From Hyphomicrobiales bacterium (GTDB taxonomy: Bacteria; Pseudomonadota; Alphaproteobacteria; Rhizobiales; Beijerinckiaceae), in assembly GCA_025351165.1 (NCBI GenBank), contig JANXWK010000008.1:1-64000 (forward strand): DNA of 64,000 bases, read 5' to 3'. Under the pieces are notes generated by a model. That model worked only from the letters and a program-made list of their open reading frames with translations. It was not told the DNA's origin and made no database searches. Positions 1 to 64,000 of this stretch are shown in pieces. Both the position numbers and the translations under genes were made by a program. Numbering within the stretch: the stretch's first letter is position 1; every line of letters begins with the position of its first letter.

Positions 1-504
1 CACCCAAATGCACCTTAAGCTCGATGCTTATTTGACAATTAAAACATTGATTTTACAGAAAGCATTTTTCAGACGGTTTGAGCACGCTCGCATTTCCAAG
101 ACCAATTAAACTGACAAAAGGTGCAGGCCATATTTCCAGAAAAACAGACATCAACATAAACCAAAAAATGCGTTGGGATAATATACTTCTGGTATGGTTC
201 TATATAGTTTATTGCGGGTAGTTTTTTATAGAAAATCTCCAATGCCTTTGAATCAAGTCCAAGAATAAGCTTCTCCTGTTATCTTTTAAAGAGTTCAATT
301 TAGCTAATATTCTGGGATGATAAATATTTTAAACTGCCTTTTGATAGACATATTTTTTCATATTTAAAAATTTATCTGCATAAAATCAAATAAGTACCCA
401 TAGGTTATTGTTTGTAAAAGACTTTTGGTACATAGAACAAAGCATTAATTATGGCATTCTTATGAAGTTAAAGTAATTTATAAGTCAATTAGGCAGGCTC
501 ATCT
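1..504. other. AT-rich non-coding left flank
   Basis: No convincing gene is visible in this stretch. It is strongly AT-rich. The only open frame of note is a 34-codon minus-strand frame (157 down to 53) whose hydrophobic translation ends at a stop; it has no clear ribosome site and could be the decayed end of a membrane-protein gene. The promoter of the following glycosyltransferase operon must lie here, but I cannot pick its boxes with confidence. Confidence 0.5.
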
Positions 505-2001
505 ATGCAAAGTACACCAACAAAACCTGTACAGGCAGTTGATAATGCTAAAATGGATACAAAAGCTCGTTTCGTTTCCCATAGTCTCAAAAGAATGCCT
601 TTTTCTTATGCCAGGACTGGTGTTCTACTAGCGGTAATAGAATTTTTAATTATTGTAATTCTTAGCGCTTTGAGTCACGTATTTTATACTTGGCTTGCGT
701 TTGGGGATTTAGGAGAAATAGGGAAATTTCTCGGTGTGGGTCTTGTCTGTTCATCTCTTTATATTTTGTGCATGCAAGCTCAGTACATGTATAGGCCTTC
801 TATCGTTACGCAAACCTCTCGTATAATCCGCTTCACAATTTTAACATGGATTATTGTTTTTGGTTTCTTGCTCGCCACTGCCTTTCTTCTTAAAATGTCA
901 TGGAATTTTTCCAGGGGATCAACAATTTTTCTATTTGCAAGCGGACTGATTGTATTACCTGTCAATCGCTTTCTCATAAGTCGATATTTAAGAATTATGA
1001 TCTCAGAACGGCGACTGGCTGAAGGGCAGCGTGTAGTTCTGCTAGGAGATGTACAACAACTCTGTTCAAGGGACATTGCTGGTAATCTTGGGCGTTATGG
1101 TTACACAGTTGTTGAACAATTTGGTATCCAGACAGAAATTAATGGTGGGAAATTTAAAAATTTACGCCAGATTGCCCTCCCTATTGAATTGCTGAAGAAC
1201 TTTGTCTGTAAAAATAAAGTTGATGAAATTTTACTTGTTTTTGCTGGTGGTGATCACCGCCTTGTAGAGATGGTTTCTGACCGTCTGCGGGAACTGCCGC
1301 TTCCTACTCGACTTCTGCTTGACAAATATACAAGTGATTTATTAACTCGTCCTGTTACAGATATGGGGCCTTTGAAATCAATCAAATTACAAGGTGGGCC
1401 CTTAACCAAAGGTCAACAGCTTTTAAAACGAATATTTGATGCCAGTATTGCCGCTGTAGGTTTGAGTATTTTTGCACCTGTTTTAGTTTTAATAGCCGTT
1501 TTGATAAAACTTGATAGTCCTGGACCTATTATGTTCAGGCAAAGGCGAGCTGGATTTAGTGGGCGTACATTTAAAATCTACAAGTTTCGCTCCATGGTAA
1601 CGCTAGAGGATGATGCAATTATAAAGCAGGCTACACAAAATGACATACGTGTAACACGATTTGGACGATTTTTAAGAAGATCAAGTTTAGATGAGCTGCC
1701 TCAGCTTTTTAATGTCCTGCAGGGCAATATGTCTATCGTAGGGCCAAGGCCTCATGCACTTTCCCATGATAATCAGTATAATAACCTGATTGCAACTTAT
1801 GCTCTGCGCCATCACATGAAGCCAGGGATTACAGGCTGGGCACAGGTGAACGGCTACAGAGGTGAAACGTCAACTCTCAAAATGATGGAGGACAGGATTG
1901 AGCATGATCTATGGTATATTAAGCACTGGAGTTTATTTCTTGACATAAAAACTGTTTTTTTAACTATTGGACGTGTTCTAAAACCTAAAAATGTCTATTA
2001 A
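505..2001 (+). CDS. Undecaprenyl-phosphate sugar phosphotransferase (WcaJ/PssY-like initiating transferase)
   Basis: This 498-residue inner-membrane enzyme should start a polysaccharide repeat unit by moving a hexose-1-phosphate, probably glucose or galactose, from its UDP-sugar to undecaprenyl phosphate. The N-terminal part (about residues 35-165) holds four to five hydrophobic segments, followed by a soluble CoA-binding-like region. The catalytic bacterial sugar-transferase domain starts at K308 (KRIFDAS) and contains the hallmark stretches KFRSM, SSLDELPQL and VGPRPHA. The full length matches the WcaJ class rather than the short ExoY class. The ATG follows an AGGCAGG-like site. The next gene is a glycosyltransferase 30 bp downstream, so both are probably cotranscribed. 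The exact donor sugar cannot be read from sequence. Confidence 0.9.
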   Translation: MQSTPTKPVQAVDNAKMDTKARFVSHSLKRMPFSYARTGVLLAVIEFLIIVILSALSHVFYTWLAFGDLGEIGKFLGVGLVCSSLYILCMQAQYMYRPSIVTQTSRIIRFTILTWIIVFGFLLATAFLLKMSWNFSRGSTIFLFASGLIVLPVNRFLISRYLRIMISERRLAEGQRVVLLGDVQQLCSRDIAGNLGRYGYTVVEQFGIQTEINGGKFKNLRQIALPIELLKNFVCKNKVDEILLVFAGGDHRLVEMVSDRLRELPLPTRLLLDKYTSDLLTRPVTDMGPLKSIKLQGGPLTKGQQLLKRIFDASIAAVGLSIFAPVLVLIAVLIKLDSPGPIMFRQRRAGFSGRTFKIYKFRSMVTLEDDAIIKQATQNDIRVTRFGRFLRRSSLDELPQLFNVLQGNMSIVGPRPHALSHDNQYNNLIATYALRHHMKPGITGWAQVNGYRGETSTLKMMEDRIEHDLWYIKHWSLFLDIKTVFLTIGRVLKPKNVY

Positions 2002-2031
2002 AAATAATTTATAACCGCTTAGGGTTTTAGC

Positions 2032-3117
2032 TTGAAAATCGTTCTTATTGCTCTGCATTTTTCTGAATATGCTTCAAGACTTGCACTTGGTCTGTCAGCA
2101 TTTCATACTGTTCAGCTGCATTTATGTGCGCCAAATGCTTCAAATGAATTGTCGCAGTCACTTTTTGAACGCCTTAAGTCCAATGTTGATCTCCATCTTC
2201 ATCCCCAGCATGCCCGTAAATATATGCTGGTTCATGGTGCAAAGATCGCTCGAATCATACGGCGGTTTTCACCAGACATAATCCATGCACAAGAAGCAGC
2301 CGGCTGGACATTATGGTCGACACTTATGCAGCTTTATCCAAGATCGGCAAAATTTGTGCTCACAGTTCATGATCCAAGCCCTCACATGGGAAGTGACACA
2401 AAAATACGCCGCAGGAGCCAATGGGCAAATACGCATCTGCGTTTAAAAGCAGATGCTGTTTTGGTCCACGGACAGCATTCAGTTGACGATATGACGAACC
2501 TTTTGCCTGCAATTTTAAAGCGAGTTCATACAATTGGGCATGGCATATTGGGTGATTTGACCTACGAAACAGATAGTCATAAAAATGGTTATTTTCTATT
2601 TTTTGGTCGTATTCAGGCTTATAAAGGGTTGGGTATTCTGATTGAGGCCGCTCATATTTTAAATAAAAAACAGCTTGATTTTAAGGTAAAAATTGCTGGT
2701 AATGGGCCCGACCTGAAGCAGTATCATGACATTATTTTGCAATCTGACTATCTGGATGTTGAGGATAAATACATTCCAGAAGAAGAGCTCTCAGCCCTAT
2801 TTGGAAATGCAAAGGCGGTTATAATGCCATATCTGGAAGCGACCCAGAGTGGCGTTGCAGCTTTGGCTATATCTGCCAAAAAGCCATTGATCGCGTCTTC
2901 TGTGGGGGCAATTCCAGAAGTTATAAAACACGAGGAAAATGGCCTGCTTGTACCGCCAGATGATCCTATCGCCTTGGCTGATGCGATGGAGAGAATACTT
3001 TGTGATGCTGAACTTGGAGAGAAACTTTCACACGGGGCAGCACTAACGGCCGATACAATACTGAACTGGGATGTTATTGCCAAAGAAACAGCTCGAATTT
3101 ATAAAATGCTGCTTTAA
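2032..3117 (+). CDS. Glycosyltransferase family 4 (GT4)
   Basis: This 361-residue protein has the two-lobed GT-B layout of GT4 enzymes. The N-terminal lobe carries a KIVLIALHFSEYASR start, and the C-terminal donor-binding lobe carries FFGRIQAYKGLGILIEA (about residue 190) and an E-rich switch near EATQSGVAALAISAKKPLIAS followed by GAIPEVIKHEENGLLVPPDD. It probably adds a sugar to the lipid-linked repeat unit at the cytoplasmic face. The start is TTG with TAGGG upstream, 30 bp after the initiating transferase, so the two form an operon. It converges on otsA. Linkage and sugar are unknown. Confidence 0.85.
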   Translation: MKIVLIALHFSEYASRLALGLSAFHTVQLHLCAPNASNELSQSLFERLKSNVDLHLHPQHARKYMLVHGAKIARIIRRFSPDIIHAQEAAGWTLWSTLMQLYPRSAKFVLTVHDPSPHMGSDTKIRRRSQWANTHLRLKADAVLVHGQHSVDDMTNLLPAILKRVHTIGHGILGDLTYETDSHKNGYFLFFGRIQAYKGLGILIEAAHILNKKQLDFKVKIAGNGPDLKQYHDIILQSDYLDVEDKYIPEEELSALFGNAKAVIMPYLEATQSGVAALAISAKKPLIASSVGAIPEVIKHEENGLLVPPDDPIALADAMERILCDAELGEKLSHGAALTADTILNWDVIAKETARIYKMLL

Positions 3118-3216
3118 AATATTCTATCAAAAATATGGGCAGTTTTAAAATTTAAATGCGCAAAATAGAAAATAAAACCTGACCTTGTTTACCTGAGATA
3201 AAACGGGATTCAAAAG

Positions 3217-4614
3217 TCATCCAAATTTTCGTCTAACATTTTTTGCCTCGAACTTAAGTTCTTTCAAGAAGCCTTCCGTCCACCAACCTATATCTTCGTG
3301 CTGGAGATTTTCCATCATCGGGCGCCAGCGCGATATACGCTCTTCTCTACCCATATTAAGTGCTTCTTCAATTGCTTGCCCCATCACAACCTGATCATAG
3401 GGGTTTACAATAATTGCACCTGACATCTGTTCTACGGCACCTGCAAAGCGCGATAGAACAAGGACACCTGGGTCGTGTTTGTTTTGTGATGCAACATATT
3501 CCTTGGCCACCAGGTTCATTCCATCACGCATGGGTGTTACTAAACCAACTTTTGCTTTACGATAGAGGGCAGACAGTAATGCCCGCTTGTAAGGTTTGGT
3601 TACGTAGCGAATAGGCACCCAGTTCAATTCACCGCAACTACCATTAATGCGCCCTGCTGCTTCATTAACCTCCCGGTGGACTGCTTCGTACTTTGGCAGG
3701 TTCATGCGCGAGTTAGGACTGATTTGCAATAGTGTAACATTACCTTTACGTGCTGGATTTTTAGTCAGAAAGCTTTCAAACGCCTCCATTCTTCCAACAA
3801 CTCCTTTTGAGTAATCAAGGCGGTCAACGCCGATAATCATATCCTGACCATTCAGGCTATCCGTCATATTTCTTAGCTGGGCTGTGCTACTGGCTTCTAC
3901 TGCCATTTTTTTCATAAATTCGGGATCAAGACCAATTGGAAAAGACTGAATTCTCAAATTTTTTCCATTCGGCATAATTAAGCCAGAATAGGCTCGTTTG
4001 GCACCTATATCCCGTATGAGGCAGCCTGTTAGATTATCTGCATCGCTTTGTGTTTGTACTCCTACTAAATCATAACCAGAAAGTGCCCGCAGGAGTAGTC
4101 TACTGCCTGGAAGAGCACAAAAAACTTCAAAAGGCGGCCAAGGAATATGGTTGAAAAAGCCTATAGGGTTTGTCACACCCCGTTTTCGAAGCTCTTCACC
4201 AAGGGGGATAAGATGATAGTCATGGACCCAAATAATATCATCAGGTTTAATAAAAGCGGTCAAAGCATCAGCAAAGATTTCATTTACACGCATATATCCT
4301 GTTAAATCTATGCGTGAAAATTCAACCAGATCAAGACGGTAATGCATAATGGGCCATAGGCACCTGTTGGCAAACCCCTCATAATATTCTCGGTGATCCT
4401 GGGGTGACAAATCAACTGTTGAATATGTAATACCGCCCGTTGTTCGTGCTTTTGGTGTAAGAACAGGCTCTTCAACAACTTTACCACTCCAGCCAAACCA
4501 TACACCTCCATGAAGACGAAGAACTTTGGTAAGGGCTACGGCCAAACCACCAGAAGCTGTTTTCCCACCTGGTTCTGGACGATTAACTCTGTTTGATACA
4601 ATGATCAGACGCAT
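3217..4614 (-). CDS. otsA: Trehalose-6-phosphate synthase
   Basis: OtsA makes trehalose-6-phosphate from UDP-glucose and glucose-6-phosphate, the first step of the osmoprotectant pathway. The protein (465 residues, the usual size) shows the family's GGLAVAL loop at residues 22-28, HDYHLIPL near residue 130, FFNHIPWPP, VDRLDYSKG near residue 262 and RDGMNLVAKEYVA in the donor-binding lobe. I place the start at the ATG at 4614 because AAAAGG lies 7 bases before it and MRLIIVSNR is the canonical N terminus; an upstream in-frame TTG at 4632 would place the ribosome site inside the gene. It is downstream of otsB on the same strand, with a 140-bp gap, and sits inside the polysaccharide locus. Confidence 0.96.
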   Translation of the reverse strand: MRLIIVSNRVNRPEPGGKTASGGLAVALTKVLRLHGGVWFGWSGKVVEEPVLTPKARTTGGITYSTVDLSPQDHREYYEGFANRCLWPIMHYRLDLVEFSRIDLTGYMRVNEIFADALTAFIKPDDIIWVHDYHLIPLGEELRKRGVTNPIGFFNHIPWPPFEVFCALPGSRLLLRALSGYDLVGVQTQSDADNLTGCLIRDIGAKRAYSGLIMPNGKNLRIQSFPIGLDPEFMKKMAVEASSTAQLRNMTDSLNGQDMIIGVDRLDYSKGVVGRMEAFESFLTKNPARKGNVTLLQISPNSRMNLPKYEAVHREVNEAAGRINGSCGELNWVPIRYVTKPYKRALLSALYRKAKVGLVTPMRDGMNLVAKEYVASQNKHDPGVLVLSRFAGAVEQMSGAIIVNPYDQVVMGQAIEEALNMGREERISRWRPMMENLQHEDIGWWTEGFLKELKFEAKNVRRKFG

Positions 4615-4754
4615 TGAGAAGCCTTTTCGCAATCTTTTGGGAAACTTCTTTTTGAGAAAGTTAGAAAGTCGCGTTACGAAGGCAAAGATGCCGTATGTTA
4701 CAAATTTCCTTTAGTGAACTTTTATAATGCTGGTTGAAAGGGCGAAAACATGAC

Positions 4755-5519
4755 CTATTTGGATTGAATATAAGGCTGATCCAATATGTTGAGAATATCG
4801 GCTGGCTTTTTAACACGAGTCTTAGCAAGGCTCGGTCTGTCTATAGTTGACACCAGTATGCCAAAGCCACCCAAGGCAGATACAGCGCCAAAGGCTGATT
4901 CGTCAGTTAAGTCATCCCCAAACATAACAGGCTGACGATGTTGAAAGGGATAGTTTTTCATAAAATCTATAAGTGCAGCACCCTTATCTGGCCCAGGCAT
5001 ACGAATTTCCAGAACCATTTTACCCCGTTGCACAACAAGTTTTTCAGCCACATCAGACGTAAGCTTATTGACAAAATCCGTGCATAGATTTTCAAGATCT
5101 GGACGACACCGATAATGAAGGGCAATTGCTGCACCCTTGTTTTCTGCAATCAAACCAGTCTCCTGAGATGCAAAATTTGTAACCTCGTCTATGGCAGATA
5201 AAAGAAAAGAACTTGGAGAAGTCCGAAAAACCGTGTCTTCGTTTAGTCTTGTCTCAAGACCATGAAGTCCAATTACGGGTAGAAAAGGTAAATGTAAAAG
5301 TGCATCAATATTTTTCAAACTGCGTCCACTGCATAGTGAGACTGCTCCGTTGAAGAAAATATGCAATTTTGTTAAAATATCTCTTAGCCTATCTGTGATG
5401 ATTACTGCCTCTGGTTCTGGAGCAATGTCTATCAGTGTGCCATCCAGATCAACAAATAAGGCATTTTGAATAGCATTTAACTGCCAAGCGGAGGCACTTT
5501 TTTCGTAAAGTTGAGGCAT
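4755..5519 (-). CDS. otsB: Trehalose-6-phosphate phosphatase
   Basis: OtsB removes the phosphate from trehalose-6-phosphate to give trehalose. The 254-residue protein is a HAD-superfamily phosphatase. The nucleophile motif is VDLDGTLID with D24 and D26, the second motif is the SGRS stretch, and the metal-binding motif is FGDDLTDESAF near the C terminus. Length and motifs match OtsB. It precedes otsA on the minus strand in the order otsB-otsA and is 30 bp downstream of the Wzy-like gene, so it may be read from the same promoter as that polysaccharide gene. Confidence 0.95.
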   Translation of the reverse strand: MPQLYEKSASAWQLNAIQNALFVDLDGTLIDIAPEPEAVIITDRLRDILTKLHIFFNGAVSLCSGRSLKNIDALLHLPFLPVIGLHGLETRLNEDTVFRTSPSSFLLSAIDEVTNFASQETGLIAENKGAAIALHYRCRPDLENLCTDFVNKLTSDVAEKLVVQRGKMVLEIRMPGPDKGAALIDFMKNYPFQHRQPVMFGDDLTDESAFGAVSALGGFGILVSTIDRPSLAKTRVKKPADILNILDQPYIQSK

Positions 5520-5549
5520 AGTGAAATATCAGAGGTGAATACGCCAAAA

Positions 5550-7001
5550 TTAGGTTGCATCTAAGGATTTAAGCGGTTTTTCGACATATTTAAACTTAGG
5601 GCGTAATGCAACTTTTTCTCGCTGAAGCTTCAGTGGAACATGACTGGCTGCTGTTGCAAGTGCTGCAAAAATGTAAAATGGCAAACCTAAATCAATCAAG
5701 GCGCCAGAAATTATAGCTGAAATCAATATCCCTATGCAGCCTGTGCGACAGGCAGCTCTTACTTCAAATGCAAATACAGGAATTGGTTTTTTGTCCCTTT
5801 TTAATAGAACCAATCCTATAAATGTAAAATACAAAATAGTACCAACAAGACCCATATTACCAATAACGGCCAGCACAAAACTGGAGGAGCGTACACTCCC
5901 CACTCCAGCTCCAAAGCCATAAGTTGAAAAGAATGAATTTATTGCAGCCTGATTCCAGCTTGCCCTCTCAAGTCCAGAATCACTGGTTGATTTGTCAAAG
6001 AGCAGAGTATCCATAAAAGATTTTATAATTGCGGATGACGTTGGATTTACCATAACCGCAGTTGCAACAAATACGACAAACAACGGCGTAAACACCAAAA
6101 ACAATTTAGCTGTCAGGGGGACTGGACCTCTCACAGCTCTTACAAAAGAAGTTGCAAAAATAAATGCCATAAGTAACGGCAAGGCTGCGTAAGCTGTCGA
6201 TGATGTAGAGAAGATTATTAAAAGCGCGCTTATAATTGACAAAGACAGTGTTAGTATGGGTTTGACACCACCTAGCCAAAGCCGCAGGGTAAAACCCAAA
6301 ATGCCGATGGTTGCATAGGCAAAAGCAGAGGCCTCGGTAAAAGAACCAACGATACGTTTAAGCCCGTATATGACTGTCTCGTTATGCAGTTTATATGTCG
6401 AATTTCTGATAAATTCCAGAAGATACGTTGTGTTTGTCCAAAATGTTGCCAGATCCAATACAGCAAACACAATGTTCATAAAGCAATAAAGTAACATTGC
6501 ATTAAAGACAGTGCGAAAGCCTGCTTCTGTTCGGGCATAAGCATAGCACATTAAAAAACAAAGCACGTTTCCAAAAAAATACACTGACTGAGTGATATTG
6601 CCAGATGAGGGACCCAGTGGAACCTGAATAAAAGGGAACCCGAACTCAGTGGCGCCAATAGCATTTACATAAACCCTGCCAGCAAAAATCCTTGGATACA
6701 AATAGGCTGTTACCCCACCGTATACAGCTGTTGCAACAAACCAAAATCCTTCACGTGGAAAGGTCATACAATATACAATAGGCTTTAAATACTGTTTATT
6801 CATCAGTATACTTAAAGTTAGAAATCCCAAAAGGAGATGGGCTGGCTGTAATGTTGAGTTACCTACACTTGTTAAAATGGCTGCAGCGCATGAACCAAGC
6901 ACAGCACTGCTAATAAAAACATAAAAGCCTAGCTCTGGTCCACGTATAAGGAAACAAATGCCAAGAGCAAAAACAACCACTCCAATAAATTGAACATCCA
7001 T
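5550..7001 (-). CDS. Polytopic membrane protein, O-antigen polymerase/ligase-like (Wzy candidate)
   Basis: This 483-residue protein is hydrophobic nearly throughout, with about ten to twelve predicted membrane segments and one larger polar loop in the second half (around KSTSDSGLERASWNQAAINSFF). That layout is typical of Wzy polymerases and WaaL-type ligases, which have little sequence conservation. In this locus, with Wzx, a copolymerase and an OPX protein, a repeat-unit polymerase is the likeliest role. The start ATG has only a weak ribosome site. It is divergent from the Wzx-like gene across a 256-bp promoter region. The assignment rests on topology and context, not on catalytic motifs. 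Confidence 0.7.
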   Translation of the reverse strand: MDVQFIGVVVFALGICFLIRGPELGFYVFISSAVLGSCAAAILTSVGNSTLQPAHLLLGFLTLSILMNKQYLKPIVYCMTFPREGFWFVATAVYGGVTAYLYPRIFAGRVYVNAIGATEFGFPFIQVPLGPSSGNITQSVYFFGNVLCFLMCYAYARTEAGFRTVFNAMLLYCFMNIVFAVLDLATFWTNTTYLLEFIRNSTYKLHNETVIYGLKRIVGSFTEASAFAYATIGILGFTLRLWLGGVKPILTLSLSIISALLIIFSTSSTAYAALPLLMAFIFATSFVRAVRGPVPLTAKLFLVFTPLFVVFVATAVMVNPTSSAIIKSFMDTLLFDKSTSDSGLERASWNQAAINSFFSTYGFGAGVGSVRSSSFVLAVIGNMGLVGTILYFTFIGLVLLKRDKKPIPVFAFEVRAACRTGCIGILISAIISGALIDLGLPFYIFAALATAASHVPLKLQREKVALRPKFKYVEKPLKSLDAT

Positions 7002-7081
7002 ATCTGCAGTACCAGTTTTTAAAATATGATATTATTTCTGTAACATCTATATTTGTTTATAAAATGGGAATTTGCAATTAC

Positions 7082-7100
7082 TATTGTGCAGTGCAAAAAA
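7082..7100. promoter_or_regulatory. Candidate operator, 19-bp element copy A
   Basis: The sequence TATTGTGCAGTGCAAAAAA lies in the divergent promoter region between the Wzy-like and Wzx-like genes, about 80 bp before the former and 158 bp before the latter. The core TGCAGTGCA is a dyad. The same 19 bases, with one central change, recur at 18173-18191 between two other divergently read polysaccharide genes. I infer a regulator-binding site; the protein is unknown. Confidence 0.5.
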
Positions 7101-7257
7101 CGACTTGCACATACCATATAATTTTGATCAAATTTAGAACTAAGCTGTTTATTTTGTAAAACAACACCAAGAGGAACATATTCTAACCAAAGCATTTTTA
7201 TACTTTATGAGAAAATTCTACACCTTACCATTTTAACTACACCACCAGAGGACCTGA

Positions 7258-8790
7258 ATGGCATCCAAGTTTATCCGAAATTCTTTGTTTGGAATTGTAG
7301 CTGGTTTTAGTACAACTTTTGGCAATTTTATCAGCGGTTTACTTGTCGCACGCCTGTTGGGCGTCGAGCTTACAGGCACCGTAACATTTGTTATTTGGCT
7401 AACAAATATGCTGGTGACCATTTTTGTAGCGGGCATACCCCCAACCCTTAGCCGTTATCTTCCTGAACTCTCTTCTTCAGATCAAGACAAAACTGTTTTG
7501 AGTGGCGTGCTCTCGTATATGTTTCGTCCTTTTATAAGTTTTGCACTTATACCTGTGGTTGGGCTTTTAATTTACGCTGGCTGGTTAACCTACACTGAAA
7601 TCCAGAACAATACTCTAAGCCTTGACAGTAATTCCCTTCGAAACCCTACCATCTATGTTATTGTTGCAGTCTGTTGTGGCCTTCAAGCTGTAGCTGATTA
7701 TGTAAAAGCCTATTATCGTGGTTTACAGCAGTTTGATCAGCTAGCGCGTACTATTATAGTCTCTGTGCTATTTCAAATGACAGTTATTGCCGTTGGCGGA
7801 ACATATTATGGTGTTGAAGGCGTTTTGATTGGCTACCTTATAGGTAATGGCCTGCCTTCCATTTATATAGCGCAGGTGATAAAAGGTAATAAAAATGTTG
7901 AGCCTGAACTTAAAAGCCGTATTTTCCGATATGCACGCTTTAGATGGGCTGCAGAAGTCATGTCAGCTTTTGTATGGTCTCGAATTGAAGTTTTTTTTCT
8001 GATAATGTGGTGGGGGAGCGGTCCAGTAGGCTTACTTACTGTTGGTATGACCTTGGCAAACCTTGCTGTGCAAGGCCCATTAATGCTGACTTGGGGACTA
8101 CTCCCAAGATTTACTGAACAATATGGAAATAACGAAATTTCCAATATGAATAATGCCTATCAAACAGCAACGCGTCTTATGGCTCTCCTGGTTTTTCCGG
8201 CCTGCTTTGGTTTAGCTGCAATCATTCCTGAAATTCTGCCATTAATGTTTGGACAGGCGTTTGCTCCTGCAACAAATGCCGCAGAGCTTTTAATATTTAC
8301 GGCTGCCATTCCAGCTGCTGCTACAGTTGGATCCAATATACTTTGGGCCACTGACAGGAGTGACCTTGATTTTTATTCAGCTGTGGCTGGGGCAGCCATT
8401 GCCATTATATGCGGTATTACAATTATACCAGCTTTTGGGCTTATGGGAGCTGCAACTGCCCGCGTGATTACACAGCTTGCCGTTGTTGGTTTGGTAAGCT
8501 GGTTTATGGCTAAAAAGTTGAAGATGAGCATGCCTTTTAGAGATCTTGGCAAACTCGCCTGCGCTGCCATATTATGCGCGGCGGCTGCTAGAGCCTCACT
8601 ATTGATTGTAACTGGACTTACTGGTGTCGCTTTAGCAATATTTGTGGGCGGTATAACATATGCAATAAGTTTACGCATATTCAAAGCTATTCCTATTGGG
8701 GATGCTGAGAAAATACATTCCATATCAAATTCGTTTCCGCCTTTAATACAGCGTCCTGTTTCTTTCACCTTAAAGTTGGTCACTGGCTAA
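7258..8790 (+). CDS. Oligosaccharide flippase (Wzx-like)
   Basis: This 510-residue protein has about fourteen hydrophobic segments evenly spread over its length and the N-terminal pattern FGNFISGLLVARLLGVELTG typical of polysaccharide-biosynthesis (MVF/MOP) exporters. It most likely flips the undecaprenyl-linked repeat unit to the periplasmic side of the inner membrane. The ATG is preceded by AGAGGA. It is divergent from the Wzy-like gene and 76 bp upstream of the GH16 gene, with which it may share a transcript. Confidence 0.88.
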   Translation: MASKFIRNSLFGIVAGFSTTFGNFISGLLVARLLGVELTGTVTFVIWLTNMLVTIFVAGIPPTLSRYLPELSSSDQDKTVLSGVLSYMFRPFISFALIPVVGLLIYAGWLTYTEIQNNTLSLDSNSLRNPTIYVIVAVCCGLQAVADYVKAYYRGLQQFDQLARTIIVSVLFQMTVIAVGGTYYGVEGVLIGYLIGNGLPSIYIAQVIKGNKNVEPELKSRIFRYARFRWAAEVMSAFVWSRIEVFFLIMWWGSGPVGLLTVGMTLANLAVQGPLMLTWGLLPRFTEQYGNNEISNMNNAYQTATRLMALLVFPACFGLAAIIPEILPLMFGQAFAPATNAAELLIFTAAIPAAATVGSNILWATDRSDLDFYSAVAGAAIAIICGITIIPAFGLMGAATARVITQLAVVGLVSWFMAKKLKMSMPFRDLGKLACAAILCAAAARASLLIVTGLTGVALAIFVGGITYAISLRIFKAIPIGDAEKIHSISNSFPPLIQRPVSFTLKLVTG

Positions 8791-8866
8791 ATAAAGTAAA
8801 TGCTTTTTTAGACTTTGATTTTCCTTAAATTATATTAGTTTCATATGTAGAGAAGAGGTATTTATT

Positions 8867-9721
8867 ATGTCATTCATTAAAAAATTTGTATTCTCGCCAA
8901 TTAAATTTTTCAACAGTACTATATTATTAATAGGATCTACAATTTTAGCTGCTGTGACTACGTTTTATGCGCCTTCTGTGTCAAGTAAAGAATCTGTTAT
9001 AAATCTTGATGAATACAGATTAGTTTTCAACGAAAAATTTGAAAGGCTTGATGTATCTGCTCGTGGCCCAGGTACACGATGGATCGCTCATACACCCTGG
9101 AATGGTGATTTTGGAGATGCCCGATTTGCTGATCCAGAGCCAGGTTTTCCGTTTACAACAACTGATGGAATACTGAGGATAGAGGCAAGAAAAGATATTT
9201 CAGGAAATTGGCGCTCTGGTCTGCTTGCCAGCATGGATGCAAATGGTCATGGTTTTGGCCTGCAATACGGATATTTTGAAATGAGAGCTAAAATACCAGC
9301 AGGGCCTGGTCTTTGGCCAGCGTTTTGGCTTGATAGCCTTATTCCTAAAAATTCAAATGATCCCAGTATAGAAATAGATGTTATGGAACATTATGGAAAG
9401 TTTCCAAACGCCTATGAATCACTTCTTATTGTTTGGCCAAAAGACCGTAGTATTAAAAATCATACTGAACGATATGTACATGAAAAGAAGCTTCAGCCTT
9501 TTCATGAAAGTTTTCACACATACGGAGCCTCAGTTGATCCAGAATGGATAATTTATTATTTTGATCGTAAAGAAACCTGGCGTGTAAAAACGCCGCCACA
9601 GCATAAACACAAACTGATGATTCTGGTCAATCTTGCGTTAGGTTCTGGGTGGCCTATAGACCAGACACCCAACCCTTCCTATATGTATGTAGATTACATA
9701 AAGGCTTACGTTAAAAACTAA
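8867..9721 (+). CDS. Secreted/membrane-anchored GH16 family endo-glucanase or lyase-like hydrolase
   Basis: The 284-residue protein starts with a hydrophobic segment (about residues 10-35) that is a signal peptide or anchor, followed by a GH16 jelly-roll. The catalytic signature EIDVME is complete: E169 should be the nucleophile, D171 the helper and E174 the acid/base. Nearby are FGLQYGYFEMRAKIP and GLWPAFWLD, typical of laminarinase and ExoK-like enzymes. In rhizobia, ExoK trims nascent succinoglycan, so a role in trimming the polymer is likely. An AGAAGAGG ribosome site precedes the ATG. The stop overlaps the stop of the convergent copolymerase gene by four bases. Confidence 0.9.
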   Translation: MSFIKKFVFSPIKFFNSTILLIGSTILAAVTTFYAPSVSSKESVINLDEYRLVFNEKFERLDVSARGPGTRWIAHTPWNGDFGDARFADPEPGFPFTTTDGILRIEARKDISGNWRSGLLASMDANGHGFGLQYGYFEMRAKIPAGPGLWPAFWLDSLIPKNSNDPSIEIDVMEHYGKFPNAYESLLIVWPKDRSIKNHTERYVHEKKLQPFHESFHTYGASVDPEWIIYYFDRKETWRVKTPPQHKHKLMILVNLALGSGWPIDQTPNPSYMYVDYIKAYVKN

Positions 9722-11340
9722 AAAAACGTTTTGTTTAAAACAATGCCCATCACGTCTACATTGCTTTGCTGAAGCTGCTCTATCATTTCCTTGATATTTG
9801 GAAGTGTTGTACGACCAGCTTCTACCACAATAATCACAGCGTCCAAGGCCAATGAAACAGCACTCACATCAGACGAAGCGCTCATGGCAGGAAGATCAAG
9901 AATAATATAATCTTGATCTTTATAATTTTCAAATAGCTGTTGTATGATCTGTCCATCTACAAATAAATTCGGATCCGCAGGAAAAGTGCTCTGTCTTGCA
10001 GGAATAAACAACAACATTTCATCAAGCGTAACATGAGCTTCAATACTGTTACAGACTTTGGTTTTTAATATGTTGCTAATGTTATAAGTCGATTCTACAC
10101 CCAAAGTTTTTGTTAAACTGGAATTTTTCAAATCCATATCGACCAAAAGGGTTTTTCGTCCAGCTTTAGCAAGAAGCTGGCTTACATTGGCTGAAAGAAC
10201 AGTTTTACCCTCTCCTGCTAAGCAAGATATTATTCCTATAATGCTGGATGTCTTTTTTCTTGTCTCAATACCTAAAATAGAGGCACGCAAAGTTCTAAGA
10301 CTCTCTGCAAAAGGCGAATATGACCCTTGGGAAGAGACACTGTAAAACAGCATATCCTTTAAATTTTTCAGCGCAGTCTCATCTTTGACTAAAGGAACTG
10401 AAGCAAGGCAATCATAGCCAAGCTCTTCCTGAATTTGGTGTTTTGACTGAATTCTACGATCCAGACTATGATATATACTGATAGTTCCAAGCCCTGTCAG
10501 CAATGCAAATGCAAAGGCCATCGTGACAATAAGGCCTGTCTGAGGAAAGCTTTTAGCCAGTGGCTCATTGGCAGAGCTGATAATTCTGGCGTCAGAAGCT
10601 GAAAACTGCATACTTGGCACACTGCCTTTATGCACAGCTTCAATACTTGCATCGCGCTGTTCTTTTATATCATCAATCTTTCCCTGTAACCACTCGCCTG
10701 TTCTGCGCATGGATAGAGATTTAGACTCTATTTGATCCCTGATAAAAGCAGCAGTAATCGAATTTGCTATACTTGCTGATCGCGCTGCTGAACGAGAGCG
10801 AAAGCTGATTTCCAAAACAAGGGATAAACCGATGCGACGGACAGAAACTCGATCTGCAAAGACTGGAAAAGCAAGAGCCTCTTTTTTTTCACTGGACAGG
10901 CTTGGTTGCCCTCCACCAAACAAAAACGCATTCAGGCGAGCAAATCCAGAAGGGCTACCTATGTATTCTGGATCAGACTGAAGGTTAAGTTCTTTAAATA
11001 CAAATTTTAAAACCTGTTCGGATTTTAGAATCTGGATCTGACTTTCTACCTGAGAATTATCTAAACTTGACTGAACTGGGATTGCTTCAGCTAACGGAGA
11101 GCTTGAAAAAGGCCGTCTTGGCTCAAGAATAACAAGTGTAGAAGCTGAGTACTCTGGGGGTGTTACTATAGTATATATGATTGCGGAAACTATACAGAAT
11201 GCGATCCATACGGAAAGCGCTCTCGCATATTTTTCCCAACGACCTAAAAACTTACAGATTTTTTGATTTATTGAATTATAAAGTGGCAAAAAGAATTTTG
11301 TCTGGTAGCGCATTTGCGCCCAGATTTTATTTGAATTCAT
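9718..11340 (-). CDS. Polysaccharide copolymerase / BY-kinase-like protein (Wzc/ExoP family), short periplasmic domain
   Basis: The 540-residue protein has a Wzz-type N terminus with a membrane segment at about residues 41-60 followed by PPEYSASTLVILEP, a second segment at about 265-290, and a C-terminal cytoplasmic P-loop ATPase. Walker A is AGEGKT near residue 375, Walker A' is LLVDMDLKN and Walker B is YIILDLP. It should control polymer length and export together with the OPX protein. The periplasmic part is only about 200 residues, so most of the coiled-coil hairpin of ordinary Wzc/ExoP is missing, and the C terminus (VLNKTFF) has no tyrosine cluster. An AAAGG site precedes the ATG. Confidence 0.88.
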   Translation of the reverse strand: MNSNKIWAQMRYQTKFFLPLYNSINQKICKFLGRWEKYARALSVWIAFCIVSAIIYTIVTPPEYSASTLVILEPRRPFSSSPLAEAIPVQSSLDNSQVESQIQILKSEQVLKFVFKELNLQSDPEYIGSPSGFARLNAFLFGGGQPSLSSEKKEALAFPVFADRVSVRRIGLSLVLEISFRSRSAARSASIANSITAAFIRDQIESKSLSMRRTGEWLQGKIDDIKEQRDASIEAVHKGSVPSMQFSASDARIISSANEPLAKSFPQTGLIVTMAFAFALLTGLGTISIYHSLDRRIQSKHQIQEELGYDCLASVPLVKDETALKNLKDMLFYSVSSQGSYSPFAESLRTLRASILGIETRKKTSSIIGIISCLAGEGKTVLSANVSQLLAKAGRKTLLVDMDLKNSSLTKTLGVESTYNISNILKTKVCNSIEAHVTLDEMLLFIPARQSTFPADPNLFVDGQIIQQLFENYKDQDYIILDLPAMSASSDVSAVSLALDAVIIVVEAGRTTLPNIKEMIEQLQQSNVDVMGIVLNKTFF

Positions 11341-11369
11341 AAACAGACCTTTCGAATACTTCTTAGTGT

Positions 11370-12323
11370 CTAAAGCTTTTCTGCACGTTCAGGTGTCAAT
11401 CTACCACGAATCAAATCACCAAAGCCAATGATATTACCTTTTAAACGACCAATTCGGTCTATATATGTTTCAGGATAAAGACTGCGAAAAAAATTACTCA
11501 GTACATTACCAATTACATGATCCAAAACTACTAAAAGTGGCATTGTTCCTTTTTTAAACATGTAGGCCGGATTAATGATCTGAGAATACCCAAGTCGTCT
11601 TCCAGATGATCGGCTCTTTTTAACACCAAGATGAACACCAAATGCTCTAGATGCTTTTACAAGTCGGCCGCCACGATTTGCCACTTGACTTCCAAAGTCT
11701 CTATCTTCCTGCCAACCATAAAGCACTAACCGTTCATCAAACTTCAAGTCTTTAATGCTTTTAGCACGAAAAGCCATATTACAACCATACGGACTGTAGT
11801 CCTTGGCAATTAAATTGGATGCTTTAGGATAAGAATACGCATTGAGAAAATTCCATGCTTCAGTTTCTGTGTATCCAATACCTTTGATACCATCGGCGAT
11901 AACCGTTCCCGTTACTGAATCAACATTATAGTATCTATCAAATATTTTTGTAATTTCTTCCAGCCAGGCCTCATGTGCTATGAAATCATCATCAAAAAAG
12001 ACAATTATGTCTGAAAAAGGGGAAACCTGCCTTAATCCTGCGTTTCTTTGCGCAGGTAAACCAGCCTTACCTAAAATGATATTGCAATTTTCACTCGTAT
12101 CAATATTTTCGTGATCAGAAGGCGAAACACAGGATATAATAATTTCCAGCGGCTTTACAGTCTGATTATGTATTGCTTTTATAGCCCATTTGAGAACATC
12201 TGGCCTACCCACAGTTGCAAATATAACACTTATGTTTAGCTGTTCGTAAAGAGCCGATCCAGAGTGTTGCCCCACATAACCTTTAGTAGAAATTACTTTT
12301 TCCACGCTAATGATCTGCTCCAT
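11370..12323 (-). CDS. Glycosyltransferase family 2 (GT2)
   Basis: This 317-residue protein has the GT-A fold pattern of GT2 enzymes. The nucleotide-binding start is SVIFATVGRPDVLKWAIKAI, and the metal-binding DXD-type motif is FFDDDF near residue 112. A later stretch contains YGWQEDRDFG, which fits the ED catalytic region. It likely adds one sugar to the repeat unit. The ATG has AAAGG seven bases before it. It lies 29 bp upstream of the copolymerase gene on the same strand, so the two form an operon driven from the AT-rich region above 12324. Confidence 0.87.
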   Translation of the reverse strand: MEQIISVEKVISTKGYVGQHSGSALYEQLNISVIFATVGRPDVLKWAIKAIHNQTVKPLEIIISCVSPSDHENIDTSENCNIILGKAGLPAQRNAGLRQVSPFSDIIVFFDDDFIAHEAWLEEITKIFDRYYNVDSVTGTVIADGIKGIGYTETEAWNFLNAYSYPKASNLIAKDYSPYGCNMAFRAKSIKDLKFDERLVLYGWQEDRDFGSQVANRGGRLVKASRAFGVHLGVKKSRSSGRRLGYSQIINPAYMFKKGTMPLLVVLDHVIGNVLSNFFRSLYPETYIDRIGRLKGNIIGFGDLIRGRLTPERAEKL

Positions 12324-12810
12324 TTTGCACCTTTTAATAATTTAATATACCATTTACTGGCTCAAATTGATCTAAAATATAATTTTAATTTTTAGCTCGC
12401 TTCAATATACTTTTCATTAAAAGTTTACGAATTAACTTTTTACGCAAACCTATGTCTACAATCTTAGTAACTAAGTATTTTCTTCAAAAAAACATATTCA
12501 GGTTTTATGTCCTTTATGTACAAAAGCTGTTCTACTGTAGTACTGCATTTTTAGTACTACAGACCTACTAATCTAAACATACGATTTAAACATGTTGTGT
12601 TAAGGTAAAGACTGATAACGTTCAACACGATATCTAAAATCATATTTATTGTGTAAGTATAGTAATTAACACTACATACTCGTCAAGTAAAATTTATTAA
12701 TTTTGTTTTAAAAAAAACATTTCGTGTAATATTTATTAATTTAGAAGACCGGAACTATTATTAATTAAGCGTATGAGTTTATTTTTAACATTAAATTGTT
12801 ATCAAAAGTC
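12324..12810. other. 487-bp AT-rich non-coding region upstream of the GT2 operon
   Basis: No open frame is supported in this region, which is very rich in A and T. It lies upstream of the GT2-copolymerase pair and downstream of the small membrane-protein gene. Its only clear structure is the perfect 10-bp inverted repeat at 12535-12562, listed separately. The length suggests a regulated promoter region rather than a simple spacer. Confidence 0.5.
12535..12562. promoter_or_regulatory. Perfect 10-bp inverted repeat (operator or hairpin)
   Basis: CTGTAGTACT and AGTACTACAG are exact reverse complements separated by eight bases (GCATTTTT). The dyad lies about 210 bp before the GT2 start and 250 bp after the end of the small membrane-protein gene. 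It has no T-run after either arm, so an operator for a dimeric regulator is more likely than a terminator. Confidence 0.45.
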
Positions 12811-13131
12811 TTAACTGCTTGGAGGAATGTCCGTATTCAGTTTTTGCTCTGTCTCGTGAATAATCTTATCCTTCTTCACAAGATTTTTAGTTATAAAATT
12901 CCAAGCAAACATGCCTGCGGCATACGATAACTGCATAGCAGTTGCTACATACACGCCATTCAAAATTGAGTATATTATGCTAGTGGTAGAAAGGTAAGAT
13001 GACAAGCCAACACCCAGGCTGGTCAGTGCCAGTATAACTGCAAAAGGAAGTATGGGCATCCAAGCCCCGCATAAACTTCCCAAGCCTGACGCCAAGATTA
13101 TAGACCAGAATATTGGCACAATCTTCCCCAT
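12811..13131 (-). CDS. Small membrane protein of unknown function
   Basis: The 106-residue product has about three hydrophobic segments in its first 85 residues and a charged cytoplasmic-looking tail (KKDKIIHETEQKL). I recognise no family. It lies inside the polysaccharide locus on the same strand as its neighbours, 116 bp after the acyltransferase gene, so a role in that pathway is possible. The ATG lacks a clear ribosome site, which makes the start uncertain. The composition of the segments is consistent with a real membrane protein. Confidence 0.6.
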   Translation of the reverse strand: MGKIVPIFWSIILASGLGSLCGAWMPILPFAVILALTSLGVGLSSYLSTTSIIYSILNGVYVATAMQLSYAAGMFAWNFITKNLVKKDKIIHETEQKLNTDIPPSS

Positions 13132-13247
13132 AAAAACTACATATGCTTGCTGTCTAAATTAAATAGACTAACATTGTGTTTACTGAAATATGGGTGTTTT
13201 GACAAGATATGTTCTGATATCAGTTCAATAATCTGTAAAACGTAGTT

Positions 13248-14297
13248 TCAAGCAGGTTTAAATTTTAGATTTAAAAAATTACGTACGGGTACATCATAGT
13301 ATTTGTTTATGAGATGGGCAAAAATGATAGTCAGACAAAAACAAATTAAAGCTAGAAGTTCAGCTTGCAAGACTGATAAATGCAATTTTTTAACTAAATT
13401 GGACATAGCAACGACAAAAGGGAAGTGGGTGACATAAAGTGGGTATGAAAGCGTTCCCAATGGTTTCCAGACTTTGTCAAGTATTGGCATTTCAGGCAAT
13501 TTAGCAGCAAGTATTAAAATGACTGGAAAAATAACAATCACTGATACAAGTTCAATGCTCCAATATTCTTTTCCAGGTAAAAATAAAATAATTAAAAGAA
13601 TTGGCGCTGATATAAGCCCCATTAATCCTGTATCTACTTTGTCTATAATGTATCTTTTAATTATGACACCCACTGTGAATGGATATAAAACGCGTACAAA
13701 TCCAAGATGAAAATCGTTGAGGGAAAACCCTGCATTGAGGCCATTATTTGAGTACGCTGCAACTGCCAGTAATACTGCCCCAATGATTGATATGGCATAT
13801 AGGCGTGTTTTTGTTAGATACGGAAATGCTAAAACATATAAAAAATTAATAATAATTTCAAATGACAAAGACCATAATGGGCCATTAAGAGGATATGACC
13901 ATGACCTTAAATGTGCCATTGCAGTCGTTGGAATAAGCAATAGAGCTGATGCAAACGCTATTGTTATCTCTGACGCTGTCACATCTTTAAAAACTATAGC
14001 ATTAACAATGAAAATAGCAGTTCCAAGCAGGACCCCTATAATTATGAGTGGATACAAACGTATCAATCGTACCTTCATAAATTCATAGACATCCATACCC
14101 TGTGTCAGTTTTTTATCATACGCATGAGCTATCACAAATCCGCTCAGAAGAAAAAAAAAGTCCACTGCAAGATGGGTGTAAAATACTTTGAACTCTATTT
14201 TGAAATAAATAAGTACATGAAGAGCGACTACACTTATTGCGGCAAGCCCTCTTAAACCATCCAATGCTACGTAGTGCTGCGTAGTGCGAGTACTCAT
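13248..14297 (-). CDS. Acyltransferase family 3 (OafA/ExoZ-like)
   Basis: The 349-residue polytopic protein begins with YVALDGLRGLAAISVVALHV and continues with AVDFFFLLSGFVIAHAY, both diagnostic of the acyltransferase-3 family. About ten membrane segments follow. Family members such as OafA and rhizobial ExoZ add acetyl or similar groups to surface polysaccharides, so this enzyme probably O-acylates the polymer or its lipid-linked unit. AAGAGG lies eight bases before the ATG. It is 25 bp downstream of the GT4 gene at 14323-15378, so both belong to one operon. Confidence 0.92.
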   Translation of the reverse strand: MSTRTTQHYVALDGLRGLAAISVVALHVLIYFKIEFKVFYTHLAVDFFFLLSGFVIAHAYDKKLTQGMDVYEFMKVRLIRLYPLIIIGVLLGTAIFIVNAIVFKDVTASEITIAFASALLLIPTTAMAHLRSWSYPLNGPLWSLSFEIIINFLYVLAFPYLTKTRLYAISIIGAVLLAVAAYSNNGLNAGFSLNDFHLGFVRVLYPFTVGVIIKRYIIDKVDTGLMGLISAPILLIILFLPGKEYWSIELVSVIVIFPVILILAAKLPEMPILDKVWKPLGTLSYPLYVTHFPFVVAMSNLVKKLHLSVLQAELLALICFCLTIIFAHLINKYYDVPVRNFLNLKFKPA

Positions 14298-14322
14298 AAT
14301 AATTGCCTCTTAAAAATATAAT

Positions 14323-15378
14323 TTAAAAACTAATACATTCTTGATAAATTTTTACCGTTTCAAGCGCGACTCTATTTACAGAAAGGTTTTCCAAGTTTGA
14401 CAGGCTTAGTTGCTTGTACTTTTCTAAAATTTCAGGATTTTCAATTAAATTGTTAAGCGCCTCTGCAATTTTGTCTGGTCGCCCTGGGGGGACGAGTATG
14501 CCTGCATCCCCATTATCAAGAAGCTGAGGAATACCGTCGACTTCAGTTGCGATGATCGCACACCCAGCTTCACGAGCTTCTGAGAGAACCAAGGGTGCTG
14601 GATCAGAATAAGACGCCAATACAAATATATCAGCCGCACGCAAATATGAACGTGGGTCGCTAAGCGCTCCAACAAAATGGACACGATCCGAGATATTCAT
14701 GTCCTGACTTAATTTTCTATATTCTTTTGAGTAAGGGCCTTCTCCAATAATATACAGATTGGCATCATTATGCTTGTTGTAAATTTGCCCAAACGCACTC
14801 ATGAGATCGGGCACTCCTTTTCTTGGGTGCAGTCCTCCTACAAAAGCAATGGCTGGGTGTTTTAATTTTTCTGGATCAGGTGCAGGACTTGGCAGTCGCG
14901 CAGAGCCTACTGTTCCATTCAATACGATTCGCATACGTTTTTCGGATACACCACGTTTTATCATTGACGCTTTGACAACCCGGCTTACAGCAATAACGCG
15001 GTCTCCAAGCCCCATTAATATTGAGCTTTTTTCAAATTCATTATGCACAGTGGTTATAAGAGGGATTCCTAAAAATCGCGTCACTGGCCATGCAAGCACG
15101 CCACTTGTCATCATGTGTGCATGAATAAGCTGTGGCTTCCATTTTCTACAAAATCTATACAGCTTCCATGAAGCTATCATAAGTGTCAGGGGTCTACGTT
15201 TTTGGTCGATTTTAACAAGGGTAACTTTGTTATTTGTCAAAATTTGATCAAAATTTCCACCGCCACTACACATTGCCACTTCATGACCATTATTTGCTTG
15301 AGCACAAGATACATCTATTGCTGCATGGACATTTCCACTAAGGCGCAGGGTATGATTTAAAATATGCAGAATACGCAT
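14323..15378 (-). CDS. Glycosyltransferase family 4 (GT4)
   Basis: The 351-residue protein is a GT-B enzyme. The acceptor lobe begins MRILHILNHTLRLSGNVHAAI with a later LIHAHMMTSG, and the donor lobe contains FVGGLHPRKGVPDLMSAF, an ASYSDPAPLVLSEAREAGCAI region with the conserved E, and DGIPQLLDNGDAGILVPPGRP. It probably extends the lipid-linked oligosaccharide. An AAGG ribosome site is seven bases before the ATG. It lies between the OPX gene upstream and the acyltransferase downstream. Confidence 0.88.
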   Translation of the reverse strand: MRILHILNHTLRLSGNVHAAIDVSCAQANNGHEVAMCSGGGNFDQILTNNKVTLVKIDQKRRPLTLMIASWKLYRFCRKWKPQLIHAHMMTSGVLAWPVTRFLGIPLITTVHNEFEKSSILMGLGDRVIAVSRVVKASMIKRGVSEKRMRIVLNGTVGSARLPSPAPDPEKLKHPAIAFVGGLHPRKGVPDLMSAFGQIYNKHNDANLYIIGEGPYSKEYRKLSQDMNISDRVHFVGALSDPRSYLRAADIFVLASYSDPAPLVLSEAREAGCAIIATEVDGIPQLLDNGDAGILVPPGRPDKIAEALNNLIENPEILEKYKQLSLSNLENLSVNRVALETVKIYQECISF

Positions 15379-15471
15379 TCTATGACCTTGTCTTCAAGCA
15401 AATATTGATGATCATGCAAAGTTCCAAATAAAATAATCAAGATTCAAAATATTCAAATTAAATTTTAATTG

Positions 15472-16818
15472 CTAGCGTAAAAAACTTGCTTTTGGCTCAA
15501 GCAACTTGGGAATAGATCCATTATCAGCGGTCTTCTTTTCGATTTTCAGTGTATCTCCAGGTTCTACAGAGTCACCCTCAGTCGCAACAAAGCTTTTAAG
15601 ATGTCCATCAACATTACGTGAAATGATAAAAGTCATTTTACGATCTATCTCGCCACTTTGCTCCATAAGCATTTGCGGAGCTTTTACCTCTGAGTTGTAG
15701 ATCAGAGCTTGCGACGTGTCGGACTTTTCCTGATTGGCTGATAATTTTGCCCTGACATCCGCTGTTTCTGTCAGTATTTCATTTCTGCGCCGATTTTTAA
15801 TATCCAGGATATCGCGGTCAGCTTTTGAAAGATCTTGCTGTGCCCTTAAAATAAGAAGATTTACATCCAGGCGATTACTTTCAAACTGTGAAACTGTTTG
15901 GTCCAGGGATAATTGTCTTGATGTTATTGTCAGACCTTTTGACATAAGAGTATTGATGGCATTCAGCTGTTTTGACACCAGATCCTGCTGTCTTTGCAGA
16001 GCCTGACTTTTTGATTTCAATGCCTCAATTTCATTTGTGAGCAATAATTTGGTCTGTGATATAGCCTCTTCCTGCGAGCGCAGGGCATTTCGCCTTTCAG
16101 AAAAAAGCAATCCCTCCTCCTTGAGGATTCTGGATATTTCCTGACTATTTTTTACATCAGATAGCTCCGGGGGGAAAGAAATCGAAGCTGCCTCCTGTAA
16201 TTCGGCTTCAAGTCTCGCTCTTTTTGCAAGTAAGCCCAGACGCTCTGCATTTAAAAGTCTTAAATCCCCCCTGCTAACCAAAGCCTCACGCTCATATGAC
16301 ATAAGGCCTAAATCTGTTAGTCGTGACATTCCGCCTGCGGCACTTATTGCCTGCAGAACACTCATATCTGGACGGTAGGGATAAGGGCCTGGCTTTGATA
16401 CCAAACCCAAAATATAAAATGGTCTGTACTCTGAAACTTCGACCGACGCATCGGGCCTTTTGGACAGGCCAATTTTATTTTTTAGAAGTTCTGCTATAGT
16501 GGATGCGAGTTCAGACGTTGTTTTTCCTGAAGCAGGCACTTCACCCAGCAATGGCAAAGATAGATCACCCGAAGCCGAGACTGTAAATTCATCGCTTAAT
16601 GCTGCCCACTCATAAGCATTGCTAGTGGACGCTCTCCATTCGTAAACAGTTATTTTTAATTTATCCTGTGATCCAAGTAAATATGGCGCCGCCTGAAGAG
16701 AAGAGGCCAGGCTAGAAGCAATCATAAATGACAAGGTCGTCTTACTGAATGCTTTGGGTAATGTGCACCTACATTTTAAACGTCCCAATTTTAGAACATT
16801 ATTCATGATCACTTGCAT
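15472..16818 (-). CDS. Outer-membrane polysaccharide export protein with long coiled coil (ExoF-like OPX)
   Basis: I start this 448-residue protein at the ATG at 16818: TTTGGAG lies just before it, it opens with a signal peptide (MNNVLKLGRL to about ASSLQAAPY), and it avoids overlapping the upstream gene, which the longer open frame from 16977 would do. A polysaccharide-export domain follows (YLLGSQDKLKITVYEW to VEVSEYRPFYILG), then an SLBB-type segment with KPGPYPYRP and AAGGM. Residues from about 190 to 390 are strongly heptad-like coiled coil. This is the architecture of rhizobial ExoF, a periplasm-spanning exit component. No lipobox cysteine is present. It should pair with the copolymerase at 9718-11340. 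Confidence 0.86.
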   Translation of the reverse strand: MQVIMNNVLKLGRLKCRCTLPKAFSKTTLSFMIASSLASSLQAAPYLLGSQDKLKITVYEWRASTSNAYEWAALSDEFTVSASGDLSLPLLGEVPASGKTTSELASTIAELLKNKIGLSKRPDASVEVSEYRPFYILGLVSKPGPYPYRPDMSVLQAISAAGGMSRLTDLGLMSYEREALVSRGDLRLLNAERLGLLAKRARLEAELQEAASISFPPELSDVKNSQEISRILKEEGLLFSERRNALRSQEEAISQTKLLLTNEIEALKSKSQALQRQQDLVSKQLNAINTLMSKGLTITSRQLSLDQTVSQFESNRLDVNLLILRAQQDLSKADRDILDIKNRRRNEILTETADVRAKLSANQEKSDTSQALIYNSEVKAPQMLMEQSGEIDRKMTFIISRNVDGHLKSFVATEGDSVEPGDTLKIEKKTADNGSIPKLLEPKASFLR

Positions 16819-16885
16819 TACTATCTCCAAAGACGGCTTAGATACTGTGGTTTGATTTTGTGTAGACAGATCAACCCTGTTAAAA

Positions 16886-18058
16886 TCATGCATAGGCATT
16901 CGATACAACCGAGAAGGCTTTTTTGTCTGAAATATTAAGTATTTCTGGGCTTTGAGGTTCCAAAACTCCACCTTCAATCAAACATTTATTGACAAAATTT
17001 TTCATTTTACTCAAAAAAACTGTTTCATCAAATTTGGCAGCATGGGCAGCTATTGCATGTGGATCAATTTTCATAGATTCAAGACGCTCTATGGCATCTA
17101 TTATTGCCTCTACACTTTGCGTTTTGAAAAAAATGCCCGTTAGACCATCAACAACTGTTTCAAGCGCTCCGCCCTTGCCGTAGGCTATAACAGGCCTACC
17201 ACTTGCCATTGCTTCAACAGGCACAATGCCGAAATCTTCTTCGCCAGGAAAAATAAGTGCCCTGCAGCGAGAGTAATGATGTTTCAATTGCTCAAAAGGC
17301 TGAGATCCTAAAAAGGTAACATTTGACTTTGCCAAGGCCTTAAGCTCTTTGAGCATTTCACCTCCACCTATAATGACCAGCTTCTTCCCAGTCTTGTTAA
17401 AGGCTTCAATGGCAAGATCAGGCCTTTTGTAAGCAACCAACTCCCCAACCATTAAGTAGTAATCTGAAACTTTGGAACCATCCACTATTTCAAAAGCAGT
17501 TGTTTCAACTGGCGGGTAGATCACCTCTGAATCACGTCTGTAATATGTCGAAACCCGCTTTCCGACATTTGCAGAGTTTACAATAAAATTATGCACTCTT
17601 GTTGCAGAAATCACGTCCCAGTTGCGTATATAATGGGAAATAATTGGCATAAGCAGCCTTGTTAAAAAATTACTGCGGTCACGGTAATCGTGAAACATAT
17701 TCCAGACATAGCGCATGGGTGAATGACAGTAACAAATATGAACTGAATCTGGGGGCGGTATTATCCCTTTGCTGGGGCCAGACTCGCTGCTTATTATCAA
17801 ATCATATCCGCGCAAATCCAGCTGCTCAAGCGCCATAGGCATAAGCGGCAGGTAAGACTTATAAAATCGTGCGGCTTTAGGGAACTTACTGATGAATGAT
17901 GTCTTTATACGGTGGCGCTTAATTATCGCAGATGTCGCATCTGGTTGATAAACATGTGTAAATATGTCGGCTTGAGGATAAAGCTTGCAGAGAGCTTCTA
18001 TCACCTTCTCACCTCCACGCATACCAACAAACCAGTAATGAACAATAGCTATTTTCAT
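16886..18058 (-). CDS. Glycosyltransferase family 4 (WbaZ-like GT4)
   Basis: The ATG at 18058 gives a 390-residue protein starting MKIAIVHYWFVGMRGGEKV, the standard N terminus of this GT4 subgroup; an extension to 18100 would add residues that do not match. The donor lobe has YYLMVGELVAYKRPDLAIEAF and FPGEEDFGIVPVEAMASGRPV, including the conserved EX7E pattern. Related enzymes transfer mannose or similar sugars from nucleotide donors. It is divergent from the ExoY-like gene across a region holding the shared 19-bp element, and is followed 67 bp later by the OPX gene. Confidence 0.87.
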   Translation of the reverse strand: MKIAIVHYWFVGMRGGEKVIEALCKLYPQADIFTHVYQPDATSAIIKRHRIKTSFISKFPKAARFYKSYLPLMPMALEQLDLRGYDLIISSESGPSKGIIPPPDSVHICYCHSPMRYVWNMFHDYRDRSNFLTRLLMPIISHYIRNWDVISATRVHNFIVNSANVGKRVSTYYRRDSEVIYPPVETTAFEIVDGSKVSDYYLMVGELVAYKRPDLAIEAFNKTGKKLVIIGGGEMLKELKALAKSNVTFLGSQPFEQLKHHYSRCRALIFPGEEDFGIVPVEAMASGRPVIAYGKGGALETVVDGLTGIFFKTQSVEAIIDAIERLESMKIDPHAIAAHAAKFDETVFLSKMKNFVNKCLIEGGVLEPQSPEILNISDKKAFSVVSNAYA

Positions 18059-18172
18059 GTTTTGCCACTTTGTTATGCAGAGAGCAAATAATTTAAGCAA
18101 CCTGCTTAGTTAATGCCTTTAAAAAGCCTTATTTTGAGACAACTAAACTGTTGTATAGTATGTCAATACAAT

Positions 18173-18191
18173 TATTGTGCACTGCAAAAAA
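18173..18191. promoter_or_regulatory. Candidate operator, 19-bp element copy B
   Basis: TATTGTGCACTGCAAAAAA lies between the divergent GT4 and ExoY-like genes, about 115 bp and 100 bp from their starts. It differs from the element at 7082-7100 at a single central base. Both copies sit in divergent promoter regions of the same locus, which argues against chance. I infer a shared regulator. Confidence 0.5.
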
Positions 18192-18293
18192 ACATTTGGC
18201 AAGTCTTTAATTATGCGTTAACGTAATAATACTTACACATTGTTCAGTTATCTTTAAAGCTAAAATTGTCTTGTATTGAGCACGGGGTTAATT

Positions 18294-19019
18294 ATGAAAA
18301 ATTTAATGAACTTGAATAGCATGACGCAACCAACGTCGTCTTTTCCAGATGAGATTTATAAAAAGATTGAAACTTCCGAAATTGCCAAAGACAGGAAGAA
18401 TGATCAGTACTCTCTCAAATTTAAACGTGCGCTTGATTTAACGCTGGCATTGGGAACTATTGTTGTTTTATTGCCAATGTTCCTATTACTTGGACTTATA
18501 CTTGTTATATTTCAGGGGCGCCCCCTCTTTATAAAGCATAAAAGAGTTGGACAGTCTGGTTTGCCATTTGAGTGCTTAAAATTTAGAACTATGGTTACAA
18601 ACGGGGATGAAATTTTAAAAGACCATCTTGCAAAAAGTCCCCAGGCAAGAGAGGAATGGGAAGCAACGCGCAAGCTCAAATCTGACCCAAGGGTTACCAC
18701 AATTGGGCGTGTCTTGCGTAAATCCAGTGTTGACGAGCTTCCTCAGCTTATCAATGTTATCCGTGGAGACATGAGTGTAGTGGGTCCTCGCCCAATTGTT
18801 CAGGATGAAGTGCGTTACTACGGCGATGATTTTACCTATTACACAAAGTTAAAACCAGGTTTGACAGGTTTATGGCAGGTAAGCGGTCGTAATGATGTTT
18901 CATACAGATCCCGTGTACAAATGGATGTCAGCTATGCCCAGCAATATAGTCTGGCAAGAGATGTCGTCATAATAGCAAAAACCATACCTGCCGTTCTTCG
19001 CTCGCGGGGATGTTATTAA
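18294..19019 (+). CDS. Short-form undecaprenyl-phosphate sugar phosphotransferase (ExoY-like)
   Basis: The 241-residue protein is a minimal initiating sugar transferase: one N-terminal hydrophobic stretch (ALDLTLALGTIVVLLPMFLL) and the catalytic domain with KFRTMV, SSVDELPQL and VGPRPIV, ending in the CY-type tail typical of ExoY. In rhizobia ExoY transfers galactose-1-phosphate to the lipid carrier. I choose the ATG at 18294 because CACGGGG precedes it by eight bases; a TTG at 18276 is less likely. It is a second initiating transferase in this locus, in addition to the long form at 505-2001. Confidence 0.92.
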   Translation: MKNLMNLNSMTQPTSSFPDEIYKKIETSEIAKDRKNDQYSLKFKRALDLTLALGTIVVLLPMFLLLGLILVIFQGRPLFIKHKRVGQSGLPFECLKFRTMVTNGDEILKDHLAKSPQAREEWEATRKLKSDPRVTTIGRVLRKSSVDELPQLINVIRGDMSVVGPRPIVQDEVRYYGDDFTYYTKLKPGLTGLWQVSGRNDVSYRSRVQMDVSYAQQYSLARDVVIIAKTIPAVLRSRGCY

Positions 19020-19137
19020 ACGCCGCATTTTAGAGTGTGGATGTTTTTAAAGCCCCTGCCTCGATTTTCTGCCTTTCATAACATAAATATTACTTTGTTT
19101 TTTTCATCTGATTTAACTGAATGTCAGGTTCGGGATT

Positions 19138-20343
19138 ATGACTTCTCAGACACTGCATACACATAAAGATTTCTTTTCTAATTCAGAAAGTACCTTGTTT
19201 TCTGCGCATTCTCCTGAAGAAGCTTTAGCCTTTAAAGCTTCAGGTTTACCTCTTACAGACGCGCGGTTGAAAACTTTTTTTTTAAATGGTCGTTTCCTGG
19301 CGCAATCAATGACAGGTGTTCAGCGCTATGCACATGAAGTTATTTCCGAAATTAATGTGCAGATTTCGAACAAATATGTAGATGCAACATTGTGCCTTCC
19401 TGCAAATGTTCCAAGTTTCAAAACAAATAATTTTGCCAGGTTCAGAAAATCGCATTTTGCATCTGGCTACTTATGGGAACAGGCCATTCTCCCATTCTTA
19501 GTCAAAGGGCCATTGCTGAATTTATGTAATCTGGCTCCAGTTTTATTGAAAAAGCAGATCGTGTGCATCCATGATGCAAATGTTTTTATAGCACCTCAAA
19601 GTTACAGCCGTAATTTTAGAGCATTTTATACAAGAATATTACCTTTTATTGCCAAGCGGTCCCAGATTATTACAACAGTATCTAAATTTTCTGCAACCCA
19701 GATTTCCAAGCACTTTAATATTAGCTCTGGCAAAATTTTTGTTCTGCCAAATGGGCATGAGCATGTTTTGAGGTGGAATGCCAGACGCTCCCCTTTGTTC
19801 AGTCAAGTCTCAAATTTTCGCCCTTATGTTTTGTTGCTTGGTAGCCGAGCAGCACATAAAAACATGAGTTTGATTTTTGATTTGGCAGAACGATTAAATG
19901 AAATAGGGCTGGATATAAGAGTAACAGGAAATACATCCAACATATTTGCTTCTGCATCTACACATACTTATTCCAATCAAAAAAATATTATCTTTATGGG
20001 ACATGTAAATGATGATGACCTTGCAGTTCTTTTTTCAAATGCATTGTGTTTGGCTTTTCCTTCATTAACTGAGGGTTTTGGCATCCCTATACTAGAAGCT
20101 ATGGCTTTGGGCTGTCCCGTTGTGTCTTCAAATGCAGCTAGTATGCCTGAAGTTTGTGGTGATGCTGCACTTTTGGCACCACCTGAGGATTCAGAGCTTT
20201 GGTTTAAACATATACGTAATTTTTATACATCCAATACTCTTCGCCATCAGTGCATTGAAAAAGGGCATGAACAGATTAAACAGTTTTCGTGGAAAAAAAC
20301 GGCTGCTCAGTATCTGGATTTAATCCATCAAAATTTTGAATAA
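19138..20343 (+). CDS. Glycosyltransferase family 4 (mannosyltransferase-like GT4)
   Basis: The 401-residue protein carries about 45 non-conserved residues before the GT4 core, which starts FLNGRFLAQSMTGVQRYAHEV. The donor lobe includes PYVLLLGSRAAHKNMSLIF, FPSLTEGFGIPILEAMALG and SSNAASMPEVCGDAALLAPP. This pattern is common in GT4 enzymes that use GDP-mannose, and a GDP-mannose synthesis gene lies two genes downstream; the donor is therefore a guess supported by context. It is followed after 50 bp by the unrecognised gene at 20394. Confidence 0.87.
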   Translation: MTSQTLHTHKDFFSNSESTLFSAHSPEEALAFKASGLPLTDARLKTFFLNGRFLAQSMTGVQRYAHEVISEINVQISNKYVDATLCLPANVPSFKTNNFARFRKSHFASGYLWEQAILPFLVKGPLLNLCNLAPVLLKKQIVCIHDANVFIAPQSYSRNFRAFYTRILPFIAKRSQIITTVSKFSATQISKHFNISSGKIFVLPNGHEHVLRWNARRSPLFSQVSNFRPYVLLLGSRAAHKNMSLIFDLAERLNEIGLDIRVTGNTSNIFASASTHTYSNQKNIIFMGHVNDDDLAVLFSNALCLAFPSLTEGFGIPILEAMALGCPVVSSNAASMPEVCGDAALLAPPEDSELWFKHIRNFYTSNTLRHQCIEKGHEQIKQFSWKKTAAQYLDLIHQNFE

Positions 20344-20393
20344 AATTATCTGGTTTGAAAGTTTCAAAAGCACAATATAAATAAAGGTTTAAT

Positions 20394-21416
20394 ATGATTT
20401 TTAGCCAAAAAATAAAATCAAATGTATTTGAAATATCCGATATTTCACCAATTGGATCATGGGGAGAAGGTACTATCAATGAAGGTATGGCTTTTTTTCA
20501 TTCGCGGCCCAGGTGGGATAGTCTAAATGATGATGAGCTAGTTTTCTATACGCCTTTTCTAGTTTCAGACCAACAAACTCCTGAGCGTGTAAGGCGGCTT
20601 AAATCTCATCTTGTATTAGCTTTATCCTGTAAATTATGGTGGAGCACCCAAGTTCTTCAACAGCTTGGATTTCCCAACTGGAGCGTCAAAAATTTTGAAG
20701 CCAGACTTAATTCCAGCCAAGCCCTTAACGGTATTGGTACTTTTAGTGATCTTTTGAATAGAGGGGCTAAAAATGCGCATACATGGTTTGGTAAAACACA
20801 CCTATTCAGATTAAAAACTTTAGGGTTATTCAATGCCTTTAGTTTTTGTAAAGCTTCGCAAAATAGCAGTACAGAAACATATGAGGCTAGTGAAATAGAA
20901 ATTCTCACTCTTCTTGCAATATGCATAAGAAAAATTGATACTGACCCTTATAATCTTGTGGCAATAAAGGATACGAGTCTTTTTGAGCTAGGGTTAGCCG
21001 CAATACATAGCGGTATTAATCCTGTTTATTTTACAAAAGGATGTACTTTTTTACATGAAACACTAACTGCTGCCTGCTGGACAGGTTTTCTGTTACGAGG
21101 GCGTTCTGCCTACCTTTCGCCAGAAATTGCCTCAACACTAAAACAGATACTGTCATTTAAAAAAGGGCGTGGTCATTCTTTTGAAAAAATGGGTTTAGAA
21201 GTGATGACCCTTGATGAGCAAATTGCCTTATATACAAAATTCGTCTGTAACGTTAAAAGTCTTAAAAAATCGATTGATTTTTGCCTGGAAAGTTCAAGTG
21301 TAACACTTGTACATACTACAGCCCATAATCCAAAAGAAGTGCTTTCAAAAAACTTTATTCTCAAGCATGGAAATAAAGATTTTTGTGAGCCCTATGATTT
21401 GCAGGTTGCAGTTTAA
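20394..21416 (+). CDS. Unrecognised 340-residue protein of the polysaccharide locus
   Basis: I do not recognise this protein. It has no signal peptide and no clear membrane segment, so it is probably cytoplasmic. It contains several tryptophans in the first third (GSWGEGTINEG, RPRWDSLNDDELVFYTPFLV), a cysteine-containing central segment (YFTKGCTFLHETLTAACWTGF) and a helical C-terminal half. I see no GT-A or GT-B signature, no nucleotide-binding loop and no hydrolase motif. Its position between a GT4 gene (50 bp upstream) and the GDP-mannose enzyme gene (66 bp downstream), all on the same strand, points to polysaccharide assembly or its control. Codon use looks like that of its neighbours. Confidence 0.75.
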   Translation: MIFSQKIKSNVFEISDISPIGSWGEGTINEGMAFFHSRPRWDSLNDDELVFYTPFLVSDQQTPERVRRLKSHLVLALSCKLWWSTQVLQQLGFPNWSVKNFEARLNSSQALNGIGTFSDLLNRGAKNAHTWFGKTHLFRLKTLGLFNAFSFCKASQNSSTETYEASEIEILTLLAICIRKIDTDPYNLVAIKDTSLFELGLAAIHSGINPVYFTKGCTFLHETLTAACWTGFLLRGRSAYLSPEIASTLKQILSFKKGRGHSFEKMGLEVMTLDEQIALYTKFVCNVKSLKKSIDFCLESSSVTLVHTTAHNPKEVLSKNFILKHGNKDFCEPYDLQVAV

Positions 21417-21482
21417 AACCAAAACATCAGCTGGAAGCCTCAGTTTAAAATATAATCATTGAATAGCCCAAAGGAGTAAATA

Positions 21483-22907
21483 ATGCCAAATCTAGTATAT
21501 CCGTTGATAATGTGTGGCGGATCAGGCACCAGGCTTTGGCCAATATCACGGGATGCGTCTCCAAAACAGTTTGCAACACTTATTGGTTCACGCTCCAGCT
21601 TTCAAGAAACAGTGCTGCGCGTTTCTGGAACATCTTTATTTGGCAAGCCTGTCATTATTGCCAATGCGGCGCACCATTTTACAATCGAGCGTCAGTTAAA
21701 GGAAATTAAAGTTGAGGCCGATATTCTGCTTGAACCCGCAGCTCGTGATTCTGGTCCTGCAATTGCGGCAGGCGCTGCTTTTATTGCAGAGCGCGATGCA
21801 GATGCATTGGTTCTGGTGCTTGCGGCAGATCATCTGGTGCGCAATACCGCTGGTTTTCACCAGACAGTGATGGATGGTGTGGAAGCTGCTAAACTGGGGA
21901 AAATTGTGACCCATGGCATTCATCCAACAGGGCCTGCCACAGGTTATGGCTATATTGAAGCTGGGGATACAGTTTCAGGGGAAGCCAAGGACGTTAAGCG
22001 TTTTGTTGAAAAACCAAGCCTGGAAGTCGCAGCGCAATATGTCATAGACGGATATTTCTGGAATTCAGGCAATTTTTTATTTAAAGCTTCAACAATGCTT
22101 GGTGAATATGAACGCCTTGATCCTGAAACGGTCAAAGTGGTGCGTTTGGCTGTCAGCACCCGCAAAAAAGACCTGTCTGCTCATATTCTGAATGCCGAAG
22201 CCTTCGGGCAGGCAACCAAAAAATCAATAGATTACGTAGTCATGAACCATACATCCATAGCAGCTGTTGTTGAGGCCAAGTTTGATTGGTCAGACATAGG
22301 TACCTGGGGATCAATGTGGGAAACAAGCGAGAAAGATCATCATGGTAATGCCATTAATGGCAATGTTAAACTTATGAATGCAAGTGGCTGCTATGTGTCC
22401 TCTGAGGGCCCTCTAACAACGCTCATCGGTGTTAGCAATGTCGTTGTTGTGGCAACACAAGATGCCATTCTGGTTGTTGATAAAAGCCAGAGTGCAGATG
22501 TCAAAATGCTTGTAGAAGAAATGCGCATTGAAAAACGTCCAGAAGCAACGGAGAATCCTAAAGTTCATAGACCATGGGGGTGGTTCCAGACACGCGATCT
22601 TGGCAGCCGCTTCAGGGTTAAAAGAATTGTTGTATATCCAGGTGGTCGTCTGTCTCTACAAAAGCATCATCACAGGGCTGAGCACTGGGTTGTTGTAACA
22701 GGAACAGCAGATGTAACGGTTGGTGAAACAAAGCGTACATTATCAGAAAACCAGTCTGTCTATATTTCGCTTGGTGAGGTGCACCGTCTTGAAAATCCTG
22801 GATTGATTGATCTGGAAATTATTGAAGTGCAGACTGGAAGCTATCTGGGTGAGGATGATATTATTCGTATTGAAGATATTTACAATCGTCCCGAAACTGG
22901 CATATAG
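21483..22907 (+). CDS. manC: Mannose-1-phosphate guanylyltransferase / mannose-6-phosphate isomerase
   Basis: This bifunctional 474-residue enzyme makes GDP-mannose and can also interconvert fructose-6-phosphate and mannose-6-phosphate. The N-terminal nucleotidyltransferase has CGGSGTRLWPISRDASPKQF, with FVEKPS near residue 175. The C-terminal cupin isomerase domain starts at about residue 360 with HRPWGWFQT and has metal-ligand histidines in QKHHHRAEHW. Length and domain order match the ManC/CpsB/AlgA family. A strong AAGGAG lies just before the ATG. It suggests that the polymer contains mannose or a GDP-mannose-derived sugar. Confidence 0.94.
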   Translation: MPNLVYPLIMCGGSGTRLWPISRDASPKQFATLIGSRSSFQETVLRVSGTSLFGKPVIIANAAHHFTIERQLKEIKVEADILLEPAARDSGPAIAAGAAFIAERDADALVLVLAADHLVRNTAGFHQTVMDGVEAAKLGKIVTHGIHPTGPATGYGYIEAGDTVSGEAKDVKRFVEKPSLEVAAQYVIDGYFWNSGNFLFKASTMLGEYERLDPETVKVVRLAVSTRKKDLSAHILNAEAFGQATKKSIDYVVMNHTSIAAVVEAKFDWSDIGTWGSMWETSEKDHHGNAINGNVKLMNASGCYVSSEGPLTTLIGVSNVVVVATQDAILVVDKSQSADVKMLVEEMRIEKRPEATENPKVHRPWGWFQTRDLGSRFRVKRIVVYPGGRLSLQKHHHRAEHWVVVTGTADVTVGETKRTLSENQSVYISLGEVHRLENPGLIDLEIIEVQTGSYLGEDDIIRIEDIYNRPETGI

Positions 22908-23036
22908 GCGTTGCTTTACAGCAACACTTCTCATCTAGTGACAGTAATTATGTTTTTTAAGTGATTTTTCTATCGACATTGCCATTTATGTTTGATCATC
23001 AACATAGGTGTTAATTTAACAGATGGAATAAAAAAC

Positions 23037-23141
23037 ATGACAAAAATTATTGCTAAAGTTCTAGTTCTTGCACTTTTGGCCTCCGCAACTGTTGGCTGTG
23101 CAACCGTTCCACAGAAAGCTCCTGTTGTTCGCAAGGGCTGA
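23037..23141 (+). CDS. Tiny predicted lipoprotein (34 residues)
   Basis: The 34-residue product starts MTKIIAKVLVLALLASATVGC and so has a basic n-region, a hydrophobic core and a cysteine at position 21 in a lipobox-like TVGC. Only 13 residues would follow the lipidated cysteine (ATVPQKAPVVRKG). It resembles small entericidin-like outer-membrane lipoproteins of alphaproteobacteria. It stands alone, reading toward xseA, and is followed 19 bases later by a strong terminator, which supports it being a real monocistronic gene. Confidence 0.7.
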   Translation: MTKIIAKVLVLALLASATVGCATVPQKAPVVRKG

Positions 23142-23159
23142 AATTTTTAAATAATGATT

Positions 23160-23188
23160 AAAAAGCCTGCCCATCGGGTGGGCTTTTT
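23160..23188 (+). terminator. Rho-independent terminator after the small lipoprotein gene
   Basis: AAAAAGCC and GGCTTTTT close a hairpin whose inner part (two wobble pairs, then CCC pairing with GGG around a three-base loop) brings the stem to about 13 bp. The arm runs directly into T5. It lies between the lipoprotein gene and xseA, so these are separate transcripts. Confidence 0.85.
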
Positions 23189-23213
23189 GCTTTTAGTGAT
23201 ATAACTTTCAATC

Positions 23214-24872
23214 ATGAGCGATACTTCCCTCACAAATGCCCCTGAATTTTCTGTCTCTGAACTCTCTGGTGCAATTAAACGCACAATGGAGGAGAGCTTT
23301 GAGCGCGTGCGCGTACGTGGTGAAATTTCTGGCTATCGTGGGCCACATTCTTCAGGCCATAGTTATTTTGCCCTTAAAGATCAAAATGCCAAAATTGATG
23401 CTATCATCTGGAAGGGTGTGTTTGGCCGCTTAAAGTTCAAACCAGAAGAAGGGATGGAGGTTATTGCCACAGGCAAAATCACAACTTTTCCCGGTAAATC
23501 AAGCTATCAGATCGTTATAGATCAAATTGAACCAGCTGGCGTTGGGGCGTTGCTGGCCCAGCTGGAAGAGCGCAAGCGCCGTTTGGCGGCAGAGGGCCTG
23601 TTTGCTCCTGAACGCAAGCAGCTCGTTCCATACCTGCCAGAGGTGATCGGCGTTATTACCTCACCAACTGGCGCCGTTATCCGCGATATTATCCACCGTA
23701 TTTCAGATCGCTTCCCACGTCATATTCTGATTTGGCCTGTAAGAGTGCAGGGTGAAACTTGCGCTAGCGAAGTTGCAAATGCCATTGAAGGTTTCAACTC
23801 ACTTGAGCCTGATGGTAATATTGCCCGTCCTGATGTGTTGATCGTTGCACGTGGTGGTGGTTCGCTTGAGGACCTTTGGGGCTTTAACGAAGAAATTGTG
23901 GCAAGAGCTGCCAGCATGAGTGAAATTCCACTGGTGTCTGCTGTAGGGCATGAGACAGATACAACCTTGATCGATTTTGTTTCAGATTTACGCGCACCAA
24001 CCCCAACAGGAGCAGCTGAGTTTGTTGTGCCAGTGCGCTCAGAGCTGCTGCTTGGGCTTGGGGATCTGGCTTCCAGGCTCGCTAATGCAGCTCTGCGTCT
24101 TCATCAAAGGCGGGTAATAGAACTTCGCTCTGTAATACGTGCTTTGCCTGTGGCGGAAAGCCTGCTGAGTATCCCACGCCAACGGCTTGATCTATGCGCT
24201 GTCAAACTTCCTACGGCTTTGCGAGCAGGGGTTGATAAACGGCGTATAGCGTTAAGTAATGAAATACGAAGGTTTCACGCACAATCACCGCAAATGCAAC
24301 TCATACGCTACAGAGAGCGTTTAAACAGCAATAATCAACGTCTCCATGCAAGTTTTAATGCTTATATCAAACAGATGAAGCAGATAAACCTGAATGATTT
24401 TTCTCGCCTTAAAGCTGTAACTGAACGGTTGAAAACGACCTTATCTCAATATGTTCACAATGAAAAAGTGCAACTCATCAACACGCATTCAAGATTGAGA
24501 GCCGCTTTGAGCGCTATTATTGTTTTAAAACGCCAGGCTAATTTAAATAATACCCTTATGCTTAAGACGGGTTATTTGCGCCTGCAACCAACATTCACTC
24601 AAGTTATCGAACGTAAAAAGCTTCAAATCAATAATTTGTGGAAAATGCTCAATACTTTAAGCCATAAACAGGTTTTGGCACGTGGCTATGCCATTATCTG
24701 GGACGGTGAAGGACAGGCCCTTCGTTCCGCTGTCAAGGTTTTGGACGGGATGAAACTAAGTATCACCTTTAGTGATGGCGATGTAAAAGCTGTTGCGGGA
24801 GAAGGACAGACATCCTCTTTGCCAAAAAAACCAGTCCAGATTTCCAAACCTGGGCAAGGTAATCTTTTTTAA
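23214..24872 (+). CDS. xseA: Exodeoxyribonuclease VII large subunit
   Basis: XseA is the catalytic large subunit of ExoVII, which degrades single-stranded DNA to oligonucleotides with XseB. The N-terminal OB fold is seen at FSVSELSGAIKRTMEESF to IDAIIWKGVF. The catalytic region includes GVITSPTGAVIRDII, ARGGGSLEDLW and VGHETDTTLIDF, followed by RAPTPTGAAE. Residues about 280-490 are long helices. At 552 residues it is somewhat longer than the E. coli enzyme, as is usual in Hyphomicrobiales. The small subunit gene is not in this window. Confidence 0.96.
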   Translation: MSDTSLTNAPEFSVSELSGAIKRTMEESFERVRVRGEISGYRGPHSSGHSYFALKDQNAKIDAIIWKGVFGRLKFKPEEGMEVIATGKITTFPGKSSYQIVIDQIEPAGVGALLAQLEERKRRLAAEGLFAPERKQLVPYLPEVIGVITSPTGAVIRDIIHRISDRFPRHILIWPVRVQGETCASEVANAIEGFNSLEPDGNIARPDVLIVARGGGSLEDLWGFNEEIVARAASMSEIPLVSAVGHETDTTLIDFVSDLRAPTPTGAAEFVVPVRSELLLGLGDLASRLANAALRLHQRRVIELRSVIRALPVAESLLSIPRQRLDLCAVKLPTALRAGVDKRRIALSNEIRRFHAQSPQMQLIRYRERLNSNNQRLHASFNAYIKQMKQINLNDFSRLKAVTERLKTTLSQYVHNEKVQLINTHSRLRAALSAIIVLKRQANLNNTLMLKTGYLRLQPTFTQVIERKKLQINNLWKMLNTLSHKQVLARGYAIIWDGEGQALRSAVKVLDGMKLSITFSDGDVKAVAGEGQTSSLPKKPVQISKPGQGNLF

Positions 24873-24902
24873 ATAAGCTAACCTTTTTTAGAGTAGATCC
24901 AA

Positions 24903-25295
24903 ATGGTGCCAGACATTCAACGCACACCTTACACGGGTATAATTGCAGATCCTGTTGCATCAAGTTTGAAAGGGCTCTGTCCACGCTGTGGCAATGGCAA
25001 GCTGTTTTCAGGGTTTTTGTCAGTTCCGCCTAAGTGCAATTCCTGTGAACTTGATTATAAGTTCGCAGATGCGGGTGATGGGCCTGCTGTATTTGTGATT
25101 TTAATTGCAGGCTTTCTGATTTTATTCAGCGTACTTTATGTGCAGATTGTCTATGACCCGCCTACATGGATTATCATGGCAATCTTTTTGCCACTCACGG
25201 TAGTGATATGTCTTGGGATGTTACGCCCCTTGAAAGGCTTGGCAATAGGTTTGCAATATCGCAATAAAGCTGAGCAGGGGCAGCTTAAGACTTGA
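24903..25295 (+). CDS. DUF983 family small membrane protein
   Basis: The 130-residue protein has an N-terminal zinc-ribbon-like pair CPRCG (about residues 26-30) and CNSC (about 45-48), followed by two membrane segments (VFVILIAGFLILFSVLYV and WIIMAIFLPLTVVICLGML). This is the DUF983 layout, found throughout alphaproteobacteria and of unknown function, sometimes near respiratory genes. It follows xseA by 30 bp on the same strand and is likely cotranscribed with it. Confidence 0.88.
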   Translation: MVPDIQRTPYTGIIADPVASSLKGLCPRCGNGKLFSGFLSVPPKCNSCELDYKFADAGDGPAVFVILIAGFLILFSVLYVQIVYDPPTWIIMAIFLPLTVVICLGMLRPLKGLAIGLQYRNKAEQGQLKT

Positions 25296-25374
25296 GAAAT
25301 TAAAACGTGAAAACAGGCCTATAATGGGTGATTTGTAAGTAAGTTTGCCCTAGTAAACGAAAATATACTTTAAA

Positions 25375-26226
25375 TTATTTTTGACACTCACCACAAAAAA
25401 ATGTTGAGCGACCAGATTGCACTCGACGTTGGACGGAGCCACTACAGTCTGCATCTGGACAACTCGCCCCTTCCCGATCATAAACTTTGAACCCATGCTG
25501 AAAGTACCCTAATGAGCCATCAGTCTGGGCGTAATCGCGCAAGCTGGAGCCGCCAGCCAGGAGGGCTTCTTCCAATACAAGACGGATCTCCCGCGTCAGA
25601 ACTTCAGCCTGTTGGGCACTTAACGATCCAGCCGCAGCAAAAGGTGACAGGCCTGCCCTGTGCAAGGCCTCACACACGTAGATATTGCCCAGTCCGCACA
25701 CCAGACGTTGATCAAGAAGAGCAGCTTTTATAGGTGTGGATTTATTTTGAAACAGTTTTAACAAAACATCTACGTTAAAGGCATTGCTTAAAGGCTCAAC
25801 GCCCATATCCTTAAAATGCGTGCAGGTTTCAAGGTCTGAGGCCTGCACCAAATCCATAAAGCCAAAACGGCGGGCATCATTGTAGATAATATACTGGCCA
25901 TTATCCATTTCAAACATAACGTGATCATGCTTGGCATGTTTTCCAGCTTCCAGATGAAACTCCCCAATACTTTGCCCTGTAATCAGTATACGTCCCGACA
26001 TGCCTAGATGAATAATCAATACATTCTGAGTATCGAGATGCATGAGAATATATTTGGCACGTCGGATGACGGTTTCAACACGGCTTCCTGTCAAAATATC
26101 AGCAAAACCTGTTGGAAATGGAAAGCGCAGATTTGGACGACGTAGTTCAACGCGAATGAATTTTGCACCCAACATAACAGGTTCAAGACCACGACGCACA
26201 GTTTCAACTTCTGGCAGTTCAGGCAT
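25375..26226 (-). CDS. mutM: Formamidopyrimidine-DNA glycosylase
   Basis: MutM excises 8-oxoguanine and other oxidised purines and nicks the abasic site. The protein (283 residues) begins [16 protein letters not shown]; after removal of Met the proline is the catalytic nucleophile and E the helper, which fixes the start at 26226 rather than at longer upstream frames. A HhH-type segment ([20 protein letters not shown]) precedes the C-terminal zinc finger with CxxxxC and FFCGEC. It is divergent from ubiE with a 66-bp shared promoter region, the usual arrangement in this order. Confidence 0.96.
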
Positions 26227-26292
26227 AAATTTCTTGTCTCTATTCTGGTATGTATGTCCAGGTTTGTGTAAGGTTACAAAATGGAGAGTGCA

Positions 26293-27057
26293 ATGAACAT
26301 AGAGACACAGCAAACGCAAAATACTCATTTTGGTTTTTCAACTGTTGAACTTGGCGAAAAACAGGCATTAGTCAATAATGTGTTTCACAAAGTAGCTATG
26401 CGCTATGATGTAATGAATGACCTCATGTCATTTGGCCTCCATCGCATATGGAAAAATACGCTTGTTTCAATGTTGCGCCCCTCAAAAACACGAGAGTTTA
26501 AACATCTTGATGTGGCAGGCGGCACAGGCGATGTTGCTTTTCGCATTCTAGATGCAGGTGGCTCAAAAACACATGTAAGCATTCTTGACGTTAATGGTGA
26601 CATGTTGAACGTTGGCCGTGAAAGGGCTGGGTCAAAATATGGAAACCGGATTGATTTTATTGAGGCCAATGCTGAAAGCCTGCCACTACCAGATAACAGC
26701 TATGATGCCTATACAATTGCCTTTGGTATTCGCAATGTGCCACGTATTGATACAGCACTTGAAGAGGCCTATCGTGTTATAAAACGCGGTGGACAATTAA
26801 TGGTGCTGGAATTTACACCTGTTGATACGCCTGTTCTTGATAAAATCTATGATGCATTCTCGTTTACAGCCATTCCAGCCATGGGTAAAATGATAACGGG
26901 TGATGGAGAACCCTATCGATATCTGGTAGAATCCATTCGCCGATTTCCGCGTCCTGAGGCTTTTGCCCGCATGATTGGTACGGCTGGTTTCAAATGCGTA
27001 AATTATAGGGCTTTAAGTGGTGGAATTGTTAATATTCATTCAGGGTGGAAATTATGA
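26293..27057 (+). CDS. ubiE: Demethylmenaquinone/ubiquinone C-methyltransferase
   Basis: UbiE methylates the ring carbon of the ubiquinone precursor using S-adenosylmethionine. The 254-residue protein has the family N terminus [22 protein letters not shown], the SAM-binding motif [12 protein letters not shown], and [19 protein letters not shown] use the ATG at 26293 with GGAG seven bases before it; an ATG at 26281 overlaps that ribosome site. Its stop overlaps the following gene start in an ATGA arrangement, so translation is probably coupled. Confidence 0.95.
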
Positions 27058-27470
27058 GGAAACTAATTTCAACTGGCTCGCTGTTTGAACGGGTTGGTGG
27101 TTATTCCAGGGCTGTGGTTCAAGGAGCATTTGTCTTTGTGTCTGGTACAACTGGCTATGACTATAACACGATGATTATGCCAGACACTGTGGAGGAGCAG
27201 ACCCATAATTGTTTTAAAACAATTTCAGCTGCCTTAATTGAAGCAGGAAGTTCTTTGAGCGATGTTGTTCGTGTCAACTACATCATAACTGAGGCTCAGT
27301 TTGCAGATATTATTTTGCCTATTTGTGGTGAATACCTTCATGCCATCCGGCCTGCATCTACAATGATTATAGCTGGGCTGATTAAGTCTGAAATGAAGAT
27401 TGAAATTGAAATAACAGCAATGAGTATGTCCCAGACTTACCAAATGCGCGAAGTCATAGGTGACAGATAG
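27054..27470 (+). CDS. RidA/YjgF-family protein
   Basis: The 138-residue protein has the RidA fold signature: [12 protein letters not shown] near the start, [16 protein letters not shown] in the middle and [22 protein letters not shown] at the end. The conserved arginine of the active site is present in IRPAST. RidA proteins hydrolyse reactive enamine/imine intermediates, but this divergent member may act on other substrates. The ATG overlaps the ubiE stop (ATGA) and has AGGGTGG upstream, which suggests translational coupling. Confidence 0.87.
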
Positions 27471-27840
27471 TTACGAGTTAGGTGGGTTTTAAATCTATCT
27501 CAATTTTTACACTCTGCTTTATATCTAGAACATATCCAGGATCAAAATTTTTGCTGTTTGAAGTGCATTAAATTTGCCTAAAATATAAATACTAATTCTG
27601 CGAATAGACAGATATTAAAATTATATTTTCTGCTTGATGGTACTGGGTAAAAAATGTCTATATATTTTTTTAGCGCATGAATATTAATTTTAAACCAGTT
27701 ATTATAGCTTAAAGCTGCATAATTTAAGCTCATTTTATTTAAATTACAGCTTTAATCTGTTGTTTTTCATATTTTTTTAATGAGTATAGGTATCCAGTTA
27801 AGAATATAAATTTTACATAATTTTGAAAAGACGTAAAATC
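27471..27840. other. 370-bp AT-rich gap before the MarR-type gene
   Basis: I see no supported gene here. The stretch is strongly AT-rich and includes an 8-bp inverted repeat, AGCTTAAA (27706-27713) and TTTAAGCT (27723-27730), about 110 bp before the MarR-type start, which could be an autoregulatory operator. Part of the origin region may extend into this gap, but it has no good DnaA box. Confidence 0.4.
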
Positions 27841-28314
27841 ATGTCTGAACCTCTTATGTCTAACCTTTCTGCTACAAGTTTGCCACATGCCCTGCCCGCA
27901 AAAGTATGGTTTCGTACACTTCGTGTTATGGCACGAGCACAGTTACAAGTTGGTATCAGGCTTAAAATAATTGGATTATCTATTCCGCAATTTGATGTAC
28001 TTTCTACTTTAACTGAGCAAGAAGGTCTCTCACAACGTGCATTGGCTGACAGGCTTTATGTAACTAAAGGTAACGTATCTGGTCTTGTTGACAGGCTTGA
28101 AACTGCAAACCTTGTCGAGAGGCGATCAATAGCAGGAGATAAACGGTCTCACGGGCTTTACCTTACAGCATTAGGGCGAGAAGCTGCTTATAAGGGAATT
28201 GCCATACAACAGACTTTTATCAATGAAACTCTGGGGCAAATTCATGAAGCTGATCTGTCTGAAATGGATCGCTTGAGTGCTTTGTGGAGAGATAAGCTGC
28301 GCGCTGTTAATTAG
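27841..28314 (+). CDS. MarR-family transcriptional regulator
   Basis: The 157-residue protein is a winged helix-turn-helix of the MarR family: a dimerisation helix around RVMARAQLQVGIRLKIIGLSI, the recognition region LSQRALADRLYVTKGNVSGLVDRLE, and the wing with RRSIAGDKRSHGLYLTALG. I start at the ATG at 27841; an in-frame TTG lies 18 bases upstream. No target operon is adjacent in an obvious way. The inverted repeat about 110 bp upstream could be its own operator. It stands alone between two AT-rich gaps, next to the predicted origin. Confidence 0.88.
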   Translation: MSEPLMSNLSATSLPHALPAKVWFRTLRVMARAQLQVGIRLKIIGLSIPQFDVLSTLTEQEGLSQRALADRLYVTKGNVSGLVDRLETANLVERRSIAGDKRSHGLYLTALGREAAYKGIAIQQTFINETLGQIHEADLSEMDRLSALWRDKLRAVN

Positions 28315-28342
28315 TAGCGTATCAAAGGTGCTGTTGATGGAA

Positions 28343-28351
28343 TGTGGATAA
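28343..28351 (-). promoter_or_regulatory. DnaA box (perfect consensus)
   Basis: TGTGGATAA on the plus strand is the exact complement of TTATCCACA, the high-affinity DnaA box. It lies in the gene-free region before hemJ. Confidence 0.65.
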
Positions 28352-28466
28352 GTGGATGTTTATGAGCCTGCGTCCATGTAAGGATCCAGACACATTTTAA
28401 CAACTATGCAAAATCAGCATTTTATACACCAAAGCATCAACAGTTATGAATGTGTGTTCATAATTA

Positions 28467-28481
28467 TTAACAAAATGTTAA
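28467..28481. promoter_or_regulatory. CtrA-type box 1 (TTAA-N7-TTAA)
   Basis: TTAA-CAAAATG-TTAA matches the alphaproteobacterial CtrA consensus exactly. It is 116 bp from the perfect DnaA box and next to a near-consensus DnaA box at 28485-28493. Confidence 0.6.
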
Positions 28482-28525
28482 TTCTGTGAATATACAGTTT
28501 TGTACTCACGTAAAACGCATAAAAG

Positions 28526-28540
28526 TTAATAAAACATTAA
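28526..28540. promoter_or_regulatory. CtrA-type box 2 (TTAA-N7-TTAA)
   Basis: TTAA-TAAAACA-TTAA is a second exact match to the CtrA consensus, 59 bp after the first measured start to start. Paired CtrA sites in an origin would be expected to repress initiation in a cell-cycle-dependent way. Confidence 0.6.
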
Positions 28541-28762
28541 TCACGTCAATGCTTTAAAAAATGCAAATTCTTTATGAATAAATTTATAGAAAGTATCAGA
28601 CCTGGGGAAAAGACAGGGTCAGTTTGTTATTGTGGTTATCAGGTGGTTAAATAAAATACATAAAAAATAAGAATCACTCTTATTTTCTTTTAAAGGATTG
28701 AAGGAAGATGTGAGTTACTGGTAATGGTTTGTTACAGACAAATATTATAAAGCGGTTTAAAT

Positions 28763-29191
28763 ATGATTTTATGGATTAAGGCTTTTCACATTATTTCAGT
28801 TATCTCATGGATGGCTGCATTATTTTATCTGCCAAGACTACTAGTTTATCATGTAGAGGCTAGCGTTGGTTCTCCTGTAAGCGCTACGTTCAAGATAATG
28901 GAGCGGCGATTATTGAAGGTAATTATGACGCCTGCTATGATTGCAACCTGGGCGTTTGGTCTTTGGCTTGCAATTGAACAGCATTTATTTACTGCTGGAT
29001 GGTTTCATGCAAAATTATTTTTGGTTATTTTAATGTCAGGTTTTCATGGAGCTTTATCCAAATGGGTGCGTGAATTTGCGCAGGATAAAAATGTTAAATC
29101 ACCAAAATTCTTTAGAATTGCCAATGAGGTTCCAACTATCTTAATGGTTGCGATTGTACTTCTTGTTGTTATACAACCACGATTTAGCTAA
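28763..29191 (+). CDS. hemJ: Protoporphyrinogen oxidase HemJ
   Basis: HemJ is the membrane protoporphyrinogen IX oxidase used by most alphaproteobacteria in heme synthesis. The 142-residue protein has four membrane segments and the conserved AFHIISVISWMAALFYLPRL with the first histidine, followed by FKIMERRLLKVIMTPAM and GWFHAKL near residue 77. The size and order of motifs match the family (formerly UPF0093). The ribosome site is weak. It directly follows the predicted origin and precedes rho. Confidence 0.93.
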   Translation: MILWIKAFHIISVISWMAALFYLPRLLVYHVEASVGSPVSATFKIMERRLLKVIMTPAMIATWAFGLWLAIEQHLFTAGWFHAKLFLVILMSGFHGALSKWVREFAQDKNVKSPKFFRIANEVPTILMVAIVLLVVIQPRFS

Positions 29192-29248
29192 TTGCAAATT
29201 TTGTGGAATCGTTTTAAGCGTAAGATCCCACCATACGGAAATGGCTCT

Positions 29249-29267
29249 AAACCATATTATGGTTTTT
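29249..29267 (+). terminator. Possible weak terminator after hemJ
   Basis: AAACCAT and ATGGTTT form a 7-bp stem with a three-base loop and run into a short T-tract. It is AT-rich and therefore weak. It lies in the 243-bp hemJ-rho gap and could also be part of the rho leader. Confidence 0.35.
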
Positions 29268-29434
29268 AAAGCACTCTGTCTTTAGTTTGTCTTTAGGTAT
29301 AATCCTGAGTGGTTTATCTAAGGACCCTGGCAGTATTTCAATGTTAACTATGCCTTGTCAGGCCGGCTTTCATATGAACATTTCTTTTTTATTTAAAGTC
29401 TAAGCCATGCTTAGAATATTAAAGGTTTAGCCCA

Positions 29435-30700
29435 ATGCGGCAAATAAAGCTCCAGGAGCTTAAAACAAAATCCCCTACAGAACTTCTAGAATTTGCTGAT
29501 GAACATGAAGTTGATGGTGCTTCGACCTTGCGCAAACAAGAACTGATGTTTGCCATACTCAAGCAGCTTGCTGCCAAAGATGTTGAGATTATTGGCGAAG
29601 GTGTTGTTGAAGTTCTGCAGGATGGTTTTGGTTTCCTACGTTCTCCTGAATCCAATTATTTAGCAGGGCCTGATGATATTTATGTCTCGCCTTCGCAGAT
29701 ACGTCGTTTTTCTCTTCGCACAGGCGATACGGTCGAAGGCCAAATTCGTAGCCCTAAAGATGGAGAACGTTATTTTGCGCTCCTTAAGGTCAACCTGATC
29801 AATTTTGAGGATCCAGAAAAGACGCGCCACAAGGTCCATTTTGATAATTTAACACCGCTCTATCCTGATGAGCGATTTAAAATGGAAATAGAGGATCCAA
29901 CACGTAAAGATTACAGTCCACGTGTAATTGATATTGTTGCGCCAATTGGTAAGGGACAACGTGCTCTTATTGTTGCACCGCCGCGCACTGGAAAAACAGT
30001 TCTGCTTCAGAATATTGCTAAATCGATTTCAGCCAATCATCCTGAGTGTTTTTTAATTGTACTCTTGATTGATGAGAGGCCAGAAGAAGTAACTGACATG
30101 CAACGTTCAGTCAAAGGTGAGGTTATTTCCTCAACTTTTGATGAACCTGCCACACGCCATGTTCAGGTAGCTGAAATGGTTATAGAGAAAGCAAAACGCC
30201 TTGTTGAGCATGGCCGGGATGTTGTTATTCTGCTTGATTCTGTGACCCGTCTTGGAAGGGCATATAACACTGTTGTGCCTTCTTCTGGTAAGGTCCTAAC
30301 TGGTGGTGTAGACGCAAACGCTTTGCAGCGTCCCAAGCGCTTCTTTGGTGCAGCACGTAACATTGAACAAGGTGGGTCACTTACAATTATTGCCACTGCA
30401 TTAATTGATACCGGCAGTCGTATGGACGAGGTTATTTTTGAGGAATTCAAGGGGACCGGTAATTCAGAGCTTATCCTTGATCGTAAAGTCGCGGATAAGC
30501 GTACTTTTCCAGCTATTGATATTGCGCGTTCTGGTACTCGTAAAGAAGAGCTGCTTGTTTCACCGCAGGATCTAAAGAAAACATATGTTCTACGTCGTAT
30601 TCTAAATCCAATGGGTACAGTGGATGGAATTGAGTTTTTGCTCGATAAATTTTCTAAAACCAAGAGTAATGCTGACTTCTTTGAACAGATGAATACCTAA
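29435..30700 (+). CDS. rho: Transcription termination factor Rho
   Basis: Rho is the hexameric RNA helicase that ends transcription at Rho-dependent sites. The 421-residue protein has the N-terminal helical domain ([18 protein letters not shown]), the cold-shock-like RNA-binding domain with [29 protein letters not shown], and the ATPase with APPRTGKT near residue 182, [12 protein letters not shown] and the R-loop region. AAAGG precedes the ATG. The 243-bp leader before it is consistent with the self-regulated leader often found for rho. mnmE follows after 23 bp. Confidence 0.97.
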
Positions 30701-30723
30701 TCTGTTCACTAAAGGCTTATTTC

Positions 30724-32043
30724 ATGTCAAATTTTCAGGACACAATATTTGCATTGAGTTCTGGTCAAGGTAAAGCTGGTGTTGCTGTCATACGTGTCAG
30801 TGGTACCAACACCCGATTCGTGTTCGAAACTATTACAAAGCTTAGCTTACCTAAGCCTAGGCATGCTTATTTGCGGCAACTTCATGACAAATCCGGCAAT
30901 ATAATTGATTCGGCTCTAGTTTTACTTTTTGACAATCCTCACAGTTTCACAGGTGAGGATTGTGCAGAGTTTCATGTTCATGGTGGACGTGCTGTTGTTA
31001 AAGCTTTACTGGGCTGTCTAGCTTCATTTGAAAATTGTCGTTTGGCAGAAGCTGGTGAATTCACAAGACGCGCTTTGCTAAACGGTAAGATTGATCTTTT
31101 AGGAGCTGAGTCTCTTGCTGATTTGATTGATGCTGAAACAGAGGCTCAGCGTGATTTAGCTATTAAAGGTCAATCAGGTCGGTTGCGTCGTGAGATTGAA
31201 GATTTAAGACAAGGGCTTCTTGATGCAATGTCTCTTGTTGAGGCTGGAATAGATTTTAGTGATGAAGGAGATGTATCGCCTGAACTTACGACATACATAG
31301 AGAAAGTCATAGATTCGGCCAAGGAAAGATTAAAACATCTTATTGATGGGTATGGCGCTTCAGAAAGATTAAGACGCGGTCTACGGGTTGTTTTGGCAGG
31401 ACCTGTGAATGCTGGTAAATCAACGCTTATCAATGCACTTGCAGGACGTGATGTCGCTATTGTTTCTCACATTCCAGGTACAACGCGTGATCAGATAGAG
31501 GTGCATCTTGATTTAAATGGTTGGCCAGTTACAGTCATTGATACAGCAGGTATTCGTGAAACCAATGACGAGATAGAAGCTGAAGGCATTAAACGAGCGG
31601 TTCAGGCTATGAGCCAGGCTGATATTGTATTAAGCTTAAGCCCATCTCAGACAAAGCATATTTCAGATGAAAGATTAGATTCATTACCGTTACAAATAAA
31701 TATTGTAACAAAAGCTGATTTACAGACTGACTGTAATAGTAAAAATATATGTATCTCAGTAAAAACTGGCTCAGGTTTAAACACACTGTTACAACGTTTA
31801 ACCATTGAAGCAGAGCGTTTCATGAAAATAGGCGATGCACCTGCTGTTACACACTTAAGGCAAAAACAAGGGCTTACAAATGCTTATAATTTGTTACATC
31901 AGTGCGGTTCAGTTATTCAGATACCTGAACTACTGGCGGAAGACTTGCGTTATGTGTCTAGCACATTAAATTCAATCATTGGGACTATTGATAATGAAGA
32001 TGTTCTTGGCCAAATTTTCAGTCGTTTTTGTATTGGAAAATGA
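30724..32043 (+). CDS. mnmE: tRNA modification GTPase MnmE
   Basis: MnmE works with MnmG to place the cmnm5 group on the wobble uridine of certain tRNAs. The 439-residue protein has the tetrahydrofolate-binding N-terminal domain (DTIFALSSGQGKAGVAVIRVSG), an inserted G domain with GPVNAGKST near residue 226, DTAG and TKAD, and the invariant C-terminal CIGK that is required for the modification. Its partner mnmG follows after an 82-bp gap that contains a parS-like site. Confidence 0.97.
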   Translation: MSNFQDTIFALSSGQGKAGVAVIRVSGTNTRFVFETITKLSLPKPRHAYLRQLHDKSGNIIDSALVLLFDNPHSFTGEDCAEFHVHGGRAVVKALLGCLASFENCRLAEAGEFTRRALLNGKIDLLGAESLADLIDAETEAQRDLAIKGQSGRLRREIEDLRQGLLDAMSLVEAGIDFSDEGDVSPELTTYIEKVIDSAKERLKHLIDGYGASERLRRGLRVVLAGPVNAGKSTLINALAGRDVAIVSHIPGTTRDQIEVHLDLNGWPVTVIDTAGIRETNDEIEAEGIKRAVQAMSQADIVLSLSPSQTKHISDERLDSLPLQINIVTKADLQTDCNSKNICISVKTGSGLNTLLQRLTIEAERFMKIGDAPAVTHLRQKQGLTNAYNLLHQCGSVIQIPELLAEDLRYVSSTLNSIIGTIDNEDVLGQIFSRFCIGK

Positions 32044-32047
32044 TATT

Positions 32048-32063
32048 TGTTTCACGTGGAACA
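32048..32063. promoter_or_regulatory. parS-like ParB site, one mismatch
   Basis: TGTTTCACGTGGAACA matches the 16-bp parS palindrome at 15 positions. It lies in the mnmE-mnmG gap, 3.5 kb from parB, and is read here as a second centromere site beside the perfect one in rsmG. Confidence 0.75.
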
Positions 32064-32125
32064 CTATAATGTGTTACATGTGTTCCAACAAACGCTGAAT
32101 TTTTAAAATTACCAGGAGATAATGT

Positions 32126-34021
32126 TTGAACCCAACTCAATTATTTGATGTGATTGTTATAGGCGGTGGTCATGCAGGTACAGAAGCTGCCTGTGCAGCT
32201 GCGCGGTCTGGTGCAAATGTTGCCCTTATTACACATCGTGTTGATACACTTGGTATCATGTCATGCAATCCTGCTATTGGGGGCTTAGGTAAAGGTCATC
32301 TTGTACGTGAAATTGATGCAATGGACGGCATTATGGGACGTATGGCGGATGCTGCTGGTATACAGTTTAGAGTTCTTAATCGTCGTAAGGGGCCTGCGGT
32401 ACATGGGCCTCGTGCGCAAATTGACCGCAAGCTGTATGCATATGCAGTTCAAAATGAAATAGAGAATACTGAAAATCTTACAGTTATTAAAGGTGAAGTC
32501 TCTGACCTTATTGTTAAAAATAAGCAAGTGACAGGGCTAGAACTTGCAGATGGTAGACAATTTATAACTGGTGCAACTATTGTTACAACAGGTACGTTTT
32601 TACGTGGACTTATTCATATTGGCCAAACTAAAATATCTGCTGGCCGCGCAGGTGAAAAGCCTGCAATTAAATTAGCGGAACGCCTGCAATCTCTTGGTTT
32701 TTCAATGGGTCGGCTAAAAACTGGTACGCCAGCAAGGCTTGATGGGCGGACAATTGATTGGGCAAGCTTGGACATGCAAGCGGGTGATATGCCACCTGAA
32801 CCCTTTTCAGCTTTAACAAATTGTCTTACAAACAGGCAAATTGCCTGTGGTATTACACGCACAACACAAGCTGTTCATGACCTTATACGATCTAACCTAC
32901 ATCGCTCTCCTATGTATTCGGGAGATATAGAAAGCAGAGGGCCGCGGTATTGTCCATCTATTGAGGACAAGGTTGTACGATTTGGCGATCGTGAAGGGCA
33001 TCAAATCTTTTTGGAGCCTGAGGGATTAGACGATCACACAGTCTATCCGAATGGCATTTCAACATCCTTACCATTGGATGTACAAGAAGGTATAGTTGCA
33101 CTTATACCAGGACTTGAGAAAGCAAAGATTTTGCAGGCTGGGTATGCGATTGAGTATGATTTTGTAGATCCTCGTGAACTTAATGCAACATTGGAAACCA
33201 AACGCGTTACAGGTTTATTTTTAGCTGGTCAGATTAATGGAACGACTGGTTATGAGGAGGCCGCTGCACAAGGACTTGTGGCTGGATTAAATGCAGCACG
33301 TGTTGCTGCTGGTTCTGAACCTGTTATTTTTGAACGCCACCAGTCTTACATAGGTGTAATGATTGATGATTTAACTAAGAATGGAGTAAGTGAACCTTAT
33401 CGTATGTTCACGTCACGCTCTGAATTTAGATTATCACTACGGGTTGATAACGCAGACCAAAGGTTAACCCCTTTCGGTTTAAGTCTTGGTTGTGTTGGTT
33501 TAGCACGTAAAAATGCATTTATGCAAAAACAAACAGACATAGATAGTGCACGCTCACAACTCAAAACCCTTGTTGTGACACCAACCGATATTAAGGCTGT
33601 AAATTTTAACTTGAATAAGGATGGTATTCGTCGCTCGGCTTTTGACCTGCTGGCTTATCCTTTAGCAAATTGGGAAAAACTCATTGAAGTTTGGCCCGAG
33701 TTAGAATTTACATCAATTCCCATTCGTAGACTTATTGAGTCTGAAGCGAAATATACTGTTTATCTTGACCGTCAAAACGATGATATTGCTCAACTTAAAA
33801 GTGATGATGACCTGTCTCTATTCGAGTTAGGTTCATATGATTTCCTTCCAGGATTATCCGATGAACTTACACAAAAATTAAAATTGATTCGCCCAGACAC
33901 TATTTCACAAGCTAGACGCATTGAGGGTATGACGCCTGCAGCTTTGTTGATCTTGTCAAGCGCAATGCGTAGCAAAAAGTCTCGCACCAAAACAACACAA
34001 GGTTGTGGGCACCATGAGTAA
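32126..34021 (+). CDS. mnmG: tRNA uridine 5-carboxymethylaminomethyl modification enzyme MnmG
   Basis: MnmG is the FAD-dependent partner of MnmE. The 631-residue protein starts with an FAD-binding Rossmann motif [21 protein letters not shown], has [23 protein letters not shown] and [11 protein letters not shown], and ends with a helical tRNA-binding domain ([10 protein letters not shown]). The start is TTG at 32126 because AGGAGA lies six bases before it; the nearby ATG at 32122 is out of frame and quickly closed. Its end overlaps the start of rsmG. Confidence 0.96.
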
Positions 34022-34661
34022 TGATAAGTTTTACTTTATGGATAAATGGAATGTTTCACGTGAAACAATTGAGCGTCTTGAGATATATCAAAAACTTTTA
34101 GAAAAATGGCAGCCTAAAATCAACCTGGTTTCTTCAAATACCATGTTTGAAATATGGGAGAGGCATTTTGCTGACTCTATTCAAATTTTAAAATTTGCAC
34201 CCAATGCCAGGCTTTGGGCTGATATTGGTACTGGAGCAGGTTTCCCGGGACTCATAATAGCCATCTACTTACTGGAGGGCCGATCGTCCAAAGACATAAA
34301 TAATGTATATTTATTTGAAAGTAACGGGAAAAAATGCGCTTTTTTAAGAGAAGTCATTCGTGAGACGGGTTGCAATGCAAAAGTCCATGATGGACGCATA
34401 GAAGAAAAACTTAAGCTTGTTCTGGAGCAAAAAATTGAAATTCTTACAGCAAGAGCATTGGCACCACTTAATACTCTATTCTTTTATGCAGAAGAGCTGT
34501 TGAAAACAGGAACGCGCGCTCTCTTTTTGAAAGGGCAAGAGGTAGTATCAGAAATAGAACATGCTTCATTGGAATGGATTTTTACATACAAGCTTCATGC
34601 GAGTAAAATAAATCCAGGTGGTTCGGTGATTGAAATTACGGATTTGTGCAGGCGTTCATAG
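34014..34661 (+). CDS. rsmG: 16S rRNA (guanine-N7) methyltransferase RsmG
   Basis: RsmG methylates G527 of 16S rRNA. The 215-residue protein has the SAM-binding motif [13 protein letters not shown] and an N-terminal helix region. The early residues [11 protein letters not shown] are encoded by a perfect parS site, a feature shared by many rsmG genes next to parAB. I start at the ATG at 34014, eight bases inside mnmG; a GTG at 34005 is possible. It is followed 30 bp later by parA. Confidence 0.93.
34052..34067. promoter_or_regulatory. Perfect parS ParB-binding site within rsmG
   Basis: TGTTTCACGTGAAACA is an exact match to the 16-bp parS palindrome. It codes for VSRET in the RsmG N terminus and is 625 bp before parA. 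ParB loads here and spreads. Confidence 0.95.
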
Positions 34662-34691
34662 TAATAGGTTTTAATTTTAAAGGTAAAATAA

Positions 34692-35501
34692 ATGAGCGCA
34701 CAACGTCCACGCGTTCTAGTTGTTGCCAACCAGAAGGGTGGTGTTGGCAAAACAACTACAGCTATTAATCTTGGTACTGCTTTGGCTGCTATTGGCGAGC
34801 ATGTACTTCTTGTTGATTTAGATCCCCAAGGCAATGCGTCTACAGGACTAGGTGTAGACCGTCGTGAAAGATATAATTCCACTTACAATGTACTGTTGGG
34901 CGAAGCCAGTCTAAAGCAAGCTGCACGCACGACGGATGTTCCTAGACTTGATATTGCGCCTTCAACGTTGGACCTGCTAGGGGCTGAACTTGAACTTGCA
35001 CCAAGAGTAGACAGAACATCACGTCTCAAACAGGAAATTGCAAACCTATATGAAGATCTTAAGGATGAGGTTCAATATAGTTATATCTTAATTGACTGTC
35101 CTCCGTCTCTCAATCTTTTAACAGTAAACGCTATGGTAGCAGCAAATGCTGTACTTGTACCTCTACAATGTGAATTTTTTGCACTAGAAGGCTTAAGTCA
35201 GCTTTTAAAAACCGTTGAACAAGTACGTATTAATCTCAATCCTGCCCTCGTTATACAGGGGATTGTGCTAACAATGTTTGATCCGCGTAACAATCTGGCA
35301 ACCCAGGTTGTTTCTGATGTTAGACAATTTATGGGCGATAAAGTCTATCAGACAGTTATTCCACGCAATGTACGCGTGTCTGAAGCTCCCTCTTACGGTA
35401 AACCAGTTTTATTGTATGATTTGAAATGTGCAGGATCCCAAGCTTATTTACGCTTGGCATCTGAAGTTATTCAAAGGGAAAAAAAGCTAAAAGCAGCTTG
35501 A
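34692..35501 (+). CDS. parA: Chromosome-partitioning ATPase ParA
   Basis: ParA is the ATPase that moves ParB-parS complexes and so segregates the origin. The 269-residue protein has the deviant Walker A KGGVGKTT at residues 15-22, with the signature lysine K15, VDLDPQGNAS as Walker A', and IDCPPSLNLLTVNA as Walker B. AAAGG lies before the ATG. It is directly upstream of parB and close to both parS sites, so it is the chromosomal system, not a plasmid one. Confidence 0.96.
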   Translation: MSAQRPRVLVVANQKGGVGKTTTAINLGTALAAIGEHVLLVDLDPQGNASTGLGVDRRERYNSTYNVLLGEASLKQAARTTDVPRLDIAPSTLDLLGAELELAPRVDRTSRLKQEIANLYEDLKDEVQYSYILIDCPPSLNLLTVNAMVAANAVLVPLQCEFFALEGLSQLLKTVEQVRINLNPALVIQGIVLTMFDPRNNLATQVVSDVRQFMGDKVYQTVIPRNVRVSEAPSYGKPVLLYDLKCAGSQAYLRLASEVIQREKKLKAA

Positions 35502-35538
35502 TTCGAACCCGATACAATTTAATGTGAGAAGATGCAAA

Positions 35539-36414
35539 ATGGTTGAAGATATCCCAAATGGTCGTTCACGTTTAGGAAGAGGTCTTGCTGCATTAATAGG
35601 TGACGCGCCAGACTTGAATACTGGCTCTCCTAGTTCTAAAAATGTGCAAAAAGCGCCAATAGAGTTTTTACGTCCCAATCCACAAAATCCAAGAACACAA
35701 TTTGCTGAAATTGAACTTGAAGAACTAACAGCCTCAATTCGGGAGCGGGGTATCCTACAACCAATAATTGTCCGACAAGTACCCAATATTGTTGATGCAT
35801 TTGAAATTATTGCCGGTGAAAGACGCTGGCGGGCTGCCCAACGGGCAGGTTTGCATGATGTTCCTGTTCTACTGATAGAAGCTGATGACCGTCAGTCCCT
35901 AGAATTTGCCATTATAGAAAATGTACAAAGGAGTGACCTGAATGCTCTTGAGGAGGCCTTAGGATATGAGAGGCTCATAAATCATTTTTCTTATACTCAG
36001 ACTGATCTTGGACGTGTTGTTGGTAAAAGTCGTAGTCATGTTGCCAATGCACTTCGCCTGCTGCACTTGCCTCAGTCTATTAAAGATCAACTTCATTCTG
36101 GACATTTAAGTGCAGGGCATGCACGCGCTCTTCTTGCATTGCCTAATATGGAGGAGGTAGCAAAGGATATAGTTGCCAAGGGGTTAAGTGTTCGGGATGT
36201 CGAAAGTATGTCTCAAATCGCTAAGGAAAAAATATCTGCTGTTGAAATCAAGGGCCGTCCAAAAGATGCAGACACACATGCCCTCGAAAAGGCTCTTTCA
36301 AATGTTACTGGATTATTGGTCTCAATTGCACATAAGAAGTCTGGTGGCTCTGTTACTGTCAAATACAAGACACTTGAAGAGCTGGATAGTTTGTGCCGGA
36401 GATTACAACACTAG
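35539..36414 (+). CDS. parB: Chromosome-partitioning protein ParB
   Basis: ParB is the CTP-dependent clamp that binds parS. The 291-residue protein starts MVEDIPNGRSRLGRGLAALIGD, the usual ParA-contacting N terminus; I use the ATG at 35539 rather than a GTG 15 bases earlier. The CTP-binding region has the IRERGILQPI helix and GERRWRAA, followed by RSDLNALEEA and the helix-turn-helix (LGRVVGKSRSHVANALRLL). The C-terminal dimerisation domain is present. It is 37 bp after parA. Confidence 0.96.
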   Translation: MVEDIPNGRSRLGRGLAALIGDAPDLNTGSPSSKNVQKAPIEFLRPNPQNPRTQFAEIELEELTASIRERGILQPIIVRQVPNIVDAFEIIAGERRWRAAQRAGLHDVPVLLIEADDRQSLEFAIIENVQRSDLNALEEALGYERLINHFSYTQTDLGRVVGKSRSHVANALRLLHLPQSIKDQLHSGHLSAGHARALLALPNMEEVAKDIVAKGLSVRDVESMSQIAKEKISAVEIKGRPKDADTHALEKALSNVTGLLVSIAHKKSGGSVTVKYKTLEELDSLCRRLQH

Positions 36415-36432
36415 ATTGGTTGTGGAGTTTCA

Positions 36433-37200
36433 ATGTCAATCATTATTGAGCAGTTCTTAATAGGAAATGATAATTATGCCGTTTTGCTGCATGATGAAGC
36501 AACTGGCAAGACAGCCTCCATTGACGCAATGGAGGCGGCACTGATTGCATCCGTTTTGCGGGCAAATAAGTGGCAGCTGACAGATATTCTGGTGACACAT
36601 AAGCATATTGATCATGTAGGCGGTATTGAAGGTTTAAAGGCACAATTTGGCTGCACAGTGCATGGGCCAGTAAAGGCAGCTCAAGAAATTGGTAATCTTG
36701 ATGTTCTGTTGAATGAGGGGTCACAAGTAACATTTGGTAATTATGTCATTGATGTATGGGAAACGCCTGGTCATTGCGCTGACCATATAAGTTTTGTTTT
36801 TAAAAGCGAAAATATAGCCTTTGTTGGAGATACTTTATTTCCGCTGGGTTGCGGACGTATTTTTGATTCGACAGCGGAATATTTGTATACATCCTTACAG
36901 CGTTTTTCAGCGCTACCAGATGAAATGCAGCTTTATTGCGGACATGAATATACGATTGGCAATCTGGAATTTGCATTGAGTCTGGAGCCCGGCAATAAAG
37001 CATTGCAAAAGCGTGAATTGATTATTCGTGAACTTGTATCACAAAACAGAACAACTGTGCCGACAACTGTGCGTCAAGAAAAAGAGACCAATCCGTTTTT
37101 AAGACTGGATAGTAAAGAGATTTTAAAAAATATTGATATGGATGGTGCTGAACCAGTCAAGGTTTTTACAGAGATTCGGAGCCGAAAGAACAAGTTTTAA
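36433..37200 (+). CDS. Glyoxalase II-like metallo-beta-lactamase fold hydrolase (hydroxyacylglutathione hydrolase)
   Basis: The 255-residue protein has the metal motif THKHIDHVGG (HxHxDH, complete despite a lysine where many GloB enzymes have histidine), FVGDTLFPLGCGR with the bridging aspartate, and CGHEYTIGNLEFAL, the diagnostic GloB C-terminal stretch. It should hydrolyse S-D-lactoylglutathione to D-lactate and glutathione in methylglyoxal detoxification. GGAG lies six bases before the ATG, 18 bp after parB. Its 3' end overlaps that of the convergent trmD by four bases. Confidence 0.88.
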   Translation: MSIIIEQFLIGNDNYAVLLHDEATGKTASIDAMEAALIASVLRANKWQLTDILVTHKHIDHVGGIEGLKAQFGCTVHGPVKAAQEIGNLDVLLNEGSQVTFGNYVIDVWETPGHCADHISFVFKSENIAFVGDTLFPLGCGRIFDSTAEYLYTSLQRFSALPDEMQLYCGHEYTIGNLEFALSLEPGNKALQKRELIIRELVSQNRTTVPTTVRQEKETNPFLRLDSKEILKNIDMDGAEPVKVFTEIRSRKNKF

Positions 37201-37886
37201 TCTTGATATTTTTTCCACATGTCCGGACGCATTTTTTTTGTTATGAATTCCGCTTGCTCTTTGCGCCATGTGGCAATTTTCTGGTGATTGCCACCAAGGA
37301 GGACTTCTGGAATGTCCTGCCCTTCAAATTGGCGCGGTTTTGTGTAATGCGGGTATTCCAATAGGTTGTTTTCAAAGCTTTCTTCGTTGCCAGATTGATC
37401 GTGTCCCATAACACCTGGTAGAAGACGTATGATGCTATCAAGGATAGCGATCGCTGCTATTTCACCCCCTGAAAGGATGAAATCGCCAAGAGATACAGGT
37501 ATGAGATTGCGGCCTTCAATGACGCGCTCATCAATACCTTCAAAACGCCCGCAAATAATAGCCACGCCATGCCCCTTTGAAAGTTCGTAGGCAAAGCTTT
37601 GCGTGTAAGGTATGCCACGGGGAGACATAACAAGGCGCGGACGGGTATCGTGCGAATGAGACACTGCATCTATTGCCTCACTCAAAACATCGGCGCGTAT
37701 GATCATGCCTGGGCCGCCACCTGTAGGCCTGTCATCCACTACGCGGTGCCTGCCTATGCCGTGATCGCGGATGTCTTTTGTCTCAAGGCTCCAGATACCT
37801 TTGCTAAGCGCGTCTCCTGCAAGACTTTGCCCAAGTGACGCTGGAAACATAGACGGAAAGAGTGTAAGGACTGTTGCTTTAAACAT
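37197..37886 (-). CDS. trmD: tRNA (guanine-N1)-methyltransferase TrmD
   Basis: TrmD methylates G37 of several tRNAs and uses a knotted SPOUT fold. The 229-residue protein has VVDDRPTGGGPGMIIRADVL, ICGRFEGIDERVI and SLGDFILSGGEIAAIAILD, covering the SAM-binding trefoil knot and the catalytic aspartate. It is the last gene of the minus-strand set ffh-rpsP-rimM-trmD and starts one base after the rimM stop. The usual downstream rplS is not present here. Confidence 0.96.
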   Translation of the reverse strand: MFKATVLTLFPSMFPASLGQSLAGDALSKGIWSLETKDIRDHGIGRHRVVDDRPTGGGPGMIIRADVLSEAIDAVSHSHDTRPRLVMSPRGIPYTQSFAYELSKGHGVAIICGRFEGIDERVIEGRNLIPVSLGDFILSGGEIAAIAILDSIIRLLPGVMGHDQSGNEESFENNLLEYPHYTKPRQFEGQDIPEVLLGGNHQKIATWRKEQAEFITKKMRPDMWKKYQD

Positions 37887-37887
37887 C

Positions 37888-38478
37888 TCAACCTATTTGG
37901 TCTGATGGACCAGGCGTATTGTCTCTGGCGCTTTCAAAGCTTGGCTGATCCACTATTACATATTTATCATTTAAATTTATGTCTGGTACAGCTGCTTTGG
38001 TAAATGGCAGCATGACAGATATGCCGCCTTCAGACGGCCTGATTTCGAGCATATCGCCTGCTCCAAAATTAAACAGTGCAAGTATTTTTCCAAGTAGAAG
38101 ATTATCTGATGTTTTTACATCAAGGCCAACAAGATCAGCATGGAAATATTCATTTTCTTCTTGGATTTGACCAAGAAGTGCGCGGTCTATGTAGAGGGGA
38201 AGGTTCGTAAGTCTCTCAGCTGCTGTTCGATCAGTTATATTTTTGACGCGTGCGATCAAAATGTTTTTACCAGCTCGCAGATGCGTAATTTCAAATCTGC
38301 GATTATTATCGGACATTAGAGGACCGTAGGAGCCGATAGCAAATGGATCAGCAGTGTAGGACTGAAGCCGAATTTCACCTTTGAGGCCTTGAGCCGCTCC
38401 AAATTTCCCAAGTAAAAGCATATTCGATTCGGAGCCAGAAGGAGACGATGAAGGTTTAACACCTTTATTATCAACCAT
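37888..38478 (-). CDS. rimM: 16S rRNA processing protein RimM
   Basis: RimM binds ribosomal protein S19 and helps mature the 30S head. The 196-residue protein has the N-terminal beta-barrel start LLLGKFGAAQGLKGEIRLQSY and the PRC-barrel region around DLVGLDVKTSDNLLLGKI with VMLPFTKAAVPDINL. A strong GGAGG lies before the ATG at 38478. The N terminus carries about 20 serine-rich, low-complexity residues before the core. It is directly followed by trmD. Confidence 0.94.
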   Translation of the reverse strand: MVDNKGVKPSSSPSGSESNMLLLGKFGAAQGLKGEIRLQSYTADPFAIGSYGPLMSDNNRRFEITHLRAGKNILIARVKNITDRTAAERLTNLPLYIDRALLGQIQEENEYFHADLVGLDVKTSDNLLLGKILALFNFGAGDMLEIRPSEGGISVMLPFTKAAVPDINLNDKYVIVDQPSFESARDNTPGPSDQIG

Positions 38479-38541
38479 GATTCGCCTCCGATGTTATTTA
38501 ATGAATATATTTCAGTACCACTCATCCGTCCTTTCAGGACA

Positions 38542-38564
38542 CCTTCTCCCGCAAGGGGAGAAGG
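38542..38564. repeat. Short palindromic repeat between rpsP and rimM
   Basis: CCTTCTCCC and GGGAGAAGG form a perfect 9-bp stem with a five-base loop. It looks like a fragment of the palindromic intergenic repeats common in alphaproteobacteria and resembles in style the repeats around cobS-cobT. No T-run follows on the minus strand, so it is not an obvious terminator; it could tune rimM-trmD expression. Confidence 0.55.
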
Positions 38565-38574
38565 AAAGAAGAGA

Positions 38575-38988
38575 TTAAGCTGCTTCTGGAGCTGGAGTTG
38601 CGGCGGCTTCTGCTGCATCAGCTGCTGCTTTTTCAAGAGCGGCTTTTGCATCGCTTGCTGCTTTTGCAGCTGCATCCAAACGATCCTGTGCCTTTTTCTT
38701 TGGCTTAGCTTTAATTTGGTTATTACCAGCTTCACGTTTTAGAAGGCCAACAGCATCCAAAAAGCGAGCTACGCGGTCAGTTGGCTGCGCGCCATTTACC
38801 ATCCATTGTTTTGCTTTTTCAACGTTCAATACAACGCGATCAGCAGAATCCTTTGATTTCAAAGGATCAAATGTACCCAGCTTTTCGATGAAGCGACCAT
38901 CCCGTGGGGAGCGGGCATCCGCTACAACGATTGAGTAATGTGGACGCTTTTTTGTGCCACCGCGAGCAAGACGAATTTTAAGAGACAT
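38575..38988 (-). CDS. rpsP: 30S ribosomal protein S16
   Basis: S16 is an essential protein of the 30S body. The 137-residue protein starts [22 protein letters not shown] and has [17 protein letters not shown], the family's conserved core in the first 80 residues. The last 45 residues form an alanine- and lysine-rich tail, an extension usual in alphaproteobacterial S16. It lies between ffh and rimM on the minus strand. Confidence 0.97.
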
Positions 38989-39031
38989 AGTTTAGTTCCT
39001 TTAGCTGTCGTTGAAAGTTAATTGCGTGGAG

Positions 39032-40597
39032 TTATTTCTTCTTGCCTCCCCCAAAGGGAAAGCCGCCAAAATTCGGGAGTTTAGGAGAGCCAAGTCCAGG
39101 CAGCTTCAAGCCACCAGCACCAGGAAGCCCTGGGAAATTTTCAGGCAGTTTGGGCATGTTACCGCCCATCTGACGCTGCATATCTTCAAGCTGGGCTGGA
39201 TCAATGTTGGGCATTCCACTCCTCATCATGCCACCCAGTCCGCCTGCGCCTTTGCCAAGGCCCATCATGCCAGCCATTTTTGCCATCATGCCGCCCTTGC
39301 CTTTGGACATCATTTTCATCATGTCTGCCATTTGGCGGTGCATTTTAAGCAGCTTGTTGATTTCTTCCTGGCTTGTGCCAGAGCCTGCCGCAACGCGTTT
39401 TTTGCGGCTGTTTTTTAATAAATCTGGATTTTCACGTTCTTTTTTAGTCATTGAGCTAATGATAGCCAATTGCCGTTTGACAGCTTTATCATTCATTTTG
39501 CTATCTGGTATTTGGCCTTTAAGCTTTGCAGCCCCTGGGATCATCCCCATCATTGCCTGCAAACCGCCCATTTTTTCAAGCTGTTTGAGCTGCATGGCCA
39601 GATCGTCAAGGTCAAACTTGCCTTTAGCCATCTTCTGCGCCATGCGCAGCGCGTCTTCCTGATCAATATTCTGCGAAGCACGTTCAACCAGCGAAACAAT
39701 ATCGCCCATGCCAAGAATAAGATTGGCAATACGCTCTGGCTGAAAATCTTCCAGCGCGTCCTCTTTTTCGCCAACACCTATCAGCTTGATGGGCTTGCCC
39801 GTTACAGCGCGCATGGATAAAGCTGCACCGCCGCGACCATCACCATCAACACGGGTGAGAACAATACCTGTTATGCCAATCTGACCGTCAAAGGCTCTTG
39901 CTGTATTAACGGCGTCCTGTCCAGTGAGCGCATCAGCAACGAGCAATACCTCGTGGGGATTGGTTATGCGTTTAACCTCTGCCACTTCAGCCATTAATTC
40001 TTCGTCAACAGTGGTGCGCCCTGCTGTGTCCAGCATAAGCACATCATAGCCACCAAGACGTGCGGCCTCATGGGCGCGTTTGGCAATCTCTATTGCAGAT
40101 TGTCCAGCAATGATTGGCAGCGTATCAACGCCAACTTTCCTGCCTAAAATGGCTAGTTGCTCCATGGCGGCCGGGCGGCGTGTATCCAGTGAGGCAAGGA
40201 GAACTTTTTTCCTAAATTTATTACTCAGGCGTTTGGCAATTTTGCCAGTTGAGGTGGTTTTACCAGATCCTTGCAAGCCCACCATCAAAATGCCAACAGG
40301 GGCTACAGCATTCAAATCAATTGGATCTGCCGTGCTGCCAAGCATTTCAATGAGGCAATCATTGACAATCTTGATGACCATCTGTCCTGGTTTAATGGAA
40401 CGGATAACCTCCTGGCCAATGGCACGGGCTGTTACCTTCTCAATGAAACTTTTAACAACATCGAGCGCAACATCGGCCTCCAGCAATGCACGGCGAATTT
40501 CGCGCATAGCCTCACCAACATCGGCTTCGCTAAGGGCACCGCGTCCTGTGAGCTTGTCAAAAATGCTCGATAGCCTGCTGGATAAACTGTCAAACAT
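39032..40597 (-). CDS. ffh: Signal recognition particle protein Ffh
   Basis: Ffh is the GTPase that binds signal sequences and 4.5S RNA and delivers nascent membrane proteins to FtsY. The 521-residue protein has the helical N domain (MFDSLSSRLSSIFDKLTGRG), the G domain with GLQGSGKTTS near residue 110, DTRRPAA, DTAGR and TRVDGDGRGGAALS, and a methionine-rich M domain with the RNA-binding GSG loop (AAGSGTSQEEI). The C terminus is rich in glycine and methionine. It is followed 43 bp later by rpsP. Confidence 0.97.
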   Translation of the reverse strand: MFDSLSSRLSSIFDKLTGRGALSEADVGEAMREIRRALLEADVALDVVKSFIEKVTARAIGQEVIRSIKPGQMVIKIVNDCLIEMLGSTADPIDLNAVAPVGILMVGLQGSGKTTSTGKIAKRLSNKFRKKVLLASLDTRRPAAMEQLAILGRKVGVDTLPIIAGQSAIEIAKRAHEAARLGGYDVLMLDTAGRTTVDEELMAEVAEVKRITNPHEVLLVADALTGQDAVNTARAFDGQIGITGIVLTRVDGDGRGGAALSMRAVTGKPIKLIGVGEKEDALEDFQPERIANLILGMGDIVSLVERASQNIDQEDALRMAQKMAKGKFDLDDLAMQLKQLEKMGGLQAMMGMIPGAAKLKGQIPDSKMNDKAVKRQLAIISSMTKKERENPDLLKNSRKKRVAAGSGTSQEEINKLLKMHRQMADMMKMMSKGKGGMMAKMAGMMGLGKGAGGLGGMMRSGMPNIDPAQLEDMQRQMGGNMPKLPENFPGLPGAGGLKLPGLGSPKLPNFGGFPFGGGKKK

Positions 40598-40693
40598 TAA
40601 ACCTCTGTCATAATTCTATTAAGACCGCCTGCAAATATCCATTTTTTTGTGTTTCAATGCTCACGTATTTAAGTACGCTGCGCTTCGAAACTC

Positions 40694-40715
40694 AAAAACC
40701 AGCCATTTTCGGCTG
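40694..40715 (-). terminator. Rho-independent terminator downstream of acs
   Basis: On the minus strand CAGCC and GGCTG form a stem with a six-base loop followed directly by GTTTTT. It is 318 bp after the acs stop and about 97 bp before the ffh start, so it separates the acs (or small RNA) transcript from ffh. Confidence 0.65.
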
Positions 40716-40852
40716 ACTTCAACGAATTCTGCACTGGTTTACAACCCACAAAATAATATCGCGCCCGAGGGCGCAGACGCGCTGTCGGACGTTGACCTCC
40801 AGGGTCAAGCCCCAGTCGGTGTCTCAAGCAACAAGTTGTTACACAAGAAGTG

Positions 40853-40861
40853 TGTGGATAA
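40853..40861 (-). promoter_or_regulatory. DnaA box match outside the origin region
   Basis: TGTGGATAA is the exact complement of TTATCCACA. It is a single site with no CtrA-type box nearby, 12.5 kb from the predicted origin. It may be a regulatory DnaA site or chance. Confidence 0.35.
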
Positions 40862-41032
40862 CGTGAAAATATTATTGAGTCAACATGATAGAGAGGTTGT
40901 TTTGGGCAACTTTTAGCTTGTTAGTTTTGCAGACGACCTATCCCCTAAAGTGAAAAGTAAGTGTATCGCCAGAGGTTAGCCGTACTTCAATGGTTTTGAG
41001 ATAGGTTTGAACAGGCAAAACATAATTTTTAG

Positions 41033-42976
41033 TCACTTCTTATGCTGCCTGTTATCGATTAGATCACTTACTACAGTTGGGTCAGCCAAAGTTGATATAT
41101 CGCCTAGGTTGCCAAAATCGTTTTCTGCAATTTTGCGCAGGATGCGCCGCATGATTTTGCCGGATCTGGTTTTAGGCAGTCCGGGTGCAAATTGAATGAG
41201 ATCTGGCGTGGCAATAGGGCCAATTTCAGTACGCACCCAGTTTACAAGCTCTTTTTTAAGCTCCTGGGTTGGCTTTTCACCCTGCATAAGGGTGACATAG
41301 GCGTAAATGCCCTGACCCTTAATGTCGTGTGGGTAACCTACGACCGCAGCTTCAGACACTTTATCATGCGCAACGAGCGCTGATTCAACTTCAGCAGTGC
41401 CCATGCGGTGGCCAGAGACATTAATGACATCATCCACACGGCCTGTAATCCAATAATAGCCGTCGCTATCACGACGTGCGCCATCGCCTGTAAAATATTT
41501 ATTAGGGTAGGTGCTGAAATAGGTCTGCATGAAACGCTCATGATCGCCATATAGTGTGCGCATCTGGCCCGGCCAACTTTGTGCTATCACAAGGTTACCC
41601 TCGCAGACGCCCTCCATGACTTTACCTTCAGGATCTACAATCTGTGGTGTAACACCAAAAAAAGGCAGGGTGGCTGAACCAGCTTTCAAACGGGTAGCGC
41701 CTGGCAGGGGGGTTATGAGAATGCCGCCCGTTTCTGTCTGCCACCATGTGTCCATAATAGGGCAAATGCCGTTGCCAACGACATTATAATACCACTCCCA
41801 CGCCTCTGGATTAATAGGCTCACCCACAGACCCCAGCAAACGCAAGGATGAACGGCTGGTGCGCGTCACCCATTCATCGCCCTTGGACATGAGGGCGCGA
41901 ATGGCCGTTGGTGCTGTGTAGAAGGTGTTGACCTTGTGCTTGTCAATCACCTGCCAGAAGCGGCTATCATCTGGATAGTTTGGTACGCCTTCAAACATAA
42001 GGGTTGTTGCGCCATTGGCGAGCGGGCCATAAATAATATAGGAATGGCCTGTGATCCAGCCAATATCAGCTGTGCACCAATATACATCGCCATCCTTATA
42101 ATCAAAAATATATTGATGGGTCATGGATGCAAAAACAAGATAACCACCTGTTGTATGCACTACACCTTTTGGCTTGCCAGTGGAGCCAGATGTATACAGC
42201 AGAAACAAGGGATCCTCAGCATTCATTTCAACAGCTGGGCAGTGATCTGTAACTTTGGCAGCTTCATCCTCGTACCAAAAATCGCGCCCCTGTTTCATAT
42301 CAACAGCACCGCCCGTGCGCTTGACAACAAGCACGGTTTTTATACCCCCTTTAACTTTTATGGACGCTGCATCCACATTTTTTTTAAGTGGCACAGTTTT
42401 GCCACCGCGCAGGCCTTCATCAGATGTAATGACGATTTTTGATTCGCAATCCTCAATGCGGTTTGCCAAAGACTCTGGTGAAAACCCGCCAAACACAACA
42501 GAATGTACCGCGCCGATGCGGGTGCAGGCCAGCATGGCGTAGGCAGCTTCTGGAATCATGGGCATGTAGATGGTAACGCGGTCGCCTTTTTGGACATTAT
42601 GGGCTTTGAGCACATTGGCAAAGCGCGAAACTTCCGAATATAATTTGGTGTAAGTTATGTGGCGGCTGTCTTTTGGATCATCGCCTTCCCAGATGATGGC
42701 TGTCTGATTGCCGCGTGTTAGAAGGTGGCGGTCTATGCAATTGTGGGAAACATTGGTGGTGCCATCTTCAAACCAGCGGATGGAAACCTTGTCTGGCTCA
42801 AAAGAAGTATTTTTTATTTTTGCATAGGGTGTGAACCAGTCAATACGTTTGCCGTGTTCTGCCCAAAATGCTTCATTGTCTTCCAGGGAATGTTCATACA
42901 TGCTTGTGTAAGCAGGTGCATCTATAAGGGCACGTTTGGCCCATTCTGGCGAAATATCGTGAATTTTATCCTGCAC
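41033..42976 (-). CDS. acs: Acetyl-coenzyme A synthetase
   Basis: Acs activates acetate to acetyl-CoA through acetyl-AMP. The 647-residue protein, the usual length, has the AMP-binding P-loop [20 protein letters not shown], the [10 protein letters not shown] motif, [20 protein letters not shown] and the C-terminal [14 protein letters not shown] whose lysine is the acetylation-controlled catalytic residue. The start is GTG, with GGGAG seven bases before it. It is divergent from the mechanosensitive channel gene. Confidence 0.96.
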
Positions 42977-43225
42977 AGAATTCTCCCAAATGCCGTTATT
43001 ATAGTTTCTACAGAGAAAATCATTATTACACTATATTTTAAGCGCGATAAGCTCAATCATATCCGAATCACTCAAAAATTGAACTTATCTAGGTTTTTTA
43101 GAATCATGCAACACATACAAAAAATAGGGTCAATTTATAAAACCACATTCCCTAGAGACAGGCAACCAACTGATTTGTCTTGTTTTTCTAGATATTGGTT
43201 TTACAGGGCTTGGTTATGTAAGTAC

Positions 43226-45712
43226 ATGCTGAATATTATGTTTGGGGTATTTTTCAGTTTTTGTCTGGTTGGCAGTACTGGTTTTGCGCAGGTTGCAAGT
43301 GAAGCCATAAACCTTGATGGTATTCGGGCTTCCTTGCAGCAGATTGAAGCATCACTGGAACGTAAAGACCTGAGTGATAAGGAACTGCTTGATTTAAGAG
43401 GGCGGACTGAACCTTTAATTGAAGACCTGCAAGGTTTCATTGCCAAGCAAGTGCCCAAACTTGAGGGTATTAAAAGCAGGATTGAACAGCTAACGCCCAA
43501 AGACACAGCAAAAGACCTGGCAAAGCCAGATACTAAAGCTGAGGCACCTTTAGACGCGCCGCCTGAGATAAAACCAGTATTAGTGCCTGAAAATACAAAT
43601 CTTGCAAAAGAAAAAGACGAGCAGGCGCGGCTTCTGAAAGAGACCGATAATAATTTGCGAACTGCACGTTATGAATTTGAACGCGGACAGCAAATTCTCA
43701 ACACAATAACGGAACGAAGACGTGTATTGTTTACACGTGCGTTGCTTGATCGCAGCCAGCCACTCGTAAGCCCAGCGCTGTGGGTTGGTATTGGGCAGAT
43801 TCTGCCAAACGAATTACGTCTAATGGGTCGATTTTTTGGGGATTGGTCAGCGTCAGCCAGTCAAAATCTTGATCTCTTGCGGATCGCCCTGCTTATTGCC
43901 TTTGCTTTGCTGCTCATTTCAATTGCGCCACGTATACTTAAATTTGTATATAGTTTTGAGGGCAGGTCTAAGGCCATTGTAGCTCCAACACGGCTGGCAA
44001 AAGCCATTGCAGCTTTACGTATCATATTGGGCGCTACCCTTATTCCAGCCCTTATCTCATTTGTTACCTATATTTTCATTAAAGCGTTTGGACTAATCAA
44101 TGGCAAAATGGATGATATTGCATTTGTGGGTGTTACTGGCATAAGTCTGCTGTTCTTTTCACGCGCCATGACGCGCGCCATCATTCCTGTAGCGAACCCA
44201 AACTGGCGCATTTTCGACATTCCAGATCAGTTGGCAGTCAAGCTTCAATGGGTCATTGCCTATGTGGCTTTTACTCTTGTTGCGGGTAAAATACTGGAAG
44301 TATTATTTCAGACTATTGTTGCGCCTCTTACTATAATGATTGCCATAAAAGGCCTTACAGCCATTATTGTAGCCGTTATTATTTCCCAGGCTTTGCGTGA
44401 AATCACTGTAGTTGATGAGAGTAAACTGGAAGACGAGGCTTGTTTTGGGCCTAATACTTCACCTGAACCTGAACATGCCAACTGGTTCAGGATTGCGGGC
44501 TGGATATTCTGCAGCATTATCATCTTATCCGCGGCTGGCGGTTATATCGCTCTTGCATCATTTTTGGCCTATCAGATCGCATGGGTGGCCGTTGTTGCCG
44601 TACTTCTTGTTCTAGGGTTGATCATCGTTGATGAGGCTATCGGTAAAGGCATGTCCTCTGACGGGCTGATCGGCCGTAAAATGCGTAATTCAGTTGGCCT
44701 TAAAAGCGGTTCAATAAATCAAATTAGTATAATTGCTTCTGGTTTGCTGCGGCTGACAGCTTTTTTAATCGCGTTGTTTTTAATTCTTGCACCTTGGGGG
44801 GTGGATAGTGGTGATCTGACTGGATATCTCAAATCCGCGTTTTTTGGGTTTCAGGTTGCAGGTGTCACAATCTCTTTTTCAACAATCGCTACAGCTCTTA
44901 TCATATTCATTGTGGGTGTTAGCCTTACACGTTCTGTGCAACGCTGGCTGGAACTGCGTTACCTGCCTCTGACGGGACTTGATGTTGGTCTACGCAACTC
45001 CATCAAAACTATTTTTGGGTATATTGGTATTTTTATCGCCTCTGCTCTTGCTTTCAGCGTGGCTGGTTTAAGCCTGGACAAGCTTACCATAGTTGCCGGA
45101 GCACTTTCTGTTGGTATCGGGTTTGGCTTACAGTCTATCGTAAACAACTTTGTGTCTGGTCTAATTTTGCTTTGGGAACGGCCTTTACGCGTTGGTGACT
45201 GGATTGCGGTTGGGGGCGAGGAAGGAATTGTAAAACGTATCAATGTGCGTGCAACTGAAATTGAAACGTTTGATAAAGCCAGTCTCATTGTGCCCAACAG
45301 TGAATTTATTTCAGGACGTGTAAAAAACTGGGTCCATAGCAACCGTTATGCGCGCATTATTATTCCCATCAGCATAAAAAATTCAACTGAACCTAAACAT
45401 ATTGAAAGAATATTAAACGAAGTTGCATTGGCGCACAGAGAGGTTTTATCGCAACCTGCGCCGCGCGTGTTTTTTATGAAAATTACCGATGCATCCCTTG
45501 ATTTTGAGTTACGCTGTTTTGCGGATGTAGACGTGATGGGTGTAACCCGTAGCGAGCTGCTTTTTGCCCTTTACGAACGGCTTCAGGTTGAAGGTATCGA
45601 TATGCCTTCAACAGCCAATGTGATTGAGGCAGCTGATATTGAGAAAATTAGTTCTGTAATCACAGCCCGCATACAAAGTGGAGAGATTGCTATCAAAAGA
45701 ATGGATAAGTAG
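43226..45712 (+). CDS. Large MscS-family mechanosensitive channel with DUF3772-type periplasmic region
   Basis: From the ATG at 43226 the protein is 828 residues, starting with a signal peptide (MFGVFFSFCLVGSTGFAQ). A periplasmic helical region rich in charged residues follows (about residues 25-200), then about ten membrane helices, and the MscS pore and beta domain near the end: AGALSVGIGFGLQSIVNNFVSG, RPLRVGDWI and VPNSEFISGRVKNW. It should open on membrane tension and release osmolytes. The open frame continues upstream to 42725 antisense to acs, but that part is not credible. The ribosome site is weak, so the start is uncertain. Confidence 0.88.
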   Translation: MLNIMFGVFFSFCLVGSTGFAQVASEAINLDGIRASLQQIEASLERKDLSDKELLDLRGRTEPLIEDLQGFIAKQVPKLEGIKSRIEQLTPKDTAKDLAKPDTKAEAPLDAPPEIKPVLVPENTNLAKEKDEQARLLKETDNNLRTARYEFERGQQILNTITERRRVLFTRALLDRSQPLVSPALWVGIGQILPNELRLMGRFFGDWSASASQNLDLLRIALLIAFALLLISIAPRILKFVYSFEGRSKAIVAPTRLAKAIAALRIILGATLIPALISFVTYIFIKAFGLINGKMDDIAFVGVTGISLLFFSRAMTRAIIPVANPNWRIFDIPDQLAVKLQWVIAYVAFTLVAGKILEVLFQTIVAPLTIMIAIKGLTAIIVAVIISQALREITVVDESKLEDEACFGPNTSPEPEHANWFRIAGWIFCSIIILSAAGGYIALASFLAYQIAWVAVVAVLLVLGLIIVDEAIGKGMSSDGLIGRKMRNSVGLKSGSINQISIIASGLLRLTAFLIALFLILAPWGVDSGDLTGYLKSAFFGFQVAGVTISFSTIATALIIFIVGVSLTRSVQRWLELRYLPLTGLDVGLRNSIKTIFGYIGIFIASALAFSVAGLSLDKLTIVAGALSVGIGFGLQSIVNNFVSGLILLWERPLRVGDWIAVGGEEGIVKRINVRATEIETFDKASLIVPNSEFISGRVKNWVHSNRYARIIIPISIKNSTEPKHIERILNEVALAHREVLSQPAPRVFFMKITDASLDFELRCFADVDVMGVTRSELLFALYERLQVEGIDMPSTANVIEAADIEKISSVITARIQSGEIAIKRMDK

Positions 45713-45721
45713 TCATTCTGA

Positions 45722-46624
45722 CTACTGTTTCCACCTTACAGTGCCCTTGCCATCATCTGCTTTTTTGTCACCTGGTTTTCCAACCTTGATGCCACTATCA
45801 GATTGGGCAAGCGGTTTGGCAGGGATGGGAGGTGCTTCTTTCATGAGCAATATGGAAATGCGACGGTTTGCGGCAATGTAAGGGTCGTCCGGAAACATGG
45901 GTTCTGTATCAGCTTTGCCCACTACAGACTGGAATTTATCATCTGGCACACCAGAACTTGCCAGAATATCACGTACAGACAACGCACGTTCAGTTGATAC
46001 CTGCCATGCAGCTCCACCATTTGAGGCTGCGCCACGCTGTCCAGAAGTGTGTCCAGCGATACGGATACGGTTTGGCAATTTGCGTAAGGCTGGCCCCAGT
46101 TTTTCCAGGATGAGACGCGTGCGCTCGTAAGGGGTTACGGAGCCTTCTGGAAACATGGATCGGCCGTCCTGATCAACTATCTGTAGATCAAGACCGTCTG
46201 GAGTTTCCTGAATAACAACATTTTTAGAAAGTTCGGCAAAGTCAGGCAAATCCTGAAGCGCCTGACGCAATGATGCTGCTGCCATGGCAAACTGGCGGTC
46301 GTTCAAAACAAGAATAAGGCCAGTGTCGCGTTTCTCAAATTTCACTGGTGCTGTAATGTCAGAGCCTTCATCTGTTGGTGCTCTTTCGACGTTTTTTAGA
46401 TTAGGCCGGACTGGAATACCATCCAGTTCAACAATACCAGCATTGCGTGTTTCTTTTTGCGATCCGAAAGCTTCGCGCATGGAACCAGCCACAATCTGAA
46501 GTTTTTTGGAATCCTGTGTCGAGAAGGCCGTCAGCATTACGAAAAAGCTCATGAGCAAACCCATAAGATCCGCAAATGTCACAAACCAGCCGTGACCACC
46601 AACATGTCCTTTTTTACGCGCCAT
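45722..46624 (-). CDS. MotB-like protein with OmpA peptidoglycan-binding domain
   Basis: The 300-residue protein has one N-terminal membrane helix (WFVTFADLMGLLMSFFVML) with D19 at the position of the proton-binding aspartate of MotB, a linker of about 110 residues and an OmpA-like domain with IRIAGHTSGQRG and NRRISILLM. With the MotA-like protein encoded upstream it should form an ion-driven stator fixed to the cell wall. No other flagellar genes are in the window, so the partner of this stator is unknown. Confidence 0.86.
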   Translation of the reverse strand: MARKKGHVGGHGWFVTFADLMGLLMSFFVMLTAFSTQDSKKLQIVAGSMREAFGSQKETRNAGIVELDGIPVRPNLKNVERAPTDEGSDITAPVKFEKRDTGLILVLNDRQFAMAAASLRQALQDLPDFAELSKNVVIQETPDGLDLQIVDQDGRSMFPEGSVTPYERTRLILEKLGPALRKLPNRIRIAGHTSGQRGAASNGGAAWQVSTERALSVRDILASSGVPDDKFQSVVGKADTEPMFPDDPYIAANRRISILLMKEAPPIPAKPLAQSDSGIKVGKPGDKKADDGKGTVRWKQ

Positions 46625-46644
46625 TTTACAAATTTTCCAAAATA

Positions 46645-47415
46645 TTAGGCCATTGCGTCTGAAAACTCGGCCTTGTGATGGGCAGGAAGATAAGAAATCA
46701 ACATTTCACGTACCATTGTCGGACTTTTGGAATCGCGTATCTGCATGATCCCATCAATGATGAGTGTGCGTGAGATTTCTTCTTCTTCGAGTTTAAGATG
46801 AAGCTTGTCAGCCATAGGCAGGCAGAACAGATTGCCTACAAGCGCACCGTAAAGTGTTGCCAGAAGAGAAATTGCCATGAATGGCCCAAGTTTTGATGGA
46901 TCGTCCATGTTGGCAAACATCTGCACCATGCCAATCAGCGTACCAACCATGCCCCATGCAGGAGCCGCATCGCCAATAGAGCGGTATATTTTCTGTCCTT
47001 CATCTAAATGCGTCAGAAATGTATCCCTATCCTTTTCGAGAGCTGAGCGTATAAAATCCGGGTCGTAGCCATCTGCTACATAACGTATGCCCTGAGCCAG
47101 GAATGCATCTTCAACCTGCACGTTTTCCAAGGCAATTGGGCCAGATTTACGAACTATTTCAGCAATACGGGTAATTTCCTCAATCAGGACGCGTGGGTTC
47201 ATGGCACGCATTGTAAATGCAAACCGTACCCCCATAGGAAAGCCATGTGCCAGAGCCGAAAGCGGGAAACGTATGAGTGTTCCAGCCAGACAGCCGCCCC
47301 CAATAACCACGATGGCATGAAGGTCATAAAAAATACGGAAGTCGCCGCCAAGAAGCACAAGCGTTATAACTGTTGCTAGTCCTGCAAGATAACCAAGACC
47401 GGTCGCAATATCCAT
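46645..47415 (-). CDS. MotA/TolQ/ExbB-family stator protein
   Basis: The ATG at 47415 follows GGAG by six bases and gives 256 residues starting MDIATGLGYLAGLATVITLVL. It has four membrane segments, with the large cytoplasmic loop between the second and third (EEITRIAEIVRKSGPIALENV), and the GDAAPAWGMVGTLIGMVQMF motif of MotA. It is 20 bp upstream of the MotB-like gene on the same strand. Family and pairing are clear, but flagellar function is not shown by context. Confidence 0.86.
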   Translation of the reverse strand: MDIATGLGYLAGLATVITLVLLGGDFRIFYDLHAIVVIGGGCLAGTLIRFPLSALAHGFPMGVRFAFTMRAMNPRVLIEEITRIAEIVRKSGPIALENVQVEDAFLAQGIRYVADGYDPDFIRSALEKDRDTFLTHLDEGQKIYRSIGDAAPAWGMVGTLIGMVQMFANMDDPSKLGPFMAISLLATLYGALVGNLFCLPMADKLHLKLEEEEISRTLIIDGIMQIRDSKSPTMVREMLISYLPAHHKAEFSDAMA

Positions 47416-47816
47416 TTTAGTCTCCAGAACCAGCATATAATATTCAGGGTCATAATTTATGACTCATCAAAATTATGAAATTCCGCGTACATATCTACGC
47501 AGGCCTTCGCCCACGGGTAAATCGGCTGAACTCGTAGCCACAATAAGGGCGCGCGCTGAAGGAAGAGTTAAGTATGGGAGCGAGTTTGTAAGTATTATTA
47601 AAATTTATCTTGTTGAATGTGGATTCTACTACAAATCAAGGTTAATGCTTTATTCTGTTTTCTAAAAACAGAAATGCGTTTAGATTCTTTATCCTAAGCG
47701 TTTCTAATGTAAAAATGCTCAAGCTTTTTTGCTACATGTTCTACTTATTCAAACCCTGTTAGGGTCCTGTGCAGTTTGAGGTGTCTAACCATGCTTCAAA
47801 AAGGAAATTATGCTAA
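47416..47816. other. 401-bp gap between motA-like gene and ndvA
   Basis: The divergent region carries the promoters of both neighbours. A possible 68-codon plus-strand frame starts at 47459 and ends at 47665; its first half is less AT-rich than the rest (RRPSPTGKSAELVATIRARAEG), but no family is recognised and it may be non-coding. A hairpin sits at 47653-47673 over its end. A nine-codon ATG frame (about 47810) overlaps the ndvA start, which could affect its translation. Confidence 0.35.
47653..47673. other. AT-rich 9-bp hairpin upstream of ndvA
   Basis: TTCTGTTTT and AAAACAGAA pair perfectly around a three-base loop. It is about 145 bp before the ndvA start. It could end the possible 47459-47665 frame or be a regulatory dyad. 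Confidence 0.4.
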
Positions 47817-49589
47817 ATGGCAATCTTTAAACTTTATTTTCGTGTTTTAGGACAATTAGGCCCTGAGCGTCGTTTGGCTTTTTTACTTGGTTTTGCAAAT
47901 ATTTTGCTTGCCATTTCTGCTTTTGCCGAGCCTGTCCTGTTTGGACGAATTGTCGATACTCTGACTGAAGCCCAAAATAACAGTCATTCACTTGATAAAA
48001 GTCGTTTTGTCCCACTACTGACCGCCTGGGTTGGGTTTGGCCTGTTTACAATAGCTGCCAGTGTCCTTGTTGCTCTTTATGCTGAGCGTTTATCTCACAG
48101 GCGCAGACTTGCAGTCATGGCAAACTACTATGAGCATGTTTTGAATTTGCCACAGGCCTTTCACACAGATGTTCATTCTGGTGGTCTATTAAAGGTAATG
48201 CTTGAAGGCGCCAATGGAATGGGGAGTCTTTGGCTTTCTTTCTTCAGAGAACATTGTTCCAGTCTTTTTACATTGTTCATCATGCTGCCCTTTACACTTT
48301 ACATAAACTGGAGACTTGCGAGCCTTCTGTTTATTCTTGTGGTCGTATTTGCGTTACTATCGTCTTTTATCTTGAGGCGAACTGAAAAATTACAGGGGGG
48401 TGTTGAAAAGATCCACACACAGATGGCAGAACGCGCCATTGATTCGCTTGGAAACGTTCCTGTTATTCAGTCTTTTACACGCATTGCAGTTGAAGCTCAT
48501 GCCATGCGTTCAGCTATTGACCGTGTACTTGCTGCGCAGATACCAGTTTTGTCATGGTGGGCCATTGCAGCAGTTGTTACCCGGGCTTCTGCTACGTTGA
48601 CAATTCTTGGCATATTACTGGTAGGTACGTATTTATTTAGCCAGAAACTTGCAACCGTTGGGGAGGTTGTAACTTTTATGGCTTTGGCTACAGCCCTGAT
48701 TGGGCGACTAGAGCAGGTTATTGGATTTTTAAATACTATTTTCATGATGGCCCCGAAACTTCTCCAGTTTTTCAATGTGCTGGATACAGTGCCAACTGTA
48801 CGGGACCGTGTGGAAGCCATTGATCCAGGCAGACTTACGGGCCGTGTTGGCTTTCACAATGTCTCATTTTCTTATGATGGCAAAAAAACATCTGTTTTTG
48901 ATGTAAGTTTTGAGGTTCGCCCTGGTGAAACCATTGCGTTTGTTGGCTCTACAGGATCTGGCAAATCCACTACACTTGGTCTGCTGCACCGTGTATTTGA
49001 CCCTCAATCTGGATTTGTATCCATTGATGGCATAGATCTGCGTGATATGACGCTCAGTGGCCTGCGCAACAATATTGGTGTTGTATTTCAAGAACCTATG
49101 CTGTTTGCCCGTTCCATCGAAGAAAACGTGCGGGTGGGCAATCCTGATGCAAGCGATGAAGCTTTTATGGATGCTCTTGAACGGGCGCAGGCAATGGAGT
49201 TTGTTTCACGCCAGGTGGAAGGCGTTAAAACAGTTATAGGTGAGCGCGGACGAACTCTTTCTGGAGGCGAGCGTCAGCGTCTTTCAATTGCCCGTGCTTT
49301 GCTTAAAGACCCGCCAATCATGATTTTGGACGAGGCTTCAAGTGCGCTGGATGCAACCACGGAACAAAAGCTACAAGAAGCGCTGGATGAAGTACGCAAG
49401 GGCCGCACGACCTTCATTATAGCCCACAGGCTGGCAACAATCCGTAATGCCAGTCGTATTTTTGTGTTTGACCATGGGCATATTATTGAATCTGGCAGTT
49501 TTGACGAGTTAATCCGTCTTAATGGCCGGTTTGCAGCTCTTGCCAAAGCACAGTTTATGGATGGGGCAATGGGAAAACCCACAGCATAG
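47817..49589 (+). CDS. ndvA: Cyclic beta-1,2-glucan ABC exporter (NdvA/ChvA-like)
   Basis: The 590-residue protein is a half-size ABC exporter: six membrane helices in the first 320 residues (with IAEPVLFGRIVD-like FAEPVLFGRIVDTLTEAQ), then an ATPase with GSTGSGKSTTLGLL as Walker A, LSGGERQRLSIARAL as signature and PIMILDEASSALD as Walker B. Its N-terminal part matches NdvA/ChvA rather than MsbA. It should export cyclic glucan to the periplasm for osmotic adaptation. The glucan synthase gene ndvB is not in the window. The stop is two bases from the convergent bolA end. Confidence 0.8.
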   Translation: MAIFKLYFRVLGQLGPERRLAFLLGFANILLAISAFAEPVLFGRIVDTLTEAQNNSHSLDKSRFVPLLTAWVGFGLFTIAASVLVALYAERLSHRRRLAVMANYYEHVLNLPQAFHTDVHSGGLLKVMLEGANGMGSLWLSFFREHCSSLFTLFIMLPFTLYINWRLASLLFILVVVFALLSSFILRRTEKLQGGVEKIHTQMAERAIDSLGNVPVIQSFTRIAVEAHAMRSAIDRVLAAQIPVLSWWAIAAVVTRASATLTILGILLVGTYLFSQKLATVGEVVTFMALATALIGRLEQVIGFLNTIFMMAPKLLQFFNVLDTVPTVRDRVEAIDPGRLTGRVGFHNVSFSYDGKKTSVFDVSFEVRPGETIAFVGSTGSGKSTTLGLLHRVFDPQSGFVSIDGIDLRDMTLSGLRNNIGVVFQEPMLFARSIEENVRVGNPDASDEAFMDALERAQAMEFVSRQVEGVKTVIGERGRTLSGGERQRLSIARALLKDPPIMILDEASSALDATTEQKLQEALDEVRKGRTTFIIAHRLATIRNASRIFVFDHGHIIESGSFDELIRLNGRFAALAKAQFMDGAMGKPTA

Positions 49590-49591
49590 TG

Positions 49592-49855
49592 TCATGTTCC
49601 TTTTAACTCCAGCGCCAAGGCATGAATGCTGGTTGCAAGCTCATGCGCCAGCGCTGAATTTATAAGTCTATGCTGTTCAAGGCGGGTTTTACCGTTAAAA
49701 GCCTCACTCATACATTTTATTCGAAAATGTGTTTCTCCTTGTGGCCTTGCACCCATATGACCCGCATGGAGGTGGCTTTCATCAGTCACCTCAATCATTA
49801 TGGGTTTCAAGATTTCGTTTAGGCGCTGTTTGATAAGATCTGCCATACTCTTCAT
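49592..49855 (-). CDS. bolA: BolA-family protein
   Basis: The 87-residue protein has the BolA pattern of a class II KH-like fold: VTDESHLHAGHMGARPQGETHFRIKCMSE, with the conserved histidine in the loop, and LEQHRLINSALAHELA near the end. BolA proteins pair with monothiol glutaredoxins around an iron-sulfur cluster and affect cell shape and stress responses. It is divergent from the J-domain gene, the standard arrangement in Hyphomicrobiales. The start could be 49855 or the Met nine bases later. Confidence 0.9.
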   Translation of the reverse strand: MKSMADLIKQRLNEILKPIMIEVTDESHLHAGHMGARPQGETHFRIKCMSEAFNGKTRLEQHRLINSALAHELATSIHALALELKGT

Positions 49856-50023
49856 ATTGTTTTGTCCTTAAGCAGTTTTGTCGCATAGTCTGAAAACATT
49901 TCATCTTAGGCTTGCAACCAGCGATTAGTGTTGTAAACATGTTGACCGCTGCATGCAACGCCTTGTGCTTAACGCTCATGAATATAATATCATCATCAAC
50001 CTACATAATTTATTGGAAAAACC

Positions 50024-50626
50024 GTGAGTTCAAGCCTTTTTGACAGTATCCGCATGAAACCAACGCGTAGCTCAGCTGCAAAAGAAGCGCCTAAATGTGA
50101 ACATCCAGGCTGCACTGAGCCAGGGGCGCATAAAGCCCCCAAAGGACGAAACTTTGAAGGACAATATCTGCTGCTCTGCATTAAACACGTGCAGGAATAT
50201 AATAAATCTTTCAATTATTTCAATGGTATGGATGATGACAAGGTTCGTGCCTATCAAAAGGATTCTCTGACTGGCCATCGCCCTACATGGAACATGGGTG
50301 TCGAGGCAAAAGCAGTGGAGAGCGGGGTTTATGTTGATACGCTGGAGATTTTGAAAAAAGCAGCCAGATCCAGAACCGCTCGTGTAAGGGCAACAGTGAG
50401 TGCCTCTGCCGATCCAAAACGCCCTGTTGTTGGAAATGCGGCACGTAAAGCTTTTGAAACCATGGGCCTGGATGAAACATCTGATAAAGCAGCCATTCGC
50501 ACAAAATACAAAGAGCTGGTCAAGCGTCTGCATCCTGATGCCAATGCGGGTGATCGCTCAAATGAAGCCCGTATGATGGCTGTGATTGAGGCCTATAACT
50601 ATTTTAAAACCACTGGTTTTGTCTGA
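50024..50626 (+). CDS. J-domain protein (DnaJ-like) upstream of cobS
   Basis: The 200-residue protein has a C-terminal J domain (about residues 140-200) with AFETMGLDETSDKAAIRTKYKELVKRLHPDAN, including the invariant HPD that stimulates Hsp70 ATPase. The N-terminal half holds a cysteine/histidine pair group (CEHPGCTEPGAHKAPKGR) that may bind metal. Start is GTG with GGAAAAA before it. Its place between bolA and cobS is typical, which suggests it may help assemble the cobaltochelatase, though that is inference. Confidence 0.88.
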   Translation: MSSSLFDSIRMKPTRSSAAKEAPKCEHPGCTEPGAHKAPKGRNFEGQYLLLCIKHVQEYNKSFNYFNGMDDDKVRAYQKDSLTGHRPTWNMGVEAKAVESGVYVDTLEILKKAARSRTARVRATVSASADPKRPVVGNAARKAFETMGLDETSDKAAIRTKYKELVKRLHPDANAGDRSNEARMMAVIEAYNYFKTTGFV

Positions 50627-50701
50627 TAGTCTTAATTGTAATATTTTCATCACGTATTTATCAGACAACCATCCTTTTGGGTCGATATGAGAGTTTAAAA
50701 C

Positions 50702-51688
50702 ATGAGCCGTACTGCTGAAGCCTATTCCAATCTACCTGATGTTAAAGTGTCTGTTGCCCAAGTTTTCAGTATTGATAGCGATCTGGAAGTGCCAGCCTAT
50801 TCGCGCAAAGACGAGAATGTACCTGATCTTGATCCAGATTATATATTCGACCGCGATACAACGCTCTCCATTTTAGCAGGTTTTGCCCATAACCGCCGTG
50901 TGATGGTCACTGGCTATCATGGCACTGGAAAATCGACCCATATTGAGCAGGTGGCAGCGCGACTCAACTGGCCCTGTATTCGCATCAATCTTGATAGCCA
51001 TGTGAGCCGTATTGATCTGGTGGGGAAAGATGCCATTGTTCTCAAAGACGGACAGCAGATTACTGAGTTCAAGGATGGTATTTTGCCATGGGCTTTGCAA
51101 AATAACGTTGCTCTGGTGTTTGATGAATATGATGCAGGTCGGCCTGATGTGATGTTTGTCATTCAGCGTGTACTGGAAGTTGCCGGTAAGCTCACATTGC
51201 TTGACCAAAAGCGTGTTATTCGCCCGCACCCAGCGTTTCGTTTGTTTGCAACAGCCAATACTGTGGGCCTTGGCGATACATCTGGCTTGTATCATGGCAC
51301 ACAGCAGATCAATCAGGGGCAGATGGATCGCTGGTCGATTGTGGCAACACTCAATTATCTGCCGCATGACAGGGAAGTGGATATTGTTGCCTCCAAGGTG
51401 AAGCATTATGGGGATAAAAACGGGCGTGATACTGTCAATAAAATGGTGCGCGTTGCGGATTTAACAAGAAATGCCTTTATAAACGGCGATATCTCAACAG
51501 TTATGTCGCCAAGAACCGTGATTACCTGGGCAGAAAATGCCGAGATTTTTGGGGATATTGCCTTTGCGTTTCGCGTGACATTTTTGAACAAGTGCGATGA
51601 GCTTGAGCGCAGTCTGGTGGCTGAATTTTATCAGCGGGCTTTTGGCGTTGAGCTGAAAGAAAGCACTGTAAATGTTGCTCTGACGTAA
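50702..51688 (+). CDS. cobS: Aerobic cobaltochelatase subunit CobS
   Basis: CobS is the AAA+ ATPase that with CobT powers cobalt insertion by CobN into hydrogenobyrinic acid diamide in aerobic vitamin B12 synthesis. The 328-residue protein starts with the N-terminal [27 protein letters not shown] motif, has Walker [14 protein letters not shown] near residue 75, [18 protein letters not shown] as Walker B, and [20 protein letters not shown] with the sensor. No frame damage is seen. CobN is not in the window. Confidence 0.95.
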
Positions 51689-51694
51689 TCTATC

Positions 51695-51753
51695 TTTCCC
51701 TCTCCCGTTTACGAGAGAGGGTGGCCTTTGCGTTGGTAAAGGTCTGGTGAGGG
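51695..51753 (+). repeat. 59-bp palindromic repeat, left copy
   Basis: The repeat starts six bases after the cobS stop. By my alignment it matches the reverse complement of 52368-52426 at 50 of 59 positions, so the two copies form an inverted pair around the lipoprotein gene. Its first half is itself a hairpin (CCCTCTCC around GTTTACGAG). Confidence 0.8.
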
Positions 51754-51797
51754 CTAGAATATACTATGAAATTTATTTTAATGATGGAGTTTTTAAT

Positions 51798-52364
51798 GTG
51801 CGAATGATTAAAGTTTTTGTTTGGCTTATATTAATCAAATCAATCGTTTCCTGTGCCCCTATACAAAAAAGCTCTGAGATTGTTTCAGTTAGTTCTTCAG
51901 GGCAGTCTTTGTCTGCTGGGCATGGAGACACAGTTCTTGACATTAAAATTTCAAAATCACTCCCAAATGCCTTTGGTGGAGCAGATATTTTTGGTCGTAA
52001 AACTGATGCAGGGCGAGTGATTGTTCAATTTGTTGGAAGCCAAGGTAGGGTTGCACACTTCGTTCGTCAAAATGTTACTATTGAGACAAATGAAACAACA
52101 ATGACCCGTACTCCGCTTATAATTCCGACAATGCAAACAACAATAATAAATGGCACAATTGGATCAACGCCAGTTTCAGGAGTTTCTAGTTCGCAATCAT
52201 ATGCAGTGATACAGCCTAGTGCAGCTCAAGGCTATATTTCAAGCTCGCCAAGCATACCGTTTAATGTGGAAGAAGGTAAATCAATCACAATTGAAGGCCG
52301 TAACTTGAAAGTTCTTAAAGTGATCCAAAATGGTATTGAATATTCGATACAAAGTATGTTGTGA
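51798..52364 (+). CDS. Predicted lipoprotein in a repeat-bounded insert between cobS and cobT
   Basis: The GTG at 51798 has GGAG eight bases before it and gives 188 residues starting with a hydrophobic segment and a lipobox-like IVSC (VFVWLILIKSIVSCAP). The mature part is rich in serine, threonine and beta-forming residues with no family that I recognise (IVQFVGSQGRVAHFVRQNV, SITIEGRNLKVLKV). It interrupts cobS and cobT, which are normally adjacent, and lies exactly between inverted 59-bp repeats; the right repeat starts three bases after its stop. This looks like an acquired cassette. Confidence 0.65.
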   Translation: MRMIKVFVWLILIKSIVSCAPIQKSSEIVSVSSSGQSLSAGHGDTVLDIKISKSLPNAFGGADIFGRKTDAGRVIVQFVGSQGRVAHFVRQNVTIETNETTMTRTPLIIPTMQTTIINGTIGSTPVSGVSSSQSYAVIQPSAAQGYISSSPSIPFNVEEGKSITIEGRNLKVLKVIQNGIEYSIQSML

Positions 52365-52367
52365 AAC

Positions 52368-52426
52368 CCCTCACCCGACCCTTGTTAACGCAAAGGCCAC
52401 CCTCTCCCATAAATGGGAAAGGGAAA
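52368..52426 (-). repeat. 59-bp palindromic repeat, right copy (inverted)
   Basis: Reverse complement copy of 51695-51753 with about 85% identity. It overlaps the first bases of the longest cobT open frame, which is one reason to start cobT downstream at 52443. Confidence 0.8.
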
Positions 52427-52442
52427 AGTCAGAGCTAAACCC

Positions 52443-54341
52443 ATGACCCTATCCAATCGCAAAACTGGACAATCTGCTCCCTCTCCCAATGAGCCGTTGA
52501 AACGCTCCGTTGCTGGATGCTTGCGTGCGCTGGCGCGAACGCCTGATATTGAGGTGGCATATGCCGCTGAAAAGCCCATGTTGATGGGCTATGGGGCGGG
52601 TGCAAAGGCGCGGCTGCCAGAACCGCCCCGCAAAATTACCACCAAAGATGTTGATATCTTACGTGGTTTTGCCGATTCATTCGGGTTGCGCCTTGCCTGC
52701 CACAACGTGCAGCTGCATCGTAAGCTCTCCCCTGAAATGCAGTCTTCGCGCGCCATATTTGATGCTGTGGAGCAAGCGCGTGTTGAGGCAATTGGATCGC
52801 GCCGCATGTATGGTGTGGCGAACAACCTCACTGCCATGCTGGAGGATCGCTATCATCGCGGTAAATATGAGGACATTACCGACCGTGCGGATGCCCCGCT
52901 TGAGGACGCACTGGCTCTCATGGTGCGCGAGCGGCTTACAGGTCAAAAACCGCCCGAAGCTGCCCTTAAAATCGTTGATCTGTGGCGTGAATTTATTGAG
53001 AAGCGTGCTGGCAAGGAACTGGATAAGCTGGGTGCAACGATTGAAGACCAGCGGCTTTTTGCCAAGTCTATCCATCGCCTGCTTGAAACACTTGATATGG
53101 GTGATCCGAGCACGCTGGATAAAGATGAGAGCGAAGACGATAATAATAAAAATGAAAGTCAGCCTGAGGATAATAGTCAGGATACAACGGGCCAAAGCAG
53201 CGAAGACCAAGCTTTTGAAGGCATGGAATTGCAGGAAACTGATTCAGCACAGGATGATCTGAATGAAGGTGCAGAAGAAGCACCTGATTCGCCCAGCGGT
53301 GAGTTTCCAGACGAAACAGATGCGATGGACTCAACTGAGCCTGCGCAAGGCAAGCGTCCACCAAACCAAATGGGGCATAATCGGACACAATCTGATTATA
53401 AAGCTTACAGTCATAAATTTGATGAAACCATACATGCGGAAGATTTATGCGAAGGTGAGGAGCTTGACCGTCTTCGTGCTTTTTTAGACAAGCAGCTTGG
53501 TGCATTGCAGGGCGTTGTGGGGCGGCTCGCAAACCGATTGCAGCGGCGGTTACTGGCACAGCAAAACCGTGCTTGGGAGTTCGATTTGGAGGAAGGCCAG
53601 CTTGATCCTGTGCGCCTGCCGCGCATCATTATTGACCCTTATCAGGCGCTCTCATTCAGGCAGGAAAAAGACACGAATTTTCGAGATACGGTGGTCACGC
53701 TGCTCATTGACAATTCTGGGTCCATGCGTGGGCGGCCTATCACTGTGGCTGCCACCTGCGCCGATATACTCGCTAGAACCTTAGAGCGTTGCGGCGTAAA
53801 AGTCGAGATTTTAGGCTTCACGACCAAAGCGTGGAAGGGCGGAGCTGCGCGTGAATCATGGCTTCAGGGCGGTAAACCCGCCAATCCTGGGCGTTTGAAT
53901 GATTTACGCCATATTATTTACAAATCGGCGGATGCACCATGGCGCAGGGCGCGGCGCAATCTGGGCTTGATGATGCGCGAAGGGCTGCTGAAGGAAAACA
54001 TTGACGGCGAGGCGCTGGACTGGGCGCATAAACGCCTGCTGGGGCGGCCTGAGCAACGCAGAATTCTGATGATGATTTCTGATGGTGCGCCTGTGGATGA
54101 TTCAACGCTCTCGGTCAATAATGGCAATTATCTGGAGCGGCATTTGCGAAGCGTGATTGAGGAGATTGAGACGCGCTCGCCTGTGGAACTGATTGCTATT
54201 GGCATTGGCCATGATGTAACGCGCTATTATCGCCGTGCCGTGACAATTGTGGATGCAGAAGAGCTTGGCGGCGTAATGACTGAGAAATTAGCCGAGCTGT
54301 TTGAAGAAGGCGTGAAAGTTGTGCGGCGGGGGTGGAGGTAG
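52443..54341 (+). CDS. cobT: Aerobic cobaltochelatase subunit CobT
   Basis: CobT works with the CobS AAA+ ring and CobN in cobalt insertion. The 632-residue protein has the N-terminal region ([22 protein letters not shown]), an acidic, glutamine-rich central linker (about residues 215-310, with [19 protein letters not shown]), and a C-terminal von Willebrand A domain with [13 protein letters not shown] as the metal-ion-dependent adhesion motif. The open frame extends to 52413, but those codons come from the palindromic repeat; I start at the ATG at 52443, which has a weak ribosome site. The acidic linker is a normal CobT feature. Confidence 0.93.
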
Positions 54342-54345
54342 TGAC

Positions 54346-54401
54346 TTCTTTCTACTGTTTACGGTAGAGGGTGACTTAACGAAGTTAGGTTGGATAAGGG
54401 G
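54346..54401 (+). repeat. Degenerate copy of the 59-bp repeat, left
   Basis: TTTACGGTAGAGGGTG and the following bases to GGGG align with the left repeat copy at 51695 in the same orientation, with many changes. It starts five bases after the cobT stop. Confidence 0.55.
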
Positions 54402-54443
54402 TGTAAAGCTTCATAAATCTACAAATTGAGGCCATATTACATT

Positions 54444-54480
54444 TCCTTACCCGATCTTTGTTAACGTAAAGATTACACTT
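54444..54480 (-). repeat. Degenerate copy of the 59-bp repeat, right (inverted)
   Basis: CCTTACCCGATCTTTGTTAA and the following bases align with the right repeat copy at 52368. With the degenerate copy at 54346 it forms a second inverted pair, here with only about 40 bases between and no gene. Confidence 0.55.
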
Positions 54481-54509
54481 GAACATGAATACGAGAATAT
54501 AACCGAGTC

Positions 54510-56057
54510 TTAAATTATAATTTTCTCTTTGAGTATAAATTCTTTTAAAGTCGCATGGACTTCTAGTTTTTCATTTTGAATATAAGCAGCACTTTTGTCC
54601 TCAATTAAAGGGATCGGTGCACCTTCATACCATTCCTTGGCCTTACCAAAATTATCTTTACGCTTCTTTTTTTCAAAAATATCTCTGTAACGCCTTGGTG
54701 AAATACCCATAAAAGGCTCAAATAAAACCTTGTTTGTATCATTTCCATTTCTTTCGAATGTAATTGAATCTGAATGTAGTTTATGAGCATGGCTCTTTGG
54801 GTAAGGTTCTAAGAAAACAACTCTTTGTATTCCAGCCGCAACAATGTGCTTTGCACATAGATGGCATGGAAATGTTGTACAAAATAAAGTTGCTCGCAGA
54901 GTTGATCTACCTAATTGAGCAGCATCTGAAATGGCAGACATCTCTGCATGTATAATCCTTCCATACTCAATAATATCCATAATTTGGGCATCTTTAAATT
55001 TAGAGTTTTTCTCTAATACTGCGACCCGACTTTTTTCATCTTGTAAACCAGTAAGTTCGACAGATAAAAATCCAGCTCCAGCTAAACGTTCAATTAAATC
55101 ATATATAATCTCGTTTTTTCGGTCTTGATTCGGATCGCTACCCCTTTCAACATCACGAAAAATAGTGGAATCGTCATCTTCCCAGTATGTACCACCTTTA
55201 GCTTTAGGCACTTCATTGCATCCTAAAGTAACAATTTCACCACAATCACTGAAGATAGCTGCACCAACTTGCCTAGAAAGATCAACCGAACGTAGCGCAG
55301 CTGCGTTTGCCATATAAAGCCCGTATTCATCTTTGCTCGGAGATATTTTTGTATCTCCAAACAATGCACGTACAAAACGCTGTATAGTTTTTGTAGTACG
55401 GTCTTTGTTAATACCATCTACAAAAACATCACCAAGATGAAATACATCTGATAATCTTTGGCCATTAGCATCGTCTTTTTGACTTTGATCCATGTCTATT
55501 AATTTGATAGCTTCTTGTTCACAAATTGCTTCATTTTTTGGGGAAGAGTCATATGTACTTATTTTATCCATTAACACTTGCCTACGCTCTAATGATCTTC
55601 CAAAAACAGAGACTTGTATAAACTTTCGTCCATACACACGGCGCATAACTTCTATTTCTTCAGGGCGTTTAAATTGGCGTATAATATACGCATTTTTTAA
55701 AGCAGGATCAGCTGTATTATTAGTTTGATTATTTTTTATTCTGATTTCAGATATTTTTGTAATTGCAACACCAGACATAGCAGCTGGTGTTTTAGCCAAT
55801 TTTCGAAATTCATTTCCATATTGAATTAGAGTGTCGTATCTTGTGTAGTAAGAACTTTCATCTATCAAAATATCAATTTTGTAGTTTTTAGCAAATTTTG
55901 TTAAATGTATAACATGAGATTTATAGCTCACTTCTTTTAAAGATTTTTCCAAAGCCTCAACAACATTATCAATATTTACACCAATTGGGCCGACAATTCC
56001 AAATACAAGTTCAGGCGTAGTAATTTTATTAAGAGCTAAATCCGCCTTAATGTTCAT
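54510..56057 (-). CDS. Antiphage dCTP/dCMP deaminase (AvcD/DcdV-type)
   Basis: The 515-residue protein has two parts. The N-terminal P-loop-like domain (LVFGIVGPIGVNIDNVVEALE at residues 18-38, with a modified loop, then a nucleoside-kinase-like region to about 270) is followed by a C-terminal zinc-dependent deaminase (GLYMANAAALRSVDLSRQVGA, HAEMSAISDA with the catalytic glutamate, and TTFPCHLCAKHIVAAGI with both zinc cysteines). This is the architecture of AvcD/DcdV, which deaminates deoxycytidine nucleotides during phage infection and starves phage replication. In Vibrio an upstream RNA, AvcI, holds it inactive. The catalytic residues are all present. It lies in an accessory island between cobT and secA. 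Confidence 0.87.
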   Translation of the reverse strand: MNIKADLALNKITTPELVFGIVGPIGVNIDNVVEALEKSLKEVSYKSHVIHLTKFAKNYKIDILIDESSYYTRYDTLIQYGNEFRKLAKTPAAMSGVAITKISEIRIKNNQTNNTADPALKNAYIIRQFKRPEEIEVMRRVYGRKFIQVSVFGRSLERRQVLMDKISTYDSSPKNEAICEQEAIKLIDMDQSQKDDANGQRLSDVFHLGDVFVDGINKDRTTKTIQRFVRALFGDTKISPSKDEYGLYMANAAALRSVDLSRQVGAAIFSDCGEIVTLGCNEVPKAKGGTYWEDDDSTIFRDVERGSDPNQDRKNEIIYDLIERLAGAGFLSVELTGLQDEKSRVAVLEKNSKFKDAQIMDIIEYGRIIHAEMSAISDAAQLGRSTLRATLFCTTFPCHLCAKHIVAAGIQRVVFLEPYPKSHAHKLHSDSITFERNGNDTNKVLFEPFMGISPRRYRDIFEKKKRKDNFGKAKEWYEGAPIPLIEDKSAAYIQNEKLEVHATLKEFILKEKIII

Positions 56058-56147
56058 AAATTTTTACCTTATAACTTGGTTGAGCGACTTGAGTAAGCTG
56101 ATTCTATAAGTATATTGCAAATTACAAATAATACACTGGAGATTAAA

Positions 56148-56357
56148 ATGTCTGATTGTAAGAGAGCTATAGCAGAGCAAAATGATGGATCTGAATGGTT
56201 GCTTTTACAAATTCGATCAGCATTTAAAACTATCCGAGAGAAATCATTACATCGTCGTGGTTCGTATTTAATACGTGACGAAGATCTTGAAATTCCAACT
56301 CAAAAGCCAATATCTTTGAAGCAAAGCTCTGATTGCGATCAAGACTTAGTAAAATAA
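56148..56357 (+). CDS. Small divergent gene next to the antiphage deaminase, unknown function
   Basis: The ATG at 56148 has GGAG six bases before it and gives 69 residues starting MSDCKRAIAEQNDGSEWLLL. The product is charged and likely soluble with a helical N-terminal half (QIRSAFKTIREKSLHRRGSYL) and a polar tail. I recognise no family. It is divergent from the deaminase gene with 90 bp between the starts, exactly where a regulator would be expected, and it belongs to the same island. It could be a regulator or an accessory, but this is only inference. Confidence 0.55.
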   Translation: MSDCKRAIAEQNDGSEWLLLQIRSAFKTIREKSLHRRGSYLIRDEDLEIPTQKPISLKQSSDCDQDLVK

Positions 56358-56457
56358 CTATTCCACTATAATATTCTAAAAATACTGTCTTAATGCAGTA
56401 ATTCTTGATTTATCAATAAAATTAAACAAGCCCAAAATTGAAGAGAAAATAAAAGAC

Positions 56458-56489
56458 GTGGATACGCGGGTCAGGCCCGCGCATGATGG
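56458..56489. repeat. GC-rich palindromic repeat at the right edge of the island
   Basis: The sequence contains GCGGG and CCCGC around TCAGG within a longer near-palindrome beginning GTGGATACGCGGG and ending CCGCGCATGATGG. It has the form of the REP-like palindromes scattered through many alphaproteobacterial genomes. It sits between the small gene and secA and ends 20 bases before the secA end. Confidence 0.6.
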
Positions 56490-56508
56490 TGGCAGGTGAA
56501 CTTACTGT

Positions 56509-59286
56509 CTAAACCGCAACTATCGCCCCGTGGCAGTGCTTGAATTTTTTACCAGATCCACAGGGGCAGGGTTCATTACGGCCAACTTTACCCCAAGTGC
56601 TGACATCATCTGCTTTGCGCTCCACTGCTGGCAGAGATAAACCATACCCATCAGACATCTCATTTTCACCCGTTAACGGATCAATATGGCTTGCCTGCAT
56701 ATCTGGCAGCTGCGCTTCTGGTGGAGCATCAAACATAACCTCCACCCGCATGAGCTGGGCTGTTACATCCTCACGCAGTTTGGTGATCAGCTCGTTGAAC
56801 AGTTCAAACGCCTCTGATTTATACTCGTTCAAAGGATCGCGCTGGGCATAGCCACGCCAGCCAATCACCTGCCGCAAATGGTCAAGGGTCACAAGGTGCT
56901 CACGCCATAAGTGGTCAAGGCTTTGCAAAATCACCTGTTTTTCAACATAAAGCATGACTTCGCTGGTGTTTTTTGTTCGCCGTACCACATAAGCCTCGTC
57001 TGCTGTATGACGCAGACGCTCGCGCATTTCCTCATCTGCAATGCCTTCTTCCTTTGCCCAGTCAGATACAGGAACATCAAGGTTAAGAAGCTTTTGCACA
57101 TCTTCATGCAGAACCGACACGTTCCACTGCTCAGGATATGCACCTTCTGGAATATGGGTTGTGACCAGATCGTCGATCACGCCGTGGCGCATGTCAGTGA
57201 TGGTTTCCGACATGTCCTCAAGCGACATGAAATCCTTGCGCTGATCGAACACGGCTTTACGCTGGTCATTCATCACATCATCGTATTTGAGGATGTTTTT
57301 GCGCATGTCGAAGTTACGCGCCTCCACTTTTTTCTGTGCGGTTTCCAAGGCCTTATTCACCCATGGATGGGCAATGGCCTCGCCTTCTTTCAGGCCAAGT
57401 TTCTGAAGCATACCATCCATACGGTCTGAACCAAAGATCCGCATCAGATCATCCTGCAAGGACAGGAAGAACTTCGAATGGCCTGGATCGCCCTGACGGC
57501 CAGAACGCCCGCGCAGCTGGTTATCAATACGGCGGCTTTCATGGCGCTCAGTACCAATCACCATTAGGCCACCAGCTCCAAGAGCCTTGACTTTAAGCTC
57601 CGCGCACTGGGCAAGAATAGCAGTTTCACGCTGTTTATAATCCGGGCTTTCAGGTTCAAACCCTGCGCATTCGCGCTTGATACGCATGTCGTAATTGCCG
57701 CCAAGCTGAATATCCGTGCCGCGCCCTGCCATGTTGGTTGCAATGGTTATTGCGCCTGGCACACCAGCTTGGGAGACGATAAACGCTTCCTGCTCATGAT
57801 AGCGGGCGTTCAAAATAGCAAATATTTTGGCAGGCATACCCTGTTTAATACCATCATATAGCGGGGCGAAGGCCTTTTCATCGCCAAGATCAATCTGCTT
57901 GAAGCCTAGTTTATGTAAATGTTCACCGAGTTCTTCTGATTTTTCAATTGAAGTTGTGCCAACCAGTACAGGCTGACCCTTGCTGCTGCACTCAGCGACT
58001 ATGCCTGCAATAGCGGCAACTTTTTCAGCCTCGGTGCGATAGACCTCATCATCATCATCAATACGCTTTACATTCATGTTGGTTGGAATTTCCACGACTT
58101 CAAGATTATAAATCTGGTGAAACTCATCGGCTTCTGTGCCAGCAGTCCCTGTCATACCAGCCAGACGATCATAAAGCCTGAAATAATTCTGGAAGGTTAT
58201 GGAGGCAAGCGTTTGGTTCTCTGGCTGAATTGTAACATGCTCTTTGGCTTCCAAGCCTTGATGCAGGCCTTCGGAATAGCGGCGGCCTGGCATCATACGG
58301 CCTGTAAATTCATCAATGATGACCACCTCATCATCTTTGACGATGTAATCCTTATCCCGTGTAAAGAGCGTGTGGGCACGCAAGGCCTGATTAACATGAT
58401 GCACGAGAGTTGCATTATGGGCATCGTAAAGCGTACCGTCTTTTAGCAGACCAGCATCTTGCAGAAGCTTTTCAATTTCCTCATTGCCAGCTTCGGTAAG
58501 GGATACAGAACGCTGCTTTTCATCCAGATCAAAATGCTCTTTAGCGAGTTTTGGAATAAGCACATCAATAGAGTTGTATAGTTCTGAACGATCATCAACT
58601 GGGCCAGAAATAATAAGCGGCGTTCTGGCCTCGTCGATTAAAATGGAATCGACCTCGTCCACAATGGCAAAATAATGCCCACGCTGCACCATCTGGCTGA
58701 ATTCATATTTCATGTTATCGCGCAGATAATCAAAGCCGTATTCGTTATTGGTGCCATAGGTTATATCACAGGCATAGGCTGCGTGGCGTTCAGTATCGTC
58801 CATGCCATGCACAATAATGCCAACAGACATGCCCAAAAACTTGTAGATTTTACCCATCCATTCTGCATCGCGCCGTGCGAGATAGTCATTGACGGTAACG
58901 ACGTGAACGCCTTTGCCAGCCAATGCATTGAGGTAAACTGGAAGTGTTGCAACAAGGGTTTTGCCTTCGCCTGTGCGCATTTCTGCAATGCCGCGTTCGT
59001 TCAGCACCATGCCGCCAATGAGCTGCACATCAAAATGACGCTGGCCTAAAGCACGTTTTGCAGCTTCCCGCACAGTGGCAAAGGCTGGAATCAGAAGATC
59101 ATCAACTGTTTTTGAACCATTGGCGATCTGCTGGCGAAATTCATCGGTTCTGGCACGAAGGGCATCATCGTCTAGCTTGACAAGATCGGCTTCGAGGGCA
59201 TTGATGCTTGCCACTTTGGGGCGGTAATTTTTAAGACGACGCTCGTTAGAAGAGCCAAAGATCTTTCGTGCAAGTCCGCCAAGCAT
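56509..59286 (-). CDS. secA: Protein translocase ATPase SecA
   Basis: SecA drives preproteins through SecYEG with ATP. The 925-residue protein, a normal length, has [25 protein letters not shown] with Walker A near residue 105, [33 protein letters not shown] and [10 protein letters not shown] of the second nucleotide domain, and a C-terminal zinc-binding tail [14 protein letters not shown] that contacts SecB and the membrane. The start at 59286 ([19 protein letters not shown]) is the expected N terminus. It is divergent from the parvulin gene. Confidence 0.97.
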
Positions 59287-59492
59287 AGGTTATGTCCTTG
59301 ATATAGGTTTGAGCCATGTTCTTAATGGATTTATGATGAACAGGCCATTTACCTCAAATTCTACAATATGTATGTATGCAGATATGAATTGCAGGGCAGG
59401 CTTGTCAATGGAACTTGAATGAGTCAGGCAAAACAAAAGCAATTATTTTATCATTAAAGCGATTCGCTCGCCTTTACTGGAGATTAAACAAC

Positions 59493-60335
59493 ATGATTTT
59501 ATCAAAAACACGTTTTTGTGCAGCCGTTAGTTTCGCAGCTTTTATGTTTTCTGCTCCTATAATGGCAGAGGACAAGATTGTTGCGACCGTCAATGGTGAA
59601 AAAATAACCGAATCTGACGTGAGGTTTGCAACTGATGATTTGGCAGGGGCAATTCCTGCCAGCAGCGAAGATATGAAGCGTAAATATGTAATTGATTACC
59701 TGATTGATATGAAGCTGGTTTCACGCGCTGCCATAGCTGAAAAAATGGCAGACACTGATGATTTCAAACACCGCATGGATTATGCAAAAGATCGCGCATT
59801 AATGGAGCAGATGCTCATGCGTGATGCCAAAAAAGCCGTGACGCCAGAAGCTATGCAGGCTTTTTATGAAAGCCAAGTGAAATCAGTCAAGCCTGAACCA
59901 GAAGTGCGTGCGCGTCATATCCTGGTAGTTACGGAAGATGAAGCTAAAAAAGCCCTTGCCCGGGTAAAAGGCGGTGAAGATTTTGCAAAAGTTGCCACTG
60001 AACTCTCAACGGATCCAGGATCTGGCAAAGAGGGTGGTGATCTGGGTTATTTTACCAAACAGCGCATGGTGCCTGAATTTGCAGAAGCCGCGTTTGCAAC
60101 AGATGTTGGGCAGGTTTCGACAATTGTAAAATCCCAGTTTGGCTATCATCTTATAAAAGTTGAAGACAAGCGTGAAAAGCAGCCACCAGCTTTTGACCAG
60201 CTTAAGATGCGGATTGAAGAGTTTTTGACGCAGAAAGCCCAGCAGGATGCAGTGGTCAAGCTCCGCCAGGCCGCAAAAATTGAGCGGATGGGTGAGGCTA
60301 AGGTCGATGCAGCGGTTGAAGCTAAAAAGCCTTAG
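59493..60335 (+). CDS. Periplasmic peptidyl-prolyl cis-trans isomerase (parvulin)
   Basis: From the ATG at 59493, with GGAG ten bases before it, the protein is 280 residues with a signal peptide (MILSKTRFCAAVSFAAFMFSA to about MAED). A SurA-like N-terminal helical part leads to a PpiC/rotamase domain, VRARHILVVTEDEAKKALARV then FAKVATELSTDPGSGKEGGDLGYF and FGYHLIKVED. It should help fold outer-membrane or secreted proteins. It is divergent from secA and 24 bp upstream of argJ, a common arrangement in this group. Confidence 0.92.
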   Translation: MILSKTRFCAAVSFAAFMFSAPIMAEDKIVATVNGEKITESDVRFATDDLAGAIPASSEDMKRKYVIDYLIDMKLVSRAAIAEKMADTDDFKHRMDYAKDRALMEQMLMRDAKKAVTPEAMQAFYESQVKSVKPEPEVRARHILVVTEDEAKKALARVKGGEDFAKVATELSTDPGSGKEGGDLGYFTKQRMVPEFAEAAFATDVGQVSTIVKSQFGYHLIKVEDKREKQPPAFDQLKMRIEEFLTQKAQQDAVVKLRQAAKIERMGEAKVDAAVEAKKP

Positions 60336-60359
60336 GTTTATGATGCAGGACAATTCAGC

Positions 60360-61601
60360 ATGGCTTCACATTCAACTCCAATTTCTCCGCTTGCCCCAAA
60401 ACATGTTCCACACCTTCTGGAAATCAAAGGCGTTCGGTTCGCCACGGCAGAAGCTGGTATAAAATATAAAAATCGCCGTGATGTGTTCATGGCGGTGATG
60501 GATGCGCAGACTACTGTTGCAGGTGTTTTCACACGCTCAAAGTGTCCATCTGCAACAGTGGACTGGTGTCGGGCAAATTTGGTGCAGGGTGTTGCACGCG
60601 TTTTAGTCGTTAATTCTGGCAATGCCAATGCCTTTACAGGTTTAAAAGGAAAGAAGGCTGTTGAACTGACCGCTGATATTGCGGCAAAAGCTGTAGGATG
60701 TAATCCTTCTGAAGTGTTTTTAGCCTCTACTGGCGTCATTGGCGAACCATTGGATGCAACCAAATTTGATGGTGTGTTGCAAGACTGCGCAACTCGTATG
60801 GCAACAGGCCCTTGGGTTGATGCAGGCCGCGCCATCATGACTACAGACACGTTCCCAAAGCTTGCTACGGCCACTACTAAAATCGATGGTGTGGAGGTAG
60901 TTATCAACGGAATTGCCAAAGGGGCTGGTATGATTGCGCCTGATATGGCGACTATGCTGTCTTTTGTATTTACTGATGCAGCAATTGCGGCGCCCGTTCT
61001 TCAAGCCTTGTTATCTGCTGCTGTAAAACCCAGTTTTAATTCAATAACAGTTGATAGTGATATGTCCACTTCTGATACGCTTATGCTGTTTGCAACAGGC
61101 AAAGCTGGCAACGCCCCTGTTGAGCTGGCAAACGATGCGCGTTTAAAGGCTTTTAAAAAAGCATTGAACGCTGTGCTGCTTGATTTGGCCAAGCAGGTGG
61201 CAAAAGATGGAGAAGGTGCGCGTAAGTTTATAACTGTAACTGTCAAGGGAGCAGTTTCCAATATTTCTGCGCGGCGTGTAGCATTTTCAATTGCCAACTC
61301 ACCTTTGGTGAAAACAGCTATTGCAGGAGAAGATGCAAACTGGGGCCGTGTTGTAATGGCTGTCGGGAAAGCTGGTGAACCAGCAGAGCGCGATCTCTTG
61401 TCAATTTATTTTGGGTCACATCGTGTGGCGTATATGGGTGAGCGTGATAACAGCTATGATGAAGCAGCTGTCTCCAATTACATGAAAAATGATGAAATCG
61501 AGATCAGGGTGGAAATTGGTATGGGAAGGGGTCAAACACAAATTTTCACCTGTGATTTAACCAAAGCCTATGTTGAAATTAATGGTGATTACAGATCGTA
61601 A
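60360..61601 (+). CDS. argJ: Bifunctional glutamate N-acetyltransferase / amino-acid acetyltransferase ArgJ
   Basis: ArgJ recycles the acetyl group from N-acetylornithine to glutamate and can also use acetyl-CoA, in arginine synthesis. The 413-residue precursor has [16 protein letters not shown], where it cleaves itself between A197 and T198 to give alpha and beta chains with T198 as the nucleophile. Other conserved stretches are [20 protein letters not shown] and [16 protein letters not shown]. Length and motifs are normal. It is 24 bp after the parvulin gene. Confidence 0.96.
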
Positions 61602-61713
61602 AGGTGTTGTTTTGCAACATTACAACAAGCATCTGTTAATATCGTTAATCGTTAAATTTTGAGCATTAACTTATTCTTTTCAAACATAGGTCTACATTGG
61701 CGCAGGGTCATAC

Positions 61714-62115
61714 ATGAAACTGGTTTTAGTTGTGGCCTGTGCCTTGGTTGATGCTGACGGGCGTGTGCTTTTAGCACAGCGTCCAAAGGATAAATCTATG
61801 GCAGGCCTCTGGGAATTTCCAGGTGGCAAGATTGAGACAGGTGAGCGTCCTGAATTGGCTCTCATACGAGAACTAAAAGAAGAACTTGGTATTGAGACAC
61901 AGGAGGCATGTTTGGCACCACTCACATTTGCAAGTCATGCATATGATGACTTCCACCTTTTGATGCCGCTTTACATCTGCCGTCGCTGGCAGGGTTTGGT
62001 GGAACCAAAGGAAGGGCAGTCGTTGAAATGGGTTAAACCCTGCAATATGAGACAGTATCCCATGCCACCTGCAGATGAGCCAATAATTCCCTTTTTAAAA
62101 GAGCTACTTGAATAG
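61714..62115 (+). CDS. mutT: MutT-like 8-oxo-dGTP diphosphatase (Nudix)
   Basis: The 133-residue Nudix hydrolase starts MKLVLVVACALVDADGRVLLAQRP and has the complete Nudix box GKIETGERPELALIRELKEELGIE (GX5EX7REUXEEXGU) near residues 39-62. It most likely removes oxidised dGTP from the nucleotide pool. It follows argJ, as in many Hyphomicrobiales, after a 112-bp gap. The next gene, Flp pilin, starts 14 bases after its stop. Confidence 0.92.
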   Translation: MKLVLVVACALVDADGRVLLAQRPKDKSMAGLWEFPGGKIETGERPELALIRELKEELGIETQEACLAPLTFASHAYDDFHLLMPLYICRRWQGLVEPKEGQSLKWVKPCNMRQYPMPPADEPIIPFLKELLE

Positions 62116-62129
62116 AAAGGGCAATTGCC

Positions 62130-62318
62130 ATGTTAAGGCTATTCAAACTAAGTCGTCGTTTTTATAAAGATGAAACAGGCAGTACAGCAATTGAGTATGG
62201 GTTGATTGCAGCCTTAATTTTTTTAGGGATAGTGGTCTCTATAAATACTTTTGCAGGATCTATGGCCGCTACCTACAGCAAAATAGATGTAACTGTTGCA
62301 GCAGCCGTAGCTAAATAA
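62130..62318 (+). CDS. Flp-type pilin prepilin
   Basis: The 62-residue protein has a short basic leader ending in glycine (RRFYKDETG) and the Flp motif STAIEYGLIAALIFLGIVV, with the conserved glutamate at +5 after the predicted prepilin-peptidase cut, followed by a hydrophobic helix. AAGGG lies before the ATG. Tad/Cpa secretion genes are not in the window, so this is an isolated pilin gene, as is often seen at this position in alphaproteobacteria. Confidence 0.92.
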   Translation: MLRLFKLSRRFYKDETGSTAIEYGLIAALIFLGIVVSINTFAGSMAATYSKIDVTVAAAVAK

Positions 62319-62320
62319 AT

Positions 62321-63190
62321 TTATGATTTTTTCTCCAAAGCATCTGCAAGCTTGTGCTTTGCGCTTCCTGGCTTCAAAGGTTTCTGTTGGCTCTCGTGCT
62401 CTGCCCAGCCTGACACCCAGATAAATTCAAATGTTGCCCGTATGCGGCCATCAACATCCCTAAATTTTTCTGAGTATAATTCTGAAGCCCTTTTAAAAAT
62501 TTTAGGGTGCGTTGGACATTTTACCCTTGAGTGCAGGATATTTGTTGCACCCATTTTTCGTAAATCATGCATAAGGCACTTCATATTATCATAACGCACT
62601 GTTACGGTATCAACATCCGTTACAGGCAGTTTGAAGTTGGCCCGCTGTAGAAGCGCACCAAGGTCTTTTATGTCAGCAAAGGGAAATATACGCGGAGATA
62701 CTCCCCCTGTTATTTCTTCCTCTGCAATCTGTAAAACGCTTCGAAGCTCTTTTAATGTTTTCCCACCTGGAATACAGGCTATAAACAGTCCATCTGGGCA
62801 CAAAGCTCTTTGTATTTGTATAAATGCACCTGGAAGATCGTTAACTGCATGGAGGGCCATAGCGCTAACTATCAAGTTAAAATGGGTACCCTTAAGGGGG
62901 AGAGCCTCAAGAGGATTTTTAGGTAAGTTTTCAGGCGCAAGATACAGAAAGTTTTCAGGCTTTACAAAATCAGCAATTTTTTGTGAAAAAAAAGGTGTTG
63001 GTGTACCAATATCTGCAATTTTTTCAAAGTTTCGTAAAATATCGGTTAGACGTTCGTTGAGTTCTGTGGCTGCGCGATGCAGAAAAAAATCTGCAAATCC
63101 AAGTTTTCTGGCACGGTGTAAACGCAGCAAATAAGAAGACCCGTCAAAAATAGATGGGGGCGATAAACTGCTAGAGGAAGATTGAACCAT
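62321..63190 (-). CDS. SAM-dependent methyltransferase-like protein (NDUFAF5/BioC-like)
   Basis: The 289-residue protein resembles the methyltransferase family that lies next to comF in Hyphomicrobiales and is related to BioC and mitochondrial NDUFAF5. The SAM-binding motif I is degenerate (IADIGTPTPFF instead of the common DLGCGTG), while the LIVSAMALHAVNDLPGAF and RALCPDGLFIACIPGG segments and LRKMGATNIL fit. It may methylate or hydroxylate a respiratory-complex or other protein substrate; the weak motif makes catalysis uncertain. It is divergent from comF. Confidence 0.8.
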   Translation of the reverse strand: MVQSSSSSLSPPSIFDGSSYLLRLHRARKLGFADFFLHRAATELNERLTDILRNFEKIADIGTPTPFFSQKIADFVKPENFLYLAPENLPKNPLEALPLKGTHFNLIVSAMALHAVNDLPGAFIQIQRALCPDGLFIACIPGGKTLKELRSVLQIAEEEITGGVSPRIFPFADIKDLGALLQRANFKLPVTDVDTVTVRYDNMKCLMHDLRKMGATNILHSRVKCPTHPKIFKRASELYSEKFRDVDGRIRATFEFIWVSGWAEHESQQKPLKPGSAKHKLADALEKKS

Positions 63191-63279
63191 TTGACTGCCT
63201 ATCGTTTTTTACCATGTTTTAGTCTTGTTCTACTGTATTTTAGTCTTGAGTCTTTTAAACCTAAATTATAAACTATGAC

Positions 63280-64000
63280 ATGTTTTTACATTTGAATTTT
63301 ATTTTGTGTGAGCTGCTACATAAGCTTGCTGATGTAATTTATCCACCCCAATGTATTGGCTGTCGTTCAGCTGTTGCAAATGTATCTACACTTTGTGGGC
63401 ATTGCTGGACGAGCCTCAAATTTATTGAACGTCCCTATTGTGAGCGAATGGGTACTCCTTTTTCTGTAGATCTGGGAGGCCTGCTTCTGTCGCCAGCTGC
63501 TATTGCGGACCCGCCTGTATTTGATCGTGCACGATCTGTACTTATATATGATGGTCTGGGGCGGGCGCTTGTTCATAGGTTTAAATACGGGGATCGGCAC
63601 GATCTTGCTCTTGCAATGGCAAGAATGATGACACAAGCTGGACGCGAATTAATTGAGGATGCAGATATTATTATTCCAGTTCCATTACACTGGACACGCC
63701 TTTTATCACGGCGTTTCAATCAGGCTGCCCTTCTGGCTTCGACTTTGTCTACAATAACGGGCAAACCTTATAATCCCGATGTGCTGAAACGTAAAAAAAG
63801 GACAAGACCGCAATATGGACTAACTCGCCCAGAGCGCCAAACAAATCTGCAAGGTGCGTTAGCAGTAGATAAAACTCTGTACTATAAAATTGAAGGCAAG
63901 CGTATTTTACTCATTGATGATGTTATGACAACATCCTCCACTGCCAATGCCGCAGCCCGTGCCCTTGTCAAAGCTAAAGCAAGCCATGTTGATGTATTAA
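63280..64000 (+). CDS. ComF family phosphoribosyltransferase-like protein (partial, runs off the right end)
   Basis: An open frame of 240 codons starts at the ATG at 63280 (MFLHLNFILCELLHKLADV) and is still open at the window end. It has an N-terminal zinc-ribbon with CIGC and CGHC (around IYPPQCIGCRSAVANVSTLCG), and a phosphoribosyltransferase domain with VHRFKYGDRHDLA, VPLHWTRLLSRRFNQA and the PRPP-binding loop ILLIDDVMTTSST. ComF proteins take part in DNA uptake or repair. The C-terminal end is missing only because of the window edge. Confidence 0.92.
   Translation, partial: MFLHLNFILCELLHKLADVIYPPQCIGCRSAVANVSTLCGHCWTSLKFIERPYCERMGTPFSVDLGGLLLSPAAIADPPVFDRARSVLIYDGLGRALVHRFKYGDRHDLALAMARMMTQAGRELIEDADIIIPVPLHWTRLLSRRFNQAALLASTLSTITGKPYNPDVLKRKKRTRPQYGLTRPERQTNLQGALAVDKTLYYKIEGKRILLIDDVMTTSSTANAAARALVKAKASHVDVL

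Follow-up and report, generated by a model that had tools for sequence, protein, structure and literature searches.

The best-described relatives of the system examined here are the AvcD (DcdV) deaminases, characterised members of which deaminate both dCTP and dCMP and are kept inactive by an upstream noncoding RNA, AvcI; when phage infection halts host transcription, AvcI is lost and AvcD is released (PMC10511110; PMC12409362). AvcI has a minimum length of approximately 171 nt (PMC10511110). Enzyme and RNA together make up the AvcID type III toxin-antitoxin systems of Vibrio parahaemolyticus, V. cholerae and Escherichia coli (ETEC). A second precedent is Sofic, a toxic defence protein regarded as a single-gene system and later found with an overlooked small protein antitoxin, AS1 (PMC12249575).

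In the window (the whole 64,000-nucleotide stretch of DNA that was analysed, from a Hyphomicrobiales bacterium), an intact open reading frame on the minus strand at 54510-56057 encodes the 515-residue protein that the original prediction had assigned to the AvcD/DcdV type, and the profile searches agree with that assignment. The best matches were to antiphage deaminase profiles: PADLOC dCTPase (E = 4.1e-159, 529 bits) and the NCBIfam model NF041025 ("anti-phage dCTP deaminase"), which scored 455.2 bits, above its cut-off of 400. As with known DcdV/AvcD proteins, the match was full-length and covered two domains. The zinc deaminase motifs of the family were present (HAE at residues 370-372 and PCxxC as PCHLC at 397-401), and the predicted combination of a P-loop-kinase-like N-terminal domain with a C-terminal cytidine deaminase is borne out by the AlphaFold2 model (pLDDT 83.7), for which a fold search of the PDB related the N-terminal domain to adenylate-kinase-related proteins and the C-terminal domain to dCMP and dCMP/dCTP deaminases. 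The loop GPIGVNID at residue 23 stands in place of the Walker A motif and is without its lysine, so the departure from the usual GKS/T form that had been remarked upon is real; it is not, however, special to this protein, as none of 99 full-length relatives contained GxxxxGK[ST] in their first 120 residues (the most frequent form of the loop being GLVGPIGV), which makes the absence of the lysine a trait of the family. The profile phrog_9198, which represents the branch of this deaminase family carried by phages and has no function assigned in PHROGs, also matched the protein over its full length (332 bits). Judged by its sequence, the protein is a DcdV/AvcD family anti-phage dCTP deaminase, a further member of an already known family, and by analogy with characterised relatives it would be expected to act on dCTP and to defend against phages.

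The deaminase gene is inserted among housekeeping genes, as had been claimed, with cobT to its left (52413-54341, plus strand; Pfam CobT/CobT_C) and secA as the right neighbour of the locus (56509-59286, minus strand), at the junction of two housekeeping blocks. The G+C content of positions 54342-56440 is 34%, compared to 53% in cobT and 49% in secA. Two (G021 and G026) of 35 further genomes from the genus and family carried dcdV, and it was absent from the sole other genome of the genus (G001; 82% complete); in the class, 14 of 385 genomes exceeded the NF041025 cut-off. This AT-richness and sporadic occurrence fit horizontal gain of the locus, and the comparison with related genomes indicates that dcdV is no conserved housekeeping gene. 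That the protein could be an ordinary dCMP deaminase or ComEB housekeeping enzyme, with which it has the Pfam deaminase zinc-binding region in common, is hardly credible: the ComEB profile TIGR02571 gave 49.7 bits against a cut-off of 219.45 while NF041025 was above its own, the gene is patchily distributed and low in G+C, and this reading is refuted by the profile scores and the distribution.

The locus had also been described as a bordered island, a view that did not hold. The degenerate inverted repeats on the left are rejected as a border because they are at chance level (best arms of 14 nt, 79% complementary, equalled or bettered in 180 of 300 dinucleotide shuffles), and they occur as a single copy in the genome. 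The GC-rich palindrome on the right exists (approximately 56453-56498, plus strand, just before secA), but it belongs to a REP-like repeat of which the genome holds about 20 other convincing copies, and being scattered genome-wide it is neither an island border nor part of the system. The copies often occur as inverted pairs approximately 50 nt apart. No direct repeat or target-site duplication longer than 7 nt was found flanking the region. The proposed comparison of the cobT-secA interval with relatives gave a divided answer, in that dcdV is missing from most relatives, but cobT and secA are themselves not neighbours in the relatives examined, where the two blocks lie apart or are rearranged (in G011, cobT is about 8 kb from secA and the argJ-secA block is inverted); a clean empty site is therefore not demonstrable.

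The original prediction was built around the deaminase alone and overlooked a second gene at 56148-56357 on the plus strand, which encodes a 69-aa protein. This gene begins with ATG, preceded by a Shine-Dalgarno sequence (GGAG at 56138-56141), and is divergent from dcdV, the two start codons being separated by a 90-nt intergenic region (56058-56147) with 28% G+C that presumably contains divergent promoters; promoter matches in this gap were no commoner than in shuffled sequences. The 69-aa protein had no match in Pfam, NCBIfam, PHROGs or PADLOC, its homologues had no convincing library match, and nothing was found among the sequences of solved structures. Searching named genomes with an alignment of DcdV proteins yielded 80 loci; a scan of genome contigs with a single protein found no relative, whereas the alignment-based scan did. 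Comparison of the small open reading frames (ORFs) by all-against-all BLAST defined families, of which family A includes the 69-aa protein: among the 80 scanned loci, 21 other loci carry a family A homologue divergently upstream of dcdV, at a spacing of 49-122 nt in 20 of the 21 (the gene at L196, where the dcdV frame is broken, lies farther away). Family A proteins are 51-71 aa in size and consist of a helix followed by the consensus RPxxRRGPxVIxDxDL, and their start codons are preceded by Shine-Dalgarno sites. The closest pair differs at 6, 4 and 25 sites at codon positions 1, 2 and 3, respectively, and dN/dS, which spans approximately 0.07-0.3 in close pairs, is approximately 0.07-0.1 in the closest pairs with usable dS and approximately 0.1-0.4 in most others. 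These patterns of substitution indicate a real, translated gene under purifying selection. The gene is new to the libraries searched, and no mention of it was found in a search of the literature other than the primary DcdV paper.

Family A genes are linked near-exclusively, and divergently, to dcdV. When control genes of the same loci were searched within 200 nt for a divergently oriented ORF, 40-100 codons long, that had an ATG start and a good Shine-Dalgarno sequence, 6 of 201 had one, compared to 47 of 84 dcdV loci (p = 5e-24), a set that includes the loci from which family A was defined; the independent blind scan consequently weighs more. In that scan, the family A profile was run against 397 whole genomes of the order and gave seven hits at E <= 1e-8, the window included. 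Each of the seven directly adjoins a dcdV gene in divergent orientation, although only 27 genomes of this set contain dcdV, and the sole other match was marginal (E = 1e-3, within a 332-aa ORF). With a family B profile (see below), 393 genomes produced a single hit, which again lies next to dcdV in divergent orientation. No third conserved gene was found near dcdV. The exception came from a plasmid collection: Rhizobium leguminosarum plasmid pRlX5 carries an intact family A ORF (L246:2974-3165) with a Shine-Dalgarno sequence and with no dcdV within 3 kb. This copy may be an orphan antitoxin or may have an independent role. Related Rhizobium plasmids retain a truncated piece of a family A gene near an IS66 element (L247:2989-3087).

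Other alphaproteobacterial dcdV loci carry other small genes in the same divergent position. Family B (AxRxAxRMGxxFV) was found at 25 such loci and the looser family C ([G]WLxxD) at approximately 14, of which seven form the core and those beyond the core were collected partly by eye; smaller sets of divergent small ORFs exist besides these. Families A and B have good evidence of coding; for family C it is weaker. Families A and C share a weak similarity (P = 0.0014), and profile comparison gave no clear sign that A and B form one superfamily. When partner types A, B and C are placed on a tree built from 99 DcdV proteins, only two changes are required, and all three fall within a clade of 82 sequences (SH-aLRT 98) that contains the window DcdV, with the Vibrio, Klebsiella and E. 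coli proteins outside; partner type thus follows the deaminase tree. Some deep-branching alphaproteobacterial DcdVs have no recognisable partner. Three rhodobacterial loci (L156, L170 and L185) carry another conserved divergent small ORF, with a QLEAVFQPR ending, approximately 245 nt upstream of dcdV. At the dcdV locus of Zymomonas, families A-C are replaced by a divergent protein (annotated as 85 aa; L125:4207-4461, minus strand) with a Cys/His pattern like that of a SWIM zinc finger. Outside the Alphaproteobacteria, dcdV is the main cargo of ColRNAI-type K. pneumoniae plasmids of approximately 4.6 kb (L207 and others), on which the annotation places a hypothetical protein of 61 aa immediately before dcdV on the same strand.

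The locus resembles AvcID in having a homologous toxin with a candidate regulator encoded immediately upstream, but the position that the RNA antitoxin occupies at known DcdV/AvcD loci is here taken by a divergent small protein gene; the AvcID regulator is a noncoding RNA (PMC10511110), whereas the candidate here appears, from its substitution pattern, to be translated and under purifying selection. A rival possibility is that DcdV is nevertheless controlled by an RNA antitoxin of the kind known from Vibrio and E. coli, made from the dcdV strand and passing over the small gene, whose protein would then serve another purpose. This reading draws on the control of characterised family members by AvcI upstream of avcD (PMC10511110; PMC12409362) and on the room for an antisense overlap between such an RNA and the small gene. 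It is unlikely, however, because substitutions in the sequence upstream of dcdV show codon-level constraint on a protein, no excess of RNA structure was seen in the 203 nt that precede dcdV on its own strand (z = 0.11), and an Rfam search of the upstream region for an AvcI-like RNA gave no match. The gap left free between the start codons at family A loci (49-122 nt) is also below the AvcI minimum of approximately 171 nt, and no family A frame was seen at L206-L208, gammaproteobacterial loci that fall outside the clade with partners. Since a protein gene holds the place of AvcI, the free gap is shorter than the minimum of that RNA, and neither excess RNA structure nor an Rfam match was detected, we propose that the small protein regulates DcdV directly, as an antitoxin or otherwise, which is the simplest reading, although neutralisation itself is inferred.

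Under this proposal, the locus would be a two-gene antiphage module in which the small divergent protein is most likely an inhibitor of DcdV, a reading to which we assign a probability of approximately 50%. Upon phage infection, DcdV would convert dCTP and dCMP to dUTP and dUMP and thereby starve phage DNA synthesis, and in the uninfected cell the enzyme would have to be kept inactive. In the alphaproteobacterial clade of the window, the small protein (a helix and a flexible tail with the RRGPxxIxD motif) would bind and inhibit DcdV; given its small size and probably short lifetime, this protein would disappear once the phage blocked transcription or translation in the host, and DcdV would be freed. 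The logic of release would be the same as that of the AvcI RNA in the Vibrio and E. coli systems. The role of the small protein as an antitoxin and its lability are put forward with less certainty than the dCTP activity and phage defence of the deaminase. A helix with a disordered tail is typical of protein antitoxins, and the AlphaFold2 model of the 69-aa protein, which has one helix and a disordered tail at low confidence (pLDDT 68, pTM 0.34), fits an antitoxin without proving it.

The arrangement of the two genes also bears on what kind of partner the small protein may be. The locus shares with type II toxin-antitoxin systems an adjacent small protein gene, but type II pairs normally form one operon and divergent orientation is unusual among them; the single operon is missing here, and because the two genes are divergent the locus is not classed as a classical type II system. 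Divergent orientation favours transcriptional control over a classical type II pair, and conserved small genes in this orientation frequently encode transcription regulators, typically with a short shared intergenic region. The small protein could accordingly regulate transcription from the divergent dcdV promoter, controlling expression of the deaminase and not its activity. The divergent orientation across a short intergenic region would suit such a role, as would a GCGAT-ATCGC palindrome that lies over the -10-like box of dcdV in some family A loci; yet we consider it improbable, since no match to a helix-turn-helix or other DNA-binding domain was found for the small protein, which has 51-71 aa and a single predicted helix, and the palindrome is absent from the window. 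Where it occurs (L130, L133, L135 and L136, all family A), the palindrome has the form GCGAT-N6-ATCGC, covers a GATAAT box before dcdV, and is a possible operator.

It is also conceivable, though decidedly unlikely, that DcdV needs the small protein for its activation or targeting, as a co-effector or as a sensor of infection, and is not inhibited by it. The strict linkage and the matching of partners to DcdV clades would suit any direct partner, and the fast diversification of the partners is sensor-like; however, characterised relatives function without a protein partner, and there are deep-branching alphaproteobacterial DcdVs for which none is recognisable. Inhibition of DcdV by the small protein is kept here as the preferred reading. 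It finds a parallel in Sofic-AS1, where a toxic antiphage enzyme was likewise taken for a single gene and a small protein gene adjoins it (PMC12249575). The proteins of the two systems are unrelated, and AS1 differs in lying downstream and in that its neutralisation of Sofic has been shown experimentally.

The deaminase has so far been catalogued as a single-gene system whose known control is an RNA, and defence annotation overlooks the partner gene. Cloning the deaminase alone from partner-bearing bacteria may consequently prove toxic or miss its control. On a broader scale, we tentatively suggest, at somewhat less than even odds, that a large alphaproteobacterial branch of the DcdV/AvcD family is controlled by divergently encoded small proteins that diversify quickly (families A, B, C and others) and replace the RNA antitoxin. 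If these small proteins are antitoxins, one toxin family would be under RNA control in one lineage and under protein control in a second, which would allow a direct comparison of RNA and protein antitoxin control of a single enzyme, and of how each is triggered by phages.
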